This document shows positions 1 through 64,000 of a stretch of 64,000 nucleotides of DNA, piece after piece. Position 1 is the first letter of the stretch. Each line of letters starts with the position of its first letter. The notes beneath the pieces were generated by a model, which was not told where the DNA came from, ran no database searches, and worked only from the letters and a program-made list of their open reading frames with translations. The position numbers were made by a program, and so were the translations under genes. Origin of the DNA: Microbacteriaceae bacterium VKM Ac-2855 (lineage in GTDB: Bacteria; Actinomycetota; Actinomycetes; Actinomycetales; Microbacteriaceae); the NCBI GenBank assembly GCA_013204985.1, contig JABMLG010000005.1:198159-262158 (forward strand). The letters run 5' to 3'.

Positions 1-264
1 GCTCCCCGCTCGTACGGCGACCGTCCGGCTCGTGATGACCGCGCTCCGCGCAGCTTCGACCGCAGCGATCGTCCGGCTCGCTCGTTCGACCGCGATGCCC
101 GCCCGGCTCGCTCCAACGACCGCGATGACCGCGCTCCCCGCTCGTACGGCGACCGTCCGGCTCGTGATGACCGCGCTCCGCGCAGCTTCGACCGCAGCGA
201 TCGTCCGGCCCGTTCGTTCGACCGCGATGCCCGCCCGGCCCGCTCCAACGACCGCAGCGACCGC
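1..264 (+). repeat. 132-bp in-frame tandem duplication in the helicase tail
   Basis: Bases 1-132 recur almost unchanged at 133-264 (132 bp = 44 codons, in frame). The second copy differs mainly by a few gct/gcc swaps and one Asp to Ser codon at its end. Smaller DRPAR and SFDR motifs repeat inside each unit. The first copy may extend upstream of the window. Confidence 0.9.
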
Positions 265-1671
265 CCGGCCCGCTCGTTCGACCGCAGCGACCGCCCCGCG
301 CGCAGCTTCGACCGCAACGACGAGCGCCCGACCCGCTCCTACGGCAACGACCGCGGCAACGACCGGAGCAACGACCGCGGCAACGACCGCGGCGCCAGCA
401 GCTTCTACCCGAACCGCGACGCGAAGCCCGCGTTCCAGCAGACGGATGACGTCGTGCTCGAGCGCCTCGAGGCCGACGCGATCGAGGCGAAGGACGTCGA
501 CGGCGTGACCTTCGGCGACCTGGGCCTCGGCGCCAACATCGTGCGCCAGCTGACCGAGATGGGTGCGGCCGCGCCGTTCCCGATCCAGGCTGCGACCATC
601 CCGGATGTGCTCGCCGGCAAGGACGTCCTCGGTCGCGGCAAGACCGGCTCCGGCAAGACGATCGCCTTCGGCGCCCCCGTCGTCGAGCGCCTGATGGAGA
701 ACAACGGTGGCAAGGGCCGCAAGCCCGGCCGTGCCCCGCGCGCCCTGATCCTCGCTCCGACCCGCGAGCTGGCGATGCAGATCGACCGCACCGTGCAGCC
801 CATCGCGCGCAGTGTCGGCCTGTTCACCACCACGATCTTCGGCGGTGTGCCGCAGTACAAGCAGGTCTCCGCCCTGCAGCGCGGTGTCGACATCATCATC
901 GCCACCCCGGGGCGCCTCGAGGACCTCATCGAGCAGGGTCGCCTCGATCTCTCGACCGTCGCCATCACCGTCCTCGACGAGGCCGACCACATGTGCGACC
1001 TCGGCTTCCTCGAGCCGGTGCAGCGCATCCTGCGTCGCACGAAGGACGGCGGCCAGAAGCTGTTGTTCTCGGCCACGCTCGACAAGGGTGTCGCCACGCT
1101 CGTCGACGAGTTCCTCGTCGAGCCGACCGTGCACGAGGTCGCCGGTGAGGACCAGGCGTCCTCGACCATCGACCACCGTGTGCTGCTGATCGACCAGCGC
1201 GACAAGAGCGAGATCATCGAGCAGCTGGCCGCGCGTCAGGGCAAGACGCTGATCTTCGCCCGCACCCGCGCCTTCGCCGAGCAGCTCGCCGAGCAGCTCG
1301 AGGATGCGAACATCGCGGCCACCAGCCTGCACGGCGACCTCAACCAGGCCCGCCGTACGCGCAACCTCGCGCTGCTCACCAGCGGCCGCGTGGACGTGCT
1401 GGTCGCGACCGACGTCGCCGCTCGCGGAATCCACGTCGACGACATCGACCTGGTCATCCAGGCGGATGCTCCGGACGAGTACAAGACGTACCTGCACCGC
1501 TCCGGCCGCACCGGCCGCGCCGGTAAGAAGGGCACCGTGGTCACCCTGATCACGCGCAACCGTCGCCGTCGGATGGAAGAGCTGCTCGACCGGGCCGAGA
1601 TCGAGGCCGACATGGTCCAGGCCTACCCGGGCGACGCGCTGCTGACCGAGATCAGCGCCGCCGCGGAGTAA
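1..1671 (+). CDS. DEAD-box ATP-dependent RNA helicase (5' end outside window)
   Basis: The reading frame is open from base 1, so the start lies upstream. The first ~135 codons form an Arg/Asp/Ser/Pro-rich low-complexity tail (DRPARSFDR-type repeats). The helicase core follows from about base 480: Walker A GKTGSGKT (near 640), PTRELA, TPGRLEDL, DEAD at 976-987, SAT near 1070 and HRSGRTGRAG near 1495. Family members unwind structured RNA during ribosome assembly, cold adaptation or RNA decay. Basic disordered tails in this family usually serve RNA binding. The protein ends shortly after the RecA2 domain, so the tail here is N-terminal rather than C-terminal. The family call is secure; the specific paralog (DeaD, RhlE and so on) is not decided. 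Confidence 0.93.
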   Translation, partial: APRSYGDRPARDDRAPRSFDRSDRPARSFDRDARPARSNDRDDRAPRSYGDRPARDDRAPRSFDRSDRPARSFDRDARPARSNDRSDRPARSFDRSDRPARSFDRNDERPTRSYGNDRGNDRSNDRGNDRGASSFYPNRDAKPAFQQTDDVVLERLEADAIEAKDVDGVTFGDLGLGANIVRQLTEMGAAAPFPIQAATIPDVLAGKDVLGRGKTGSGKTIAFGAPVVERLMENNGGKGRKPGRAPRALILAPTRELAMQIDRTVQPIARSVGLFTTTIFGGVPQYKQVSALQRGVDIIIATPGRLEDLIEQGRLDLSTVAITVLDEADHMCDLGFLEPVQRILRRTKDGGQKLLFSATLDKGVATLVDEFLVEPTVHEVAGEDQASSTIDHRVLLIDQRDKSEIIEQLAARQGKTLIFARTRAFAEQLAEQLEDANIAATSLHGDLNQARRTRNLALLTSGRVDVLVATDVAARGIHVDDIDLVIQADAPDEYKTYLHRSGRTGRAGKKGTVVTLITRNRRRRMEELLDRAEIEADMVQAYPGDALLTEISAAAE

Positions 1672-1679
1672 CCCCGCCG

Positions 1680-1729
1680 CACGACGAAGCCGGCCGCTTC
1701 CCCTCGGGGAGGTGGCCGGCTTCGTCGTG
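1680..1729 (+). terminator. Terminator hairpin after the DEAD-box helicase
   Basis: A 16-bp perfect stem (cacgacgaagccggcc at 1680-1695, complement at 1714-1729) closes an 18-nt loop that is itself partly self-complementary (cccctcgggg). It begins 8 nt after the helicase stop codon. There is no U tract, as is common in high-GC actinobacteria. Confidence 0.85.
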
Positions 1730-1782
1730 GCGGTGCGTTCGAGCGGGCGGGACGAGCGCTCACCCGACTCTGGGCATACGCA

Positions 1783-1812
1783 GAAGGGCGGGTGCCGAAG
1801 CACCCGCCCTTC
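1783..1812 (-). terminator. Terminator hairpin after the fasciclin gene
   Basis: A 12-bp perfect stem (gaagggcgggtg at 1783-1794, complement at 1801-1812) with a 6-nt loop lies downstream of the minus-strand fasciclin stop. Together with the 1680-1729 hairpin it insulates two convergent genes. Confidence 0.85.
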
Positions 1813-1848
1813 CGTGTCGATCGCGTTCAGACGCGAGCCGGCTGGAAC

Positions 1849-2517
1849 CTATTCGGCCGGCGGGGTGAGGACGGTGTCGATGAGGTAGACGGTGGCGTTG
1901 GCGGTCTGGACGCCGCCGCAGATGACCTTGGCGTCGTTGACCATGATGTCGTCGCCGGAGCCGGTGACGGTGACGTCGCCGCCCTGGACGGTGGCGTGGG
2001 TGCCGTCGATGTCATCGGGCGCGATCTGGCCGGGGACGACGTGGTAGGTCAGGATCGAGGACAGCGTCGCTGCACCCTCGGGGGTCTTCAGCGTTTCCAG
2101 CGTGGCGGCGTCGAGCTTCGCGAACGCGTCATCCACGGGTGCGAAGACGGTGAACTCGGAGCCGTTGAGGGTGTCGACGAGGTCCACGTCGGGGTTCAGA
2201 GCGCCGGACACGGCGGCGGTGAGGGTGGTCAGCAGCGGGTTGTTCGACGCGGCGGTGGCGACGGGGTCCAGCGCCATTCCGGCGACGGAGCCGGCACCGT
2301 CCGGGACGGTCTCGGCGTAGGAGGCGCAGCCGGGGCCGACGAGGTTCGCGGCCGGGTCCATCATCGACGATGCGGAGGCCGAGGGGGTGGCCATCTCCGA
2401 CGCGGCGTCGGAGGACTCGGTGGTGGCGCCGCTGTTGCTGGAACAGGCGGTCAGCCCGAAGGCTGCAACGCTGATCAGCGCGAAAGCGGCGAGGGTGTTG
2501 CGCTTAGTGGATCGCAT
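1849..2517 (-). CDS. Fasciclin (FAS1) domain lipoprotein
   Basis: 222 aa. The start at 2517 is chosen because AAGGAG (2525-2530) sits 7 nt upstream; a longer in-frame ORF to 2562 lacks this. The N-terminus is a lipoprotein signal with lipobox LTAC (Cys25), followed by a Ser/Ala-rich linker and a single FAS1 domain in the C-terminal ~150 aa ([13 protein letters not shown], then YHVVPGQI). FAS1 domains mediate adhesion. The architecture resembles the mycobacterial MPT70/MPT83 antigens. It is monocistronic, with its own terminator. Confidence 0.92.
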
Positions 2518-2693
2518 GGGATCGCTCCTTTGGTTTCGGCCGTGAGGCCTGGTGTCGGCCAACGGCCGTGCATGTGTCGGGCCTCGACCGGTTCGGTCTG
2601 TCGCTCTCTGGCCCGTTGCAGAGTCTTCGGAGCCCCCTCGGGGAGGGATTGGATGTAATTAGAGAATCTAGGTAACAGCTTCGTAACGGCACC

Positions 2694-2733
2694 GATCCGC
2701 CTCGATCCGCCTCGATCCGCCTCCATCCGCCTC
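2694..2733. repeat. Four tandem 10-bp repeats (gatccgcctc)
   Basis: Units at 2694-2703, 2704-2713, 2714-2723 and 2724-2733 (the last begins c instead of g). They lie in the divergent intergenic region between the fasciclin gene and the membrane-protein gene. The AT-richer stretch at 2650-2690 beside them probably holds the fasciclin promoter. No function is known. Confidence 0.8.
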
Positions 2734-2807
2734 CGGATGACCCGCGGCCCGCGGTCCCGTAGGCTTGTCCCCGCCCGCATCCGGTGGGCGGATGAAGGGC
2801 GACGAGC

Positions 2808-3431
2808 ATGCAGACCCGGTGGGCGCGATTCGCGCGCGGCTGGCTCGCGGCCGTCGTCGCGACCACGACCGCGGCCGCCTCGCACACCCTCGGTGGCGGG
2901 CAGGCGCCGGCGTTCGCCGCCATCGCTCTGGCGCTCGCCTTCGCGGGCATGCTCTGCGTTCTGCTGGCGGGCAAGACCCTCTCGGTTCTGCGCCTCTCGG
3001 CCTCCGTCCTGCTCAGCCAGCTCGGCTACCACCTGCTCTTCCTGCTCGCGCCGGGCGGCGTCGCCGTCGAAGCGAGCGGCCAGGCGGCCATGCATCAGCA
3101 CGGCGCCGCCGAGACCGTCCTGCTGTCGACCGATGCCGGAATGGCCGCGCACGCGGGCCACGATCTGGGGATGTATCTGGCGCACGCGCTCGCGGCGATC
3201 GTCACGGTCGTCGCCCTGCGCCACGGCGAACGCACCTTCTGGACCCTCGGTGACGCCCTCGTCGGCGCCGTCGTGCGGATCGTCGCCCGTACATCCGCTG
3301 CACTCGCGCCCGTCGCGCGCCCCCACGCTCTACGCCCGTTCGAGCGGATCGCGCTCCCGCATCCGCTCGACGACGTGCTCTCGGCGCTGCGGCACCGCGG
3401 GCCACCACGCGGAGCCCTCGCCGCGGTCTGA
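2808..3431 (+). CDS. Histidine-containing integral membrane protein of the YcnI/CopC cluster
   Basis: 207 aa. About four hydrophobic segments (residues ~10-30, 35-55, 60-85, 120-140) are visible. Between the third and fourth lies a His/Met-bearing loop (MHQHG and HAGHDLGMYLAH), which is consistent with metal coordination. I recognise no named domain. It precedes genes for YcnI-like and CopC-like copper proteins on the same strand with a ~100-bp gap, so a role in copper handling is an inference from context. TAGGCT near 2760 may be its -10 box. The C-terminal ~60 residues are basic and cytoplasmic-looking. Confidence 0.7.
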   Translation: MQTRWARFARGWLAAVVATTTAAASHTLGGGQAPAFAAIALALAFAGMLCVLLAGKTLSVLRLSASVLLSQLGYHLLFLLAPGGVAVEASGQAAMHQHGAAETVLLSTDAGMAAHAGHDLGMYLAHALAAIVTVVALRHGERTFWTLGDALVGAVVRIVARTSAALAPVARPHALRPFERIALPHPLDDVLSALRHRGPPRGALAAV

Positions 3432-3532
3432 GCGCATCCAGCGGATGCCCGGCCGCGCGCCCGCGCTTCGGCGCGCCCACCCGCATCCGTGACCGGCCGC
3501 ATCCGCGCGCCGATTCTGCTCGAAGGACTCTC

Positions 3533-4285
3533 ATGACCCGCACCACCCGTACCTCCCTGCGCCGCCCCGCCCTGCTCGGCGGCGTCGCCCTCACCGCCGG
3601 TGTCGCCCTCGCGCTCGGCGCCCCGCTCGCCGCGAGCGCGCACGTCAGCGCCACGGCCACCTCCACCGCCGCCGGCTCCTACACGGTCGTGACTTTCTCG
3701 GTCGGTCACGGCTGCGACGGTTCGCCGACCACCGGCCTGCAGATCACGATCCCCGAGGGCATCAACTCGGTCACCCCCACGATCAACCCCAACTGGGACG
3801 TCACCAAGAACGAGGTGCAGCTCGACGCTCCGATCACCGACTCGCACGGCGCCTCCGTCACCGAACGCGTCGACACGGTCTCGTACACGGCGAAGACCCC
3901 GCTCGCCGAGGGGTACCGCGACACGGTCGAGCTGCAGGTGCAGTTGCCGGCGGATGCGGAGGGCGAGACGCTCGCCTTCCCCGTGCTGCAGAGCTGCGAG
4001 GTCGGCTCGACCGACTGGAGCGAGGCGACCGTCGAGGGTGAGGCCGAGCCGGAGCTCCCGGCGCCGACCGTCACCGTGACGGCCGCCGTCGCGGGTTCGG
4101 GCCACCACGACGACGACGGTGACGACGACGCCACGGCGACCGTGGCGGATGCTGCGCACACCGAGACCACCGCATCCGGTGACGACGTGCTCGCGCGCAT
4201 CCTCGGTATCGGCGGCCTGGTCGTCGGCGCCGTGGGCATCGTCATCGCCGCCTCCTCGCGTCGCAACCCGAAGGCGTCGGCGTGA
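3533..4285 (+). CDS. YcnI/DUF1775 family exported copper-binding protein
   Basis: 250 aa. A signal peptide is cleaved after ASA so that the mature protein starts at His37, the residue that forms the N-terminal copper brace in YcnI proteins. The DUF1775 domain spans ~37-175, with the GLQITIPEG and NPNWDV segments typical of the family. A Pro/Thr/Val-rich, HHDDD-containing linker and a C-terminal membrane helix (~222-243) follow. Its stop overlaps the copC start by 4 nt (GTGA), so the two are translationally coupled. The family sequesters copper outside the membrane. Confidence 0.92.
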   Translation: MTRTTRTSLRRPALLGGVALTAGVALALGAPLAASAHVSATATSTAAGSYTVVTFSVGHGCDGSPTTGLQITIPEGINSVTPTINPNWDVTKNEVQLDAPITDSHGASVTERVDTVSYTAKTPLAEGYRDTVELQVQLPADAEGETLAFPVLQSCEVGSTDWSEATVEGEAEPELPAPTVTVTAAVAGSGHHDDDGDDDATATVADAAHTETTASGDDVLARILGIGGLVVGAVGIVIAASSRRNPKASA

Positions 4286-4878
4286 TCCGTCGAACCCTCG
4301 CCGGAGCCGTCGTCGCCGGGGCCGCACTGGCCCTGGCGGTGGCGGCGCCGGCCGCCGCGCACAACTACCTCGTCGCGAGCACGCCGACGGCGGACTCCAC
4401 GCTCACCACCCAGCCCGAGACGATCTCGGTCACCACGAACGACAACCTGCTCGATCTTGGCGGTGACGGCAACGCCGCGGCGATCCAGGTCGTCGGGCCG
4501 GCGGATGCTCCCCGTTACTACGGCGACGGCTGCGTCACCGTGCTCGGGCCGACCGCGTCGATGCCCGCTCAGCTCGGGGCGGCGGGCGAGTACACCGTGA
4601 CCTGGCAGGTCGTCTCGACAGACGGCCACCCCGTCTCCGACAGCTTCACCTTCGAGTGGCAGCCGGACGCGACGCAGGTGCTCGCAGCTGGCTCCGCGAC
4701 CGCACCCGACTGCAACGGCACGATCTCGGCCGCCGAACCCGTCGCGAGCGATCAGCCCGCCGCGTCCACCGCATCCGACCCCGCCCTGCTGAACGATGTG
4801 CTCTGGATCGGCGGCGGCGTACTCGCCGTGGTCGTGGCGGCGGGAGTCACGCTGCTGGTGCTGCGCCGCCGGGCCTGA
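4282..4878 (+). CDS. CopC domain copper resistance protein
   Basis: 198 aa; GTG start overlapping the ycnI-like stop. Signal peptide ending AAPAAA, mature N-terminal His27, then an Ig-like CopC beta-barrel to ~residue 128 with the conserved STDGHPVSD segment (His116). A single C-terminal membrane helix (~171-193) and RRR tail anchor it. CopC binds Cu(II) through the N-terminal His and internal His/Asp residues. No CopD/YcnJ gene follows, so the partner transporter must be elsewhere unless the upstream membrane protein substitutes. Confidence 0.92.
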   Translation: MIRRTLAGAVVAGAALALAVAAPAAAHNYLVASTPTADSTLTTQPETISVTTNDNLLDLGGDGNAAAIQVVGPADAPRYYGDGCVTVLGPTASMPAQLGAAGEYTVTWQVVSTDGHPVSDSFTFEWQPDATQVLAAGSATAPDCNGTISAAEPVASDQPAASTASDPALLNDVLWIGGGVLAVVVAAGVTLLVLRRRA

Positions 4879-4890
4879 GCCCGCACCGTC

Positions 4891-4930
4891 TGCGAGGGAC
4901 CCTTCTCGGTTCGAGGGCGGGTCCCTCGCG
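4891..4930. repeat. GAGGGACCC palindrome family, copy 1 (short form)
   Basis: Inverted arms TGCGAGGGACCC (4891-4902) and GGGTCCCTCGCG (4919-4930) around a 16-nt centre, directly after copC. This is the short form of a repeat seen five more times in the window; it could fold as a terminator. Confidence 0.75.
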
Positions 4931-4966
4931 GAGAGTTCGGTAGCGGTGCACGCCTAGGGTGGGGGC

Positions 4967-5473
4967 GTGCGCAGCATCGAGGTCACGTTCGACGACGCGA
5001 CGGAACAGCGGATCCGCGATGACTGGAGCGCCCTGGCCGCCGCGGGTCTGCCGAGCCTCGCCGCCCACACGGGGGCGAGCAACCGTCCGCACCTGACTCT
5101 CGCGGCCGGGCCCGAGCTGCTGCCGCCGGAGCACATCCCGCCGACACCGACGGCGATCACCTTCGGCAGCCTCCTGCTCTTCCCGCACCGCGAGCGATTC
5201 GTGCTGGCGTGGGGCGTCGTGCTCACCCGCGAACTCGACGCCCTGCACCGCGCCCTGCTCGCGCGCGTCGAGGGAGCGCTGCCGACCTCGCTTCCGGATG
5301 CGTGGACGCCGCACGTCACGGTCGCGCGACGCCTCGACGCCGAGCAGCTCTCCCGCGCCCTGCCGCTGGTGGGCGCCCCGTTCACCGGGTCGGCTGCCGG
5401 CATCCGCTTCTGGAACGGCGACACCAAGGCGGTGACCGTACTCGGCTCCTCCACAGGCGCGGATGCGGGCTGA
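4967..5473 (+). CDS. 2'-5' RNA ligase/2H phosphoesterase family protein
   Basis: 168 aa. Two HxT-type motifs typical of the 2H fold are present: PHLTL (His42) and PHVTV (His116), about 74 residues apart. The family hydrolyses or forms 2'-5' or cyclic phosphodiester bonds; the substrate cannot be read from sequence. GTG start with TAGGGT (4955-4960) six nt upstream, so the mRNA is probably leaderless. Confidence 0.85.
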   Translation: MRSIEVTFDDATEQRIRDDWSALAAAGLPSLAAHTGASNRPHLTLAAGPELLPPEHIPPTPTAITFGSLLLFPHRERFVLAWGVVLTRELDALHRALLARVEGALPTSLPDAWTPHVTVARRLDAEQLSRALPLVGAPFTGSAAGIRFWNGDTKAVTVLGSSTGADAG

Positions 5474-5535
5474 GCCGTCGCCTGGCGGCTCCTGATCCGA
5501 AGGTGCGTCAGACACCGGAAGGTAGAGTTCTCGGC

Positions 5536-7569
<2,034 letters not shown>

Positions 7570-7595
7570 CCCGCCTGCAACACCGGGCCCCTGTG

Positions 7596-7680
7596 CCTTC
7601 TTGCGAGGGACCCGCCCTGTGCGCGAGGGACCCGCCCAGAGGGGGTCCCGTGCGCACAGGAGGGGTCCCTCGCAAGAAGG
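7596..7680. repeat. GAGGGACCC palindrome family, copy 2
   Basis: An ~85-bp imperfect palindrome with outer arms ccttcttgcgagggaccc (7596-7613) and their exact complement (7663-7680), plus inner GTGCGC and GGGACCC/GGGTCCC arms. It lies between the convergent recQ and AlkD-like genes and may terminate both. It abuts the stop codon of the AlkD-like gene. Confidence 0.88.
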
Positions 7681-7682
7681 GG

Positions 7683-8156
7683 TCAGTCGGTCGCCCACTC
7701 CGCCGCGCGGCGCAGGGCGGGCTCGCCGAGCCAGCGGGTGAGGACGGCATCGGCGCGGCCTCGCTCGGCGGGGTCGAGGCCGGCGAGCAGCGGGCGGATG
7801 ACGTCTCGGGCGAGCGGTTCGACCAGGGCACGGGCTGCGCTCGAGCGCACGAACCCCTCGAGACGAGTCAGATCGGATGCACGCAGCAGCTGCGCATTCG
7901 ACTGCAGCAGCACCACCGCGGCGAGCCGCTGCTCGAAGACCGGTTCGCGCCACAGTTCCGACGCCAACGCGGTGACCGCATCGTGGTCGAGCCCGCGGAA
8001 CTTGCGCAGCGCATCCCGGACCGTGCCGCGCACGGCTCCGACCGACGCCCCGGTGGAGCCGAGCCCCCCGCCCACTCGCTCGCGCACCTCCTCGGCGCGC
8101 CAGTAGTCGCCCTCGTTCTGCAGCGTGCGCAGGATGAAGTCACCGGGCTCGCTCAC
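7683..8156 (-). CDS. AlkD-like HEAT-repeat DNA alkylation repair protein, probably C-terminally truncated
   Basis: 157 aa from a GTG at 8156. The helical repeats resemble AlkD-type DNA glycosylases (VRGTVRDALRKFRGLDHD, LASELW, PVFEQRLAAVVLLQ, LEGFVRSS). The family excises 3- and 7-methylpurines without base flipping and is usually ~215-240 aa. This one stops after RWLGEPALRRAAEWATD, where homologs as I recall them continue into further helices. The stop codon sits two bases from the GAGGGACCC repeat, suggesting the 3' end was lost when the repeat arrived. An upstream in-frame extension to 8318 looks non-coding. It may be a pseudogene. Confidence 0.65.
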   Translation of the reverse strand: MSEPGDFILRTLQNEGDYWRAEEVRERVGGGLGSTGASVGAVRGTVRDALRKFRGLDHDAVTALASELWREPVFEQRLAAVVLLQSNAQLLRASDLTRLEGFVRSSAARALVEPLARDVIRPLLAGLDPAERGRADAVLTRWLGEPALRRAAEWATD

Positions 8157-8412
8157 CCGTCCATTCTGCGACAGGCTGCGGATCAGAATCGCGTGCCCGA
8201 GCCCCGGCGCTCCAGCGGGGCGCATCCGGGCAGCGGATGCGGCCTCTGTGCGGTTCCACCAACGCGCAGTGCCGCGCATCCGTCGGGGGTTGTGGACGGG
8301 CGACGGTGCGCTTCGCATCGATGCAGAGCCGACCTATCGTGCTGCACGTGCGGTGCTGCTCCCGATGGTGGGGGCGCGATCCTCCGGCCGCGCACGAGGC
8401 AAGGACCAGCAG

Positions 8413-10494
8413 ATGACCGACACCGAATCCCGCCCGCGCACCTCCCGGCTGCCCCGGTTGCCGCGTCCTGCCGCCACCCGCCCGCCGTCGGATGCGCTCG
8501 GCGCCGAGGCGGACGAGCATCTCGACTCTTCGGCCGAGACCACGACCCCGGCGGTCGACGTCGCGGCTCTGGGCGAGACCCTGCTGGGCACGTGGCGCGA
8601 CGTCCGCCTGGCGGCTCGTGAGTTGACCGGTCGGCCCGAGCTGCACCGGATCGACGGCCTTACGATGGCCGAGCACCGGGCGCGCGTCAGCGGCCAGCTG
8701 CACACCCTGGTCGAGGCGAAGGCCGTGCACCGCGCCTTCCCGACGGACCTCGGCGGCTTCGCCGATCACGGCGGCAACATCGCCGGCTTCGAGGAACTCG
8801 TGACCGCCGACCCGTCCCTGCAGATCAAGGCCGGCGTGCAGTGGGGCCTGTTCGGCGCCGCGGTGCTGCACCTGGGCACCCGCTCGCACCACGAGCGGTT
8901 CCTCCCGGGCATCATGAACCTCGAGATCCCGGGCGCGTTCGCGATGACCGAGACCGGGCACGGCTCCGATGTGGCCAGCATCGCGACGACCGCGACCTAC
9001 GAACCCGAGACCCAGGAGTTCGTGATCCGGACCCCGTTCCGCGCGGCGTGGAAGGACTACCTCGGCAACGCGGCGATCGACGGGCGCGCGGCGGTGCTGT
9101 TCGCGCAGCTCGTCACGCAGGGCGTCAATCACGGCGTGCACGCGATCTACGTCCCCATCCGCGACGAGAACGGCGCGTTCCTCCCGGGCGTCGGCGGTGA
9201 GGACGACGGTCTCAAGGGTGGTCTCAACGGCATCGACAACGGCCGGCTGCACTTCGACGACGTTCGGGTGCCGCGCGAGAACCTGTTGAACCGCTACGGC
9301 GACGTCGCCCCCGACGGCACCTACTCGTCGCCGATCGCCAGCCCCGGTCGGCGCTTCTTCACGATGCTGGGCACTCTCGTGCAGGGCCGTGTCTCGCTCG
9401 ACGGCGCCTCCGTCGCGGCTGCGAAGATCGCGCTCGCCATCGCGGTCACCTACGGCAACGAGCGTCGTCAGTTCACCGCGGGTACGGCGGAGGAGGAGGT
9501 GCTGCTCGACTATCAGCGCCACCAGCGCCGACTGCTGCCGCTGCTCGCCACCACCTACGCGACCAACTTCGCGCACGAGAAGCTCCTCGTCGCGTTCGAT
9601 GGCGTGTTCTCGGGCGCGACCGACACCGACGACTCCCGGCAGGATCTCGAGACCCTCGCCGCCGCCCTCAAGTCGCTCTCGACCTGGCACGCGCTCGACA
9701 CGTTGCAGGAGTGCCGCGAGGCCTGCGGCGGAGCCGGCTTCCTCGCCGAGAACCGCTTCACGCAGCTGCGCGCCGACCTCGACGTCTACGCCACCTTCGA
9801 GGGCGACAACACCGTGCTGCTGCAGCTCGTGGCCAAGCGCTTGCTGACCGATTTCGGCCGTACGTTCAAGAACGCCACGCCGGGCGTGCTCGCCCGCTAC
9901 GCCGTCGAGCAGGTCGCCTCCCGAACCGTCTACGGATCGGGGCTGCGCCGTCTCGCGCAGAACGTCTCCGACCGAGGCTCCACCGCTCGCTCGGTGGGCC
10001 AGCTGCGCGAGGAGCAGTCGCAGCGCGAGCTGCTCACGGAGCGCGTCGAGGTGATGGTCGCCGAGGTCGCCGGCCGGCTGCGCCCCGCGTCGAAACTGAG
10101 CAAGGCGGAGGCCGCCGAGCTCTTCAACGCCAACCAGAACGAGCTGATCGAGGCGGCCCGCGCGCACGCGGAGCTTTTGCAGTGGGAGGCGTTCAGCGAG
10201 GCGCTCGCCGGCGTCGAGGACGTCGGCACCCGCACCGTCCTCACCTGGCTGCGCGACCTGTTCGGGCTCGGACTCATCGAGAAGCATCTCGCCTGGTACC
10301 TCATCCACGGTCGCCTTTCGGCTCAGCGGGCGCAGGCCGTCAGCGCCTACATCGACCGTCTGCTGGCGCGACTGCGCCCGCACGCCGCCGACCTCGTCGC
10401 CGCCTTCGGTTACGGGCCGGAGCACATCCGTGCCGCGATCGCGACCGGCGCCGAAGCGGAGCGTCAGGCGGAGGCGCGCGCGGCTAAGCGATAA
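8413..10494 (+). CDS. Acyl-CoA oxidase/acyl-CoA dehydrogenase family flavoenzyme
   Basis: 693 aa, the length of acyl-CoA oxidases rather than ~390-aa dehydrogenases. ATG 8413 is preceded by aagga. Flavin and substrate segments: AMTETGHGSDV, GVNHGVHAIYVPI, GGLNGIDNGRLHFDDVRVPRENLLNRYGDV; ACGGAGFL and ATFEGDNTVL in the ACOX domain, the latter with the catalytic Glu. It carries out the first oxidation of fatty acyl-CoA in beta-oxidation, with O2 as acceptor if a true oxidase. No other beta-oxidation gene is adjacent. TATCGT at 8335-8340 is a plausible -10 box. Confidence 0.92.
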   Translation: MTDTESRPRTSRLPRLPRPAATRPPSDALGAEADEHLDSSAETTTPAVDVAALGETLLGTWRDVRLAARELTGRPELHRIDGLTMAEHRARVSGQLHTLVEAKAVHRAFPTDLGGFADHGGNIAGFEELVTADPSLQIKAGVQWGLFGAAVLHLGTRSHHERFLPGIMNLEIPGAFAMTETGHGSDVASIATTATYEPETQEFVIRTPFRAAWKDYLGNAAIDGRAAVLFAQLVTQGVNHGVHAIYVPIRDENGAFLPGVGGEDDGLKGGLNGIDNGRLHFDDVRVPRENLLNRYGDVAPDGTYSSPIASPGRRFFTMLGTLVQGRVSLDGASVAAAKIALAIAVTYGNERRQFTAGTAEEEVLLDYQRHQRRLLPLLATTYATNFAHEKLLVAFDGVFSGATDTDDSRQDLETLAAALKSLSTWHALDTLQECREACGGAGFLAENRFTQLRADLDVYATFEGDNTVLLQLVAKRLLTDFGRTFKNATPGVLARYAVEQVASRTVYGSGLRRLAQNVSDRGSTARSVGQLREEQSQRELLTERVEVMVAEVAGRLRPASKLSKAEAAELFNANQNELIEAARAHAELLQWEAFSEALAGVEDVGTRTVLTWLRDLFGLGLIEKHLAWYLIHGRLSAQRAQAVSAYIDRLLARLRPHAADLVAAFGYGPEHIRAAIATGAEAERQAEARAAKR

Positions 10495-10504
10495 AGTTCG
10501 AGCC

Positions 10505-11464
10505 ATGCGCAGCTTCTATCCCGAGATCGAGCCGTTCCACACCGGGATGCTCGACGTCGGCGACGGCCACCAGCTCTACTGGGAGGCCTCCGGCAACCCG
10601 GAGGGCAAGCCGGTCGTCTTCCTGCACGGCGGGCCCGGGGCGGGCACCAACCCGAACCACCGCCGACTCTTCGACCCCGAGAAGTATCGCATCATCCTGT
10701 TCGACCAGCGGATGTGCGGCAAGTCGACCCCGCACGCGAGCGAACCCGACGCCGACCTCGCCACCAACACCACCTGGTATCTCGTCTCCGACATCGAGAA
10801 GCTGCGGGAGTACCTCGACATCGAGACCTGGCAGGTCTTCGGCGGTTCGTGGGGCTCGACCCTTGCGCTCGCGTACGCCGAAGCGCATCCGGAGCGCGTG
10901 ACCGAGGTGATCCTGCGCGGCATCTTCACCCTGCGCCAGGCCGAACTGGAGTGGTTCTATGAGGGTGGCGCGGCTGCACTTTTCCCCGATCTGTGGGAGA
11001 AGTACATCGCCGTGGTGCCGCCGGCCGAGCGAGGCAGCTACATCGCCGCGTTCTACCGGATGCTGAACGACCCGGATCCGGCCGTGCACGGCCCGGCCGG
11101 CGTCGCGTGGACCACGTGGGAGGCGTCGACCATCACGCTGTTGCAGCGCCCCGAACTCGTCGAAGCCTGGTCGCAGCCCGAATACGCGCTCGCCTTCGCC
11201 CGTATCGAGAACCACTTCTTCGTGCACAACGGCTGGTTCGAGGAGGGCCAGCTCATCGCCGATGCAGGGGTGCTGCGGAACATCCCCGGTGTGATCGTGC
11301 AGGGGCGCTACGACATCTGCACGCCCGCCTTCACCGCGTGGGATCTGCACAACGCCTGGCCCGAGGCCGACTTCCGGCTCATTCCCGATGCCGGTCACGC
11401 CTTCGACGAGCCGGGGATCCTCGACGCGCTGATCGAGGCCACCGACCGCTTCGCGGACGCCTGA
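10505..11464 (+). CDS. pip: Proline iminopeptidase (prolyl aminopeptidase)
   Basis: 319 aa, S33 alpha/beta hydrolase. Oxyanion loop HGGPGAG (41-47), nucleophile elbow GGSWGS (Ser115), Asp270 in GRYD and His298 in GHAF form the triad. DQRMCGKSTPHA and ENHFF are typical of the iminopeptidase subgroup. It releases N-terminal proline from peptides in the cytosol. The start at 10505 has TAAAGT seven nt upstream (leaderless); a longer ORF to 10430 overlaps the preceding gene. Confidence 0.95.
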   Translation: MRSFYPEIEPFHTGMLDVGDGHQLYWEASGNPEGKPVVFLHGGPGAGTNPNHRRLFDPEKYRIILFDQRMCGKSTPHASEPDADLATNTTWYLVSDIEKLREYLDIETWQVFGGSWGSTLALAYAEAHPERVTEVILRGIFTLRQAELEWFYEGGAAALFPDLWEKYIAVVPPAERGSYIAAFYRMLNDPDPAVHGPAGVAWTTWEASTITLLQRPELVEAWSQPEYALAFARIENHFFVHNGWFEEGQLIADAGVLRNIPGVIVQGRYDICTPAFTAWDLHNAWPEADFRLIPDAGHAFDEPGILDALIEATDRFADA

Positions 11465-11537
11465 GGCCGTTCGTCCTCGAGCAACCGCCTGAGGCCGCTC
11501 GTCCTGAGGCTTGCATTGTCGGCCTATCGTTATGACC

Positions 11538-11966
11538 ATGGATGACGCGCTCGACATCGAGGGCTGGCCGACCGGCCGGCTGCTCGCTACGGCCGCGCGG
11601 ATGGTCGAGCACGCCTGGCACGCGGCGCTCGCCGAGATCGGGCTCACGCACGCCGGGCTGATCGTGTTGCACCTGCTGCAGGCCGGGCCCGAGGCACAGA
11701 AGGATCTCGCCGCGCACGCGCACGTCGAGGTGCAGACGATGTCGCGCACCGTCGAACGCCTGGAGCGCGAGGGCCACGTCGCGCGCGCCACCGACGCGCA
11801 GGATCGGCGCCGACAGCTGGTCTCGCTCACCGACAAGGGCTTCGACGCGTGGGAGCGCGCGCATCTGCTCGAGGTCGACATGTTTCCGCGGATGGGTGAC
11901 CAGGGTCCGCTGCGCGCGGCACTGCTCGAGATCATCCGCTACTCCAGCGAGGAGCGCTGGGGCTAG
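11538..11966 (+). CDS. MarR family transcriptional regulator
   Basis: 142 aa. Winged-helix core: GLIVLHLLQAGPEAQKDLAAHAHVEVQTMSRTVERLEREGHV, then the DAQDRRRQLVSLTDKG wing. TATCGT at 11525-11530 lies seven nt before ATG 11538, which favours this start over ATG 11532. MarR proteins repress transport or metabolic genes in response to small ligands. It follows pip on the same strand with its own promoter; its targets cannot be inferred. Confidence 0.9.
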   Translation: MDDALDIEGWPTGRLLATAARMVEHAWHAALAEIGLTHAGLIVLHLLQAGPEAQKDLAAHAHVEVQTMSRTVERLEREGHVARATDAQDRRRQLVSLTDKGFDAWERAHLLEVDMFPRMGDQGPLRAALLEIIRYSSEERWG

Positions 11967-12002
11967 GTCGTGCGCTCGCGGCCCGAGCGGTAGCGTGGGC
12001 GG

Positions 12003-12896
12003 GTGACCTTCAACGACGACTCCCGACTCTCCGGCGGCAAGGTGCGCCGCCGCGGCCGCACCACCGGGATCGCGGTCGGCGGTGGCGCGCTCGGCGTGCT
12101 CGTGCTCGCGGTGCTGGGCAGTGTGCTCGGAGTCGACCTCTCGGGATTCAACGGGCTGGTCGGCGGCGGTAGCGAGGGCGGCTCGAGCGCCAGCAGCACC
12201 GAGTTGAGCTGCGCCACCGGGGCCGAGGCGAACACGAGCGTCGACTGCCGTCTCGAGGGCGGCGCGGAGTCGCTCGATCGCTACTGGTCGAGCGCGACGC
12301 CCGCGCTCGGCGTCTCGTACACGGGTCCCTCCGGTGGCGTGATCCTCTTCAGCGACCAGACGAGCACCGGATGCGGCGCCGCGTCGGCCGCGGTCGGCCC
12401 GTTCTACTGCCCGCCGGATCAGACGATCTATCTCGACACGGACTTCTTCGCCGAACTGAGCAGCCGCTTCGGCGGCTCCAGTGGCAACCTGGCGCAGCTC
12501 TACATCCTCGGCCACGAGTGGGGCCACCACATCCAGAACCTCACCGGAGCGATGGACTCGGCCGACCGCAGTGGTACCGGACCCGACTCCGACTCGGTTC
12601 GGCTCGAGCTGCAGGCCGACTGCTACGCGGGTGCCTGGCTCGGTGATGCCTCGACGGTGCCGGATGCGAACGGCAACACCCTGCTCCAGGCGCCGACCGA
12701 TCAGGAGGTCGCGGATGCGCTGAGCGCCGCGGCCGCGGTGGGCGACGATCGCATCCAGCAGTCGGCGACGGGCAGCGTGGATCCGGAAGGTTGGACCCAC
12801 GGCTCGGCCGAGCAGCGCCAGCGCTGGTTCACCACGGGCTACACGGGCGAACCGGCATCGTGCGACACCTTCGGAGTGAGTGCCGCGGCGCTGTAG
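12003..12896 (+). CDS. YpfJ-type neutral zinc metallopeptidase, membrane-anchored
   Basis: 297 aa. One N-terminal transmembrane segment (~22-42) after a basic start, a Gly/Ser linker, then a neutral zinc peptidase domain (Pfam Zn_peptidase type). Catalytic HEWGHH is at 171-176; ELQADCYAGAW supplies the third ligand region, and the family segments FYCPPDQTIYLDTDFF and ERQRWF-like EQRQRWF are present. GTG start with TAGCGT six nt upstream. The substrate is not known for the family. Confidence 0.93.
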   Translation: MTFNDDSRLSGGKVRRRGRTTGIAVGGGALGVLVLAVLGSVLGVDLSGFNGLVGGGSEGGSSASSTELSCATGAEANTSVDCRLEGGAESLDRYWSSATPALGVSYTGPSGGVILFSDQTSTGCGAASAAVGPFYCPPDQTIYLDTDFFAELSSRFGGSSGNLAQLYILGHEWGHHIQNLTGAMDSADRSGTGPDSDSVRLELQADCYAGAWLGDASTVPDANGNTLLQAPTDQEVADALSAAAAVGDDRIQQSATGSVDPEGWTHGSAEQRQRWFTTGYTGEPASCDTFGVSAAAL

Positions 12897-12932
12897 GAGG
12901 CGGTCGCGCCGCCCCGGCAGAGGGCTGAACGA

Positions 12933-12962
12933 GCTGAGCGAGAGCGTGTGCTCCCGCTCAGC
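12933..12962. terminator. Bidirectional terminator hairpin
   Basis: gctgagcg/cgctcagc plus gagc/gctc arms with one A/C mismatch and a GTGT loop, lying between the convergent zinc peptidase gene and the small exported-protein gene. Confidence 0.75.
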
Positions 12963-12977
12963 AGGCGTGGTGGACGC

Positions 12978-13442
12978 CTAGTTGTTGTGCACGATCTGGA
13001 CGGCGGCCGACGCAGTCGACGTGGTCGTACCGCCCGCCGGCGTGATCGCGAAGATGAAGAACGTCGAGACGTCCACCTTCTTCAGGGCGGTGACGATCTT
13101 GACGGCACCGGTGAACGACCCGGTCGCGTCGGTGACGAATGTCACGAATCCGTAGTGCCCGCCACCGGAGGCGCCGGCGTTGTCGAAGGCGAACCGTGTG
13201 TCGAGGATGCTCACGGTGACTCGCGCTCCGACGAGCGGTACGCCTCCGACGGAGATCGTCGTCTTGATGCCGAGATGGTTCTGGTTCTCGTGGAACACGG
13301 TCTGCGAGAGCACCGCAAGCGGTGTGCCCACGGGTGACGCCGCGGCGAGCGGTGCGGCGACCGCCACGGCGATGGTCGGGACCGTCCAGGCGGCGGTCGA
13401 GGTCAGGGTGCGTCGGCTGATGCCGGACGGGTGTGCGGACAT
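12978..13442 (-). CDS. Small exported protein with Tat-like signal (unknown)
   Basis: 154 aa. The N-terminus SRRTLTSTAAWTVPTIAVAVAAPLAAAS is a twin-arginine-like signal. The mature ~118 aa is rich in Thr, Val, Phe and Gly and reads as an Ig-like beta-sandwich (SVGGVPLVGARVTVSI, TTSTASAAVQIV). I recognise no named domain. It is transcribed alone, with a hairpin after the stop. A candidate DtxR/IdeR-type box 70 bp upstream suggests iron control. Confidence 0.65.
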   Translation of the reverse strand: MSAHPSGISRRTLTSTAAWTVPTIAVAVAAPLAAASPVGTPLAVLSQTVFHENQNHLGIKTTISVGGVPLVGARVTVSILDTRFAFDNAGASGGGHYGFVTFVTDATGSFTGAVKIVTALKKVDVSTFFIFAITPAGGTTTSTASAAVQIVHNN

Positions 13443-13511
13443 GGGTGTCCCTCAGGGTTTGCGGTGCACGGTTTCGGGTCCGCTCACGGTAAGGAGCCCG
13501 TCCGGCACGCG

Positions 13512-13530
13512 ACAACTTAGGCGAACCTGA
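13512..13530 (-). promoter_or_regulatory. Possible DtxR/IdeR iron-regulator box
   Basis: acaacttaggcgaacctga matches the mycobacterial IdeR consensus TTAGGTTAGGCTAACCTAA at about 13 of 19 positions, with the 3' half (TAGGC-AACCT-A) well kept. It also forms one arm of an inverted repeat aggcgaac (13519-13526)/gttcgcct (13539-13546) with a T-run between. It is placed ~70 bp before the small exported-protein gene. Confidence 0.4.
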
Positions 13531-13681
13531 GTTTTTTTGTTCGCCTCCGCGGCACGAAAAGGGGGCGCGAAAGACGAATCCGCGGCATTCCGGGGCGCGA
13601 TCGAGCGCGGTCGATCACAGACGATCGATGACGTGAATGTTTATGCGCCTGTATCGACCCTGAATTGGGGCGAGGCGACTT

Positions 13682-14533
13682 TCAATCCTCGGGCGCGACG
13701 TGCGTCAGGATCCGCCGCCAGGTGCTGACGATCGCGGCGTGACCGCTGCCGAGAACGCGCACGGTGCGCGAGCGCGGCACGCGGCGGGCGAGCCAGTGAC
13801 CGTCGCGGATGGACGCAACGGTGTCGTCGTCGCCGTAGATGAAGAGGGTCTCGGCCTCGACGCGATCGAGGTCGTACGCCCAGGACCCATCGCGCAGTGC
13901 GAGCAGGTCGGTGGCGACGCCCGCGAAGCGGCCCGCGCTACCGGTCTCGATGAGCCGCGTGAGCCGATTGCGCGCACCGACCACGGCGAGGGCGCGGTCG
14001 TCGGATTCGATGCCGAGCGCGGCCAGCCCGTCGGCGCCGTGCTGCAGCACCGCGTTCGCCACCCCGCGCGGGCCGGCCCACCGGCCGATCCGCAGCCGTT
14101 CGACGGCGCTCGTCGGGGCCGCTGCGATCCCGGCTCGCGGGGGAGCGGGGGTGCCGACCACCGCGAGCGCGTCGACGAGATCGGGATGCCGTGCTGCGAG
14201 AGCCAGCGCGACGGCCCCTCCGGAGGACCAGCCGACGACGCCGATGCTCTCGGGGCGCTTGCGGTAGCTGCGCAGGTACTCGGCGATGTCATCGGCCCGG
14301 TCCTGCATCGTCGCCCTCTCGCCGAGACGCAGCGCATCCGAACCGCCGTATCCCGGCCGGTCCACCATCACCAACTGCACGTCGGCGGAGGCTGTGACCA
14401 ACGGGTCCGGATCGAACGCGCCCGCGCCAGGAGTCGGATGGCAGAACACCACGGTTCGCTTCGCGAATGCATCGCCCTGCGCCGAGATACCGACGCCTCG
14501 CCCCGATGCCAGCACGAATCGACGGTCGGCCAT
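13682..14533 (-). CDS. Alpha/beta fold hydrolase
   Basis: 283 aa. Nucleophile elbow GWSSGG (Ser), Asp in IYGDDDT and His in GSGHAAI make a plausible triad; CHPTPGAG is the oxyanion loop. Strong ribosome binding site ggaggagga before ATG 14533. The substrate is unknown. It is divergent from the sortase-associated cluster, with a 229-bp shared upstream region. Confidence 0.88.
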   Translation of the reverse strand: MADRRFVLASGRGVGISAQGDAFAKRTVVFCHPTPGAGAFDPDPLVTASADVQLVMVDRPGYGGSDALRLGERATMQDRADDIAEYLRSYRKRPESIGVVGWSSGGAVALALAARHPDLVDALAVVGTPAPPRAGIAAAPTSAVERLRIGRWAGPRGVANAVLQHGADGLAALGIESDDRALAVVGARNRLTRLIETGSAGRFAGVATDLLALRDGSWAYDLDRVEAETLFIYGDDDTVASIRDGHWLARRVPRSRTVRVLGSGHAAIVSTWRRILTHVAPED

Positions 14534-14762
14534 GCGGTCCTCCTCCTGTGCACGCTACGGATGCGGCGGTGCCCAGACCAGTCAAGCACCTTCGAAAAAA
14601 CACACCTTCCGAAAGCGCTGTGCAGATCGAGCGTCGGGCACATCGCAATCCGATTCCCTCGCCCGCTCCGAAGTGGAACTATGAGCTCCCCGCAGGCTCA
14701 TCTCCGATGAACCCGAACGCGTCGGAGCCCTACCGCGGGGCCCGATACTGGAGCCGACCCTG

Positions 14763-16040
14763 ATGGCCATCATCGATCGTCCGAACAAGAAGAAGGGCGG
14801 CGCGGCGCCCTCGGCCCCCAAGAGCGCCCGCGTCGAGCACTCCTTCGATTCGAGCATCGAGGAGTGGCTCGCCGAGATCTCGGCGCAGGCGGCGGCCGCC
14901 GAGCTGGCGCGTCTGGAGCACGAAGGGACCGCGTTCCGCGTCGAGCCGGTCGTCGAGGCCGATGAGGCGGAATGCGCCCTCGACCCGGAGGCGCCGCTGC
15001 TTCTGAACCCGGCGGCGCACGTTGTGCTCGCAGAGACCACGGGAGCCGCTCCCGTGATCGGCGAGGTATGCGCGCTCGACGAGATCGTGCTCGAGAACCC
15101 GGCGGCCGCCGCCTTCGTGCCCATCGAAGCGCCGCCGCGTGACTCTCGCCCGGTCGCCACGCCGGCTGCTCCGCGCGAGCCGCGTCCGGTCGAGCCGCCG
15201 CTCTCCCGCCGCCGGGTGTTGGGCAACTGGGCGATCGGTGTCGGCGCCATCGCCGTGGCCGCCGTGCTCGTTGTGATCGGTCTACCGCGCTCCTCAGACC
15301 CGATCGCGCCGCTGCCCGTCTCGGCCGACCCCGCCATCGCGAGCGCCGAGACCTGGATCGCCGGGAACGTCGCCGGCGACTCGCGTGTCCTCGTCGACGA
15401 CGACCTCTCGGCCGAGCTCGTCGCCGCGGGGCTGCCCTCCGATGCGATCCTGCCGTTGTCGCTGCTCGCGGCGGATGCCGACCCCGAGGCGTGGCGTTCC
15501 GCCGACTTCGTGCTCGCCTCTCCGGATGTGCGGAACGACACGGCGGCGACGGTCACCGCCGCGCTGGCCAACTCCACGGTGGTCGCCGGCTTCGGCGACG
15601 TCGAGGTGCGCCGGATCCGCTCGACCGGTCTCGACCCGGCAGCGGATGCGGCGGCCGTGACCGCGCGCGCCGCTCTCGGCGCGCAGCTCGCCAGTAATCC
15701 CGAGATCGCGCTCGCCGCGCCTGCCGCGGCAGCGTTGCAGGCCGGGCAGGTCGACGGGCGAATCATCGTCGTTCTCGGCGAGGCGCTCGCCGACCGTGCA
15801 CTCGGCGTCGCCGACATGCCCGTCGGTGCGGGCGAGAGCGACGGCCCGCGGCACCGCCTTCTCCTGAACACGTTCGACGGCGCGCCGCTCGCCACCGATG
15901 CCACCGCCGTGGCGGAGGCCACGGCCTGGCTGGAGGGTCTCAGCGGCGACTACGCGCCGCTGTCGGTCACCTCCGGCCCCGACGGGGTGCTCGCCACCTT
16001 CTCGGTGGGCGACCCGAGTCGTGCGCTCCCTGCGAACTGA
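14763..16040 (+). CDS. Single-pass membrane protein with a glycosyltransferase-tail-like exported domain (paralog A)
   Basis: 425 aa. A ~155-residue acidic and Pro-rich cytoplasmic part precedes one transmembrane helix (~160-180, after LSRRRVLGN). The exported part begins AETWIAGNVAGDSRVLVDDD and runs through STVVAGFGDVEVRRI. This pattern resembles the C-terminal extracytoplasmic module I know from actinobacterial GT39-type membrane glycosyltransferases, but no catalytic GT domain is present. The last ~130 aa (QLASNPEI, GQVDGRIIVVLGEALADR, VADMPVG, RHRLLLNTFDG) are paralogous to the protein at 17634-18482. It precedes a DUF4397 gene and a sortase gene in the same orientation. No function is assigned. 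Confidence 0.75.
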   Translation: MAIIDRPNKKKGGAAPSAPKSARVEHSFDSSIEEWLAEISAQAAAAELARLEHEGTAFRVEPVVEADEAECALDPEAPLLLNPAAHVVLAETTGAAPVIGEVCALDEIVLENPAAAAFVPIEAPPRDSRPVATPAAPREPRPVEPPLSRRRVLGNWAIGVGAIAVAAVLVVIGLPRSSDPIAPLPVSADPAIASAETWIAGNVAGDSRVLVDDDLSAELVAAGLPSDAILPLSLLAADADPEAWRSADFVLASPDVRNDTAATVTAALANSTVVAGFGDVEVRRIRSTGLDPAADAAAVTARAALGAQLASNPEIALAAPAAAALQAGQVDGRIIVVLGEALADRALGVADMPVGAGESDGPRHRLLLNTFDGAPLATDATAVAEATAWLEGLSGDYAPLSVTSGPDGVLATFSVGDPSRALPAN

Positions 16041-16129
16041 CGCCGACCATCCGACTCGCTCGAACACTCGCGAACCCGACCTGCCCACCCCGACCTGAAG
16101 ATCGCACTCGAAGAAGAATGAGGACCGCC

Positions 16130-16999
16130 ATGAACCTCCGAACCCTGGCCCGCGTCGGCATCGTCGCCGCCGCGACCGCCGTATTCGGCCTCGCCGCCGC
16201 CACCCCGGCTGCGGCCGCTCCCGCCGTCGCGAACGAGGGATGGGTGCGTGTTGCGCACCTGTCGCCCGACACCAAGCAGGTCGACGTGCGCCTTACCGCG
16301 CTCGCCGGCGGCGGCACCGTGTTCGAGCTCGACGGCGTCGGCTACGGCGCCGTGTCGGACTACTGGACGCTCACCCCGGGAACCTACGTGGTCTCGATGG
16401 TGCCCGCGGGCGCGCCCGCGACGACGGCTCCGGTGATCCAGCAGTCGGTCGATGTCGTCGCCGGTACCCCGTTGACCGTCGCCGCGCTCGGCAAGAACGC
16501 CGATCTCTCGACCACCGTCTTCACCGACGACCTCACCGCGCCGGCCGACGGCCAGGCGCGCATCCGCGTGATCCAGGCTTCCACCACCGCCCGTACCGTC
16601 GATGTCAGCACAACAACGGGCATGGCGATCGCCTCCGATGCGACTGCCGGATCCGCGACGGCGTATACGAGCGTGCCGGCCGGACCGTGGACCCTCGACC
16701 TCGCGGCGGCCACGGCGACCTCGTCCTCCGCCGTTGACCTCGCCTCCGGCTCCGTGGCCTCGCTGTTCGTGCTCGATGACGCCAGCGGCGGGCTCACCGT
16801 CAAGTCGGTCGTCGACTCGGCCGGTATCGGCGCGGTCCCCATCGGCGGCATCCAGACCGGCGGTGGCGCGACCGCCGTGCACGTGAACTCGGCGGCGGAT
16901 GCGTTCGCGGGGGTCGCCGGGATCGGGGTCGCCGGGATCGCCCTCATCGGATCTGTCGCGGCGCTGATCGTGGTTCGCCGCCGCACTCAGCGGGCATGA
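16130..16999 (+). CDS. DUF4397 cell-surface protein, likely sortase substrate
   Basis: 289 aa from ATG 16130, which has gagga 6 nt upstream; ATG 16118 is an alternative. Signal peptide ending TPAAAAP, two Ig-like DUF4397 repeats (WVRVAHLSPDTKQVDVRL, then ARIRVIQASTTARTVDV), then GGIQTGG, a hydrophobic stretch and a basic RRRTQR tail. That tail is the layout of a cell-wall sorting signal with IQTG in place of LPxTG. Its stop overlaps the sortase start (ATGA), so the pair is translationally coupled. Attachment to the envelope by the neighbouring sortase is inferred. Confidence 0.82.
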   Translation: MNLRTLARVGIVAAATAVFGLAAATPAAAAPAVANEGWVRVAHLSPDTKQVDVRLTALAGGGTVFELDGVGYGAVSDYWTLTPGTYVVSMVPAGAPATTAPVIQQSVDVVAGTPLTVAALGKNADLSTTVFTDDLTAPADGQARIRVIQASTTARTVDVSTTTGMAIASDATAGSATAYTSVPAGPWTLDLAAATATSSSAVDLASGSVASLFVLDDASGGLTVKSVVDSAGIGAVPIGGIQTGGGATAVHVNSAADAFAGVAGIGVAGIALIGSVAALIVVRRRTQRA

Positions 17000-17634
17000 C
17001 CGTGCGCATCCGGGCGGTGACGGTTCTGGCGGCGCTGGCGCTGGCGCTGGCCGGATGCTCCGCCGCGCCCGTGGATGTTCCGGCCGCCGCGCCTACCCCC
17101 ACGGCGTCGGCAACTCCCGCTGCGGCGGCCGCCGTCGCCGCCGGTGTGATGCAGGATCCGCTCGTCGAGGCTGTAGCTCCGGTCCGCTCGGCGCTCGTGC
17201 CGACGCGGGTGATCATCCCCTCGATCGGGGTCGACGCGAACCTCGAGATGCTCTCGCGCGATTCGAAGGGCTGGATCGAAGCTCCGGCGATCGTGGACGA
17301 GGCCGGCTGGTACCAGGACGGCACCGTGCCCGGTGACGTCGGGCCCGCCGTGATCGCCGGTCATGTCGACTCGCGGATCGGACCCGGGGTGTTTCTCGAC
17401 CTCGCCTCGCTCGCGCCGGGCGCCATCGCTACGGTGCAGATGTCCGACGGCAGCAGCGTCGACTTCGCGGTCACCGCGACGATCTCGGTGCCGAAGGAGC
17501 AGTTCCCGACCGATCAGGTCTACGGCCCCACCCCCACCGCGCAGCTGAGGTTGATCACCTGCGGCGGCGTCTTCGACGACTCGTACGGTCATTACGTCGA
17601 CAACGTCGTCGTCTACGCCTCGAAGGTCGGCTGA
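16996..17634 (+). CDS. Sortase (class F-like), predicted lipoprotein
   Basis: 212 aa. Signal with lipobox LAGC (Cys21) instead of the usual transmembrane anchor, a Pro/Ala/Thr linker, then the sortase beta-barrel: PTRVIIPSIGVDANLE, catalytic His123 in AGHVDS and Cys189 in LITCGG, and the class F-like GGVFD...NVVVYA ending. The Arg that normally follows the Cys is not evident (GHYVDNVVV). Sortases cleave a sorting motif and transfer the protein to an envelope nucleophile. The gene overlaps its likely substrate gene upstream and the paralog B gene downstream. Confidence 0.88.
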   Translation: MTVRIRAVTVLAALALALAGCSAAPVDVPAAAPTPTASATPAAAAAVAAGVMQDPLVEAVAPVRSALVPTRVIIPSIGVDANLEMLSRDSKGWIEAPAIVDEAGWYQDGTVPGDVGPAVIAGHVDSRIGPGVFLDLASLAPGAIATVQMSDGSSVDFAVTATISVPKEQFPTDQVYGPTPTAQLRLITCGGVFDDSYGHYVDNVVVYASKVG

Positions 17635-18482
17635 TGAGCACCCTGCATCCGCTCGCCCTCTTCGGTCTCGATGAGGATGCCCTGCTCGCCCGTCGCTCGT
17701 CGGCACCCGGCCCGTTCGGCGATGCGCCGGGGCCGATCGAACCCGCGCTGTTGCTCACCGCCGTCGCGATCGCGCCGACGCCGAGCAGCGAACGCGCAAC
17801 CGCACCCGTCGCGGTCGTGAGCCGCCCTCCCGTGCGGCCGTTGCCGGATCGTGCGCTGGCGCCGGTGCTCCGCGTCGCTCCCCGCGGTGGAGCCCGGCTC
17901 GATCACGTGGTCGCCGCAGCGTTGATCGCTGTGCTCCTCGCCGTGGTCGTCGCCTCGGGGCTCGCGGTGCGTCCCGAGGCCACCGTCGCGGCTCCTGTCG
18001 GGATGCGGCTCGCCACGATCGAGGACGCGCCGTCGACCGTCGCCCAGCTCGCGGCGAGCGCGTCTCGTGCCCAGGCCGCAGAGCAGTTGCTGCGCAACCC
18101 GGCCCTGATCGCCTCGGACGACGCGACGCCGCTGCTCGCCTCCGGGCGCGTCGATGCGCGTCTCATCCTGATCCTCGGCCAGTCGCTCGCCACGGCTCCG
18201 ACGCGCGTCGCGGACTTCCCGGCCGGCGATGACGACGCGACAGGCGTGCGGCATCGGATGCTCGTGGGCACCTACCAGGGCTTCCCGCTCACCCGGAACC
18301 AGTCGAGCACGCCCACCCCCGAGGCCGTCGCCGCGGCTACGGCGTGGATGGCGCAGTTGACCGGCGTCTTCGAGCCGACGGCGATCGAACTGACCGATGC
18401 GGGACTCCTGATCACCCTCGACGACGACGAACCGGAGGGCCTTCTGCCCGCCTTCTCGGCCGCCGCCCGCGCCCGCTCCTGA
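17634..18482 (+). CDS. Single-pass membrane protein (paralog B of 14763-16040)
   Basis: 282 aa; starts inside the sortase stop (TGATG). Cytoplasmic ~95 residues, a transmembrane helix (~100-118, AALIAVLLAVVVASGLAV), then an exported domain. SASRAQAAEQLLRNPALIA, GRVDARLILILGQSLA, RVADFPAG, VRHRMLVGTYQGFPL and ATAWMAQLTGVFEP align with the C-terminal half of the product at 14763-16040. It lacks the first exported subdomain of that paralog. Function unknown; membership of the sortase cluster is the main clue. Confidence 0.75.
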   Translation: MSTLHPLALFGLDEDALLARRSSAPGPFGDAPGPIEPALLLTAVAIAPTPSSERATAPVAVVSRPPVRPLPDRALAPVLRVAPRGGARLDHVVAAALIAVLLAVVVASGLAVRPEATVAAPVGMRLATIEDAPSTVAQLAASASRAQAAEQLLRNPALIASDDATPLLASGRVDARLILILGQSLATAPTRVADFPAGDDDATGVRHRMLVGTYQGFPLTRNQSSTPTPEAVAAATAWMAQLTGVFEPTAIELTDAGLLITLDDDEPEGLLPAFSAAARARS

Positions 18483-18530
18483 GCGCGGCCGGGCCGTGCC
18501 CCGTGTCGGCCCGGGCCCGTGTCGGCCCGT

Positions 18531-19150
18531 GTTGTCACGAACCGCCTCGTTCGGCCCCCGCGGTGGCGGCTTTGCGACCACCCCGGGCTTGCCGCGGCGG
18601 CGGTCCCGGGTCGGGGGTGGCCCGGGTTGTCGCGAAGCGTCCGTGCGGCGGCGGATGCAGGCCGGTTTGCGCCCACCCGGGCTTGTGGCGGTCGCGGCGC
18701 GGAGGCGGCCCGGCGTTGTCGCGAAGCGTCCGTCCGCGGTCCGCAAACGGTCGGTTCACGCCCACCCGGGCTTGTCGCGGTGGCGGGGCGGAGGTGGCCC
18801 GGGGTTGTCGCGAAGCGTCCGTCCGTGTGCGGGTGCCGGCCGGCTCGCGCCCACCCGGGCTCGACCTCGTGGCGGTCCCGGGTCGGGGGTGGCCGGGGTT
18901 GTCGCGAAGCGCCCGTCCGTGTGCGGGTGCCGGCCGGTTCGCGCCCACCCGGGCTTGTCGCGGCGGCGGTATGGGTCGGGGGTGGCCCGGGGTTGTCGCG
19001 AAGCGTCCGTCCGCGGGCGGATGCCGGCCGGTTCGTGCCCACCCGGGCTTGTGGCGGTCGCGGCGGCGGTGCCGGGGCGGTGGTGGCCCGGGTTGCCGCG
19101 AACCGCCCGCCCCGGGGCGGCAAGCGGCCGGTTTGCGCCCACCCGGGCAG
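18531..19150. repeat. Seven-unit imperfect tandem array, 89-100 bp per unit
   Basis: The 703-bp gap between the paralog B gene and the NTF2-like gene holds this array. The anchor gttgtcgcgaagcg starts at 18531 (variant), 18626, 18715, 18804, 18898, 18992 and 19092 (variant). Each unit also carries CCCACCCGGGCTTG and a GGTGGCCCGGG segment, so the core CCCGGG-TTGTCGCG occurs twice per unit in direct orientation. Arms GGGTG/CACCC could fold a hairpin in each. All frames are open because of high GC, but the translations look like noise. I see no gene here. Confidence 0.88.
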
Positions 19151-19185
19151 GAGGGCGGCCGACGCGGCCCGACCGACCCCCGGCT

Positions 19186-19536
19186 CTACTCCTCCGGCGC
19201 CGCCATGAACCATTCCGTGAAGGAGCGCGCGCGTCCGTCGGCGGCGAAGCGGATCACCCACAGGTTGAGGTAGGTCGTGTCGCCCGGGTAGATGGTGCGG
19301 GCCTCGACCACGGCGGTCTCATCGGTCAGGGCGACGAGGCCCCACGCGAACGTCGGCTCGCTGGGCTCGTCCTCGGCGATCCACCAGTCCACGATCGCGT
19401 CGCGGGGCGTGATCGCGTCGCGGAACGGGGCGGTGAAGTACTCGGCGTCCTCGGTGAACAGCACGGCGACGTCGTTCGGATCGTCGCTCGCCCACGCCCG
19501 TTCGTACCCGGTGATCCACGCGTCGATATCGATCAT
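19186..19536 (-). CDS. NTF2-like/SnoaL-type small protein
   Basis: 116 aa. AWITGYERAWASDDPNDVAVLFTEDAEYFTAPF and TYLNLWVIRFAADGRARSFTEWFM are the start and end of a cone-shaped NTF2-like fold. Members serve as isomerases, hydrolases or ligand-binding proteins; the substrate is unclear. It is divergent from the MFS transporter gene (179-bp shared upstream region). Confidence 0.85.
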   Translation of the reverse strand: MIDIDAWITGYERAWASDDPNDVAVLFTEDAEYFTAPFRDAITPRDAIVDWWIAEDEPSEPTFAWGLVALTDETAVVEARTIYPGDTTYLNLWVIRFAADGRARSFTEWFMAAPEE

Positions 19537-19715
19537 GCGTTCAGGTCTACTCCTGACCGTCCCCGCGGCACCAGTGCGATCGCGAGCTCGCGCGGTGCGA
19601 ACCCGACGGATCGGGAAGGATCGGGGCCGTCTCCGGGTTGGGACCAGAGTTCGCCATAATCAGAGCCGAGCAATGTAACGAGCGGCGCACCGCCGCCGCC
19701 GACCGAGAGGATCGC

Positions 19716-21146
19716 GTGAGCGACGCCGACAGACGCCGACTGACCCGCACCCCCGACCCGCGCCTGATCACCGCCGTTCTCGCCTTCGCTGGAATGAGCG
19801 CATCGTTCATGCAGACGCTCGTCGTGCCGATCCAGTCGGAGCTGCCGGAGCTGCTGAACGCACCTCGAACCGACACCGCGTGGGTGATCACCGCGACGCT
19901 GCTCAGCGCCTGCGTCTTCACGCCCGTCGCCGGACGACTCGGCGACCTGTTCGGCAAGCGGCGGATGGCCGTCATCGCGCTCGTCGTGCTGATCGCGGGA
20001 TCCGTGCTCGCCGCCCTCTCGACGAACGTCTGGACCCTCGTCGCCGGTCGCGCGCTGCAGGGCGCGGTCATGGGCGTGATCCCGCTGGGGATCTCCATCC
20101 TGCGCGACACGCTGCACCGTGATCGACTGCCGGGGGCGATCGCCCTGGTCAGTGCGACGCTCGGCATCGGCGGCGCACTGGGCCTGCCGCTGAGTGCCGT
20201 GATCGCGCAGAACACCGACTGGCATGTGCTGTTCTGGATGGCGGCCGGCCTCGGCGTGCTCGACATCGTGTTGATCCTCTGGATCGTGCCGGTCTCGACG
20301 CTGCGCACGCCGGGCCGATTCGATCTGCCCGGCGCCATCGGTCTGGCGATCGGGCTCTGCGGGGTGCTGATCGCGGTGTCGCGCGGCAACGACGTGGGCT
20401 GGACGGATCCGATGATCCTCGTCAGCGGCATCGGTGGACTGGTCGTGCTGGTGCTCTTCGGCCTCTTCGAGTTGCGCACCGAGAGCCCTCTGGTCGACCT
20501 CCGCGTCGCCGTGCGTCCCGCCGTCCTCTTCACGAATCTCGCATCGATCGCCACCGGATTCGCGTTCTTCAGCGCGCAGATCACCATGCCGCAATTGCTC
20601 GAACTCCCCGCCGCCGGTGGGGTCGGCTTCGGGCTCTCCCTCATCGCCGCGAGCCTGGTGCTGATGCCCTCGGGCCTCGCGATGATGGGTACCTCGCCGA
20701 TCGCCGCGCGGCTCTCGGCGACGTCGGGCCCGCGCCTGGTCCTCATCCTCGGTGCCGCGCTGATCGGCGTCTCGTACCTGCTGGCGCTGGTCTTCGCGGC
20801 CGAGGTGTGGCAGATCCTCGTGATCAACGCCCTGGTCGGAGTCGGACTCGGTCTCGCCTACGCGGCGATGCCGACGCTGATCATGCACGCGGTGCCGGCG
20901 ACCGAGACCGCGGCGGCCAACGGCTTGAACGCGCTTATGCGCACGCTCGGCACCACCGTCTCCTCAGCCGTCACAGCCGCGGTGCTCGCGCAATCGGCGG
21001 TCGCTGTCGGGGGTGTCGCGATGCCGACGGCCGAAGGCTTCCAACTCACCTTCGTGATCGGCGCCGGCGGAGCCCTGGTCGCGGTCGTGCTGGGTCTGCT
21101 GATCCCGCGACGGCCGCGGGAGCAGGCGCATCCGTCGCTGCCCTGA
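19716..21146 (+). CDS. MFS transporter, DHA2-like drug exporter
   Basis: 476 aa from GTG 19716, preceded by gagagg at 5 nt spacing; the ORF extends upstream but without a signal. 13-14 hydrophobic helices can be followed. Motif A-like GRLGDLFGKRRM lies between helices 2 and 3, and VTATLGIGGALGLPLS-like helix 5 (LVSATLGIGGALGLPLSAV) is the antiporter motif region. Such proton antiporters export drugs or metabolites. The last gene before is divergent, and the next is convergent. Confidence 0.9.
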   Translation: MSDADRRRLTRTPDPRLITAVLAFAGMSASFMQTLVVPIQSELPELLNAPRTDTAWVITATLLSACVFTPVAGRLGDLFGKRRMAVIALVVLIAGSVLAALSTNVWTLVAGRALQGAVMGVIPLGISILRDTLHRDRLPGAIALVSATLGIGGALGLPLSAVIAQNTDWHVLFWMAAGLGVLDIVLILWIVPVSTLRTPGRFDLPGAIGLAIGLCGVLIAVSRGNDVGWTDPMILVSGIGGLVVLVLFGLFELRTESPLVDLRVAVRPAVLFTNLASIATGFAFFSAQITMPQLLELPAAGGVGFGLSLIAASLVLMPSGLAMMGTSPIAARLSATSGPRLVLILGAALIGVSYLLALVFAAEVWQILVINALVGVGLGLAYAAMPTLIMHAVPATETAAANGLNALMRTLGTTVSSAVTAAVLAQSAVAVGGVAMPTAEGFQLTFVIGAGGALVAVVLGLLIPRRPREQAHPSLP

Positions 21147-21179
21147 GCCCTGCCCTCGGAGGAGTTCTCGGCGCAGCCC

Positions 21180-21833
21180 CTACGGCACGTAGCGCACGAA
21201 CTCCTGCCGCACCAGCGGAGCCAGGGCGCGCTCGATGACCACGGTCACCTGCCGTTCGTCGAGGCGGAAACCGAGCGCGACCACATCCGGGTCGCCGTCG
21301 ACGCGGATGCCGCGCACCGTCTCGCCGTCCACCCCGATCGGCGCACCGCGGGTCAGCTCCTCCTCGCGCAGCTGCACGGTCTTCCGGGAACGACTGTTCG
21401 CGCCCGGCATCAGTCGCAGAGCGTCCTTCATGTGCGCGCCCAGGCGTGCCTCGAGCGGCCGGGCGCGCTCGGTCGGGATGGTGACCGCAGTGCGCACCGC
21501 CTCCCACAGAACGGGGTACCGCATCCGGCGGATCTGATCGATCATCCATTCGGGCAGGTCGCCTTCCTCGGCGCGCCGGATCGCCCGATCCTGTTCAGCA
21601 GACAGGGGAAGCAGGTTCTCCGGATGATCGCGGCGATGCGGATGCCGCAACAGGGAGTACGACAGCGAGACCTCGACGATACGGCCGTTGGTGATCGACG
21701 GAGCGGCGGCGAACTGCTCGAGGCGCGGCTGCGGTACGAAGCTCACGACCGGTCGTCCGAAATCGAGCATGATCTCGTCGATGCGCGGTGGGGGTTTCGG
21801 GGAACGGCGCGTTGGCTCCGTGTTCCCGATCAT
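21180..21833 (-). CDS. Hypothetical protein
   Basis: 217 aa, charged, no signal peptide or membrane helix. A Pro-rich start (RRSPKPPPRIDE) is followed by mixed alpha/beta sequence with many Arg residues. I do not recognise a family. Codon use matches the neighbours, supporting a real gene. Upstream, agggt gives only a weak ribosome binding site. Convergent with the MFS gene, 33 bp apart, no clear hairpin between. Confidence 0.6.
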   Translation of the reverse strand: MIGNTEPTRRSPKPPPRIDEIMLDFGRPVVSFVPQPRLEQFAAAPSITNGRIVEVSLSYSLLRHPHRRDHPENLLPLSAEQDRAIRRAEEGDLPEWMIDQIRRMRYPVLWEAVRTAVTIPTERARPLEARLGAHMKDALRLMPGANSRSRKTVQLREEELTRGAPIGVDGETVRGIRVDGDPDVVALGFRLDERQVTVVIERALAPLVRQEFVRYVP

Positions 21834-21970
21834 GGGTCAACCCTGCCGTGTCCCCGCGGCGGGGCCAAATCGTCGAATGAGGCTCATCTCGGGCGGCGCT
21901 GTCTTTCGCTGCCGCTGACGGAATTCGCCGTGAATCCACCCCCGTACGGTTGTGATCCACCCGACAACCA

Positions 21971-22000
21971 TTGTCTGGGCCCGTATTCCGTGGGTAGGCT
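21971..22000 (+). promoter_or_regulatory. Promoter of the 56-aa ORF
   Basis: TTGTCT (21971-21976), an 18-nt spacer, then TAGGCT (21995-22000). The predicted transcript start near 22007 leaves a ~110-nt leader before the GTG at 22116. The rest of the 282-bp gap (21834-22115) shows no other feature. Confidence 0.5.
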
Positions 22001-22115
22001 CAGCGGACCCGAAACGACAACCGTCCGCCGCACCCGAAAAGCACCAGGCGGCGAACGAACGTCACCCTCTGCGCCGGACGACCCCCGACGGCGCGCCGCT
22101 TAACCTGGAGCAATC

Positions 22116-22286
22116 GTGCCTGCATCGACGCCTGCCGTCATCCCTGCGCGCTCGGAAACGACCGAGAACGTGCGCACTCTCATCCGCGCCCTGGAGGATC
22201 CGGGCGCCATCGACGCCGGGTTCGCCCGCCACATCTCCGCGCAGTTACGCGCCTACCTCTGCGAAACCGTTCCCGAGGGCGAGTGA
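22116..22286 (+). CDS. 56-aa hypothetical protein
   Basis: GTG start with tggag five nt upstream; reads VPASTPAVIPARSETTENV, then LIRALEDPGAIDAGFARHI and ends CETVPEGE. Strong third-position G/C bias supports coding. No signal peptide or known domain; the central part is predicted helical. It sits between a good promoter and an 18-bp hairpin, ahead of the five-gene operon. Confidence 0.6.
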   Translation: MPASTPAVIPARSETTENVRTLIRALEDPGAIDAGFARHISAQLRAYLCETVPEGE

Positions 22287-22289
22287 GAT

Positions 22290-22333
22290 TCCCGCGGCGC
22301 CGGATCCTCGACATCGGATCCGGCGCCGCGGGA
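22290..22333 (+). terminator. 18-bp perfect hairpin after the 56-aa ORF
   Basis: Arm tcccgcggcgccggatcc (22290-22307), 8-nt loop, complement at 22316-22333. It starts three bases after the small ORF stop. TAGTGT (22334-22339), a possible -10 box for the next operon, follows immediately, so the hairpin covers that promoter's spacer. It may act as terminator or attenuator. Confidence 0.85.
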
Positions 22334-22361
22334 TAGTGTGGGCCGCGGAGGGGACGATGCC

Positions 22362-24083
22362 GTGACCGAAGCAGTGCAGACCGAAGCAGTGCAGCCCGAA
22401 GCTACTCCCGCGGGGGTCGGCTCGGCTCCCGAGCCGCGTACCAGTGCGTTCCGGCAGGCGGTGCTGCGTCTCGCCACCGCGATCGTCACCATCGCCTATC
22501 GGCTGTACCGCGTGCATCCGATGGTGTGGCGGTGGACGGCGCGTCACTACCAGCCGTGGATGGAGCGCTTCGCACGGCTGAACGCGTGGATGATCTGCCA
22601 GCAGGCGTACCTCGATGTGCCCGCCTATCGCGCGTATCAGCAGGCCAACGGCTTCCGGTTCCGGTGGTGGCGCCTCGACAACTATCGCCCCACCTCGAAG
22701 ACCGATTACGTCAACGCCTACCCCGAGGCCCAGCGCTGCTGGCACGGCCGGATCGAGACCATCGGCACCGTCGTCGACGAGTCGAGCGGATCCTCCGGCA
22801 AGCCCTACAACTGGCTGCGTTCCAAGCGCGAGCTGAACACCGTGCACAAGAACGTCGCCGGCTACGTGACGCAGATCTTCGGCACCCGCAAGCTGTTCGC
22901 GATCAACGCCTTCTCGATGGGCGCCTGGGCCACCGGCACCAACACCGGCATCGCGATGTCGAAGATCGCCATGGTGAAGAACACCGGGCCCGATATCGAG
23001 AAGATCGTCGACACCCTGCTCTTCTTCGGCCCCGGCTACATCTACCTGATCAGCGCCTACCCGCCCTTCCTCAAGCACCTGCGCGACCGGCTCGACGCCG
23101 AGCCGCGCTTCGACTGGGAGCAGTACACGCTGAACGGTTTCGTCGGCGGAGAAGCGCTCACCGAGGGGCTGCGCGACTATCTCGAGGATCGCTTCAACCG
23201 TGTGTACTCCGGCTACGGCGCCTCCGACCTCACCATCGGCATGGCCGGCGAGAGCGATCTCACGGTCTGGCTCCGCCGCGCCCTGGCGAGCACCCCGGCA
23301 CTGCGCGAGGACGTGTTGGGAGCGGAGGAGAACCGCATCCCGATGATCTTCCAGTACAACCCGCTCGAGACCTTCCTCGAGACGACGGAGCAGGGTGAGC
23401 TCCTCGTCACTCTGAACTCCACCGACATCATGAGCCCGAAGACCCGGTACAACATCGGCGACGAGGCGAAGATCGTCGACTTCCCGAGCATGGAGGCGCT
23501 CGTCGCCCGGCATCCGCGGCTCGCTTTCGGCTACGAGCGCGCCTTCGCGATCCAGCGGATGCGGCTGCCGTTCGTGCTGCTCTTCGGGCGCAAGGACTCG
23601 ACCATCTCGTACATGGGCGCGAACATCTATCCGCTCGACGTCGAGAACGGGCTCTACCTCGACAACCCTTACGCGAGCGCGATCGAGTCGTTCAAACTCG
23701 GGCTGCTCGAGATCGGCGGGCACGAGCAACGGCCGATCATCCATCTGCAGCTCCGTGAGGGCAGCGAGCTCGATGAGACCGCCCGTGCCGACCTTCGCCG
23801 GCGTGCGGCGGAGGGGGTGCTCGCGCACCTCGCTCGGGTCTCGCGCGACATCGCGCAGTCGCTGGAGGAGGATCCCACCACCCGCGACGTGCGGATCGAG
23901 GTGCACGAGCACGGTACGGGGCCGTTCGTGGGCGGCAACATCAAGATCAAGAACGCCTACACGTTCGATCAGAATGCCGCGTCCGCTCAGACGGCCCCGC
24001 TCGATCAGACGGCCCCGCTCGATCAGACGGCCCCGCTCGCTCAGACGGCCCCGCTCGCTCAGAAAGAGGGGGAGCGCGCCTGA
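22362..24083 (+). CDS. PaaK/CapK-like adenylate-forming enzyme
   Basis: 573 aa from GTG 22362 (gagggg upstream). Motifs of the ANL superfamily in order: phosphate loop SSGSSGKPYN, GFVGGEAL, YSGYGASDL (A5), TRYNIGDEAKI (A7), GRKDSTISYMGANIYPLDVE (A8). The set fits phenylacetate-CoA ligase/CapK relatives, which activate a carboxylic acid as an acyl-AMP and pass it to CoA or another acceptor. The C-terminal ~25 aa are a TAPL repeat. First gene of a five-gene overlapping operon. The substrate is unknown; it is not next to phenylacetate genes, so true PaaK is unlikely. Confidence 0.85.
   Translation: MTEAVQTEAVQPEATPAGVGSAPEPRTSAFRQAVLRLATAIVTIAYRLYRVHPMVWRWTARHYQPWMERFARLNAWMICQQAYLDVPAYRAYQQANGFRFRWWRLDNYRPTSKTDYVNAYPEAQRCWHGRIETIGTVVDESSGSSGKPYNWLRSKRELNTVHKNVAGYVTQIFGTRKLFAINAFSMGAWATGTNTGIAMSKIAMVKNTGPDIEKIVDTLLFFGPGYIYLISAYPPFLKHLRDRLDAEPRFDWEQYTLNGFVGGEALTEGLRDYLEDRFNRVYSGYGASDLTIGMAGESDLTVWLRRALASTPALREDVLGAEENRIPMIFQYNPLETFLETTEQGELLVTLNSTDIMSPKTRYNIGDEAKIVDFPSMEALVARHPRLAFGYERAFAIQRMRLPFVLLFGRKDSTISYMGANIYPLDVENGLYLDNPYASAIESFKLGLLEIGGHEQRPIIHLQLREGSELDETARADLRRRAAEGVLAHLARVSRDIAQSLEEDPTTRDVRIEVHEHGTGPFVGGNIKIKNAYTFDQNAASAQTAPLDQTAPLDQTAPLAQTAPLAQKEGERA
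23988..24059 (+). repeat. Four 18-bp in-frame repeats at the end of the PaaK-like gene
   Basis: cagacggccccgctcgat at 23988 and 24006, then the variant ending gct at 24024 and 24042. They encode QTAPLD/QTAPLA units just before the stop, an expandable tail unlikely to be catalytic. Confidence 0.9.
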
Positions 24084-24862
24084 TGCGCTCGACCGACTTC
24101 TCGAAGGCGCCGCCGCAGGGTCGGGCCCAGGCGATGCTCGTCGTCGACAGCGAGTCGGCGGATGCGGGCTGGGCGCGCGCACTCCAGCGGGTCGCACGCC
24201 GCGATCCGGCGCGGCTCTGGGATCACGATTACCGTGTCGCCGGCCACCGCGGCATGCTGATCGGCTTCACGAACCGCGACGCCATGCTCGCCTTCGCCGA
24301 CACGGTCACGGATGCGCGCATCCGCTGTTATCGCGCCGAGCCGAGCGGGTACTCGAACGGCGTCTGGCGGGCCGAGGGCCCGACGATGACGCACATCCCC
24401 ACGTTCACTCCCGTCACCCGTGAGCGCGAGCGCGGCGTCACTCCGCCCGAGGTCGCCGGCGGGCGCACGCTGGGGCCGGGGCGGCAGGGCCGTCGGCCGC
24501 GCGGGCCCGTGAACCCGCCGCGCAGCCCCATCGAGGGCGGCTCCCTCTTCCTCGGTGCGACGCGCTATCGCGGGCTGCGCAGCCTGCTCGTGCTCGCGCG
24601 CACCTGGTACCCGATGGTCGCCAAGATGCGGCGGATGAAGGGCTACGTCTGGCACGGAGTGTACGGCTCGGGCCCCTGGGCGCTCGGCACCATCGCGTTC
24701 TTCGACGACCGCGACGCCCTCCTTGCATTCGCCCGCATGCCCGAGCACCGCTACCTGATGCAGTGGATCGTCGAGGGGACGAGTTGGGCGACGGCGGGGT
24801 TCATCCGCCTCTTGGTCGCCGACGACAGCGCCGATGCCGAAACCGCGTGGGAGCATCCGTGA
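24083..24862 (+). CDS. Unknown protein, possibly dimeric alpha-beta barrel monooxygenase-like
   Basis: 259 aa; starts inside the previous stop (TGATG). Two similar halves are visible: DYRVAGHRGMLIGFTNRDAMLAFADTV and HGVYGSGPWALGTIAFF followed by DDRDALLAFARMPEH. Each has the strand-helix pattern of an antibiotic-biosynthesis-monooxygenase or CrtA-like barrel repeat, joined by an Arg/Pro-rich linker. No catalytic motif can be named, so the call is structural inference. It is coupled to the ligase upstream and the acyltransferase downstream. Confidence 0.5.
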   Translation: MRSTDFSKAPPQGRAQAMLVVDSESADAGWARALQRVARRDPARLWDHDYRVAGHRGMLIGFTNRDAMLAFADTVTDARIRCYRAEPSGYSNGVWRAEGPTMTHIPTFTPVTRERERGVTPPEVAGGRTLGPGRQGRRPRGPVNPPRSPIEGGSLFLGATRYRGLRSLLVLARTWYPMVAKMRRMKGYVWHGVYGSGPWALGTIAFFDDRDALLAFARMPEHRYLMQWIVEGTSWATAGFIRLLVADDSADAETAWEHP

Positions 24863-25947
24863 TCGTCGAGACGGTGGCCGATCGCCGCGGCTTCCGCGAC
24901 TTCGTCGAGCTGCCGCTGCGCCTGCATCCGCGCGCCCTCGCCGTGCCGCTGCTCGAGTCGACGCTGCGCTCCTGGTGGACGGGCCGCTCCGCGCATCCGC
25001 AGCCGATCGAGCTGTTGCTCGTGCGGGATGCGAGGGGTCGGGCCGTGGCGCGCTCGACGGTGCACACGGATCCGCGACTCGATGCGCGCCTGGGTGCGCC
25101 GTCGCTGCTCTTCGGCGCCACCGAGTTCGCCGATGCCGACGCCGCGTCGACGCTGTTCGCCGCGATCGAAGAGCGCGCGCGTGGTCGGCAGCAACTCGTC
25201 GGCCCGGTCTCGCTGTTGCCCAATCAGGCCGGGGGAGTGATCACGAGCGGATTCACCGAGCGCGGCTTCGTCGATTCGGCGTGGAACCCGGCGAGCTATC
25301 CCACCATCTACGAGGCGGCCGGCTTCGAGCGGCTCTGGCAGTCGGACACCTGGTCGGTGCCCACACGGAGCACACCCGGCGTCACCCCGGCGGAGTGGGC
25401 GGCCGCGGGTCTGCGCCTGGAGTACGGTTCGCGGCGCCGCATCGACGCGCTGATCCCCGAGTTGTTGGCGCTGCTCAACCGCTCCTTCGCCGCGCTGCCC
25501 TACTACACGCGGATCACGGCCGATGAGATGGCGGCGGCGACCGACGGGCTCGCGTTCCTGCTCGACGAGCGACTCCTCCTGCTCGCCCGTGATGCCGACT
25601 CGGGCGAGGCCGTGGCCTTCGTTCTGGTCGTGCCCGACATCACCCGCTTCGTGCAGCGCATCGGCGGGCGGATGCGGCTGCATCGCCAGCTGCAGCTGCT
25701 GCTCACCCGCGCACGGTACCGACGCGAGGCGATCCTGATCATCCAGGGCTCCGCTCCCGAGAGACAGGGCCAGGGCATCCTGAGTCTGCTCAGTCGGCAA
25801 TTGCAGGCGAATCTCGCCTCGGGCGGCTACCGTCGGCTGCGCAGCACCTACGTGGGCCGCGACAATCTCGGTTCGGCTCGACAGTTCGAACGTTTCGGTG
25901 GCACCCCGCTGCACGGCTACACCTTCTACTCCCGGAGGATCGTATGA
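24859..25947 (+). CDS. GNAT family acetyltransferase-like protein
   Basis: 362 aa; GTG start overlapping the previous stop by 4 nt (24859-24862). The long format with FVELPLRLHP near the N-terminus, PNQAGGVITSGF, SYPTIYEAAGF and ERQGQGILSLLSRQLQANLASGGYRRLRSTYVGRDNLGSARQFERFG near the C-terminus fits double-GNAT or FemX-like acyltransferases; the acetyl-CoA loop is RQGQGI. It would transfer an acyl group to an amine. The substrate is presumably the operon's product. Confidence 0.75.
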   Translation: MIVETVADRRGFRDFVELPLRLHPRALAVPLLESTLRSWWTGRSAHPQPIELLLVRDARGRAVARSTVHTDPRLDARLGAPSLLFGATEFADADAASTLFAAIEERARGRQQLVGPVSLLPNQAGGVITSGFTERGFVDSAWNPASYPTIYEAAGFERLWQSDTWSVPTRSTPGVTPAEWAAAGLRLEYGSRRRIDALIPELLALLNRSFAALPYYTRITADEMAAATDGLAFLLDERLLLLARDADSGEAVAFVLVVPDITRFVQRIGGRMRLHRQLQLLLTRARYRREAILIIQGSAPERQGQGILSLLSRQLQANLASGGYRRLRSTYVGRDNLGSARQFERFGGTPLHGYTFYSRRIV

Positions 25948-27020
25948 GTGAGGTCGACCTCGCTGCCCTGGTGCGCATAGCGAGCCGCTCGCCGTCGGCG
26001 CACAACACGCAGCCGTGGGCTCCGCGGATCGTCGCGCCCGACACGATCGAGGTGTCGGTCGTGCCGTCGCGTACGCTGCCGGCGGGCGATCCGTCGTTCC
26101 GCGACCTCGTGCTCGCCCTCGGCGCCTGGTGCGAGAGCCTGGCGATCGCGGCCGCGGGCGCCAGCCACTCCATCGACATCCAGCCCCTCGACGCCCTCAG
26201 CCGCCTCGACGAATCGCCGCTGGACGGACCGGCCGACCCCGAGAATCCGGTGCTGCGCATCCGCGTGCTCGACGAGCCGGGCGCGTCGGCGTACTCGGTG
26301 CAGGACGTGCTCGAACGCCGCGTGTTCCGTGGGCCGCTCGGCGCCATCGATTGGGCGCCGCCGACCCTGCCGCCCTGGCTGGGGGTGCGCGAGCTCGATG
26401 ACGGAGCGATGACGCGTCTGGTGCGCCTCGGCGTCGCCTACACGGCCTCGCGACCCAGCGTCGCCGAAGAACTGCTGCACTGGCTGCGACTCAGCCCCGA
26501 GCATCCGAGCTACCGTCGCGACGGCATGACCGATCGGATGCTGGGGATCCCCAAGCCGCTCGCAGCGGTCGCCGGGCCGTTCACCCGACGCTCGCGGCTG
26601 CGCGACCCCGCCATCGCGGTCGGCGGCGCGCTCGGGCGTGCGCTGGAGGGGATCGAACGTTCCGTGCGGCTGCCGCCGGTCGAAGCAGGGCCGGGGCCGA
26701 AACACATCGTGCTGGTCGTCGATGCCCGCAAGCTCGGCGGCGACGTGCCCAGCGCGACCGAGGCGATGGACAGCCGCATCGGCGCCCCCGAGCCGACCGT
26801 GCTCGAGGCCGGACGCCAATTGCAACGGCTCTGGCTGCACGTGCACCGCCTTGGCGGCGTCGTCTCGCCGCACTCCGAGATCATCGACTCGCCGCACGCG
26901 CACGGTCGGCTCCGCCGACGGCTGGGGCTGCGACGCTCCGAGGTGGCCCTCGCCGTCTTCACCATCGGGCGGGCTCTGGGCGAGGTCCCCGTCTCGCCGC
27001 GGCTCACGGATGCGCGATGA
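25944..27020 (+). CDS. Acg-like nitroreductase family protein
   Basis: 358 aa; ATGA overlap with the previous gene. N-terminal VRIASRSPSAHNTQPW is the FMN-binding hallmark of nitroreductase/Acg proteins, and a WCESLAIAAA-type helix follows. The RQLQRLWLHVHRLGGVVSPHSEIIDS segment belongs to the second half. In mycobacteria, Acg relatives bind FMN without clear nitroreductase activity. In an operon with an adenylating enzyme it could oxidise or reduce a bound intermediate (inference). Confidence 0.8.
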   Translation: MSEVDLAALVRIASRSPSAHNTQPWAPRIVAPDTIEVSVVPSRTLPAGDPSFRDLVLALGAWCESLAIAAAGASHSIDIQPLDALSRLDESPLDGPADPENPVLRIRVLDEPGASAYSVQDVLERRVFRGPLGAIDWAPPTLPPWLGVRELDDGAMTRLVRLGVAYTASRPSVAEELLHWLRLSPEHPSYRRDGMTDRMLGIPKPLAAVAGPFTRRSRLRDPAIAVGGALGRALEGIERSVRLPPVEAGPGPKHIVLVVDARKLGGDVPSATEAMDSRIGAPEPTVLEAGRQLQRLWLHVHRLGGVVSPHSEIIDSPHAHGRLRRRLGLRRSEVALAVFTIGRALGEVPVSPRLTDAR

Positions 27021-28156
27021 CCCACGAGCCGCGTCCCGACGCCGACGGCCGGCACTGGGGCGATCTCGAGGAGGGTCCCATCCATCCTGCGATCGATGAC
27101 CGCACCCCCGAGCAGCGCTCGCACGACGAGGCCGACGCGCGGCGCTGGCGCGAGTCCATCGCCGCCCGGACGACCCGCATCGCTTTCCGCACCCGCGTGC
27201 TCGGCTGGGTGATGCGGCACTCGCGCTCGATGCACATCAGCACGATGACCGCGAAGGACATCGCCCACAACCAGACGATGAGCTACCTGCCGCGGTTCGT
27301 GCTGCGCTGGGTCTTCGGCGCTCGGCACCCCGAGACGCAGGCGCGCGACCTCCGTATCGACGGACCCGGCGGGCCGTTACGGCTGCGGCTCTATCGGCCC
27401 CGCCGCTCCGCCGCGACTCTGCCCGTCGCGGTGTACTTCCACGGCGGCGGTTGGACGCTCTTCGGTGGGCTGGACGCCTGCGACTGGCTGCCGAGCCGCG
27501 TCGCCGCACTCGCGGGGATCGCGGTCGTCGCCGTCGACTACCGGCTCGCACCCGAGCATCCGTACCCGGCCGCGGTAGAGGACGCGCTCGCCGCGGTGCA
27601 CTGGGTCGACGCGCATCACGATGAACTCGGCACGGATGCCCGACTCGCGGTCTTCGGCGACAGCGCCGGCGGCAACCTCTCGGCGGTCGTCGCCCTCGCC
27701 CTGCGCGATGCCGCCCGCACCGAGCCCGGCATGCCCCGGCTCGCCGCTCAGGGGCTGATCTACCCGGTCACCTCGACCACCCTCGACGACGCCGCCATGA
27801 TCGAGAACGCGCAGAATCCCGTGCTCTTCCGAGCCGACATGGCCGAGTTCTTGCGCCACTACCTGGGTGGCGACGCCGGTATCGCCGCGCGTTCGTCCGA
27901 TCCGCTCGCCGCACCGTTGGCCGCGGCGACCCTGGCCGGTCTGCCGCCCGCCCTCGTGCAGATCGCCGATCACGACGTTCTGCGCGACCAGGGGATCGCC
28001 TACGCCGAGCGGCTGCGCGACGATCACGTGCCCACCTCTGTCGAGCGCTACCCCTCGGCGGCGCACGGCTGGGTCACCTATCCGCGGCTCGCCCGGGCAT
28101 CGCGGCCGGCTGCGGAGTCGATGGCGCGCTTCCTGCGGCAGCGGCTGCGCCCCTGA
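27017..28156 (+). CDS. HSL-family alpha/beta hydrolase (esterase)
   Basis: 379 aa; ATGA overlap with the previous gene. Hormone-sensitive-lipase signatures: HGGGWTLFGG oxyanion loop, VDYRLAPEHPYPAAVED, GDSAGGNLSA with the nucleophile Ser, Asp in IADHDVLRDQG and His in SAAHGW. The N-terminal ~100 aa lid region is long. It hydrolyses short acyl esters or lactones; in this operon it may release or trim the product. It is the last gene, followed by a GAGGGACCC palindrome. Confidence 0.9.
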   Translation: MTHEPRPDADGRHWGDLEEGPIHPAIDDRTPEQRSHDEADARRWRESIAARTTRIAFRTRVLGWVMRHSRSMHISTMTAKDIAHNQTMSYLPRFVLRWVFGARHPETQARDLRIDGPGGPLRLRLYRPRRSAATLPVAVYFHGGGWTLFGGLDACDWLPSRVAALAGIAVVAVDYRLAPEHPYPAAVEDALAAVHWVDAHHDELGTDARLAVFGDSAGGNLSAVVALALRDAARTEPGMPRLAAQGLIYPVTSTTLDDAAMIENAQNPVLFRADMAEFLRHYLGGDAGIAARSSDPLAAPLAAATLAGLPPALVQIADHDVLRDQGIAYAERLRDDHVPTSVERYPSAAHGWVTYPRLARASRPAAESMARFLRQRLRP

Positions 28157-28187
28157 CCCGCCTCCGCCTCCGCCGCCTACGCCTACC

Positions 28188-28258
28188 TGCGAGGGACCCC
28201 TCCTGTGCGCGTGGGACCCGCCCCGGGCGGGTCCCACGCGCACAGCGCGGGTCCCTCG
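28188..28258. repeat. GAGGGACCC palindrome family, copy 3
   Basis: Near-complete palindrome: gcgagggaccc, ctgtgcgcgtgggacccgccc and their complements, with a centre near 28223 and only a few mismatches in ~34-bp arms. It lies between the HSL esterase and homocysteine methyltransferase genes and probably terminates the five-gene operon. Confidence 0.88.
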
Positions 28259-28291
28259 ACCGGCGTCCGCCGCCGGAGTACCGTGACGATC

Positions 28292-29224
28292 ATGACCACA
28301 GCAGCGAGGTATCGGAACGATCTTCCCCAGCTGAGCGACCCGCGCGTCTTCCTCACCGATGGTGGTCTCGAGACGACCCTGATCTTCCTGCACGGAATCG
28401 AACTGCCGCAGTTCGCGGCGTGCGAACTGCTCCGGAGTGACGAGGGCCGTACACGCTTGCGCGCCTACTACGAATCGTTCCTCCGTCTCGCGCAGCGCGA
28501 CGGTTTCGGCTTCACCCTCGATACGCCCACCTGGCGCGCGAACCCGGACTGGACCGAGCGCCTCGGTTATGACGATGAGACCTTCGATGCGGTGAACCGG
28601 GCTGGAGTCGCGCTCGCCGCGGCATTGCGTGCCGAGTACGACCGTCCGGAGACGCCGGTGGTGATCGGTGCCACCCTCGGGCCGCGCGGCGATGGTTACG
28701 TGCTGAGTGAGAGGCAGACCGTGAGCGAAGCGCGCGAGTACCACCGTCGCCAGCTCGCCCTGCTCGCCGAGACCGAGGTCGATTTCGCCGCCGTCCTCAC
28801 CCTCGGCTACTCGGACGAGGCGACCGGTGTCGTCCTCGCCGCGGGAGATGTGGGCCTGCCGATCGTGATCTCGTTCACCGTCGAGACGGACGGACGATTG
28901 CCCAGCGGCGAGACGCTGGCCGAGGCGATCGAGACCGTCGACGCGGCAACGGATGCGGCGGCCGCCTACTTCATGGTCAACTGCGCGCATCCGACGCACC
29001 TGCCCGATGAACTGCCGCACCGGGTGCGCGGGTACCGCGCCAACGCCTCCAGGCTGAGCCACGCCGAGCTCGATGCGTCCGACACCCTCGACGCCGGCGA
29101 TCCGGCGGACCTCGCCGCGCGGATGGTGGGCCTGCGTCAGCGGATGCCTCAACTGAACGTGCTGGGCGGATGCTGCGGCAGCGACATCCGGCACATAGCG
29201 GCGCTCGCCGACCACCTCGCCTGA
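28292..29224 (+). CDS. Homocysteine S-methyltransferase family protein
   Basis: 310 aa. TDGGLETTLIF start motif, and zinc ligands in NCAHPTH and GGCCGSD near the C-terminus, as in MmuM/betaine-homocysteine methyltransferases. It would transfer a methyl from S-methylmethionine or a related donor to homocysteine. TACCGT (28279-28284) lies seven nt before ATG 28292 (leaderless), favouring it over GTG 28283. Flanked on both sides by copies of the GAGGGACCC palindrome. Confidence 0.9.
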   Translation: MTTAARYRNDLPQLSDPRVFLTDGGLETTLIFLHGIELPQFAACELLRSDEGRTRLRAYYESFLRLAQRDGFGFTLDTPTWRANPDWTERLGYDDETFDAVNRAGVALAAALRAEYDRPETPVVIGATLGPRGDGYVLSERQTVSEAREYHRRQLALLAETEVDFAAVLTLGYSDEATGVVLAAGDVGLPIVISFTVETDGRLPSGETLAEAIETVDAATDAAAAYFMVNCAHPTHLPDELPHRVRGYRANASRLSHAELDASDTLDAGDPADLAARMVGLRQRMPQLNVLGGCCGSDIRHIAALADHLA

Positions 29225-29272
29225 CCCGCCCCGCCTCCCTGTGCGCCCCGCCTCCCTGCGCGCGCCCCGCCT

Positions 29273-29354
29273 CCTTGCGAGGGACCCCTCCTGTGCGCGC
29301 CGGACCCGCCCCGGGCGGGTCCCAAGCGCACAGCGCGGGTCCCTCGCAGGAAGG
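29273..29354. repeat. GAGGGACCC palindrome family, copy 4
   Basis: ccttgcgagggacccctcctgtgcgcg-type arm against its complement ending gggtccctcgcaggaagg, with a ccgggcgg-like centre. It separates convergent genes. Just upstream (29225-29270) short repeats of gccccgcctccctg occur. Confidence 0.87.
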
Positions 29355-29367
29355 CGCAGGAAGGTGG

Positions 29368-29721
29368 TCAGGCGGTCGAGGCCAGCGAGGCGCCTACGAG
29401 GACGATCAGCAGCAGCCACGCGGCGGTGAAGGTCCAGCCCGCCCACAGCGCGACGCCCGCCGCCGCCCAGCCGGCCTCCCCACTCGTGCGGATGCGCGCC
29501 CGCGCCAGGTGCCCCAGCACGACGCCCGCCGGCGGGACCACGAAGGCGAGCACGCAGCCGACGATCGCCATGGTGTTCAGCACCGGCGTCGTCACCAGCC
29601 CCTCGACGACGCGTCTCTTGCCCTCATTGACGCTGATCACGATGCCGATCACCACGATCACCACCGGGATGAACCAGCCGAACAGAATCAGGATGTGCCA
29701 TCCCGCGAGCCCTGCGAACAT
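29368..29721 (-). CDS. DUF4190 small membrane protein
   Basis: 117 aa from ATG 29721 (aggggag upstream); a longer ORF to 29802 is not needed. Three hydrophobic segments: residues ~8-30, 48-72 and ~90-112. The segment NTMAIVGCVLAFVVPPAGVVLGHLARARI is the DUF4190 signature. Function unknown; such proteins are common in actinobacterial membranes. Confidence 0.8.
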   Translation of the reverse strand: MFAGLAGWHILILFGWFIPVVIVVIGIVISVNEGKRRVVEGLVTTPVLNTMAIVGCVLAFVVPPAGVVLGHLARARIRTSGEAGWAAAGVALWAGWTFTAAWLLLIVLVGASLASTA

Positions 29722-29849
29722 TCGTCTCCCCTTCGTCGTGCATCCAGTCAAGCCGCGATCGACGCGCCGATGGTCGTTCTGTGCGCCCGCATCCAGCTTC
29801 ACACGGTGCCCACATCCGCTCCCCGAGGTGACGCCGTAGGGTGTTCGAC

Positions 29850-30566
29850 GTGGAAGCGAGCAAGGATCAGGCCGAGACCGAGCGGTACGCCGAGGGCGTC
29901 GATCAGTCGACCTTCGCCGAGATCCGAGCGCTCCGCGACGACTTCGCCCGATTCATGCTGCAGTACAAGTTCGGGATGGACGAGATCGTCACGAAGGTCT
30001 CGATCCTGCAGGAGGAGTTCGCCGAGCTGCACGACTACAACCCGATCGAGCACGTGTCGAGCCGGCTCAAGTCGGCCGACAGCCTGATCGAGAAGATCGA
30101 GCGCAAGGGATGCGAGCCCACCTTCGACGGTATCGCGGACGCGATCACCGATATCGCGGGTGTGCGGATCACCTGCAGCTTCGTCTCGGACGTGTACCGG
30201 GTGTTCGACGTGCTCACCTCGCAGTCCGACGTGACCGTCGTCGAGGTGAAGGACTACATCAAGGAACCCAAGGCCAACGGCTACAAGAGCCTGCACGCCA
30301 TCGTCGAGGTACCGGTGTTCCTCTCGGGCGGCATCGTCACCGTCCGCGTCGAGGTGCAGTTCCGCACGATCGCGATGGACTTCTGGGCCAGCCTCGAGCA
30401 CAAGATCTACTACAAGTACGACCGCCAGGTGCCGCAGGAGCTGCTCGACGGGCTCTCCAACGCTGCCGCGACCGCTGCGAGCCTCGACGAGGACATGGAG
30501 CGTCTGCATCGGCAGGTGCGCGAGATCCCGTCGCAGACCTCGGTGCCGCGCGTCACGTCGATCTGA
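29850..30566 (+). CDS. RelA/SpoT-domain (p)ppGpp synthetase, small type
   Basis: 238 aa from GTG 29850; TAGGGT lies seven nt upstream (leaderless), so the in-frame GTG at 29841 is less likely. The synthetase domain is recognisable by SSRLKSADSLIEKIERKG, DIAGVRITCSFVSDVYRVFDVL, YIKEPKANGYKSLHAIVEV and VEVQFRTIAMDFWASLEHKIYYK. No HD hydrolase, TGS or ACT domain is present. Small alarmone synthetases of this type make pppGpp/ppGpp/pGpp from GTP or GDP and ATP. Confidence 0.92.
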   Translation: MEASKDQAETERYAEGVDQSTFAEIRALRDDFARFMLQYKFGMDEIVTKVSILQEEFAELHDYNPIEHVSSRLKSADSLIEKIERKGCEPTFDGIADAITDIAGVRITCSFVSDVYRVFDVLTSQSDVTVVEVKDYIKEPKANGYKSLHAIVEVPVFLSGGIVTVRVEVQFRTIAMDFWASLEHKIYYKYDRQVPQELLDGLSNAAATAASLDEDMERLHRQVREIPSQTSVPRVTSI

Positions 30567-30682
30567 GGCCGCTGAGGCCCCCCTTCCGATGGATCCGGAG
30601 TCGGCGACCAGCCCCGTGCGAAGGTCGAGTGTGACCCACGACCAGTGCCGCGGTGGGCCACCCCGCGGATCGGTCACGGAGT

Positions 30683-30955
30683 CCGCAGAATCGCGGCGAC
30701 GTCGAGCGCTTCGCCGCGGTGCCCGATCGCGCGCCCGGTCCTGGGCCCCACCAGGGCCGTTCACGGGCCGCCGAAGCGGCCGAGCTTCAAGTCGATCGAC
30801 GTGTTCAGTGCGTCAGCGTCGGCGTTCAGGGCCTGGACTCGCGTGCGCAGAGCGTCGTCGGAGTCGATGTCGGTCCCGAGCTGCGTTGAGGTGGCGTCGA
30901 GCACGTCGCTGCGGGCCAGCAGGGCGGGGCGCTCGGTGTCGAACGAGGACTGCCC
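30683..30955 (-). pseudogene. Decayed 3' copy of the 50601-51620 locus
   Basis: Read on the minus strand, 30955-30761 encodes SFDTERPALLARSDVLDA, then LRTRVQALNADADALNTSID and a stop. This matches the C-terminus of the HEXXH membrane protein at 50601-51620 residue for residue over most of ~65 aa. Homology continues past the stop (30760-30683) into the PxTGRxIGHRxxAL stretch that follows that gene at 51630. The remnant has no start, and a stop interrupts the downstream part (RTP then TGA). The 411-bp gap between the synthetase and CPBP genes otherwise looks empty. Confidence 0.82.
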
Positions 30956-30977
30956 GGTCGGCCCGGCTCGATCGGGC

Positions 30978-31859
30978 TCAGCCCGCGAGCCCCGACGCCT
31001 GCACCAGCACCAGCAGCCCCACCGCCGAACCGTTCATCGTGGCGTGCGACACCATCGCGGCCCCGAGACGCCCCGTCTTGGTCGCGATCCAGCCGTGTAC
31101 CAGGCCGGCGAGCACCGTGGTCGTGCCGAGCACCACCACGGTCGAGAGGTTGACCATCTGATGCCCGTGCAGCGCCGCGAACACGAGCGTCGATGCCACG
31201 ATGCTCACGACGATCGCGGCGGTGCGGCGCGCGAGTGTCGGGAACGCACCCCCGTGCATCCCGCCGCGCAGCACGCGATGCCGCACGGCGCGCATGATCA
31301 GACCGCGGCACAGCACCTCCTCGACGATCGGCGCGACGACGACGGGGATGAACACGCTCGAGAGCACGAACCACAGCGGGTCGATCGCCAGCTCGAGGTT
31401 GCCCTGCGCATCCTGCAGCAGCGGCGAGAGAGCGGCCAGCACGACGATCAGCGCGATGCGGATCCCGAGGCCCAGACCGATCCCGATGGGCACGTCGATC
31501 CAGCGGATGCTGAGGCCGAAGTCGTCGCGCAGCGAACCCAGACCGCGCCACCGCGACGCCACCACGGGCACGATCAGCGCGACGAGGTAGCTGCCGAACG
31601 CGCCGGCGAAGGCGATCGGCTCGCTGTAGGGAATGAGCCCGAAGAGTACGAGCACGATCAGCAGGCTCAGCGGCGCGGCGATGCCCAGCAGGCTCAGTGC
31701 CGCGAGCGGCAGCCCCCAGCGCACCTCCGGTGGCGGTAGGTACAGCGCCGACGAGTACGGCTCGGGCTCCGCGGCCGCGCCGACGGGCGGCGCCCACGGG
31801 GTGGGCGGATGCTCCACCAGGGTCGCGGGATCGGGCGGCGGGAATCCAGCGGAACTCAT
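30978..31859 (-). CDS. CPBP family intramembrane metalloprotease
   Basis: 293 aa. A Pro-rich N-terminal tail, then about eight membrane helices. The three CPBP (Abi/CAAX) motifs are present: EEVLCRG (EExxxR), FAALHGHQ (FxxxH) and SHATMN (HxxxN). Related enzymes cleave prenylated or membrane-bound peptides. TAGCCT sits six nt before the ATG (leaderless). The decayed fragment lies directly downstream on the same strand. Confidence 0.92.
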   Translation of the reverse strand: MSSAGFPPPDPATLVEHPPTPWAPPVGAAAEPEPYSSALYLPPPEVRWGLPLAALSLLGIAAPLSLLIVLVLFGLIPYSEPIAFAGAFGSYLVALIVPVVASRWRGLGSLRDDFGLSIRWIDVPIGIGLGLGIRIALIVVLAALSPLLQDAQGNLELAIDPLWFVLSSVFIPVVVAPIVEEVLCRGLIMRAVRHRVLRGGMHGGAFPTLARRTAAIVVSIVASTLVFAALHGHQMVNLSTVVVLGTTTVLAGLVHGWIATKTGRLGAAMVSHATMNGSAVGLLVLVQASGLAG

Positions 31860-31944
31860 CAGCCCAGGCTATGCACCAACCCTGATAGCCCGCGGGTTCT
31901 GGGCGTAGCCCACGGCGGTGCCGGGCGCGCCCGTTAACGAGAAG

Positions 31945-31976
31945 AACCCCCGCCATGTAGAAGCTAGGCGAGGGTT
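31945..31976 (-). terminator. Terminator of the tRNA Glu-Asp-Phe cluster
   Basis: Read on the minus strand: aaccctcgcc, a 12-nt loop, ggcgggggtt, then cttctcg. A 10-bp stem with one mismatch begins three bases after the tRNA-Phe 3' end. Confidence 0.8.
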
Positions 31977-31979
31977 CAG

Positions 31980-32052
31980 TGGCTCCGACGGGCGTCGATC
32001 CCGTGACCTCACGATTTTCAGTCGTGCGCTCTACCAACTGAGCTACAGAGCC
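31980..32052 (-). tRNA. tRNA-Phe (GAA)
   Basis: 73 nt without encoded CCA. Acceptor GGCTCTG pairs CGGAGCC (one G-U) with discriminator A; D-arm AGCTCAGTTGGTAGAGC; anticodon loop ctGAAaa; T-arm GGGATCGACGCCC. Last of three tRNAs on the minus strand. Confidence 0.97.
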
Positions 32053-32123
32053 GGACGACATCCGTGCTTTCGCGCGATTGCGTCGACCAATGGAAAGGCC
32101 CTTCCTCTCGGAAGGGCTTCCTG

Positions 32124-32197
32124 CGACCCTGACGGGACTTGAACCCGCGACCTCCGCCGTGACAGGGCGGCACGCTAACCAACTGCGCTACAGGGCC
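32124..32197 (-). tRNA. tRNA-Asp (GTC)
   Basis: 74 nt, no encoded CCA. Acceptor GGCCCTG/CAGGGTC with discriminator G, which is expected for tRNA-Asp; D-arm GCGCAGTTGGTTAGCG; anticodon GTC in ctGTCac; T-arm GCGGGTTCAAGTCCCGT. Confidence 0.97.
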
Positions 32198-32278
32198 TCA
32201 TTGCGAAGACGAACTTACCATCTTCGAGGCTATTCAATTTTCACACTCGCGTGTGGTTCTTGCCGGCGCTTCGTTTGG

Positions 32279-32351
32279 TGACCCCAACGGGATTCGAACC
32301 CGTGCTGCCGCCGTGAAAGGGCGGTGTCCTAGGCCACTAAACGATGGGGCC
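32279..32351 (-). tRNA. tRNA-Glu (TTC)
   Basis: 73 nt, no encoded CCA. Acceptor GGCCCCA/TGGGGTC with discriminator A; TCGTTTAGTGGCCTAGGA D-region, anticodon TTC in ctTTCac, T-arm CGGGTTCGAATCCCG. First gene of the Glu-Asp-Phe transcript. Confidence 0.97.
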
Positions 32352-32576
32352 GAAGCTTCGCGAAGCTTTCGCTCCATGACTGCCGACACGCAAGCATACG
32401 GATAACCGGGCACAGATGCAAAATCGAGAGTTCGGCGCGCCGTTTCACCCCCGTAGAAGCCTTGAGTGCGGTGATGCACAGTAGGCATACCGGAGTGCGT
32501 TTGTTACCGTGGACGCAATCGGCCTGTCTCGCGCACGTTCCCCGCCGCGACCAGGCCAGAAACCCCCTGAGGATCC

Positions 32577-33896
32577 ATGCGTCACCTTCTTGCCCGCCGT
32601 GCCCCCCGTCCGCCGCAGAACCTTCGGGCCGCGGCGCGAATCCGGCGCGCCTCGGGGGCGGGTGCGATCGTGCTCGCGCTGGTCGCGAGCCTCAGCTTCG
32701 CGAGTCCCGCATCCGCCGCCGAGTACCCCACGTGGGACGAGGTGCAGGCGGCCAAGGGCAACACCGCCGCGGCCGCCGAGCAGGTCACTCGCATCCAGGG
32801 TCTCATCGCCGGGCTCCAGACGGAGGTGGCGGAGGCGCAGGCGCTCGCCGAACAGCGCGGCATCGAGTACTTCGCCGCGCAGGACGCCGCCGACATCGCC
32901 ACCGAGCATGCGGCCCAGCTGCAGGCGCAGGCCGACGCCGGTCAGGCCAAGGCGGATGCGGCCTCCGAGCAGGCGGGCCTGCTCGCCGCTCAGCTGTACC
33001 GCACGACGGGCACCGACCTCTCGGTCAACATCTTCCTCGACGGGAACTCCGGCCAGGCCGACCAACTGTTGTCGAAGATCGGCAACATGACGAAGCTCGT
33101 CGAGCGCTCGAGCACGATCTACGAGCAGGCGAGCACAGCCAAGAACAACGCCACCGCACTCGGTGCGCAGGCGGATGTCGCCAAGGGCGAGCGCGAGAAG
33201 CTTCGCGCCGCGGCCGAATCGGCGCTGGCGCAGGCGCAAGAGGCGCAGCAGGCTTCGGAAGCGGCCCTGGCCGAGCAGCAGGCGCAGAGCGTCGTGCTCG
33301 AGCAGCAGCTCGCGGCTCTGCAGGACACCGAGGCGCAGACCGTCGCCGACTATGAGGCCGGAGTCGCCGCTCGCGAGGCGGCCCGCCTCGCGGCGATCGC
33401 CGCCGCCGCGGCCGCCGCCGCTACGGGCAGCGGCAGCAGCGCCGGGGCCGGTCTCGACGCCGGCCAGCTCAGCTCGCAGGGCTGGGCGGTGCCCGCATCC
33501 GGCAACATCACCGGAACCTTCGGCTCGCGCGCCTCCATCTCGACCGGCGGCGGCACCTCGAGTTCGTTCCACCGCGGCACCGACATCGCGGGAGGCTGCG
33601 GGATCCCGATCTACGCCGCGACGGGCGGAGTCGTCACCTACGCCGGCCCGAACGGCACCTACGGCAACTTCGTTCTCATCGATCACGGCTCCGGAATCAG
33701 CACCGGATACGCCCACATCCGCGCCGGCGGCATCTTCGTCAGCGTCGGACAGACCGTCGCCGCGGGCGAGAACATCGCGAGCGTCGGCACCACCGGCGCC
33801 TCGACCGGATGCCACTTGCACTTCGAAGTCCGGGTCAACGGCACCGCCGTCGACGCCCAACCCTTCATGGCCGCTAGAGGAGCCCCGCTTGGTTGA
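32577..33896 (+). CDS. M23 peptidase with coiled-coil domain (peptidoglycan endopeptidase)
   Basis: 439 aa; ATG with gagga upstream. Signal peptide ending SPASAA, a long Ala/Gln/Glu coiled coil (~50-275) opening YPTWDEVQAAKGN, then an LytM/M23 domain: FHRGTDIAGGCGIPIYA, GGVVTYAGPNGTYG, HIRAGG and HLHFEVR supply the zinc ligands. It cleaves peptidoglycan cross-links or activates amidases at division. The gene overlaps the NlpC/P60 gene by 8 nt, and the two share the same N-terminal coiled-coil design, so they probably arose by duplication. Confidence 0.93.
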   Translation: MRHLLARRAPRPPQNLRAAARIRRASGAGAIVLALVASLSFASPASAAEYPTWDEVQAAKGNTAAAAEQVTRIQGLIAGLQTEVAEAQALAEQRGIEYFAAQDAADIATEHAAQLQAQADAGQAKADAASEQAGLLAAQLYRTTGTDLSVNIFLDGNSGQADQLLSKIGNMTKLVERSSTIYEQASTAKNNATALGAQADVAKGEREKLRAAAESALAQAQEAQQASEAALAEQQAQSVVLEQQLAALQDTEAQTVADYEAGVAAREAARLAAIAAAAAAAATGSGSSAGAGLDAGQLSSQGWAVPASGNITGTFGSRASISTGGGTSSSFHRGTDIAGGCGIPIYAATGGVVTYAGPNGTYGNFVLIDHGSGISTGYAHIRAGGIFVSVGQTVAAGENIASVGTTGASTGCHLHFEVRVNGTAVDAQPFMAARGAPLG

Positions 33897-35298
33897 CCAG
33901 CGCACGCCGAATCGTCCCCTTCCCTCCATGCCGCGTGAGCGCACCTGGAAGGGTCGCCTGCCCGTCGCCGTGGGTGCCGCGTTCGCGGTCACAGCCGTCA
34001 CCGCTTCGCTCGGCTTCGCGCCGGCGCAGGCCGACGATCCGCAGTACCCCTCGTGGGACGACGTGCAGAACGCCAAGTCGAACGAGGAGACCAAGCAGGC
34101 CGAGATCGACAACATCACGGGCCTGATCGCGGGTCTGCAGGACGACGCCGATGCCGCGTCGATCGTGTCGATGCAGAAGGCGGAGTCGGCGCGGCAGGCT
34201 CAGGATGCGCTCGCGGCTGCGGCGACGAAGGTCGAGACGCTGCAGGCGAAGGCGACCACGGCCGCTGCGAAGGCCGACACCTCGCGGATGCGCGCAGGCC
34301 TTCTGGCCGCACACTTGGCGAAGTCGGCCGGCGGTGACCTGTCGATGAACCTGATGGTGCAGGGAGAGGATGCGGGCGATCTGCTCTACCAGCTCGGTGC
34401 GATGTCGCAGCTGACGGCCGAGTCGCAGCGCGTCTACGACGACGCCCTCACCGACAAGAACACCGCTCAGTCGCTGCAGGAGCAGGCGGATGTGGCCGTC
34501 ACCGAGCGCCAGAAGCTCTCGGATGCGGCCGACACCGCCGCCGCCGAGGCGCGGACGGCCGCCGCGACGGTGCAGGCCGCGCTCGCGCGTCAGCAGGAGA
34601 AGAACGAAGAGCTCATCTCGCAGTTGGCGACGCTGAAGGACACCTCGGTCGAGATCGAGACCGCCTACCTCGCCGGCGAGCAGAAGCGCAAGGAAGAAGC
34701 CGCTGCGGCCGCTGCGGCAGCTGCGGCCGAGGCCGCCGCGCAGGCTCAGGCCAAGGCTGCCGCGGATGCCGCCGCTGCTGCCGCGCAGCCAGCGGCTCCC
34801 GCAGCACCGGCTGCTCCCGCAGCTCCCGCGGCTCCGGCCGCGCCCGCTCCGCCTGTGGTGTCCGCCCCGGCCCCCGCGGCCCCGGCGCCCGCGGCCCCCG
34901 CCCCGAGCGTCGGCGAGCCGAACAGCAACGCCGTCGAGACCGCGATCGCGTTCGGCATGGAGCAGTTGGGCGAGCCGTACGACTCGCCGGGAAACAGCGA
35001 CAGCACTTGGGACTGCTCGGGTCTCACCAAGTCGTCCTACGCCGCGGCGGGGATCTACATCGGCACCCACTCGGCGACGAACCAGTACAACACCGCCGCA
35101 GCGAACGGCCAGCTCGTGCCGTACTCGCAGCGCCAGCGCGGCGACCTCATCTTCTGGGGCGGCGGTGGCGACTATTACCACGTCGCCATCTACCTCGGAA
35201 ACGGCCAGATCCTCGAGGCCCCCGACTACGGCAAGACCGTACGCATCTGGAACACCTGGGGCTCACCGACGGGTATGGTCGCGCGCGTTTCCGGCTGA
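33889..35298 (+). CDS. NlpC/P60 peptidoglycan endopeptidase (RipA-like)
   Basis: 469 aa from TTG 33889, chosen because agaggag (33876-33882) sits upstream; ATG 33928 has no ribosome binding site. Signal peptide ending PAQADD, coiled coil opening YPSWDDVQNAKSN (paralogous to the previous gene), an Ala/Pro-rich linker (APAAPAAPAA), then NlpC/P60 with catalytic Cys in WDCSGLTKSSY, His in DYYHVAIYLG and a third polar residue in EAPDYG. It cleaves the D-Glu-mDAP or equivalent stem-peptide bond. Co-translated with the M23 gene. Confidence 0.93.
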   Translation: MVDQRTPNRPLPSMPRERTWKGRLPVAVGAAFAVTAVTASLGFAPAQADDPQYPSWDDVQNAKSNEETKQAEIDNITGLIAGLQDDADAASIVSMQKAESARQAQDALAAAATKVETLQAKATTAAAKADTSRMRAGLLAAHLAKSAGGDLSMNLMVQGEDAGDLLYQLGAMSQLTAESQRVYDDALTDKNTAQSLQEQADVAVTERQKLSDAADTAAAEARTAAATVQAALARQQEKNEELISQLATLKDTSVEIETAYLAGEQKRKEEAAAAAAAAAAEAAAQAQAKAAADAAAAAAQPAAPAAPAAPAAPAAPAAPAPPVVSAPAPAAPAPAAPAPSVGEPNSNAVETAIAFGMEQLGEPYDSPGNSDSTWDCSGLTKSSYAAAGIYIGTHSATNQYNTAAANGQLVPYSQRQRGDLIFWGGGGDYYHVAIYLGNGQILEAPDYGKTVRIWNTWGSPTGMVARVSG

Positions 35299-35431
35299 GC
35301 CGTTTGACCTCTCTCCTCGCTCCGCGGCGATCGACGGGGATCCGCTCGATCGCCGGGTGCGTCGCGGAGCGGCGCTTCGCGCGCGAAACGGCGGGCGGAC
35401 GCAGTTCACGGTCCGGCGTCCGGCGCTCGAT

Positions 35432-36289
35432 GGGTTGCCGTTTCTTTGACGCGCGGCGGACTGCGGGATGTCCTCGGCGGAGGATGAACGCACCGGATGA
35501 GGTGGAGCGGGCCCGGTTCTTCCGGCGGCGTGCGGTTTCTCCTCCCCGCAGGAAGACTTCTCCTCCCCGCAAGAAGAACGCCCGTGCCACAGGGACGCGT
35601 GCCGCATCCGCAGGGGGTTGTCACCGCGTCCCGGCGCCCCGGCTCCTGAAACGCCATTCGTCCCGGTACTCGGTGGGTTGCCGTTTCTTTGACGCGCGGC
35701 GGACTGCGGGATGTCCTCGGCGGAGGATGAACGCACCGGATGAGGTGGAGCGGGCCCGGTTCTTCCTGCGGCGTGCGGTTTCTCCTGGCCGGAGGAGGAC
35801 TTCTCCTCCCCGCAAGAAGAACGCCCGTGCCGCAGGGACGCGTGCCGCATCCGCAGGGGGTTGTCACCGCGTCCGGGTGCTCGGTGGGTTGCCGTTTCTT
35901 TGACGCGCAGCGGACTGCGGGATGTCCTCGGCGGAGGATGAACGCACCGGATGAGGTGGAGCGGGCCCGGTTCTTCCGGCGGCGTGCGGTTCCTCTCTCC
36001 CCGCAGGAAGACTTCTCCTCCCCGCAAGAAGAACGCCCGTGCCGCAGGGACGCGTGCCGCATCCGCAGGTGTTGTCACCGCGTCCGGGTGCTCGGTGGGT
36101 TGCCGTTTCTTTGACGCGCGGCGGACTGCGGGATGTCCTCGGCGGAGGATGAATGCACCGGATGAGGAGCAGCGGGCCCGGTTCCTCCTGCGGCGTGCGG
36201 TTCCTCCTGGCCGGAGGAGGTACGCGCGTGCCGCATCCGCTGGGGTTTGTCACCGCGTCCCGGCACCCCGACTCCTGAAACGCCGTTCG
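35432..36289. repeat. Four-copy tandem array of ~211-bp units
   Basis: Units begin gggttgccgtttctttgacg at 35432, 35675, 35886 and 36097 (periods 243, 211, 211). Each contains a ggatgtcctcggcggaggatga segment, one or two cttctcctccccgcaagaa boxes and ggttgtcaccgcgtcc near its end. Copy 4 has lost an internal box, and copies 1 and 4 share the extra end ctcctgaaacgcc. The 1046-bp gap between the NlpC/P60 gene and ppa contains only this array and the ppa terminator. Open frames inside translate to Arg/Pro-rich noise. Confidence 0.9.
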
Positions 36290-36324
36290 GCTCGCCAGAT
36301 CGACGTGATCTGACGAGCCGAACG
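36284..36324 (-). terminator. Terminator of ppa
   Basis: cgttcggctcg-ccagatc pairs with gatctga-cgagccgaacg (17-18 bp, one mismatch, 5-nt loop). A further half copy, gacgagccgaacg, lies at 36331-36343. It is placed just after the minus-strand ppa stop at 36345. Confidence 0.85.
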
Positions 36325-36344
36325 CGGTCCGACGAGCCGAACGG

Positions 36345-36839
36345 TCAGTGGCCGCCCTCGTCGGCCAGCTTCTTGATGCCGTCCTGCACGATCTGCTCGG
36401 CCTCGGCCGCATCGCCCCAGGCCTCGACCTTGACCCACTTGCCGGGCTCGAGGTCCTTGTAGCGCTCGAAGAAGTGCTTGATCTCGTTCTTGGTCTGCTC
36501 CGGAACATCGCCGATGTCCTGGATGTGCTGCCAGCGCGGGTCCTTCGCCGGAACGACGACGACCTTCGCATCCGAGCCGGCCTCGTCGCTCATGTTCAGC
36601 ACGCCCACGGGACGCACCGAGACGCCGACGCCCGGGAAGACCGGGTACTCGAGCAGCACGAGCGCGTCGACGGGGTCGCCGTCGAGGCCGAGGGTGTTCT
36701 CGAAGTAGCCGTAGTCGGTCGGGTAGACGAACGCGGTGAACAGCACGCGGTCGAGGTAGACGCGCCCGGTCTGGTGGTCGACCTCGTACTTGTTGCGGCT
36801 GCCCTTGGGGATCTCTACGACGACGTCGTATGCGGCCAT
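36345..36839 (-). CDS. ppa: Inorganic pyrophosphatase, family I
   Basis: 164 aa from ATG 36839, preceded by aaggag. [34 protein letters not shown] and the signature [10 protein letters not shown] supply the metal- and pyrophosphate-binding residues. It hydrolyses PPi to phosphate in the cytosol, pulling biosynthetic reactions forward. Divergent from tilS, a common actinobacterial arrangement. Confidence 0.97.
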
Positions 36840-36933
36840 GATCGCTCCTTGATTCGGTGATGCGCCGGGGTGACGCGAGGCATTCAGAATCCGCGGATGC
36901 TCGCGCGGATAGTTGCGCATAACGTTACTTGAT

Positions 36934-37923
36934 GTGCCCGATCGCCCCCGCCTGACTCCTGCCGTCGCCGACCTCCGTCGTGCGACGCGAAACGCCCTCG
37001 CCGACCTCGCCGAAGGCACGACCGTGCTCGTCGGCCTGAGTGGAGGAGCGGACTCCCTGGCGCTCGCTGCCGCCGTCGCGTTCGAGGCGCCGCGGGCCGG
37101 TCTGCGTGCGGGTGCGATCGTGGTCGACCACCGGGTTCAAGCCGGGTCCGGCGTCGTCGCCGACACCGCCGCCGGGCAGGCGCGCGCACTGGGCCTCGAT
37201 CCGGTGTTCCGCGAGGTCGTCAGCGTGGGAACCGACGGTGGTCCGGAGGCGGCGGCCCGCAGTGCCCGCTACCGTGCGTTCGACGACGCGATGGAGGCGA
37301 GCGGTGCCGCCTGCGTGTTGGTCGCTCACACGCTCGACGACCAGGCCGAGACCGTCCTGCTCGGCCTCGCCCGCGGTGCCGGCGCCGCCAGTCTGCACGG
37401 GATGGCGGCCGTGAGCGGACGCATCCGCCGCCCTCTGCTGGGCATCCGCCGCGCACAGACGGTGCAGGCATGTGCGGATGCGGGACTCACCCCGTGGGCG
37501 GATCCGCAGAACGCCGACCCCGCGTTCGCCCGGGTGCGCACCCGCCAGTCGGTGCTGCCGGTGCTCGAACGCGAACTCGGGCCGGGCATCGCCGAGGCGC
37601 TCGCCCGCACGGCCGAGCAGCTGCGCGAGGACGATGAGGCGCTCGACGGCATGGCGCTCGACTGGGCTCTCGAACTCGTCGGTCAGGACGACGCGGGCCA
37701 TGTGACCCTCGACGTGCGCGGGCTCGCGGCCGACCCGGCGGCGCTGCGGCAGCGCATCATCCGCCTGGTGGTCTCGAACGAGTTCGGCGTCTCGCTGAGC
37801 CGGGCCCAGACTCTCGCCGTGGCGGCCCTCGTGACCGACTGGCGCGGCCAGAAAGGTGTCGACCTGCCTGGCGTGATCGCGACGCGACGCGACGGTGAGC
37901 TGGTCTTCGCGCCGGCGGGTTGA
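36934..37923 (+). CDS. tilS: tRNA(Ile)-lysidine synthetase
   Basis: 329 aa from GTG 36934; TAACGT (36920-36925) lies eight nt upstream, so leaderless initiation here is preferred to the in-frame TTG at 36913. PP-loop [36 protein letters not shown] and [14 protein letters not shown] are diagnostic. It converts C34 of the CAU-anticodon tRNA-Ile to lysidine, allowing AUA decoding. Followed by hpt on the same strand. Confidence 0.95.
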
Positions 37924-37931
37924 CCGCCCCT

Positions 37932-38047
37932 CCCGTCGGTCGGCAGAGCGGGCACCGGCGCGAGGTGCAACGAGAGCGCACCCGCGGATTCCTGCCGAAC
38001 CCATCCCCGATCGCGAGCCGACGCGACGCTCGCTGCCGACCGACGGG
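37932..38047. repeat. 15-bp inverted repeat spanning the hpt leader region
   Basis: cccgtcggtcggcag (37932-37946) and its exact complement (38033-38047), 86 bp apart, between tilS and hpt. The right arm ends just before a possible -10 box (TACGCT, 38053-38058). Confidence 0.65.
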
Positions 38048-38110
38048 ACGCCCTACGCTGGAAGTCGGGCGAGCTTCCCTCGCACCACCACCGCACGAGA
38101 CGAGGACCCC

Positions 38111-38662
38111 GTGGAATCAGCCGATATCGCCGCCGACCTCACCGAGGTGCTCTACACGGAAGCCGAGATCCACGCGCGGATCCGCGATCTCGCCCGCGCG
38201 ATCGAGGCCGACTACGCCGGCGAGAACCTCCTGATCGTCGGTGTGCTGCGGGGCGCCGTGATGGTGATGGCCGACCTGGCCCGCGAACTGAAGCTCGACA
38301 TCACGATGGACTGGATGGCCGTCTCTTCCTACGGCAACAGCACGAAGTCGTCGGGTGTGGTGCGCATCCTGAAAGACCTCGATTCCGACCTCACCGACCG
38401 CAAGGTGCTGATCGTGGAGGACATCATCGACTCCGGCCTCACCCTCTCGTGGCTGCAGGGCAACCTGCGCAGCCGCGGCGCGGAGTCGGTCGAGATCTGC
38501 GCGCTGTTCCGCAAGCCCAAAGCGGCGAAGGTCGAGGTGCTGGTGAACTACGTCGGCTTCGACATCCCGAACGACTTCGTGGTCGGATACGGCCTCGACT
38601 ACGCCGAGCGCTATCGCAACCTCCGCGACGTCGCCATCCTCGCGCCGCACGTGTACAGCTGA
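38111..38662 (+). CDS. hpt: Hypoxanthine (guanine) phosphoribosyltransferase
   Basis: 183 aa from GTG 38111, gagga upstream; the ORF extends to 37895 without support. The PRPP loop VLIVEDIIDSGLTL, the GVLRGAVMVMADL pyrophosphate loop, SSYGNSTKSSG and DFVVGYGLDYAERYRNL identify the enzyme. It salvages hypoxanthine and guanine to IMP and GMP. tilS-hpt-ftsH is a conserved order; here a GH76 gene is inserted before ftsH. Confidence 0.95.
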   Translation: MESADIAADLTEVLYTEAEIHARIRDLARAIEADYAGENLLIVGVLRGAVMVMADLARELKLDITMDWMAVSSYGNSTKSSGVVRILKDLDSDLTDRKVLIVEDIIDSGLTLSWLQGNLRSRGAESVEICALFRKPKAAKVEVLVNYVGFDIPNDFVVGYGLDYAERYRNLRDVAILAPHVYS

Positions 38663-38686
38663 GCCCGGCCGAGAAGAGTCGGCACG

Positions 38687-39940
38687 GTGTCGGGTGGGAG
38701 CGAAGGTAGCGCCAACCCTTTCAAGATGGACGCGGCCGAGGCGGCGCAGCGCGGGCTGACCCACTTCTTCGGCGCCCGCGCCATCGGCCTGCACAACAGT
38801 TGGCCGCACGGGCTCCGCGCCGACGTCGAGTTCAACTACTGGTGGCTGGCCCACGCCATCGACGCGCGGGTCGACGGCTTCGAGCGCACGGGCGAGACCG
38901 CGTACCTCGACGCCGCCCGCCGGATCTACCGCGCCCTGCGCATCCGCAACGCCGGCCGGCTGTTCAACGGCTACTTCGACGACATGATGTGGCTCGGATG
39001 CGCGCTCGTGCGGCTCGGCGGCGCGCTCGTGTCGATCGGGGATCACGCCGGCGCCCGCTGCATCGACGATGCCGACGCGCTCTGGCTTCACGCCCGCGAT
39101 CGCGGCTGGAACGCCCGGCACGGCGGCAGCCTGGCATGGCGCACGCGCCAACTCGACTACAAGAACGCTCCGGCGAACGGCCCCTTCGCGATCCTCGGTG
39201 CACGGCTCGAGCGCATCCGCCCGGCCGACCGCGCCGAGGCCGACCGCGCCGAGGCCGACCGCGCCGAGGCCGACCGCACCGAGACCGGCCGCGCCGAGAC
39301 CGGCCGCGCCGCGGCTGCTCGCACCGAGACCGGCCGCGCCGTGACCGACCGCGCCGAGACCGACCGCGCCGAGGCCGACCGCATCGAGTACGCCCGCGCC
39401 GCGTTCGACTGGATGCACGTGCGGCTTCGCGACGACGCCACCGGATTCGTGGCCGACGGCATCGGTCGGGAGGGCGGATCTGCGCGCGACGACTGGGCGT
39501 TCAGCTACAACCACGGCGTCTACATCGGCGCCGCCGTCGCCCTGCATCGGTTGCGACCGGATCCGCGGCTCATCGCGCACGCGACGCTGACGGCGCTCGA
39601 CGCGGTCGATCGGCTCGCGCCGGACGGCGTCTTCGTCGATCAGGGCGCGGGTGATGGCGCCCTCTTCAGCGGCATCTGGTACCGCTACGCCGCCGAACTC
39701 CTGACCACCGGCGAAGTCGAGAGCCGAGCGGATGCGCGGCTGCGCACGTTCATCCACTCGAGCGTCGCGACGCTGACTCGTTTCGGCGACACCGGCGGGA
39801 TGCTGCTCGCCGGCCCGCGCTGGGACCGACCGGCGCCGGCTCCCACGTCGCTCGCCGCGCAACTCAGCGCGGTGCTGGCCACGGAGGCCGCTGCACGGCT
39901 CACGAGCGAGCCCCGAGCAGGCGGCGATCGGACCAGCTGA
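38687..39940 (+). CDS. Glycoside hydrolase family 76-like protein
   Basis: 417 aa from GTG 38687 (ATG 38726 possible). AEAAQRGLTHFFG, EFNYWWLAHAIDARVDGFERTG, and the catalytic Asp pair in NGYFDDMMWLG (98-99) match the GH76 alpha-1,6-mannanase (alpha/alpha)6 barrel. SYNHGVYIGAAVAL and GIWYRYAAEL follow. No signal peptide is visible, so it is probably cytosolic or the start is misjudged. An Ala/Glu/Asp/Arg repeat of ~50 residues is inserted in the barrel (see the repeat entry). It interrupts the usual hpt-ftsH neighbourhood. Confidence 0.85.
   Translation: MSGGSEGSANPFKMDAAEAAQRGLTHFFGARAIGLHNSWPHGLRADVEFNYWWLAHAIDARVDGFERTGETAYLDAARRIYRALRIRNAGRLFNGYFDDMMWLGCALVRLGGALVSIGDHAGARCIDDADALWLHARDRGWNARHGGSLAWRTRQLDYKNAPANGPFAILGARLERIRPADRAEADRAEADRAEADRTETGRAETGRAAAARTETGRAVTDRAETDRAEADRIEYARAAFDWMHVRLRDDATGFVADGIGREGGSARDDWAFSYNHGVYIGAAVALHRLRPDPRLIAHATLTALDAVDRLAPDGVFVDQGAGDGALFSGIWYRYAAELLTTGEVESRADARLRTFIHSSVATLTRFGDTGGMLLAGPRWDRPAPAPTSLAAQLSAVLATEAAARLTSEPRAGGDRTS
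39233..39382 (+). repeat. Ten 15-bp in-frame repeats inside the GH76-like gene
   Basis: Unit gccgaggccgaccgc (AEADR) and variants TETGR, AETGR, AAAAR, AVTDR repeat from 39233 to 39382 exactly in frame. They encode a charged helical stretch between barrel helices. Confidence 0.92.
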
Positions 39941-40099
39941 ACCCGTCGTGGCGGCGGGTCGAACCTTCGATGTCACGGGCCTCAGCCCGGCGGCGGTCAG
40001 CCCACGGCGAACGGAGGGCCGGCGCCCAGAATCGGCGGGGTAGCCTTGCACTCACATTTCTTCGTCAGAAAGGTGCCGGGTGTCGCACCCGCAACATTC

Positions 40100-42112
40100 A
40101 TGAACGTCAAGCGCATCTTCCGTGGCCCCATCCTCTACGTCGTGCTCGCGGTGATCGCGGTCTGGATCGGCTCGACGCTGATCACGATGTCCGGCTTCAA
40201 GCAGGTCAGCACGCAGGAGGGCCTCGCACTCCTCTCGGACGGCAAGGTCGCCTCCGCCAAGATCGTCGACGGCGAGCAGCGCGTCGACCTCACCCTCAGC
40301 GCTGCGGACGGCGACAACGGCACCCAGGTGCAGTTCTACTACGTCGCGCCCCGCGGTACCGAGATCGTCGACGCGGTCACCGCTGCGGCCCCCTCCGACG
40401 GCTACACCGACGAGGTTCCGCAGACCAACTGGTTCCTCTCCGCCCTCGGCTTCCTGCTCCCGATCCTGCTGATCGGTGCCTTCTTCTGGCTGATGCTCTC
40501 GGGCATGCAGGGCGGCGGCAACCGGGTGATGCAGTTCGGCAAGTCGAAGGCCAAGCTCGTCTCGAAGGAGTCGCCGAAGGTGACCTTCGACGATGTCGCC
40601 GGTGCCGACGAGGCGATCGAGGAGCTGCACGAGATCAAGGAGTTCCTCAAGGAACCCGCCAAATTCCAGGCCGTGGGTGCTCGCATCCCCAAGGGCGTGC
40701 TGCTCTACGGCCCTCCCGGTACCGGTAAGACTCTGCTCGCGCGCGCCGTCGCCGGCGAGGCGGGCGTGCCGTTCTACTCGATCTCGGGCTCGGACTTCGT
40801 CGAGATGTTCGTGGGCGTCGGTGCGAGCCGTGTCCGCGACCTGTTCCAGCAGGCCAAGGAGAATTCCCCGGCCATCATCTTCGTCGACGAGATCGACGCC
40901 GTCGGCCGCCACCGCGGCGCCGGCATGGGCGGCGGTCACGACGAGCGCGAGCAGACGCTCAACCAGCTCCTCGTCGAGATGGACGGCTTCGATGTGAAGA
41001 CCAACGTCATCTTGATCGCGGCCACCAACCGCCCCGACATCCTCGACCCCGCTCTGCTGCGCCCGGGCCGCTTCGACCGCCAGATCGGCGTGGACGCGCC
41101 CGACCTGCTCGGCCGCAAGCGCATCCTCGAGGTGCACGGCAAGGGCAAGCCCCTCGCCGGCGGCGTCGACCTCGAAGTCGTCGCCCGCAAGACCCCGGGC
41201 TTCACCGGTGCCGACCTGGCGAACGTCCTCAACGAGGCCGCGCTGCTCACGGCGCGCTCGAACGCCCAGCTGATCGACAACCGCGCGCTCGACGAGGCGA
41301 TCGACCGCGTGATCGCCGGTCCGCAGCGCCGCACCCGCGTCATGCGCGACAAGGAGAAGCTGATCACCGCGTATCACGAGGGTGGTCACGCCCTCGCCGC
41401 GGCGGCGATGCGGCACACGGATCCCGTCACCAAGGTGACGATCCTGCCCCGCGGTCGCGCCCTCGGCTACACGATGGTGCTGCCGTTGGAGGACAAGTAC
41501 TCCACCACCCGCAACGAGCTGCTCGACCAGCTCACCTACGCCATGGGCGGCCGCGTCGCGGAAGAGATCGTGTTCCACGACCCCACCACCGGCGCGAGCA
41601 ACGACATCGAGAAGGCGACCTCCATCGCCCGCAAAATGGTCACCGACTACGGCATGTCGTCGAACGTCGGCGCGGTCAAGCTCGGCCAGTCGAGCGGCGA
41701 GATGTTCCTCGGTCGCGACATGGGTCACCAGCGCGACTACTCCGAGCAGATCGCCGAGCAGGTGGATGCGGAGACGCGTCAGCTGATCGAGCAGGCGCAC
41801 GATGAGGCCTGGCAGGTCATCAACGCGAACCGCGACATCCTCGACCGCCTCGCGGCCGAGCTGCTCGAGAAGGAGACGCTCGACCACGACCAGCTGGCCG
41901 AGATCTTCAAGGAGGTCAGGCGCATCGACGAGCGCCCCCAGTGGCTCTCGAGCGACAAGCGTCCGCTGTCGGACCTGCCGCCCATCGCGGTACCGGTCGC
42001 GAAGGCGCCCATCGACTCCGGAGTCACCGACGGCGGCGTGTCGTCGTCGGAGCCGGGCGAAGCCAAGCCGAAGCGTTCGCCGCTGATCAACCCGCGCCCC
42101 GCGACCGCGTAG
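40100..42112 (+). CDS. ftsH: ATP-dependent zinc metalloprotease FtsH
   Basis: 670 aa. ATG 40100 ([10 protein letters not shown]) is chosen by family N-termini; the ORF is open upstream. Two transmembrane helices (~9-28 and ~112-132) flank an exported domain. AAA domain with Walker A GPPGTGKT (204-211), [10 protein letters not shown], and [21 protein letters not shown]; peptidase HEGGH (426-430), with the more usual Ala replaced by Gly, and a third ligand in [11 protein letters not shown]. It degrades misassembled membrane proteins and some regulators. TAGCCT at 40041-40046 may be its -10 box. Confidence 0.97.
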
Positions 42113-42120
42113 GCCGCCGC

Positions 42121-42717
42121 ATGGGGGTCGACAAGGCTCGCATCGAGGCAGCCGTCGCCGAGCTCCTCGCCGCCATCGGAGAAGATCCGGCGCGCGAGGG
42201 GCTGCAGGCGACCCCGCGCCGGGTCGCCGAGGCGTACGAGGAGTTCTTCGCCGGCATCGGCGACGACGCGACGCGCCACCTCAGCGAGACCTTCCCGATC
42301 GACGAGGCGGATGCGGGTGACGCAGTCGGCCCGGGCGACATCGTCCTCGTGCGCGATCTCGCGTTCCGCTCGGTCTGCGAGCACCACCTGCTGCCGTTCC
42401 TCGGCGTGGCGCACGTCGCCTACCTGCCGGGCGCGGAGGTCGTGGGGCTGGGTGCCCTGCCGCGCGTGGTCGACACGATCGCCGCGCGGCCGCAGCTGCA
42501 GGAGCGGCTCACCGAGCAGATCGCCGACGCGCTCGACGCCGGCCTCGCGCCCCGCGGCGTACTCGTGGTCGTGGATGCGGTGCACGGCTGCGTCACCTCG
42601 CGCGGGCCGCGCCAGACGGGGAGTTCGACGGTCACCGTCGCCGCACGCGGCGCCCTCGCGGAACCGGTCGAGCGCGCCGAGATCATGGCGCTGATCGGCG
42701 CCGGGCGGGCCCGATGA
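42121..42717 (+). CDS. folE: GTP cyclohydrolase I
   Basis: 198 aa, 8 bp after ftsH. EDPAREGLQATPRRVAEAYEEFF, zinc ligands in RSVCEHHLLPF and HGCVTSRG, and the TGSSTVT end are diagnostic. It converts GTP to 7,8-dihydroneopterin triphosphate, the first step of folate synthesis. It opens a run of overlapping genes folE-folP-folB-folK-DUF3180. Confidence 0.97.
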   Translation: MGVDKARIEAAVAELLAAIGEDPAREGLQATPRRVAEAYEEFFAGIGDDATRHLSETFPIDEADAGDAVGPGDIVLVRDLAFRSVCEHHLLPFLGVAHVAYLPGAEVVGLGALPRVVDTIAARPQLQERLTEQIADALDAGLAPRGVLVVVDAVHGCVTSRGPRQTGSSTVTVAARGALAEPVERAEIMALIGAGRAR

Positions 42718-43562
42718 TGGGCGCGCTCGAAGCGGTCGAGCACCGCGCGGTGCCGCCTCTTCCTGTTGGTGGCCCGACGCTGCTGATGGGCATCCTCAAC
42801 GTGACGCCCGACTCCTTCAGCGACGGTGGCCGGTGGATGAAGCCGCTGACCGCGATCCGGCACGGGATCGAGATGGCGGCCGACATCGTCGACGTCGGCG
42901 GTGAATCGACCCGGCCGGGCGCGCCGCGGGTGGATCCGATCGACGAGCAGGCACGGGTGATCCCGGTGATCGCCCAGCTCGCGAGCCGTGGCGTACGTGT
43001 CAGCGTCGACACCATGAACGCCTCGACCGCCGCGCGCGCGCTCGATGCGGGCGCGCTGATCGTGAACGACGTATCCGGCGGGCTCGCCGACCCCGACATC
43101 CTGCGCGTCGTCGCCGAGCGCGACGCGCACTACATCGCGATGCATTGGCGCGGTCACAGCACTCACATGAACGACCTCGCGGTGTACGGCGACGTCGTCG
43201 CCGAGGTGCGCGACGAACTCTCGCAGCGCGTCGACGGGATGCGCGCCGCGGGCATCCGTGACGATCGCATCATCCTCGATCCGGGGCTGGGTTTCGCGAA
43301 GACCGCCGAGCACAATTGGGCGCTGCTGGCGAATCCCGAACCACTCGAGTCGCTGGGTTTCCCGATCCTGATCGGGCACTCGCGCAAGCGGTTCCTGGCG
43401 CCGTATTCGACCATGCCCGCCCCTGCAGGTCGCGACGAGGCGACCGCGATGCTCAGCCTCCTCTCCGCGCGGCGCCGGGTCTGGGGCGTGCGGGTGCACG
43501 ATGTCGCATCGAGCCGCCTCGCTGTCGAACTCGCCGAGCGGATGCGGGAGGCTGTGCGATGA
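42714..43562 (+). CDS. folP: Dihydropteroate synthase
   Basis: 282 aa; ATGA overlap with folE. GILNVTPDSFSDGGRW, DVGGESTRPGA, NDVSGG, GLGFAKTAEHNW and GHSRKRFL cover the pterin and pABA sites. It joins dihydropterin pyrophosphate and p-aminobenzoate. It is the sulfonamide target; no unusual substitutions were noticed in these loops. Confidence 0.97.
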   Translation: MMGALEAVEHRAVPPLPVGGPTLLMGILNVTPDSFSDGGRWMKPLTAIRHGIEMAADIVDVGGESTRPGAPRVDPIDEQARVIPVIAQLASRGVRVSVDTMNASTAARALDAGALIVNDVSGGLADPDILRVVAERDAHYIAMHWRGHSTHMNDLAVYGDVVAEVRDELSQRVDGMRAAGIRDDRIILDPGLGFAKTAEHNWALLANPEPLESLGFPILIGHSRKRFLAPYSTMPAPAGRDEATAMLSLLSARRRVWGVRVHDVASSRLAVELAERMREAVR

Positions 43563-43936
43563 GCGGATTCCGCGACCTCGACTCCATCGTGCTCACCGGA
43601 TTGCGCGTCCGGGCGCACCACGGTGTCTTCGACTTCGAGCGCGAGAACGGTCAGGACTTCGTCATCGATGCCACCGTGTGGCTCGATACCCGCGACGCCG
43701 CCGCGGGCGACGAGCTGGCCGATACCGTGCACTACGGCGAGCTGGCGATCGCGTTGGCGGATGCGGTCAAACGCGACCCCGTCGACCTGATCGAGACCCT
43801 GGCCGAACGGCTCGCCGACGTCGCACTCCGATGGACCCGCGTGGCCGCCTGCCGCATCACAGTGCACAAGCCCGACGCGCCGATCCCGCTCGACTTCGTC
43901 GACGTCGCCGTGCAGATCACGAGGGAGCGAGCGTGA
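43559..43936 (+). CDS. folB: Dihydroneopterin aldolase
   Basis: 125 aa; ATGA overlap with folP. LTGLRVRAHHGVFDFERENGQDFVIDATVWLD contains the conserved pterin-binding start, with DTVHYGELA and ETLAERLAD following. It cleaves dihydroneopterin to 6-hydroxymethyl-dihydropterin. Confidence 0.96.
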   Translation: MSGFRDLDSIVLTGLRVRAHHGVFDFERENGQDFVIDATVWLDTRDAAAGDELADTVHYGELAIALADAVKRDPVDLIETLAERLADVALRWTRVAACRITVHKPDAPIPLDFVDVAVQITRERA

Positions 43937-44496
43937 CGCCCACACCACGGATGCAGCGCATTCGCCCCGAACGCAAGGCCGTGCTCGCTCTCGGCAGCAA
44001 CCTCGGCGACCGTCTCGGGCACCTGCAGGATGCGGTGGACGCGCTCGCGGCCCTGCCCGGCTTCACGGTGCAGGCCGTCTCGAAGGTCGTCGAGAGTCCG
44101 GCGTGGAAGGTCGACGGAGTGGACGAATCCGCACCGGCGTACTTCAACGCCGTCGTTCTCGGCGGCACCACGCTCGATCCGCTCGAGCTGCTGCGCGGTA
44201 CCGCGGCGATCGAGCAGGCCGGTGGGCGCGTGCGCGGCGCGGGTGAGGAGCGTTGGGGCGACCGCAGCATCGACATCGATCTGATCACCGTCGGCGGCGT
44301 CAGCCATGACGACGAGACGCTGGTGCTGCCGCATCCGCGTGCGTGGCAGCGCGCCTTCGTGCTCGAACCATGGCTCGACATCGAGCCCTTCGCGACGCTG
44401 CCCGGCTCCGGTGCGGTCGCCGAGTTGCGCCGGCATGCGACGGACGCGGTCGCCGACCGCCCCGAGACGCTGCGACTCCCGGGAGGAAACGCGTGA
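43933..44496 (+). CDS. folK: Hydroxymethyl-dihydropterin pyrophosphokinase
   Basis: 187 aa; GTGA overlap with folB. LALGSNLGDRLGHLQDAV, VVESPAWK and the signature RWGDRSIDIDLI, then LPHPRAWQRAFVLEPWLDIEP. It pyrophosphorylates the pterin for FolP. The longer in-frame ORF upstream is a shadow of folB. Confidence 0.97.
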   Translation: MTPTPRMQRIRPERKAVLALGSNLGDRLGHLQDAVDALAALPGFTVQAVSKVVESPAWKVDGVDESAPAYFNAVVLGGTTLDPLELLRGTAAIEQAGGRVRGAGEERWGDRSIDIDLITVGGVSHDDETLVLPHPRAWQRAFVLEPWLDIEPFATLPGSGAVAELRRHATDAVADRPETLRLPGGNA

Positions 44497-44969
44497 AGCG
44501 CACCCGCATCAGTTCGCTGCTGGGTCTCGGCCTGGCCGGCATCGTCGTGGCCTTCCTCGTCGATCTCGGCGTCGCGGCCGCGGGACGACCGGTGCTCGTT
44601 CCTCCGCTCACTCTGCCGCTGACCCTCGTGGTGATCGCGGCGGTGGTCCTGGTGTTCGCGGTGCCGATCTACCGGGCGACCCGCGGCACGAAGAAAATGC
44701 GCATCGACCCGTTCCGGGCGATGCGTGTCGCGGTGCTGGCCAAGGCGTCGAGTCTCTCGGGGGCACTCGTGCTCGGCATCGGGATCGGTGTGCTGATCTA
44801 TCTGGTCAGCCGAGCGGTGCCGGCGACCGCCTCGATCTGGTTGGCTGCGGCGACCATCGGCGGCGCCCTCATCCTGCTGATCGCAGGCCTGCTGGCCGAA
44901 CACTTCTGCACGATCCCGCCGGGCGATGACGAGGACGAACGCGGCGTGCCGGAGCCCAATCGCGCGTAG
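44493..44969 (+). CDS. DUF3180 membrane protein
   Basis: 158 aa; GTGA overlap with folK, with ggagg upstream. Four transmembrane helices, a central TKKMRIDPFRAMRVAVLAKASSL loop, and a C-terminal CTIPPGDDED tail typical of DUF3180. Conserved after folK in actinobacteria; the function is unknown. Confidence 0.92.
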   Translation: MKRTRISSLLGLGLAGIVVAFLVDLGVAAAGRPVLVPPLTLPLTLVVIAAVVLVFAVPIYRATRGTKKMRIDPFRAMRVAVLAKASSLSGALVLGIGIGVLIYLVSRAVPATASIWLAAATIGGALILLIAGLLAEHFCTIPPGDDEDERGVPEPNRA

Positions 44970-45045
44970 GCCCGCCATCCCCCTCACCTGACGCAGTCCC
45001 GGCTCGGGGATACTGGAGGGCACGCAATAGGGGAAAGAGGAGCAC

Positions 45046-45537
45046 GTGAGCAGTTCGACCACACGCCTCGATGTCGAGGCCGGTACGTGGCGGCGGGTCT
45101 CGCCGAAGTACGTGATGGTCGAGCTGGTGGGGGCTGTCGTAACGGGAGTCTTTCTGCTCGGAGCGTCCGCTGTGCTGCTGGTGATCGGCCTCGGCTGGGC
45201 GTGGTGGGCGCTCGCCGCGGCTGCCGCGATCACGATCACCGCCCTCATCGTCGCTCCGCGCCGGGCCCGCTCGTACGGCTACCAGCTGCGCGAGGACGAC
45301 CTGCTGTTCCGCCGCGGCATCATGTTCCAGCGCTTCGTCGCCGTGCCGTACGGGCGCATGCAGTTGATCGACGTCAATCGCGGTCCGCTCGCCCGTGCGC
45401 TCGGACTCTCCGACCTCAAGTTCGTGACCGCCGCCGCTGCGACCGGCGTGAGCATCCCCGGTTTGCCGGAGGCGGATGCGGAGCAGCTGCGCGACAGGCT
45501 GGTCGAACTCGCCGAGAAGCGCCGGGCCGGCCTGTGA
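45046..45537 (+). CDS. Bacterial PH-domain (bPH2/YdbS-like) membrane protein
   Basis: 163 aa; GTG with agaggag five nt upstream. Two transmembrane helices (~27-68), then a bPH2 domain: RSYGYQLREDDLLFRRGIMFQRFVAVPYGRMQLIDVNRGPLARALGL. YdbS/YdbT pairs are linked to envelope function in other bacteria. It overlaps the larger PH-domain gene by 4 nt. Confidence 0.9.
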   Translation: MSSSTTRLDVEAGTWRRVSPKYVMVELVGAVVTGVFLLGASAVLLVIGLGWAWWALAAAAAITITALIVAPRRARSYGYQLREDDLLFRRGIMFQRFVAVPYGRMQLIDVNRGPLARALGLSDLKFVTAAAATGVSIPGLPEADAEQLRDRLVELAEKRRAGL

Positions 45538-47213
45538 CCGGGCCGAGTGAGCCGACCGGCCCGACCGGCCCGACACCTCCGTTGGAGGCCGTGACCGGCC
45601 GCGTCGCCGAGACCGACCTGGCCGACGGCGAGTGGCACCGCCTGCATCCGGCCAGCCCCGTGCTGAAGGGCGGCGTCGCGCTGATCGCGGTCGCCGCCAT
45701 CGTCATCGGCAACCTGCGCGAGCGGCTGATCGAATGGTTCATCCCCGGCTCCGACCGCTACGACAGCGGCGACCCGGTGACTCAGCTGATCGACAGCGGT
45801 CTGATCGTCTGGGCGCTGCTGGCCGTGTTGGGCGTCATCCTCCTGGCGGTGTTCGGCTTCTGGCTGTCGTGGCGGATGCACACGTTCCGCGTCACCGACG
45901 AGGTCGTCGAGGTGCGCTCGGGCATCCTGTTCCGCACGAACCGGCGGGCGCGACTCGACCGCATCCAGGGCATCAACGTGCAGCGTCCGGTACTGGCGCG
46001 GCTCTTCGGCGCCGCGAAACTCGAGGTCACCGTCGCCGGTCAAGACGGCAACGTGCAGTTGTCGTACCTCGGCTGGCGGTCGGCGGATGCGTTGCGTCGC
46101 GACATCCTGCGGCTCGCCACGGGGGTCAAGGCCCGCGAGGCCGGAGTGGCGGATGCGCCCCATGCGGCCGCGGGTGCGCCGCCGACCGCGGGGGAGCCCG
46201 CAGCCGGTTTCGTCGCGCGCCGGTACGAGGAGATCAGCGCCGAGTTCGTCGACGACACTCCGCCCGAATCGCTGGTGCACATCCATCCGGCCCGCCTGAT
46301 CGGGTCGCTGGTCTTCAGCGGCTTCACGCTGTTCCTCCTGGCGGCCGTGGCGGCGATGATCCTGGCCGCGGTCTACGGTTCCCCGTGGGTGCTGTTCGCG
46401 ATTCTGCCCGGTGTGATCGGATCCGCCGGGTACTACGTGCGCCGATTCGTGCGGTCGCTGCGGTACTCGATCGCCGGCACGCCCGACGGCGTGCGGGTCG
46501 GTTTCGGGGTGCTCTCGACCAGCAGCGACACCATCCCTCCGGGCCGCATCCACGCGGTCGAGGTGACGCAGCCGCTGCTCTGGCGCCCCTTCGGCTGGTG
46601 GGAGGTCCGCATCGACCGTGCCGGCCACGCGAGCAATCAGGGCGCCAACGGCGACCCGAACACCACGATCCTGCCGGTCGGCGACTTCCGCGACGTGCAG
46701 CGGGTGCTCGGGCTGCTGCTGCCCGGCCTGTACGCCGCCGAGAACGCCGCCGTCGTCGACGCGGCCCTGCGCTCTCGCGACGCCGATGGCTTCAGCGCGG
46801 CACCGCGGCGCGCGGTGTGGCTGCGGCCGTTCTCGTGGCGGCGCACCGGCTACCGGCACGTCGGCGACCTCGCCCTGCTGCGCAGCGGGGCGATCTGGCG
46901 GCGACTGCAGATCGTGCCGATGGCGCGGATGCAGAGCATCGGCATCCGTCAGGGTCCGATCCACCGGATTCTCGACCTCGCCGCGGCCCAGGTGCACACG
47001 GTCGCCGGCCCCGTCACGGCGGGCGTCGGTGTGATGTCACGAGCGGATGCGCTGCGGTTCTTCGCCGAGACCTCCGCGGCCGCCGTGCTCGCCGCGGACC
47101 GCGAGGGAGCGCTCGACGCGGACCAGCCCGCGTCCACCGCGCTCACCGCCCCGTCCGCCCCGGTGGTCGCCCCCGCCGCGTGGGCGCCGCCCGTGGAGAG
47201 CGATCGTGCCTGA
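45534..47213 (+). CDS. Multi-PH-domain (YdbT-like) membrane protein
   Basis: 559 aa; GTGA overlap with the previous gene. A Pro/Thr-rich start, paired transmembrane helices (~44-60 and ~88-110; ~268-310) and three bPH2-like repeats. FRVTDEVVEVRSGILFRTNRRARLDRIQGINVQRPVLARLFG is the first; RVGFGVLSTSSDTIPPGRIHAVEVTQPLLWRPFGW is the second; LRSGAIWRRLQIVPMARMQSIGIRQGPIHRILDLA is the third. Membrane-associated; molecular role unknown. Confidence 0.9.
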   Translation: MTGPSEPTGPTGPTPPLEAVTGRVAETDLADGEWHRLHPASPVLKGGVALIAVAAIVIGNLRERLIEWFIPGSDRYDSGDPVTQLIDSGLIVWALLAVLGVILLAVFGFWLSWRMHTFRVTDEVVEVRSGILFRTNRRARLDRIQGINVQRPVLARLFGAAKLEVTVAGQDGNVQLSYLGWRSADALRRDILRLATGVKAREAGVADAPHAAAGAPPTAGEPAAGFVARRYEEISAEFVDDTPPESLVHIHPARLIGSLVFSGFTLFLLAAVAAMILAAVYGSPWVLFAILPGVIGSAGYYVRRFVRSLRYSIAGTPDGVRVGFGVLSTSSDTIPPGRIHAVEVTQPLLWRPFGWWEVRIDRAGHASNQGANGDPNTTILPVGDFRDVQRVLGLLLPGLYAAENAAVVDAALRSRDADGFSAAPRRAVWLRPFSWRRTGYRHVGDLALLRSGAIWRRLQIVPMARMQSIGIRQGPIHRILDLAAAQVHTVAGPVTAGVGVMSRADALRFFAETSAAAVLAADREGALDADQPASTALTAPSAPVVAPAAWAPPVESDRA

Positions 47214-47904
47214 GCCGCGCCGCGACGGCCGCCTCGGCATCGGTATCGTCGGCGCCGGCCGTGTCGGGCCGGTGCTCGGCGCCGCACTCGCCGGGGCGGG
47301 TCATGCCGTCATCGGTATCGCCACCACGAGTGACGACGGCCGCGAGCGAGCGGATGCGCTGCTCCCGCAGGTACCGATCCTCCCGATCCCGGAGCTGGTC
47401 GAGCGCAGCGAACTCGTGGTGCTCGCGATCCCGGGCGACGAGCTGGCCGCCCTGGTCGCGGGGCTCGCAGCGACGGGAGCCTGGCAACCCGGGCAACTGG
47501 TGCTGCACACCGCGCCGGAGCACGGCTTCGGGGTGCTTGCGCCCGCTCTGGCGGCCGGCGCGATCCCGCTCGCGGTGCATCCGGCGATGGCCTTCACCGG
47601 CACCTCGCTCGACCTGGTGCGGCTGCAGGAGACCTACTTCGCGGTGACCGCGCCCGGCCCCGTTCTGCCCATCGGCCAGGCGCTCGTCGTCGAGATGGGC
47701 GGCGAGCCGGTCGTCGTCGCCGAAGCCGATCGCGCCGCGTACGCCGAGGCCGTCTCGACCGCGACGACGTTCTCCTCTGCCATCGTCACCCAGGCGGCCG
47801 AGCTCCTGGCCGGCATCGGCATCGACCAACCGGGCTTCTTCCTCTCGAGCCTCGTGCGCTCCTCCGTCGAGGACGCCCTGCGCCGCGCCGCCCGCGCCGA
47901 CTGA
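47206..47904 (+). CDS. Rossmann-like DUF2520 dehydrogenase-type protein
   Basis: 232 aa; GTG 47206 inside the end of the PH gene. N-terminal NAD(P) fold GIVGAGRVGPVLGAALAGAGH, then AVHPAMAFTGTSLDL and a helical DUF2520 domain. Similar to ketopantoate reductase-like and pyrroline-5-carboxylate reductase-like folds. Its place just before panC suggests pantothenate or coenzyme A metabolism, but the reaction is not established. Confidence 0.87.
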   Translation: MPEPRRDGRLGIGIVGAGRVGPVLGAALAGAGHAVIGIATTSDDGRERADALLPQVPILPIPELVERSELVVLAIPGDELAALVAGLAATGAWQPGQLVLHTAPEHGFGVLAPALAAGAIPLAVHPAMAFTGTSLDLVRLQETYFAVTAPGPVLPIGQALVVEMGGEPVVVAEADRAAYAEAVSTATTFSSAIVTQAAELLAGIGIDQPGFFLSSLVRSSVEDALRRAARAD

Positions 47905-47970
47905 ATCCACCCACGCCCGCCCCCCGCCCGCCCCGCCCCGCGCCCGGCCCCCCCCCGGCCCACCGCATCC

Positions 47971-48043
47971 TGCGAGGGACCCTTCCTGTGCACGAGGGAC
48001 CCCCTCAGGGCGGGTCCGACGTGCACAGGAGGGGTCCCTCGCA
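47971..48043. repeat. GAGGGACCC palindrome family, copy 5
   Basis: tgcgagggacccttcctgtgcac against gtgcacaggaggggtccctcgca, with an inner ggacccc/gggtcc pair. It lies between the DUF2520 gene and panC. A C-rich stretch (47925-47960) precedes it, and tacggcgcaag repeats follow at 48045-48075. Confidence 0.87.
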
Positions 48044-48126
48044 AGTACGGCGCAAGTACGGCGCAAGGACGGCGCAGGGGCGGTACGGGGCGGCGGAGGA
48101 CGGTACAGGGCGGGTAACATGCACGG

Positions 48127-48987
48127 GTGAACAGCACCGCCCCCGTCGTCGTCGACTCCATCAGCGAGCTGCGCGAGCGGATGCGCGGCGAGCGGGCTGC
48201 CGGCCGTTCCGTCGGGTTGGTGCCCACCATGGGCGCCCTGCACGACGGGCACCTCGCGCTGGTCGACGCGGCGCGCGAGCACGCCGACGTCGTCGTGGTG
48301 TCGATCTTCGTGAATCCGCTGCAGTTCGGCCAGAACGAAGATCTCGACCGCTACCCGCGCACCCTCGACGCCGACGTCGCCGCACTCGCGGCCGAGGGAG
48401 TCGCCTACGTCTTCGCACCGACCGCCGCCGAGATGTACCCGACGGGCGCGCCCGGCACGAAGGTCACGGCCGGCGCGGTGGGCTCGCTCTACGAGGGCCG
48501 GGCCCGCCCCGGGCACTTCGACGGGATGCTCACCGTCGTGTCGAAACTGCTCAACATCGTGCAGCCCGACGTGGCGATCTTCGGTCAGAAGGATGCGCAG
48601 CAGCTCTTCCTCGTGCAGCGCCTCGTGCGCGAGCTCGACATCCCGACCCGCATCGTCGGCGTCGAAACGGTGCGCGAGGAGGACGGTCTCGCGCTCTCCA
48701 GCCGCAACCGCTTCCTCGACTCCCGCGAGCGCCTCGCCGCCCGCACCCTGTCGCACGTGCTCGAGGCCGCCGCATCCGCAGCCGACGGCGGGATCGACGC
48801 CGTGCTCGCCGCCGCACAGTCGGCAACGATGGGCGAACCGCTGGTTAAACTGGACTATCTCGTCGTCGCCAACCCGACGACGTTCCTCCCCGTCGACGAC
48901 GACTACCGCGGCCGCGCGGTCGTGCTCATCGCCGCGACGGTCGGCGATACCCGCCTCATCGACAACGAATGGATCGCGCTCGCCTGA
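48127..48987 (+). CDS. panC: Pantothenate synthetase
   Basis: 286 aa. [21 protein letters not shown] (HIGH motif), [39 protein letters not shown] and [11 protein letters not shown] are diagnostic. It condenses pantoate and beta-alanine with ATP. GTG start with TAACAT six nt upstream (leaderless). The next gene, lysS, starts 31 bp downstream. Confidence 0.96.
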
Positions 48988-49018
48988 CCCGGCGCCGTCC
49001 TCCCAGCCGAAAGCACTC

Positions 49019-50572
49019 ATGGCAGACACCACGCCCACCGGACCGACCGAACCGACCGACGCCGCCGCGCTCGAGAAGGAGGCCTCCGAGCAGAAGGCCG
49101 TCCGCCTCGCCAAGCGCGACCGCCTGCTCGAGCTGGCGGGCGACGACCTCGGCGGCGGCGCCTACCCGGTCGCGGTCGGCGTGACCGACACGATCGCCGC
49201 GGTCCGTGCGCGCCACGAGGGCATCGAACCTGATGTGAAGACCGGAGAGACCGTGGGCCTCGCGGGCCGCGTCGTCTTCGCGCGCAACACCGGCAAGCTC
49301 TGCTTCGCGACGTTGCAGGCAGGCGACGGTTCGCGCATTCAGGCCATGGTCTCCCTCGGCGAGGTGGGCGAGGAGTCGCTCGCGCTGTGGAAAGAGCTCG
49401 TCGACCTCGGCGACCACCTGTTCGTCAGCGGCGAGGTCATCTCGTCCAAGCGCGGCGAGCTCTCCGTCTGGGTGGCCTCGTGGACCATCGCGGCGAAGGC
49501 GATCCTGCCGCTGCCGAACCTGCACAACGAGCTGAACGACGAGACGCGGATGCGTCAGCGCTACCTCGACCTCATCGTGCGAGAGCAGGCGCGCACCAAC
49601 GTGGTCACCCGGGCGAAAGTGAACGCCTCGCTGCGCTCGACCTTCACCGGCCGCGACTTCCTCGAGGTCGAGACCCCGATGCTCCAGGTGATGCACGGCG
49701 GCGCCTCCGCCCGCCCGTTCGCGACGCACTCGAACGCCTTCGACACCGAGCTGTACCTGCGGATCGCGCCCGAGCTGTACCTCAAGCGCGCCGTCGTCGG
49801 CGGCATCGAACGGGTGTTCGAGATCAACCGCAACTTCCGCAACGAGGGCGCCGACTCGACGCACTCGCCCGAGTTCGCCATGCTCGAGGCGTACGAGGCC
49901 TATGGCGACTACAACTCGATCGCCGACCTCACCCAGGAGCTGATCCAGAACGCGGCTCTCGCGGTCGCCGGCTCGCACGTGGTGACCTGGGCCGACGGCT
50001 CGGAGTTCGACCTCGGCGGCGACTGGGCGCGCATCTCGATGTACGAGTCGCTGTCGGAGGCCGCGGCGCAGAAATACGACGGACACGGGGCGATCACCCC
50101 TGAGACGTCCGTCGAGGAGCTCGCCGCACTGGCCGCCCGCGAGGGTGTCGAGGTGCACGTGCCCAACCACGGAAAGTACGTGGAGGAGCTCTGGGAGCAC
50201 TTCGTCAAGGATTCGCTCACTCGGCCCACGTTCGTGATGGACTTCCCGATCGAGACCTCGCCGCTGGTGCGCGCGCACCGCAGCATCGCGGGAGTGGTCG
50301 AGAAGTGGGACCTCTACATCCGCGGTTTCGAGCTGGCGACCGGTTACTCCGAGCTGGTCGACCCGGTCGTGCAGCGCGAGCGTTTCGTCGAGCAGGCGCG
50401 CCAGGCGGCCGCCGGCGACGACGAGGCGATGCGGCTCGACGAGGACTTCCTGCGCGCGCTCGAACACGGCATGCCTCCGTCGGGCGGAATGGGTATGGGC
50501 ATCGACCGGCTGCTGATGGCGATCACGGGGCAGGGGATCCGCGAGACGATCCTGTTCCCGCTGGTCAAGTGA
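49019..50572 (+). CDS. lysS: Lysyl-tRNA synthetase, class II
   Basis: 517 aa from ATG 49019; the upstream open frame is a shadow of panC. OB-fold anticodon-binding domain (~60-190), then the class II core: [10 protein letters not shown], motif 2 [21 protein letters not shown] and motif 3 [14 protein letters not shown]. Charges tRNA-Lys. gaaag upstream is a weak ribosome binding site. Confidence 0.96.
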
Positions 50573-50600
50573 CCACGGCGTCGTAGCGGGATCCCGGATC

Positions 50601-51620
50601 ATGGCACGCACCTCCACCATCGTCGCCGCCGCACTCGCGGGTGCGCTCGCGCTCGCGCAGCTCGGCGTGGGCGCCGTCGGGGTGGGCGCTCTGGTGGCCG
50701 AGGCCCGGGATCTCAGTACTGCAGTGGCCGATCAGGCGGCTGCCTCCTCGTTCACCTCGAACGACACGATCGACGGATTCGCCGAGCGCACCGCGATGAC
50801 GGCTCGCGGTCGCGCGCTCTACTACGCCTCGCATCCGTCGGTCGAGCCGACCGCGGGCTTCAACGAGAAGTGCGGATACGGCGCCTCCGACGACATCGTG
50901 CTCGGCTGCTACACGGGCGACGCGATCTTCATCTCGGATGTGGAGAACGCCGATCTCGACGGCATCCGCGACGTCACCGCGGCGCACGAGATGCTGCACG
51001 CCGCGTGGGCGCGCGAGACGGATGCGGAACGCGCGCACCTCTCGGACCTGCTCGAGGCGGCCTATGCGCAGTTGCCGCAGGACGGCGAGCTGGCCGACCG
51101 GCTCGACCTGTACGCCACCGACGGCCTGGGCGATCGCGACAACGAACTGCACTCGATCCTGGGCACGGAGGCCGCCGACCTCGGGCCCGAGCTGGAGGCG
51201 CACTACGCCGAGTACTTCGGCGATCGTTCGAAGGTCGTCGCTCTGAACGCGCAGTACGAGGCCGTCTTCACAGCGCTGGAGAAGCAGATCGACGACCTCT
51301 CGGCGCAGATCACCGGCACTTACGACGCGCTCAACGCCCGTGTGGCCGAGAACAACGCGGCGTTCGAATCATTGAACGCCGACATCTCCGACTTCAACGC
51401 GCGGGCGGATGCGGGCGACTTCGCCTCTGTATCCGCGTTCGATACCGAGCGGGCCGCCCTGCTCGCTCGCAGCGACGCGCTCGACGCAGCGCAGGCCCAG
51501 CTCGAGATCGACATCGACGCCTACGAGGCCCTCCGCACGCAACTCCAAGCTCTGAACGCCGACGCCGACGCCCTGAACAAGTCGATCGACTCGACGGTCG
51601 GCGGTCTCGGCGGCTTCTGA
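50601..51620 (+). CDS. Unknown membrane-anchored protein with HEXXH motif and coiled coil
   Basis: 339 aa. An N-terminal hydrophobic segment (~8-32), then a ~180-aa domain with CGYGASDDIVLGCYTGDAIF, the zinc-protease-like HEMLH (129-133) in TAAHEMLHAAW, and NELHSILGTEAADL (181-194), whose Glu residues could supply a third ligand. A long Asp/Ala/Leu coiled coil (~210-335) ends in a Gly tail. This suggests an exported gluzincin-type metallopeptidase, but I cannot name the family. It follows lysS by 28 bp. A decayed copy of its 3' end lies at 30683-30955. Confidence 0.65.
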   Translation: MARTSTIVAAALAGALALAQLGVGAVGVGALVAEARDLSTAVADQAAASSFTSNDTIDGFAERTAMTARGRALYYASHPSVEPTAGFNEKCGYGASDDIVLGCYTGDAIFISDVENADLDGIRDVTAAHEMLHAAWARETDAERAHLSDLLEAAYAQLPQDGELADRLDLYATDGLGDRDNELHSILGTEAADLGPELEAHYAEYFGDRSKVVALNAQYEAVFTALEKQIDDLSAQITGTYDALNARVAENNAAFESLNADISDFNARADAGDFASVSAFDTERAALLARSDALDAAQAQLEIDIDAYEALRTQLQALNADADALNKSIDSTVGGLGGF

Positions 51621-51629
51621 CCAGCCTTC

Positions 51630-51745
51630 GTGTGGCCCAAGACCGGTCGGAAGATCGGGCACCGCGACTCGGCGCTCGGCATCGCCGTGATTCCGCGGGG
51701 GCGGGATGGGTTCATCGGTGTGGCGACTCCCAAGACCGCTCCTGA
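51630..51745 (+). pseudogene. Short conserved fragment PxTGRxIGHRxxAL
   Basis: Directly after the HEXXH gene, GTG 51630 opens WPKTGRKIGHRDSALGIAV and then IPRGRDGFIGVATP. A diverged copy (GPRTGRAIGHRGEALDVAAIL) follows the decayed duplicate at 30.7 kb, mostly differing at synonymous or conservative positions, so it was once coding. The frame stays open further but runs into DUF559 sequence in another frame. The end of the real segment is uncertain. I do not recognise it. Confidence 0.45.
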
Positions 51746-52117
51746 GCCGCAGTCGAGCTGCGCACCCCGGCACGCGAGTTATCCACAGATCCACCGCTCG
51801 CTTTCGCCACGGATTCGGCCCAGAGCCGGCTGGAGAGTCTCGTGCGCAGGCGGCTGCACCGGGTCGGCATCGCCGCCGAGCCGCAGGCGCGCATCGATGA
51901 CATCGCCGTCGCCGACCTCCGCGTCGGGCGGACTCTGCTGCTCGAGCTCGATGGCAGGTCGACGCACGATTTCGACACCGACCGTGCCCGCGAGGAGACC
52001 GCCATCCGAGGCTTCGCCACGCTCCGGTTCTCGAGCACGGGCATCCTGCAGAACTGGGCGCGATGCGAGCTCGCGGTGCGGCGTTGTATCGAGCTGGGTC
52101 TGCACGAACTCTGTTGA
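51746..52117 (+). pseudogene. Truncated DUF559 (Vsr/MutH-like endonuclease fold) gene
   Basis: The frame opens after an in-frame TGA (51743-51745) and reads ATDSAQSRLESLVRRRL, GIAAEPQARIDDI, VADLRVGRTLLLELDGRS, RRG-like RGFATLRFSSTGIL, ending CELAVRR. This is the C-terminal nuclease-like portion of DUF559 proteins. Full proteins are ~280-300 aa; only ~124 codons remain, with GTG 51842 the only usable start. A remnant is more likely than a working gene. Confidence 0.7.
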
Positions 52118-52146
52118 GCCGTAGTGTCGCGTAGGCTTGAGCCATC

Positions 52147-52326
52147 ATGGACTTCGAACTCTGGAACCAGGGGCTGTGGGCTCTCGCGCCCACCGTGCTC
52201 ATCGGCCTGCTGTTCTGGTTCATCATGCGCGCGATCATTCGCTCCGACCGCAACGAGCGCCGCGCCTACAACCGCATCGAAGCGGAGGAGCGCGCCAAGC
52301 GCGGACTGCCGCCGCGCGACGCGTGA
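52147..52326 (+). CDS. 59-aa single-pass membrane protein
   Basis: MDFELWNQGLWALAPTVLIG, a helix to ~residue 30, then a basic and charged cytoplasmic tail (SDRNERRAYNRIEAEERAKR) ending LPPRDA. TAGGCT (52132-52137) lies nine nt before ATG, so the mRNA is probably leaderless. It precedes the cardiolipin synthase gene by 15 bp and is likely co-transcribed. Function unknown. Confidence 0.75.
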   Translation: MDFELWNQGLWALAPTVLIGLLFWFIMRAIIRSDRNERRAYNRIEAEERAKRGLPPRDA

Positions 52327-52341
52327 CCCGGTAGTCAGAGG

Positions 52342-53814
52342 ATGCCGTTCGACATCACGCTGAACTTCGCGTTCTTCGTTCTGCTGCTCGACATCGTCAT
52401 CCGCGTGATCGCGATCATCGTGGTTCCGCGCAACCGTCGACCGACGACCGGCCTCGCCTGGCTGATGGCGATCTTCCTGCTCCCCTACGTGGGCGTGATC
52501 GCCTTCCTCGTGCTCGGCAGTTTCAAGCTGCCCAAGAAGCGCCGGCGCAAGCAGCACGAGATCAACCGCTTCATCCTCGAGTCGACCGAAGGCATCGACC
52601 GGGTCGCCCGCGATCATCCGTGGCCGGAGTGGCTCGAGTCGGTGGTCACCCTCAACCGCAACCTCGGCGCGATGCCATTGGTCGGCGGCAATGACGCCCA
52701 GCTGCAGGGCGGCTACGAGGAGACCATCCAGGCGATGGCGGATGAGGTGGATCGGGCGCGCCGCTACGTGCACGTCGAGTTCTACATCCTCGCCGCGGAC
52801 AAGACCACGCTGCCCTTCTTCGACGCCCTCGACCGCGCCGTCGCGCGCGGTGTGACGGTGCGCATCCTGCTCGACCACATCGCCTCCATCCGCGTGCCCG
52901 GTTACCCGACGCACACGCTGAAGCGGTTGAAGCGGCTCGAGAAGGCCGGCGCGCACTGGGCGTACATGCTGCCGGTGCGGCCCTGGCGCTGGCAGTACCA
53001 GCGCCCCGATCTGCGCAACCACCGCAAGCTGCTCGTCGTCGACGGCAATTCCGCCTTCATGGGTTCGCAGAACGTGGTCGACTCCAGCTACAACAAGCGC
53101 GGCAACAAGCGTCGCGGCCTGCACTGGAAAGACCTGATGGTGCGCCTCGAGGGCCCCATCGTGCAGGGTGTCAACGCGATCTTCATCACCGACTGGTACT
53201 CCGAGACCGATGAGCTGCTGCTGCGCGAGGCCGAGCCGATGGAGGCGTTGCAGCGTCGCGACACCATCGACTGCCAGGTGGTGCCGAGCGGTCCGGGGTT
53301 CGCGGGCGAGAACAACCTGCGCCTGTTCCTGGCGCTGCTGTACGCCGCGCAGAAGTCGATCATCATCACGAGTCCGTACTTCGTGCCGGACGAGTCGATG
53401 CTCTACGCCATCACCACGGCCACGCGGCGCGGCGTGCACGTGGAGCTCTTCGTCTCGGAGGTCGGCGACCAGGCGCTGGTCTACCACGCGCAGCGCTCGT
53501 ATTACGAGGCGCTGTTGACCGCGGGCGTGCGCATCTGGATGTACCGCAAGCCGACCATCTTGCACGCGAAGCACTTCACCATCGACGACGACGTCGCCGT
53601 GATCGGCTCCTCGAACATGGACATGCGGTCGTTCAGTCTCAACCTCGAGGTGTCGCTGATGGTGCGCGGCGCCGAGTTCGTGGAGGATCTGCGCCAGGTG
53701 CAGCAGGCCTACCGCGAGTCGAGCCGCGAGCTCACGCTGCGGGAGTGGCGCCGCCAGCCCCTGCGCTCGACCGTCCTCGACAACCTCGCGCGCCTGACCT
53801 CGGCCCTCCAGTAG
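52342..53814 (+). CDS. Cardiolipin synthase/phospholipase D family protein
   Basis: 490 aa. A PLDNc-type N-terminus with two transmembrane helices (~8-28 and ~38-60), followed by two HKD motifs: NHRKLLVVDGNSAFMGSQN (His227) and LHAKHFTIDDDVAVIGSSN (His408), each K-x4-D. It joins phosphatidylglycerol and a second phospholipid into cardiolipin. agagg is immediately next to the ATG, an unusually short spacing. A strong terminator follows the gene. Confidence 0.93.
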   Translation: MPFDITLNFAFFVLLLDIVIRVIAIIVVPRNRRPTTGLAWLMAIFLLPYVGVIAFLVLGSFKLPKKRRRKQHEINRFILESTEGIDRVARDHPWPEWLESVVTLNRNLGAMPLVGGNDAQLQGGYEETIQAMADEVDRARRYVHVEFYILAADKTTLPFFDALDRAVARGVTVRILLDHIASIRVPGYPTHTLKRLKRLEKAGAHWAYMLPVRPWRWQYQRPDLRNHRKLLVVDGNSAFMGSQNVVDSSYNKRGNKRRGLHWKDLMVRLEGPIVQGVNAIFITDWYSETDELLLREAEPMEALQRRDTIDCQVVPSGPGFAGENNLRLFLALLYAAQKSIIITSPYFVPDESMLYAITTATRRGVHVELFVSEVGDQALVYHAQRSYYEALLTAGVRIWMYRKPTILHAKHFTIDDDVAVIGSSNMDMRSFSLNLEVSLMVRGAEFVEDLRQVQQAYRESSRELTLREWRRQPLRSTVLDNLARLTSALQ

Positions 53815-53820
53815 CCCCGT

Positions 53821-53864
53821 GCGAGAAGTTGCAGCTCTCGGTGGCCGAGAGCTGCAACTTTCGC
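53821..53864. terminator. Bidirectional terminator between cardiolipin synthase and ThuA genes
   Basis: Arms gcgagaagttgcagctctcgg (with one bulged g) and ccgagagctgcaactttcgc give a 20-bp stem with a TGG loop. It is placed between convergent genes. Confidence 0.88.
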
Positions 53865-53897
53865 GGGGGTGGTGGGCGGGGCGTCAGCCCACCTCTG

Positions 53898-54632
53898 TCA
53901 GGCCCGCTCGAACCAGCCGCGCGGATGCGGGTCCGCCGTCAGGGCGCGGCGCGGCGCACGCGGGGCCGCCCAGCGCACGCCGTTGGCCAGCACGCGCTGG
54001 ATGTCGGGGTGGTGGTAGACCGGGTACTCCTGGTCGCCGGGCGAGAAGTAGAAGACCTTGCCCAGTCCGCGCGTGTAGGTGACGCCCGAGCGGAACACTT
54101 CGCCGCCGGTGAAGCCCGACACGAAGACGAGCTCCTCCGGGGTCGGGATGTCGAAGAACTCGCCGTACATCTCCTGCTCGTCGACGATGATCGGGTTCGG
54201 CACGCCCTCGGCGATCGGATGCGTGGGCGCGAGCGTCCAGACCAGCTCGCGATCGCCGTCGTTGCGCCACTTGAGCGAACAGGTGGTGCCCATCAGCCGG
54301 GTGAAGATCTTGGAGTAGTGACCCGAGTGCAGCACCAGGATGCCCATTCCAGCGAGCACATGCCGGTGCACCCGCTCGGCGACCTCATCCGCCACCTGCT
54401 CGTGGCCGATGTGACCCCACCACAGCAGCACATCCGTCGCGGCGAGCCGCTCCTCGGTGAGGCCGTGCTCCGGATCCGTCAGCACGGCGGTCTCGACCGT
54501 CGCGACGTCGCCGAACGCGGCGCGCAGGCCGTCGGCGATCACGGTGTGGATGCCGTGCGGGTAGTGCTGCGCGACGCGCTCGTCGCCGCGCGTCTCGTGG
54601 ATGTTCTCGTTCCAGACGAGGATGCGGACCAT
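53898..54632 (-). CDS. ThuA domain protein
   Basis: 244 aa from ATG 54632, with aaggggt upstream; the ORF runs further but overlaps the oxidoreductase. Class I glutamine amidotransferase-like ThuA fold: [73 protein letters not shown]. ThuA proteins belong to sugar utilisation loci (trehalose and related disaccharides). Two nt after the Gfo/Idh/MocA stop, so one operon. Confidence 0.92.
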
Positions 54633-54634
54633 GT

Positions 54635-55738
54635 TCAGACCCCTTCGGTCTCGACGGCGACCTCGCGGCCCTCGGCGGCGGATCGGTAGACCGCGTCGAC
54701 CACGTTGCTGCGGTGCAGCGCGTACTCGCCGTAGTCGAAGCTGCCGGAGCGGATGCTCGTGAGGAACTCGGCGATCACACTGCGGTGGTGTCCGCTCGGC
54801 ACCGGCACATCCGGCACCGTGACGGCGGGAGCGCCGGCGACGTCGCCGTAGATCGTCACCGTGCCCTCGGTCGCGTAATCCGCGATGCCGAGGCGCACGC
54901 CTCCCGTCGCGCCGAGCAGTTCGACCTCGATGTCTTCGTGCACCTTCGAGTACGAGGCCCACGACGCCTCGAGCTGCATGCTCGTGCCGTCGTCGAAGCG
55001 CAGCAGGGCGGAGGCGAAGTCCTCGACTTCGAACGCCGAGTTCATCTGCTGGATGCTGCCACCGACGGCGCGTCCGCCGCGGCCCGCGCTACCGAGGTGG
55101 TTGTACGCGACGGCCGAGACGCTGGTGACGCGCGGCTCGCCGAGCAGGTACAGCGTGATGTCGAGCACGTGCGAACCGAGGTCGATCAGCGGCCCACCGC
55201 CGGCCATCGCCTTGTTCGTGAACCACGAGCCCATGCCGGGCACGCCGGTGCGGCGCAGCCACGAGGCACGCGAGTGATAGACGGTGCCGAGCGGGCGGTC
55301 GGCGAGGTACTCGTGCAGGTACTGCACATCGGCCCGGCGACGGTGGTTGTAGGCGACCTCCAGCATCCGATCGTTCGCGCGCGCGGCGGCGACCATCTCG
55401 GCGGCGAGTGCGCCCGTGGTGGCGAGTGGCTTCTCGCAGAAGACGTGCTTGCCGGAGCTCAACGCGGCCATCGCGATGGGGTGGTGCAGGTCGTTGGGTA
55501 CACCGATCGACACGATGTCGAGGTCGTCCCGGGCGACGAGGTCCTCCCAATCCGTGTAGAGATTCGGCACCCCGCGTGTGTCGCCGAGTTCGTGCAGGCG
55601 CGCCTCCTCCTTGCCCGCGAGCGCGACGACGGTCGCGCCGGGGAGGTCGGTGAAGGCGTCGAGGTGGGTGGTCCCGGCGAAGCCGAGTCCCACCACCCCC
55701 ACGCGCAGTTCAGCGGATGCGGGGTGGACCGAGGTCAT
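54635..55738 (-). CDS. Gfo/Idh/MocA family oxidoreductase
   Basis: 367 aa; aggag upstream. NAD(P) fold [32 protein letters not shown] with the conserved Lys, and the C-terminal sheet domain with [23 protein letters not shown]. Such enzymes oxidise or reduce sugars, inositols and related compounds. Coupled to thuA; a carbohydrate pathway is likely, but the substrate is not visible. A structured upstream region suggests local repression. Confidence 0.93.
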
Positions 55739-55796
55739 AGGACTTCTCCTGATCAGTGGACGACGATGTCGCTCTCAACCGTAGCGCGGGTGGCTA

Positions 55797-55837
55797 TCGA
55801 ATCGATTCGAGACTTGATTCGGACACTCTATCAAGTC
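55797..55837 (-). promoter_or_regulatory. Candidate operator region of the Gfo/Idh-ThuA operon
   Basis: A perfect 14-bp palindrome tcgaatcgattcga (55797-55810) is followed at once by gacttga (55811-55817)/tcaagtc (55831-55837). Both lie 59-99 bp upstream of the ATG on the minus strand, where a repressor such as a LacI- or GntR-type protein could bind. No regulator gene is adjacent. Confidence 0.5.
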
Positions 55838-55849
55838 CTGTCCGTGCCG

Positions 55850-55909
55850 CGCTGTCGTTTTCACCGCGCGCGGGCGGCATGCCACCCGCGCGCGGTGAAA
55901 ACGACAGCG
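55850..55909 (-). terminator. 25-bp perfect hairpin between pirin and the Gfo/Idh operon
   Basis: Arm 55850-55874 (cgctgtcgttttcaccgcgc then gcggg) is exactly complementary to 55885-55909, with a 10-nt loop cggcatgcca. Lies downstream of the pirin stop. The remainder of this gap (55910-56019) contains loose gtcgcgccgctcgg repeats. Confidence 0.85.
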
Positions 55910-56019
55910 TAGGCCAGGAGGTCGCGCCGCTCGGAGGGGTCGCGCCGCTCGGTGGGGGACGCCGAGGGCCAGAGGTCGCGCCGCACGGGTGGTCGCCGTG
56001 AGGCCGGCGCGGCGGCCGG

Positions 56020-57003
56020 TCAGCCGCGAGGCTTCAGGCGCACCGTCGGCAGTGTCGGGGCGGGCAGCGCGCGACCCGTGTAGCCGGGGACCGCGCCGAA
56101 GCGGCCGTGCGCATCCGCCCCGTCGATCACGTCGTGCTGCCAATCGGTGCGCGCCTGCACGACCTCGTCGTGGTCGCGGCCGACGAAGTTCCACCACATC
56201 ACGAGTCGCTCGCCGAGCGGTTCGCCACCGATCAGCACGGCGCGCGCGCCGGCGGGCCCGGCGCTCAGGGTCAGGGTGGCGGATCCGTGCGCGACGTACG
56301 CGAGGTTCGGAGCGTCCACCTCGGTGCCGGCGACGGTGAGCGGCCCGATATCGACGATCAGGCCGTGCTCGAACGCCGGGTTCACGGGCAGGGTCACCGT
56401 CGCACTGGGCTCGAGGTCGATCTGCGCGGCGACGAGCGGGCTGAACGTGGTCGCGTCGACGGATGCGCCGAGCAGCATCCCGACGAAGACGCGCACCTCG
56501 GCGCCCGGCAGCGTCACGAGCACGCCCTCATGATGCTCGAAGAACGGAGCGATCCGGCGCGAGCCCTCGGGCAGCGCGACCCAGAGCTGCACACCGTGCA
56601 GCATCGGTACCCGACCGGTCGAGACCTCGGAGTGCGAGATGCCGCGGCCCGCGGTCATCAAATTCAACTGCCCGGGATGAATCAGCGCTTCGCTACCCAC
56701 GCTGTCGCGGTGTTCGATCTCGCCGCTGAACAGCCAGCTCACCGTCTGGAGTCCGATGTGCGGATGCGGCGGCACATCCATCCCGGACCCTCCGGTCACG
56801 TCGACCGGGCCGTAGTGGTCGGCGAAGCACCAGGCGCCGATCGTGGAACGGGCGCGCTGCGGCAGCGTGCGCCGCACTTCGATCGCGCGAGGCCCGCCGA
56901 GGGGAACCTGCCGGGCCTCGAGTACCTCGACCGTCCGCGCCACCGCGATCGGGGAGGTGCAGTCGACCAGCGTCTCCGTGGGCCGCTCCTCGAGGTTGCT
57001 CAT
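56020..57003 (-). CDS. Pirin family protein
   Basis: 327 aa. Bicupin with metal ligands in PPHPHIGLQTVSWLF and GRGISHSE, plus GVQLWVALPEGSRR and the C-terminal RAVLIGGEPLGERLVMWWNFVGR. Bacterial pirins include quercetin dioxygenase-like enzymes and redox-sensing regulators. TAGACT six nt before the ATG indicates leaderless expression. Confidence 0.93.
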   Translation of the reverse strand: MSNLEERPTETLVDCTSPIAVARTVEVLEARQVPLGGPRAIEVRRTLPQRARSTIGAWCFADHYGPVDVTGGSGMDVPPHPHIGLQTVSWLFSGEIEHRDSVGSEALIHPGQLNLMTAGRGISHSEVSTGRVPMLHGVQLWVALPEGSRRIAPFFEHHEGVLVTLPGAEVRVFVGMLLGASVDATTFSPLVAAQIDLEPSATVTLPVNPAFEHGLIVDIGPLTVAGTEVDAPNLAYVAHGSATLTLSAGPAGARAVLIGGEPLGERLVMWWNFVGRDHDEVVQARTDWQHDVIDGADAHGRFGAVPGYTGRALPAPTLPTVRLKPRG

Positions 57004-57043
57004 GGCCGAAGTCTATGCCCGCGTATGGAAATACGGCAGGGGG

Positions 57044-57895
57044 TCAGCGCCGCCGAAGGTGTTCCGCGTTCAAGGCATCGAGCTCGGCGTCGCTGAGTTC
57101 GTCGATCGCCTTCGCGTCGCGTGCATCCGAGCGGCGCCAGCGGATGAACAGCAGGATCAGCACCGGAACATCCGCGATCTCGGCGATGAACCAGAGCAGG
57201 TCGCCCGAGAGGTGCTGATCACCGAGCGGCGAGGGGAACCACGCCGGTCCGCCGGACGCCGCGGTATCGAAGAGTGTGTCGTTGATGCGCAGCAGGATGC
57301 CCGGGATCGCGTCGAGCACCAGCTCGACGAACGCGAGCAGGAACTCCACGGTGAGGAAGAGGCTCGTGCGTCGACCCGTGTCCTCCGCCATCGGCAGCAC
57401 CAGGGCGAGTCCGGCGAGAGGGACGGCGAGGGTCAGCATCTCCTGGATCAGCGGCGTCGTGCGGGCGATCGCCGCGAGCGGGGTGAGCAGCAGGAGGAAG
57501 AGCGCGGCCGCGAAGAGGGTGGCGACCATCGCGTTGCCGGTCAGCCGCACAGCGCGGGAGGCGAGCGCCCGCTCGAGCCGTTCGCGCCCGCGGTCGCCGA
57601 GCGCTCCGCGGCCCAGCGCGATCGGCCGGCCGGCCGCGATCAGCCCTGGCACCACGAACAGCAGCACGGCGATGCGCGTCGAGAACGCCCAGCGCAACGA
57701 ATCGGAGTACACGCCGAGGAACCCGCACTGCACGAGCAGGAACGCGAGCAGCCCGAGCGCGAACAGCGCCGCCCGGTGCCGCGGCCACGAAACGCGCCGC
57801 ATCCCGCGGGCGTAGAGCAGGGCGGCCACCGCGGCGGCGACGAGCGCGAGCGGATCCAGCCGCCACGTGCCGAGGATCACGGAGGCATCTGGCAC
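57044..57895 (-). CDS. CtaG-type cytochrome c oxidase assembly protein
   Basis: 283 aa from GTG 57895. Seven or so membrane helices with the Caa3-CtaG pattern: ILGTWRLDPLALVAAAVAALLYARGMRRV, RIAVLLFVVPGLIAAGRPIALGRGALG, TPLIQEMLTLAVPLAG and GDQHLSGDLLWFIAEIADVPVLILLFIRW. Assists copper insertion or assembly of terminal oxidase. The ORF continues upstream without a start signal. The C-terminal tail is charged. Confidence 0.85.
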   Translation of the reverse strand: MPDASVILGTWRLDPLALVAAAVAALLYARGMRRVSWPRHRAALFALGLLAFLLVQCGFLGVYSDSLRWAFSTRIAVLLFVVPGLIAAGRPIALGRGALGDRGRERLERALASRAVRLTGNAMVATLFAAALFLLLLTPLAAIARTTPLIQEMLTLAVPLAGLALVLPMAEDTGRRTSLFLTVEFLLAFVELVLDAIPGILLRINDTLFDTAASGGPAWFPSPLGDQHLSGDLLWFIAEIADVPVLILLFIRWRRSDARDAKAIDELSDAELDALNAEHLRRR

Positions 57896-57974
57896 CCGCT
57901 CAGTGTGCGCGCCGATGCCGACAGCGGGGTCGGTGTCGACTCGTGGGCCTCGCAGGAAGCGGAGCGACGCAGCG

Positions 57975-58607
57975 TCAGTCCCGCATCCGCTCGCCGAGCC
58001 GCAGTGCCGCGACCACCGCGAGCAGGGTGAACCCGATGACGAACGGGGTGCCATCGACCAGCGTGCCCGGGAAGACCGGCTCGACGAGCGAACCCATCAG
58101 CTCGTAGCCGGCGACCAGATCGCCCAGGCCGCCCACCCCCTGCCCGAGCACCCCGCCGACCAGCACGGCCAGAGCCAGCACGGTCACCGAGCGGCGCAGG
58201 GATCGCGCGAACGGTCGCCCCGTGAGCACGGCGGTGCAGAACCGCATCACGGCGAGGGCGACCACCAACTCCGTCGCGAGCACGATCAGCTGCCCGGTGA
58301 CGATCAGCGCCATCGCGCCCGGGCTCAACGCCCCCACAAGCAACTCGGCGGACGAGTACTGACCACCCTGCAGCACCGCCGATCCGCCCGCCTGCTCCGG
58401 CAGCACGACGGTGTCGGTCAGCGCGGTCACCGGGAACGAGTCGCGGATGAACTCGCCCGCGATCCCGAACGCCGTCGCGATCAGATCGCCGATCGCCGCG
58501 AGGAACGCGACGGCCAGAACGAGGATGAGGGCGGTGCGCTCGCCGCGGCGCAGCATCGGAGCCGACGGCGTCTCCGGAGCGTCCGGCTCGGGAGTGTGCG
58601 TGATCAT
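57975..58607 (-). CDS. DUF2975-like membrane protein
   Basis: 210 aa with four transmembrane helices (~25-48, ~85-112, ~130-150, ~180-200). GQLIVLATELVVALAVMRFCTAVLTGRPFARSLRRSV and FTLLAVVAALRLGERMRD resemble DUF2975 proteins, which often pair with a small XRE regulator; none is adjacent here. Family assignment is moderate. It is divergent from clpC. Confidence 0.65.
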   Translation of the reverse strand: MITHTPEPDAPETPSAPMLRRGERTALILVLAVAFLAAIGDLIATAFGIAGEFIRDSFPVTALTDTVVLPEQAGGSAVLQGGQYSSAELLVGALSPGAMALIVTGQLIVLATELVVALAVMRFCTAVLTGRPFARSLRRSVTVLALAVLVGGVLGQGVGGLGDLVAGYELMGSLVEPVFPGTLVDGTPFVIGFTLLAVVAALRLGERMRD

Positions 58608-58828
58608 CAGACCCCCGAATCATCGTGATTGCCGACAAGAACGCCGAACGATAACACGGTGACTCGGGCCGGGGATCCGCTCGATCCCGCCCGCATCCCG
58701 CCCGCACGGGCCCACCCGATTCGCAGCTCTCTCACGCCCACGGCGAACAGGCGCATGAATCGCAGCCGCCGCTGGTTACTCTCTCTGTATCGAGGCCCAC
58801 CCCTGCGGGTCTTGTAGGGAGTGACAGC

Positions 58829-61336
58829 ATGTTCGAGAGATTCACCGACCGCGCACGCCGCGTCGTCGTCTTGGCCCAGGAAGAGGCCAAGATGCTCAAC
58901 CACAACTACATCGGGACCGAGCACATCCTGCTCGGCCTCATCCACGAGGGCGAGGGAGTCGCGGCCAAGGCTCTCGAATCGCTCGGCATCTCCCTCGATG
59001 CCGTCCGCGAGCAGGTCCAGGACATCATCGGCCAGGGGCAGCAGCAGCCGACGGGGCACATCCCGTTCACGCCGCGCGCCAAGAAGGTACTCGAGCTGTC
59101 GCTGCGCGAAGCGCTGCAGCTCGGCCACAACTACATCGGGACCGAGCACATCCTGCTCGGCCTCATCCGCGAAGGTGAAGGCGTCGCCGCCCAGGTGCTC
59201 GTCAAGCTCGGAGCGGACCTCAACCGGGTTCGTCAGCAGGTCATCCAGCTTCTGTCTGGGTACCAGGGCAAGGAGCAGGTGGCAGTGGGCGGTGAACAGC
59301 AGCAGCCTCAGGGTGGATCGCAGATCCTCGACCAGTTCGGTCGCAACCTCACGCAGGCTGCTCGTGACAACAAGCTCGACCCGGTGATCGGGCGCGAAAA
59401 AGAGATCGAGCGCGTGATGCAGATCCTGTCGCGCCGCTCCAAGAACAACCCCGTCCTGATCGGTGAGCCCGGCGTCGGCAAGACCGCCGTCGTCGAGGGT
59501 CTCGCCCAGGCGATCGTGCGCGGCGACGTGCCCGAGACGCTGAAGGACAAGCAGCTCTACACGCTCGACCTCGGCTCGCTCATCGCCGGTTCCCGCTACC
59601 GCGGTGACTTCGAGGAGCGCCTGAAGAAGGTGACGAAGGAGATCCGCACCCGCGGCGACATCATCACCTTCATCGACGAGATCCACACCCTGGTCGGCGC
59701 CGGCGCGGCAGAGGGCGCCATCGACGCGGCCTCCATCCTCAAGCCGCTGCTCGCCCGCGGTGAGCTGCAGACCATCGGTGCCACCACGCTCGACGAGTAC
59801 CGCAAGCACTTCGAGAAGGATGCCGCTCTCGAGCGCCGCTTCCAGCCCATCCAGGTGGCCGAGCCGTCGTTGCCTCACGCGATCAACATCCTCAAGGGGC
59901 TGCGCGACCGCTACGAGGCGCACCACAAGGTGTCCATCACCGACGGCGCGATCGTCGCGGCGGCGAACCTCGCCGACCGCTACATCAGCGACCGCTTCCT
60001 GCCCGATAAGGCGATCGACCTGATCGACGAGGCCGGCGCCCGCCTGCGCCTCTCGATCCTCTCGGCCCCGCCGGAGCTGCGTGAGTTCGACGACAAGATC
60101 GCCGTCGTCCGCGCCGCGAAGGAAGCCGCGATCGAGGATCAGGACTTCGAGAAGGCCGCGTCCCTCCGCGACGAGGAGAAGCAGCTGCTCGGTGAGCGCC
60201 TGCGTCTCGAGAAGCAGTGGAAGACCGGAGACGTCAAGGCCACCGGCGTGGTCGACGAGGGTCTGATCGCCGAGGTGCTGGCCCAGGCCACGGGCATCCC
60301 GGTGTTCAAGCTCACCGAAGAGGAGTCCTCGCGGCTCGTCTTCATGGAGAAGGCCCTGCACCAGCGCGTCATCGGTCAGGAGGAGGCCATCGCGGCGCTC
60401 TCCCGCACCATCCGTCGCACCCGTGCCGGCCTGAAGGACCCGAAGCGTCCCTCCGGCTCGTTCATCTTCGCCGGCCCCACCGGTGTCGGTAAGACCGAGC
60501 TCGCCAAGGCGCTCGCCGAGTTCCTCTTCGACGACGAGAACGCGATGATCTCGCTCGACATGTCGGAGTACGGCGAGAAGCACACCGTTTCGCGTCTGTT
60601 CGGTGCCCCTCCCGGGTTCGTCGGCTTCGAAGAGGGCGGCCAGCTCACCGAGAAGGTCCGCCGCAAGCCGTTCAGCGTGGTGCTGTTCGACGAGATCGAG
60701 AAGGCGCACCCCGACATCTTCAACTCGCTGCTCCAGATCCTGGAGGAGGGACGTCTGACGGATGGTCAGGGCCGCGTGGTCGACTTCAAGAACACCGTGA
60801 TCATCATGACCACCAACCTCGGTGCGCGTGACATCGCCGGTGGTCCGGTCGGCTTCCTGGTCGAGGGCAACGCTTCGACGGGTTACGACCGGATGCAGGG
60901 CAAGGTGAACGAGGAGCTGAAGAAGCACTTCAAGCCCGAGTTCCTCAACCGCGTGGACGACATCATCGTCTTCCCGCAGCTGAGCAAACCCGAGTTGCTG
61001 CAGATCGTCGACCTGTTCATCAAGCGTCTCAGCGACCGTCTGCTCGACCGCGACATGACCGTCGAGCTGACGCTCCCGGCCAAGGAGCGCCTCATCGAGG
61101 TGGGCTTCGACCCGACGCTGGGAGCCCGGCCGCTGCGCCGCGCGATCCAGCGCGAGATCGAGGACCAGCTCTCGGAGCGCATCCTGCACGGCGAGCTGGG
61201 CGCGGGCGACCACGTGCACGTCGACTTCGTCGATGGCGCCTTCGTGTTCACCACGACGCCGCGTCTGATCTCGATCAGCGCCGGCGCCGCGGGCCCGATC
61301 GCCTCGACCCCGGATCACGTGATCCAGGACAACTAG
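58829..61336 (+). CDS. clpC: ATP-dependent Clp protease ATPase subunit ClpC
   Basis: 835 aa. Two N-terminal Clp-N repeats ([14 protein letters not shown] occurs twice), AAA-1 with Walker A GEPGVGKT (212-219), a middle domain with UVR motif ([18 protein letters not shown]), AAA-2 with GPTGVGKT (~549-556), and a C-terminal D2-small domain. It unfolds substrates for ClpP. Ribosome binding site gggag precedes ATG. The 221-bp upstream region is shared with a divergent gene; I could not identify a ClgR or HspR site with certainty. Confidence 0.97.
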
Positions 61337-61399
61337 CGCGTCTCGGCCGGAACGGGCGTCGCACCTGCGGGTGCGGCGCCCGTTCTGCGTCCGCGCCCT

Positions 61400-61445
61400 C
61401 CTGTGAGGGGTCCCTCCCCCGAACCGAGGAGGGGTCCCTCGCAGG
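61400..61445. repeat. GAGGGACCC-related element, copy 6 (divergent)
   Basis: cctgtgaggggtccctcccc ... gaggaggggtccctcgcagg between clpC and argA. The two GGGGTCCCTC blocks are each self-complementary, and the ends (cctg...cagg) pair. Shorter than copies 2-5; a likely clpC terminator. Confidence 0.7.
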
Positions 61446-61461
61446 CCTCTAGGCTGGGTGG

Positions 61462-61980
61462 ATGAGTTCTGCCGGCGACTGGAAGTACCCGGTGCGCCGC
61501 GCGCGCACCTCCGATGTGCCATTCATCCAGGAGGTGTGCGAGCCGTACGTGCAGCAGCGCATCCTGCTCGGCAAGGACCGCGTCGTGTTCTACGGGGCGG
61601 TGCAGGAGTTCCGCATCGCGGAGGACGGCAACGGCAACCGGATCGGCTGCGGCGCGCTGCACGTGATGTGGGAGGACCTCGCCGAGGTACGCACCCTCGC
61701 CGTGGCGCCCGAATGGCACGGCTCCGGGGTAGGGCACACCATCATCGAGCGGCTCGAGAACGACGCCCGCAAGCTCGGCATCTCGCGGCTGTTCTGCCTC
61801 ACCTTCGAGGTCGACTTCTTCACCAAGCACGGCTTCGTGCCCATCGAGGAGAAGATCGTCGACCCCGAGGTCTACGCCGAACTGGTCCGCTCTCCGGATG
61901 AAGGCGTCGCCGAGTTCCTCGACCTCGCGCGCGTCAAGCCGAACACCCTCGGCAACACCCGGATGCTCAAGACGCTGTAG
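61462..61980 (+). CDS. argA: Amino-acid N-acetyltransferase (ArgA-like GNAT)
   Basis: 172 aa. VRRARTSDVPFIQEVCEPY, FRIAEDGNGNRIGCGALHVMWEDLAEVRTLAV, APEWHGSGVGHTIIERLENDARKLGI and LTFEVDFFTKHGFVPIE match the single-domain N-acetylglutamate synthases of actinobacteria. It makes N-acetylglutamate for arginine synthesis. TAGGCT six nt before ATG (leaderless). Confidence 0.88.
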   Translation: MSSAGDWKYPVRRARTSDVPFIQEVCEPYVQQRILLGKDRVVFYGAVQEFRIAEDGNGNRIGCGALHVMWEDLAEVRTLAVAPEWHGSGVGHTIIERLENDARKLGISRLFCLTFEVDFFTKHGFVPIEEKIVDPEVYAELVRSPDEGVAEFLDLARVKPNTLGNTRMLKTL

Positions 61981-61983
61981 GTC

Positions 61984-62070
61984 GCGCGGGTTCGGGTGGC
62001 CCGGTTCGGGTGGCGCGGGGTCGGGTGGCCCGGTTCGGGTGGCCCGGTTCGGATGGCCCGGTTCGGATGG
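61984..62070 (+). repeat. Short tandem repeats (ggcccggttcgg[ga]t)
   Basis: About six imperfect 14-bp units (gcgcgggttcgggtg, gcccggttcgggtg, ggcccggttcggat) follow the argA stop and lead into the inverted pair at 62071-62130. Confidence 0.8.
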
Positions 62071-62130
62071 CCCGGGTTGTCGCAAAATGCCCGATCTCGC
62101 GTCGTGGAGGACGATCTGCGACAACCCGGG
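62071..62130. repeat. Inverted pair of CCCGGGTTGTCGCA
   Basis: cccgggttgtcgca (62071-62084) and its exact complement tgcgacaacccggg (62117-62130), 32 nt apart, between the convergent argA and SDR genes. The arm equals the core of the tandem array at 18531-19150, where it lies in direct orientation. It may terminate both genes. Confidence 0.85.
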
Positions 62131-62152
62131 TCTGTTGCGGAGGACCGGGGAC

Positions 62153-63097
62153 TCAGGCCTCGGGGAAGGGCATCCCCGTGAGCTGCTGCGAGACGCGCCA
62201 GACGCGGGCGGCCTCCTCGGTGCTGCGCAGCCGCGAGTAGAGCGGCTGCTCGGCCGGGCGCCCGCCGAGGTGACCGAGACCCGCGGGTCCGTAGAATCGG
62301 CCGCCCCGCGCATCCGCTGCCGTTGCGGCGTACAGCGCGGGCAGAGCAGCCGACTCGGGAGTCCCGACCAGGATGCGTCGAGCCGACAACCAGCGGATGA
62401 CGCGAACGCCGGTCGTGTCGTTGGTCCGTCCCAGCTCGGGTCGGGCCGCGAGCAGGCTCGTCGGTGCGATGCCCGGATGCGACAGATTGCTGGTGATGCC
62501 CCAGCCCTGCGCCGCACTACGACGTTCGAGCTCGAGGCCGAACAGCCCGAACGCGATCTTCGACTGACTGTAGGCGGCACCCCCGCGGTACGAACGCTCG
62601 GAGTTCAGATCGTCCCACCCGATCGCGCCCTGGTTCGCGGCGACGCTGAGCTGCGAGGTGATGCGCGCGTTCCCCGCTCGGAGAAGAGGGAGCAGCTGCG
62701 CCACCAGCGCGACGTGGCCGAGATGGTTCGTGCCGAACTGCGACTCGAATCCGTCGACCGTGGTCTGCCGCTCGGGCGGCGTCATCACGCCGGCGTTGTT
62801 CACCAGCAGACCGATCGGGTCGCCCTCGCCGCGCAGGGTCTCGCCGAGGGCCGCGACGGAGGCGAGGGAGGAGAGATCGAGTTCGCGCAGGCTCACGGCT
62901 GCGGCCGGCACCTGCCCGCGGATCGTCTCGATCGCGGCCTCACCCTTGCGGGCATTGCGCACCGGCAGCACCACCTCGGCTCCCGCTCTCGCGAGCCGGG
63001 TCGCGATCCGCAGGCCGATGCCGTCGCTGCCGCCGGTGACGACGGCTCGGACTCCGTTCAGTGCGGGGACGGTGATGTCGATCGGTGTGCGTGCCAT
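62153..63097 (-). CDS. Short-chain dehydrogenase/reductase
   Basis: 314 aa from ATG 63097, aaggag upstream; the much longer ORF is a shadow. Cofactor motif [21 protein letters not shown], catalytic Ser in ITSQLSVAA and Tyr/Lys in [11 protein letters not shown]. Retinol dehydrogenase/WW-domain oxidoreductase-like group; substrate unknown. Divergent from an XRE/MmyB regulator that probably controls it. Confidence 0.93.
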
Positions 63098-63202
63098 CGT
63101 GGCTCCTTCGGTGTGGTGCTCCGACTCTGCCTCGTGCGGAGGATCGCATCCAGGACTCGTCAGGTCACGGCTACGGCGGCGGAGAGCGACTAGAAAGAGG
63201 GC

Positions 63203-64000
63203 ATGGTGATCGACAAGCCCGGACTGGCCGACTTCCTCCTGCGCCGCCGCGAGGCGCTGCAGCCCGAAGACGTCGGTCTGCCGCGAGGGCAGCGCCGGCG
63301 CACCAGCGGGCTGCGGCGCGAAGAGATCGCGGCCCTCTGCCACATGTCGCCCGACTACTACGCACGCCTCGAACGCGGCAGCGGCCCGCAACCGTCGGAG
63401 CAGATGATCGCCGCGATCGCGCAGGGTCTGCATCTCTCCGTCGACGAGCGCGACCACGTGTTCCGGCTCGCCGGGCACGAGCCGCCGTCGCGCGCGGCGT
63501 CGGGCGATCACGTCGGTCCCGGGATGCTGCGCATCCTCGATCGGATGCAGGACACCCCGGCCGAGGTGGTCACCGAACTCGGCGAGACGCTGCGGCAGAC
63601 CCCGCTGGGCGTCGCCCTCACCGGTGCGACGAGTCTGCTGGCGGGGCCGATGCGCAGCATCGGGTACCGCTGGTTCGCCGATCCGCCGAGCCGGCGGCTG
63701 TACGCGGAGGAGGACCACCCGTTCCTCGCCCGGCTGTGGGTCTCGGGCCTGCGTGAGGTGACGGCAAGGCGGGGTCCGGATTCGCGCGCCGCACGGCTGG
63801 TCGAGGAGCTTCGCGAGTGCAGCCCCGAGTTCGTCGCGCTCTGGGAGCGCCAGGAGGTCGGGCTCCGTCCGCGGGAGGTGAAGAGGTTCGTCCACCCCGA
63901 ACTCGGAGCGCTCGAGCTCAGCTGCCAATCCCTGATGGACCCGGTGCAGTCGCACGCGCTGCTCGTCTACACTGCGGCGCCGGGCAGTGAGAGCGCCGAG
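63203..64000 (+). CDS. XRE family regulator with MmyB-type ligand domain (3' end outside window)
   Basis: 266 codons visible, no stop. [58 protein letters not shown] is the N-terminal helix-turn-helix of this family, and a PAS-like MmyB domain follows ([36 protein letters not shown]). Regulators of this type sit divergently next to SDR genes and likely respond to a fatty-acid-like ligand. ATG 63203 with aaagagg very close; GTG 63206 possible. Confidence 0.92.

What the first reader, a model, noticed from the sequence alone, without database searches (positions are those of the whole stretch)
14763..18482. Four-gene sortase cluster with two paralogous glycosyltransferase-tail-like membrane proteins
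A DUF4397 surface protein and a lipoprotein sortase are translationally coupled (ATGA), the sortase is coupled to paralog B (TGATG), and paralog A lies 77-90 bp upstream. Paralogs A and B share an exported C-terminal domain, and A also carries a second subdomain (AETWIAGN..DSRVLVDDD to EVRRI). To my knowledge both resemble the extracytoplasmic tails of actinobacterial GT39-type enzymes, yet no catalytic GT domain exists in either. A detached glycan- or acceptor-binding module encoded with a sortase and its substrate suggests a surface-anchoring system that uses an unusual, perhaps glycan-linked, acceptor.
Basis: partly seen in the sequence, partly recalled or inferred. Interest (0 to 1): 0.82.

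Follow-up and report, generated by a model that had tools for sequence, protein, structure and literature searches.

The report
Sortase locus with dead enzyme tails
Next to an enzyme that attaches proteins to the bacterial surface sit two membrane proteins that look like leftover tails of a sugar-transferring enzyme, and several groups of related bacteria kept such a tail without the enzyme, which suggests that the tail may help the attachment reaction.

Summary
The four genes are real and coupled as described. The window is the stripped form of a conserved actinobacterial locus that I did not find in print. The full form is: GT2 synthase, GT39-type (GT-C) transferase with a two-part tail, DUF4397 surface protein, GH8 endoglucanase, class F sortase, often a DPM1-like GT2. 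Of 105 distinct loci with DUF4397 and tail domain 2, 67 have the intact GT39 motif, synthase and GH8 together; 34 have none; 4 are contig-cut or explained. The state needs 9 changes on a tree. In 80 loci found through DUF4397 alone, domain 2 is present in 79 and the sortase in 78.

In the model, domain 1 resembles the soluble domain of GT-C enzymes. Domain 2 resembles the Hedgehog/DD-peptidase fold, also by profile comparison (96%; shuffled controls at most 6%), but lacks the zinc ligands (0 of 124 at each His position). Most DUF4397 proteins end in PxGGVxTGxG, not LPXTG.

Best reading: A and B are membrane-tethered, catalytically dead cofactors that bring the sortase its acceptor or its Gly-rich signal. 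Descent is shown; the function is inferred. The GT-tail resemblance is right; a glycan-linked acceptor is untested.

The parts
14763..16040 (+). Gene A (425 aa): cytoplasmic N-part, one TM helix, SUB1 + SUB2 outside
   Evidence: (hydropathy; a second, weaker peak at aa 219-237 lies inside SUB1)
15228..15284 (+). TM helix of A (aa 156-174)
   Evidence: Kyte-Doolittle peak 2.58
15312..15635 (+). SUB1 of A: GT-C enzyme soluble tail domain (STT3/DPY19/ArnT-like)
15648..16031 (+). SUB2 of A: Hedgehog/DD-peptidase-like (LAS/M15) domain without zinc ligands
16118..16999 (+). DUF4397 surface protein (293 aa) with signal peptide (by eye) and C-terminal sorting-type signal
   Evidence: PF14344 115.7 bits
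16838..16867 (+). Motif PIGGIQTGGG (aa 241-250), followed by a hydrophobic helix and an RRR tail: candidate sorting signal, no LPXTG
   Evidence: NCBIfam GVDTG_CTERM 15.4 bits, below cut-off 29
16996..17634 (+). Class F sortase (212 aa), lipobox by eye, overlaps DUF4397 by ATGA
   Evidence: NF033748 171.8 bits, cut-off 166
17634..18482 (+). Gene B (282 aa): cytoplasmic N-part, one TM helix, SUB2 only; overlaps the sortase gene by TGATG
17907..17963 (+). TM helix of B (aa 92-110)
   Evidence: Kyte-Doolittle peak 2.87
18051..18449 (+). SUB2 of B, closer to the single SUB2 of Rathayibacter loci than to SUB2 of A
   Evidence: HMM E 3e-41; tree support 97/91

Best explanation
The four genes are a reduced class F sortase display operon. 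It descends from a larger locus that probably makes and modifies an extracellular polysaccharide (GT2 synthase, GT39-type transferase, GH8 trimming enzyme, DPM1-like donor synthase) and anchors a DUF4397 surface protein. SHOWN: common descent of A with the GT39 tails; loss of the catalytic motif goes with absence of synthase and GH8. SUPPORTED: A and B are under purifying selection (one pair of genomes); SUB2 has a Hedgehog/DD-peptidase-like fold and has lost the zinc ligands. INFERRED: DUF4397 is exported and held by its C-terminal helix; sortase F cuts within G-G-I-Q-T/G-G-G and passes the protein to an amine acceptor; A and B, tethered in the membrane, are non-catalytic cofactors whose SUB2 groove holds a peptide for the sortase, by first choice the wall acceptor (stem peptide or lipid II), by second choice the Gly-rich signal. 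In full-form loci the intact GT39 would couple this step to the polysaccharide of the operon. My shares: descent 0.9, SUB2 fold 0.8, sortase cofactor of either kind 0.5 (the confidence given here), of which acceptor about 0.28 and signal about 0.22.
For: DUF4397 follows the tail in 17 of 17 family relatives and all 17 wide loci have the sortase. With DUF4397 as query, SUB2 in 79 and sortase in 78 of 80 loci, the two without sortase being contig ends. 105 distinct loci: motif + synthase + GH8 67, none 34, 4 others explained. Nine state changes on the tree, 8 independent pairs on well-supported branches. GH8 and sortase are one 546-aa frame in L045. SUB2 fold. Zinc ligands absent. dN/dS. SUB2 gene after the sortase also in the distant L105.
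Confidence: 0.5

Rival explanations
1. Version within the cofactor reading, against my first choice: SUB2 is a substrate chaperone. Its dead groove binds the Gly-rich PxGGVxTGxG signal of DUF4397, not the wall acceptor, and hands it to the sortase. (This share is contained in the 0.5 above.)
For: SUB2 and DUF4397 genes are neighbours in 105 distinct loci, by selection, and in 79 of 80 loci selected by DUF4397; a Gly-rich peptide could fit a former DD-peptidase groove (inference).
Confidence: 0.22
2. SUB1/SUB2 bind glycan: A and B hold an exopolysaccharide or other glycan acceptor to which the sortase joins DUF4397.
For: Full-form loci carry a polysaccharide-synthase-like GT2, a GT39 and a GH8, and one fuses GH8 to the sortase; SUB1 is a GT-C tail.
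Against: The window genome has no GH8, no other GT39 core of this kind and only a 22-bit match to the synthase, yet A and B are kept; SUB2 looks like a peptidase fold, and B has no SUB1.
Confidence: 0.15
3. A and B are cell-envelope proteins whose neighbourhood with the sortase is historical; SUB2 works in wall metabolism independently of sorting.
For: Solitary SUB2 proteins with long cytoplasmic parts, followed by a folD-like gene, in 3 of 3 f20 loci examined; no DUF4397 in the 5 f20 genomes.
Against: Neighbourhood with DUF4397 and sortase is kept across 9 changes between intact and lost GT39.
Confidence: 0.15
4. A and B are decaying remnants without function.
For: Catalytic parts are gone; the cytoplasmic part of B diverges fast (aa 1-90 dN/dS 0.52).
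Against: SUB2 dN/dS 0.29-0.33 and both frames open in the sister L121; GT-less tails in several genera.
Confidence: 0.04

Closest known systems
GT39/GT-C lipid-linked sugar transferases (ArnT, PMT, STT3/AglB OSTs)
   Different: A and B have no catalytic domain; SUB2 lies beyond model residue 519, the end of the range covered by a fifth or more of the rows
Hedgehog/DD-peptidase (LAS, M15) fold
   Different: Zinc ligands absent in SUB2 (0 of 124 at each His position; D in 11 of 124 at the Asp position), so no active metallopeptidase of this type
Class F sortases (P. acnes SrtF, Actinoplanes SrtF1-4)
   Same: NCBIfam NF033748 met
   Different: Here in an operon with a candidate dedicated non-LPXTG substrate and dead-enzyme partners. 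PMC13251363 (passages read) calls the physiological roles of class F unknown
NCBIfam GVDTG sorting domain (NF058571)
   Same: DUF4397 C-termini of relatives match it; L147 is above cut-off (34.9 bits)
   Different: Window protein 15.4, cut-off 29; 1 of 16 proteins scanned reached the cut-off
Synthase-dependent exopolysaccharide operons with a GH8 (bcs: BcsA, BcsZ)
   Same: Full-form loci carry a PF13641 GT2 and a GH8 that scores 131-135 bits with the BcsZ model, below its cut-off of 299
   Different: I know of no GT39, DUF4397 or sortase there (recalled); the polymer here is unknown

Membership tests
Class F sortase | NCBIfam NF033748 score at or over 166 | tested here: met
   171.8 bits; His60 and Cys126 invariant in the 26 sortases aligned
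DUF4397 | Pfam PF14344 gathering score | tested here: met
   115.7 vs 30.6
GVDTG_CTERM sorting domain | NF058571 score at or over 29 | tested here: not met
   window protein 15.4 bits; of 15 relatives scanned only L147 reached it, 34.9
LPXTG sorting signal | LPXTG-like pentapeptide before a C-terminal helix and basic tail | tested here: not met
   C-terminus reads PIGGIQTGGG, then helix and RRR
GT39/PMT glycosyltransferase (gene A or B) | Catalytic GT-C domain with acidic motif in the first outer loop (motif place recalled) | tested here: not met
   No PMT hit in A or B; no GT39 region in either window row
GT39/PMT glycosyltransferase (full-form relatives) | Pfam PMT/PMT_2 score and GT-C fold | tested here: met
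   Of 4 full-form proteins scanned, L006 reached cut-off (PMT_2 42.4 vs 26.1) and 3 did not (PMT 19-20.5 vs 22.7); model of L133 is GT-C
LAS/M15 metallopeptidase (SUB2) | Zinc ligands HxxxxxxD and HxH | tested here: not met
   H 0/124, D 11/124, H 0/124, H 0/124; the first His falls in a gap in 107 of 124
Hedgehog/DD-peptidase fold (SUB2) | Same fold | tested here: inconclusive
   [not shown]
Sortase substrate (DUF4397 protein) | Cleavage and transfer by the sortase | not testable with these tools
   needs biochemistry

The most novel reading that the evidence does not exclude
Class F sortases of this kind have a dedicated partner: a membrane-tethered pseudo-DD-peptidase (SUB2) that presents the acceptor or the signal peptide. 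The system arose as the protein-anchoring arm of a synthase-made exopolysaccharide locus, so that in full-form strains DUF4397 proteins are joined to that polysaccharide or its glycosylated primer rather than to ordinary peptidoglycan.
Probability: 0.22. Interest if true: 0.87.

Novelty: new variant of a known kind. Interest (0 to 1): 0.68.

Why it matters
A 2026 paper states that the physiological roles of class F sortases remain unknown and reports no phenotypic change for a quadruple srtF deletion in Actinoplanes (PMC13251363, passages). This locus gives a class F sortase a candidate dedicated substrate, a candidate signal and a conserved partner protein, so the question can be tested. A dead DD-peptidase fold as part of a sorting machine would be a new use of a pseudo-enzyme. 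The joint loss of GT39 catalysis, polysaccharide synthase and endoglucanase in loci that still carry tail, DUF4397 and sortase is a natural experiment that separates two functions of the locus.

Tried and rejected
A link between full-form loci and loss of the C-terminal helix of DUF4397 looked strong by raw count, but independent pairs on the tree gave no association; dropped. The tRNA-Val call inside the DUF4397 gene has no Rfam support; taken as false. PDB sequence searches gave nothing useful: SUB2 profile best E 0.55, M15-like profile A6 best E 0.34, one full GT39 protein two unrelated weak hits, DUF4397 five unrelated weak hits. For the sortase, phmmer gave one cohesin-labelled chain at E 0.0023, and its profile matched other sortases weakly (best E 3.2e-06). 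PHROGs gave no hit for the four proteins. NCBIfam gave nothing above cut-off for two full GT39 proteins, a solitary SUB2 protein, an M15-like protein and L121's B. Foldseek on the A tail gave nothing at E 0.001; only the second look gave fold matches. L129 first looked like an exception (GT2 without GH8), but its GT2 hit is partial (48.6 bits) and its GT39 motif is gone. B as a recent copy of A was rejected: B groups with the Rathayibacter SUB2; holding the A and B rows together is only weakly rejected (p-AU 0.034).

Literature searches: 12 papers for class F sortase; DUF4397 + sortase: 0; DUF4397 + actinobacteria: 0; 3 papers for DUF4397, listing only; 0; Rathayibacter + sortase: 0. I opened two papers: PMC13251363 (passages) and PMC6027127 (outline and abstract). 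Only open-licence PubMed Central papers are held, so 'not found in print' means not found in these searches.

Full report
OBSERVATION. Family scans give DUF4397 and class F sortase above cut-off and nothing above cut-off for A and B. A has a ~150-aa cytoplasmic part, one TM helix and two exported subdomains, SUB1 and SUB2. B has a ~90-aa cytoplasmic part, one TM helix and SUB2 only. The DUF4397 protein ends in PIGGIQTGGG, a hydrophobic helix and RRR.

RELATIVES IN THE FAMILY. The exported part of A was searched in 150 genomes of the same family: 18 of 150 match, own genome included, and 132 do not. In all 17 relatives the A homologue is followed by a DUF4397 gene, and all 17 wide loci (L041-L057) have the class F sortase. 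Eleven of the 17 A homologues are polytopic proteins of ~660-735 aa with a DDEGTY motif. Ten proteins were scanned against Pfam: nine A homologues and L038, a B hit that proved to be an ordinary GT2. Of the four full-form ones among them, L006 reached cut-off for PMT_2 (42.4 bits) and three had only sub-cut-off PMT scores.

FULL-FORM LOCUS. Next to the intact GT39-type gene stand a PF13641 GT2 (140 bits), a GH8 (PF01270, 135 bits; BcsZ model NF008305 at 131-135, below its cut-off of 299), the sortase and often a DPM1-like GT2. In L045 GH8 and sortase are one open frame of 546 aa.

CLASS-WIDE. A SUB2 profile found 34 of 394 genomes of the class, 17 of 138 genera (only 10 candidates per genome were scored, so this is a lower bound). 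Of 42 match rows outside the own genome I fetched 30. Eighteen of the 30 have SUB2 and a DUF4397 hit by my local models; 17 of these 18 also have the sortase. The exception, L110, is doubtful: its DUF4397 hit is only 48 bits and Pfam's own model finds no DUF4397 in that genome. Eleven of the 30 have SUB2 without DUF4397 in the stretch (L111 is a 6-kb contig whose genome has DUF4397 on another contig), and L114 showed no hit. With the family set and the window this gives 36 loci. DDEGTY is present in 16 of 16 loci with synthase and GH8 (15 of 15 without L110) and in 0 of 20 without them. The 20 comprise 11 recognisable GT39 proteins that lost the motif, 2 polytopic proteins not recognised, and 7 single-TM tails, the window among them.

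TEST NOT SELECTED BY THE TAIL. A genome-contig scan with a DUF4397 alignment (itself made from tail-bearing loci) gave 342 relatives, of which the best 80 were returned. SUB2 is present in 79 of 80 and the sortase in 78 of 80; the two without sortase are contig ends (L126, L198), and L191 lacks SUB2. Adding the first set gives 115 loci with DUF4397 and SUB2, 105 distinct by DUF4397 + sortase sequence: 67 with motif, synthase and GH8 (L110 among them); 34 with none; and L126 (contig end), L149 and L150 (cut upstream) and L129 (partial 48.6-bit GT2 hit, motif gone). Near-identical loci were not merged. On a tree of 100 of the 105 (L149, L150 and the three without a sortase hit left out), 'intact' versus 'lost' needs 9 changes; 8 independent pairs lie on well-supported branches. 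Because all rows were required to have SUB2 and DUF4397, the tree shows repeated loss or gain of the catalytic set, not that SUB2 can never be lost. Quick search and long branches limit trust in single nodes. Whole-genome searches show no GH8 in 16 of 19 genomes with the reduced locus, the window's included; three have another GH8 elsewhere at ~80 bits; all 6 full-form genomes in the same search have it. The window genome has no other such GT39 core and only a 22-bit match to the synthase.

SUB2 BY SEQUENCE. Before the fold search, weak SUB2 hits in one genus of the class (L115, L116, L117, L119) turned out to be proteins with an export-type N-terminus (by eye), HxxxxxxD and HxH motifs, and sub-cut-off M15 scores (PF08291 at best 18.7 vs 23.2). 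Profile comparison of SUB2 with these four sequences gives 96.2-96.5%; 60 column-shuffled controls reach at most 5.9% and six other profiles of the locus at most 3.6%. In a joint alignment of 124 SUB2 copies (duplicates not removed, solitary SUB2 proteins included) the three His positions hold H in 0, 0 and 0, and the Asp position holds D in 11. So SUB2 is most likely a dead relative of this fold. That Hedgehog and DD-peptidases are related is stated in the abstract of PMC6027127 (outline and abstract) and in the start of the abstract of PMC4102407 (search listing).

SIGNAL. The DUF4397 C-termini carry P-x-G-x-[VIL]-x-[TA]-G-x-G in 103 of 115 loci; at least 9 of the other 12 show a close variant, and L110 shows none. 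NCBI's GVDTG sorting domain reached its cut-off in 1 of 16 proteins scanned (L147, 34.9 bits, cut-off 29); the window protein scores 15.4. I therefore call it a sorting-type signal, not a proven one.

A VERSUS B. L121 has both genes; all five Rathayibacter loci in the scan (L122-L125, L127) have one. B groups with the Rathayibacter SUB2 (97/91), not with A, so the two copies are probably older than that split. Pairwise dN/dS is 0.33 (A-SUB2) and 0.29 (B-SUB2) against 0.27 and 0.26 for DUF4397 and sortase.

MECHANISM. The constant companions of SUB2 in these loci are the DUF4397 protein and the class F sortase. SUB2 is outside, on a tether, has a former peptide-cleaving fold and no catalytic metal site. 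The simplest role is to hold a peptide for the sortase: either the wall acceptor (my first choice, about 0.28) or the Gly-rich signal (about 0.22); together 0.5. In the full form the same protein is also a sugar transferase, which would couple anchoring to the polysaccharide of the operon. Against it stand solitary SUB2 proteins in 5 f20 genomes without DUF4397; in the 3 loci examined a folD-like gene follows them, and in L109 a purH-like gene precedes (gene names recalled from the first residues).

NOVELTY. Parts are known kinds (class F sortase, DUF4397, GT39, GH8); the locus, the dead tail and its repeated occurrence were not found in print in the searches named under Tried and rejected. 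I rate it a new variant of a known kind.

Noticed in passing
window 18599-19069: About five GC-rich tandem copies of an 89-94 bp unit downstream of B.
   Followed up: no
window 15057 (cytoplasmic part of A): Motif IGEVCALD; similar motifs once in L121, L122 and L125 and twice in L124, none in the other 10 loci searched, L123 and L127 included. A possible short cytoplasmic binding motif.
   Followed up: partly
L045:5441-7078 (minus): GH8 endoglucanase and class F sortase fused in one 546-aa frame with a lipobox by eye.
   Followed up: partly
alignment A3, columns 137-140: His and Cys are invariant in these sortases, but the place where I recall the catalytic Arg of class A sortases varies (Y-x-D/N-N); an Arg four residues before Cys is nearly invariant.
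   Followed up: no
L109, L112, L113: Solitary SUB2 proteins with long cytoplasmic parts, followed by a folD-like gene, in genomes without DUF4397.
   Followed up: partly
[not shown]
   Followed up: no
L179: A record titled Planococcus (a Firmicute name) holds a full actinobacterial-type locus: probably a misnamed or mixed assembly.
   Followed up: no
DUF4397 C-termini of L044, L046, L048-L054, L091, L093, L108: The sorting-type motif is kept but no hydrophobic helix follows it.
   Followed up: partly
window 16120-16217 (minus): ARAGORN tRNA-Val call inside the DUF4397 gene; no Rfam match, probably false.
   Followed up: yes
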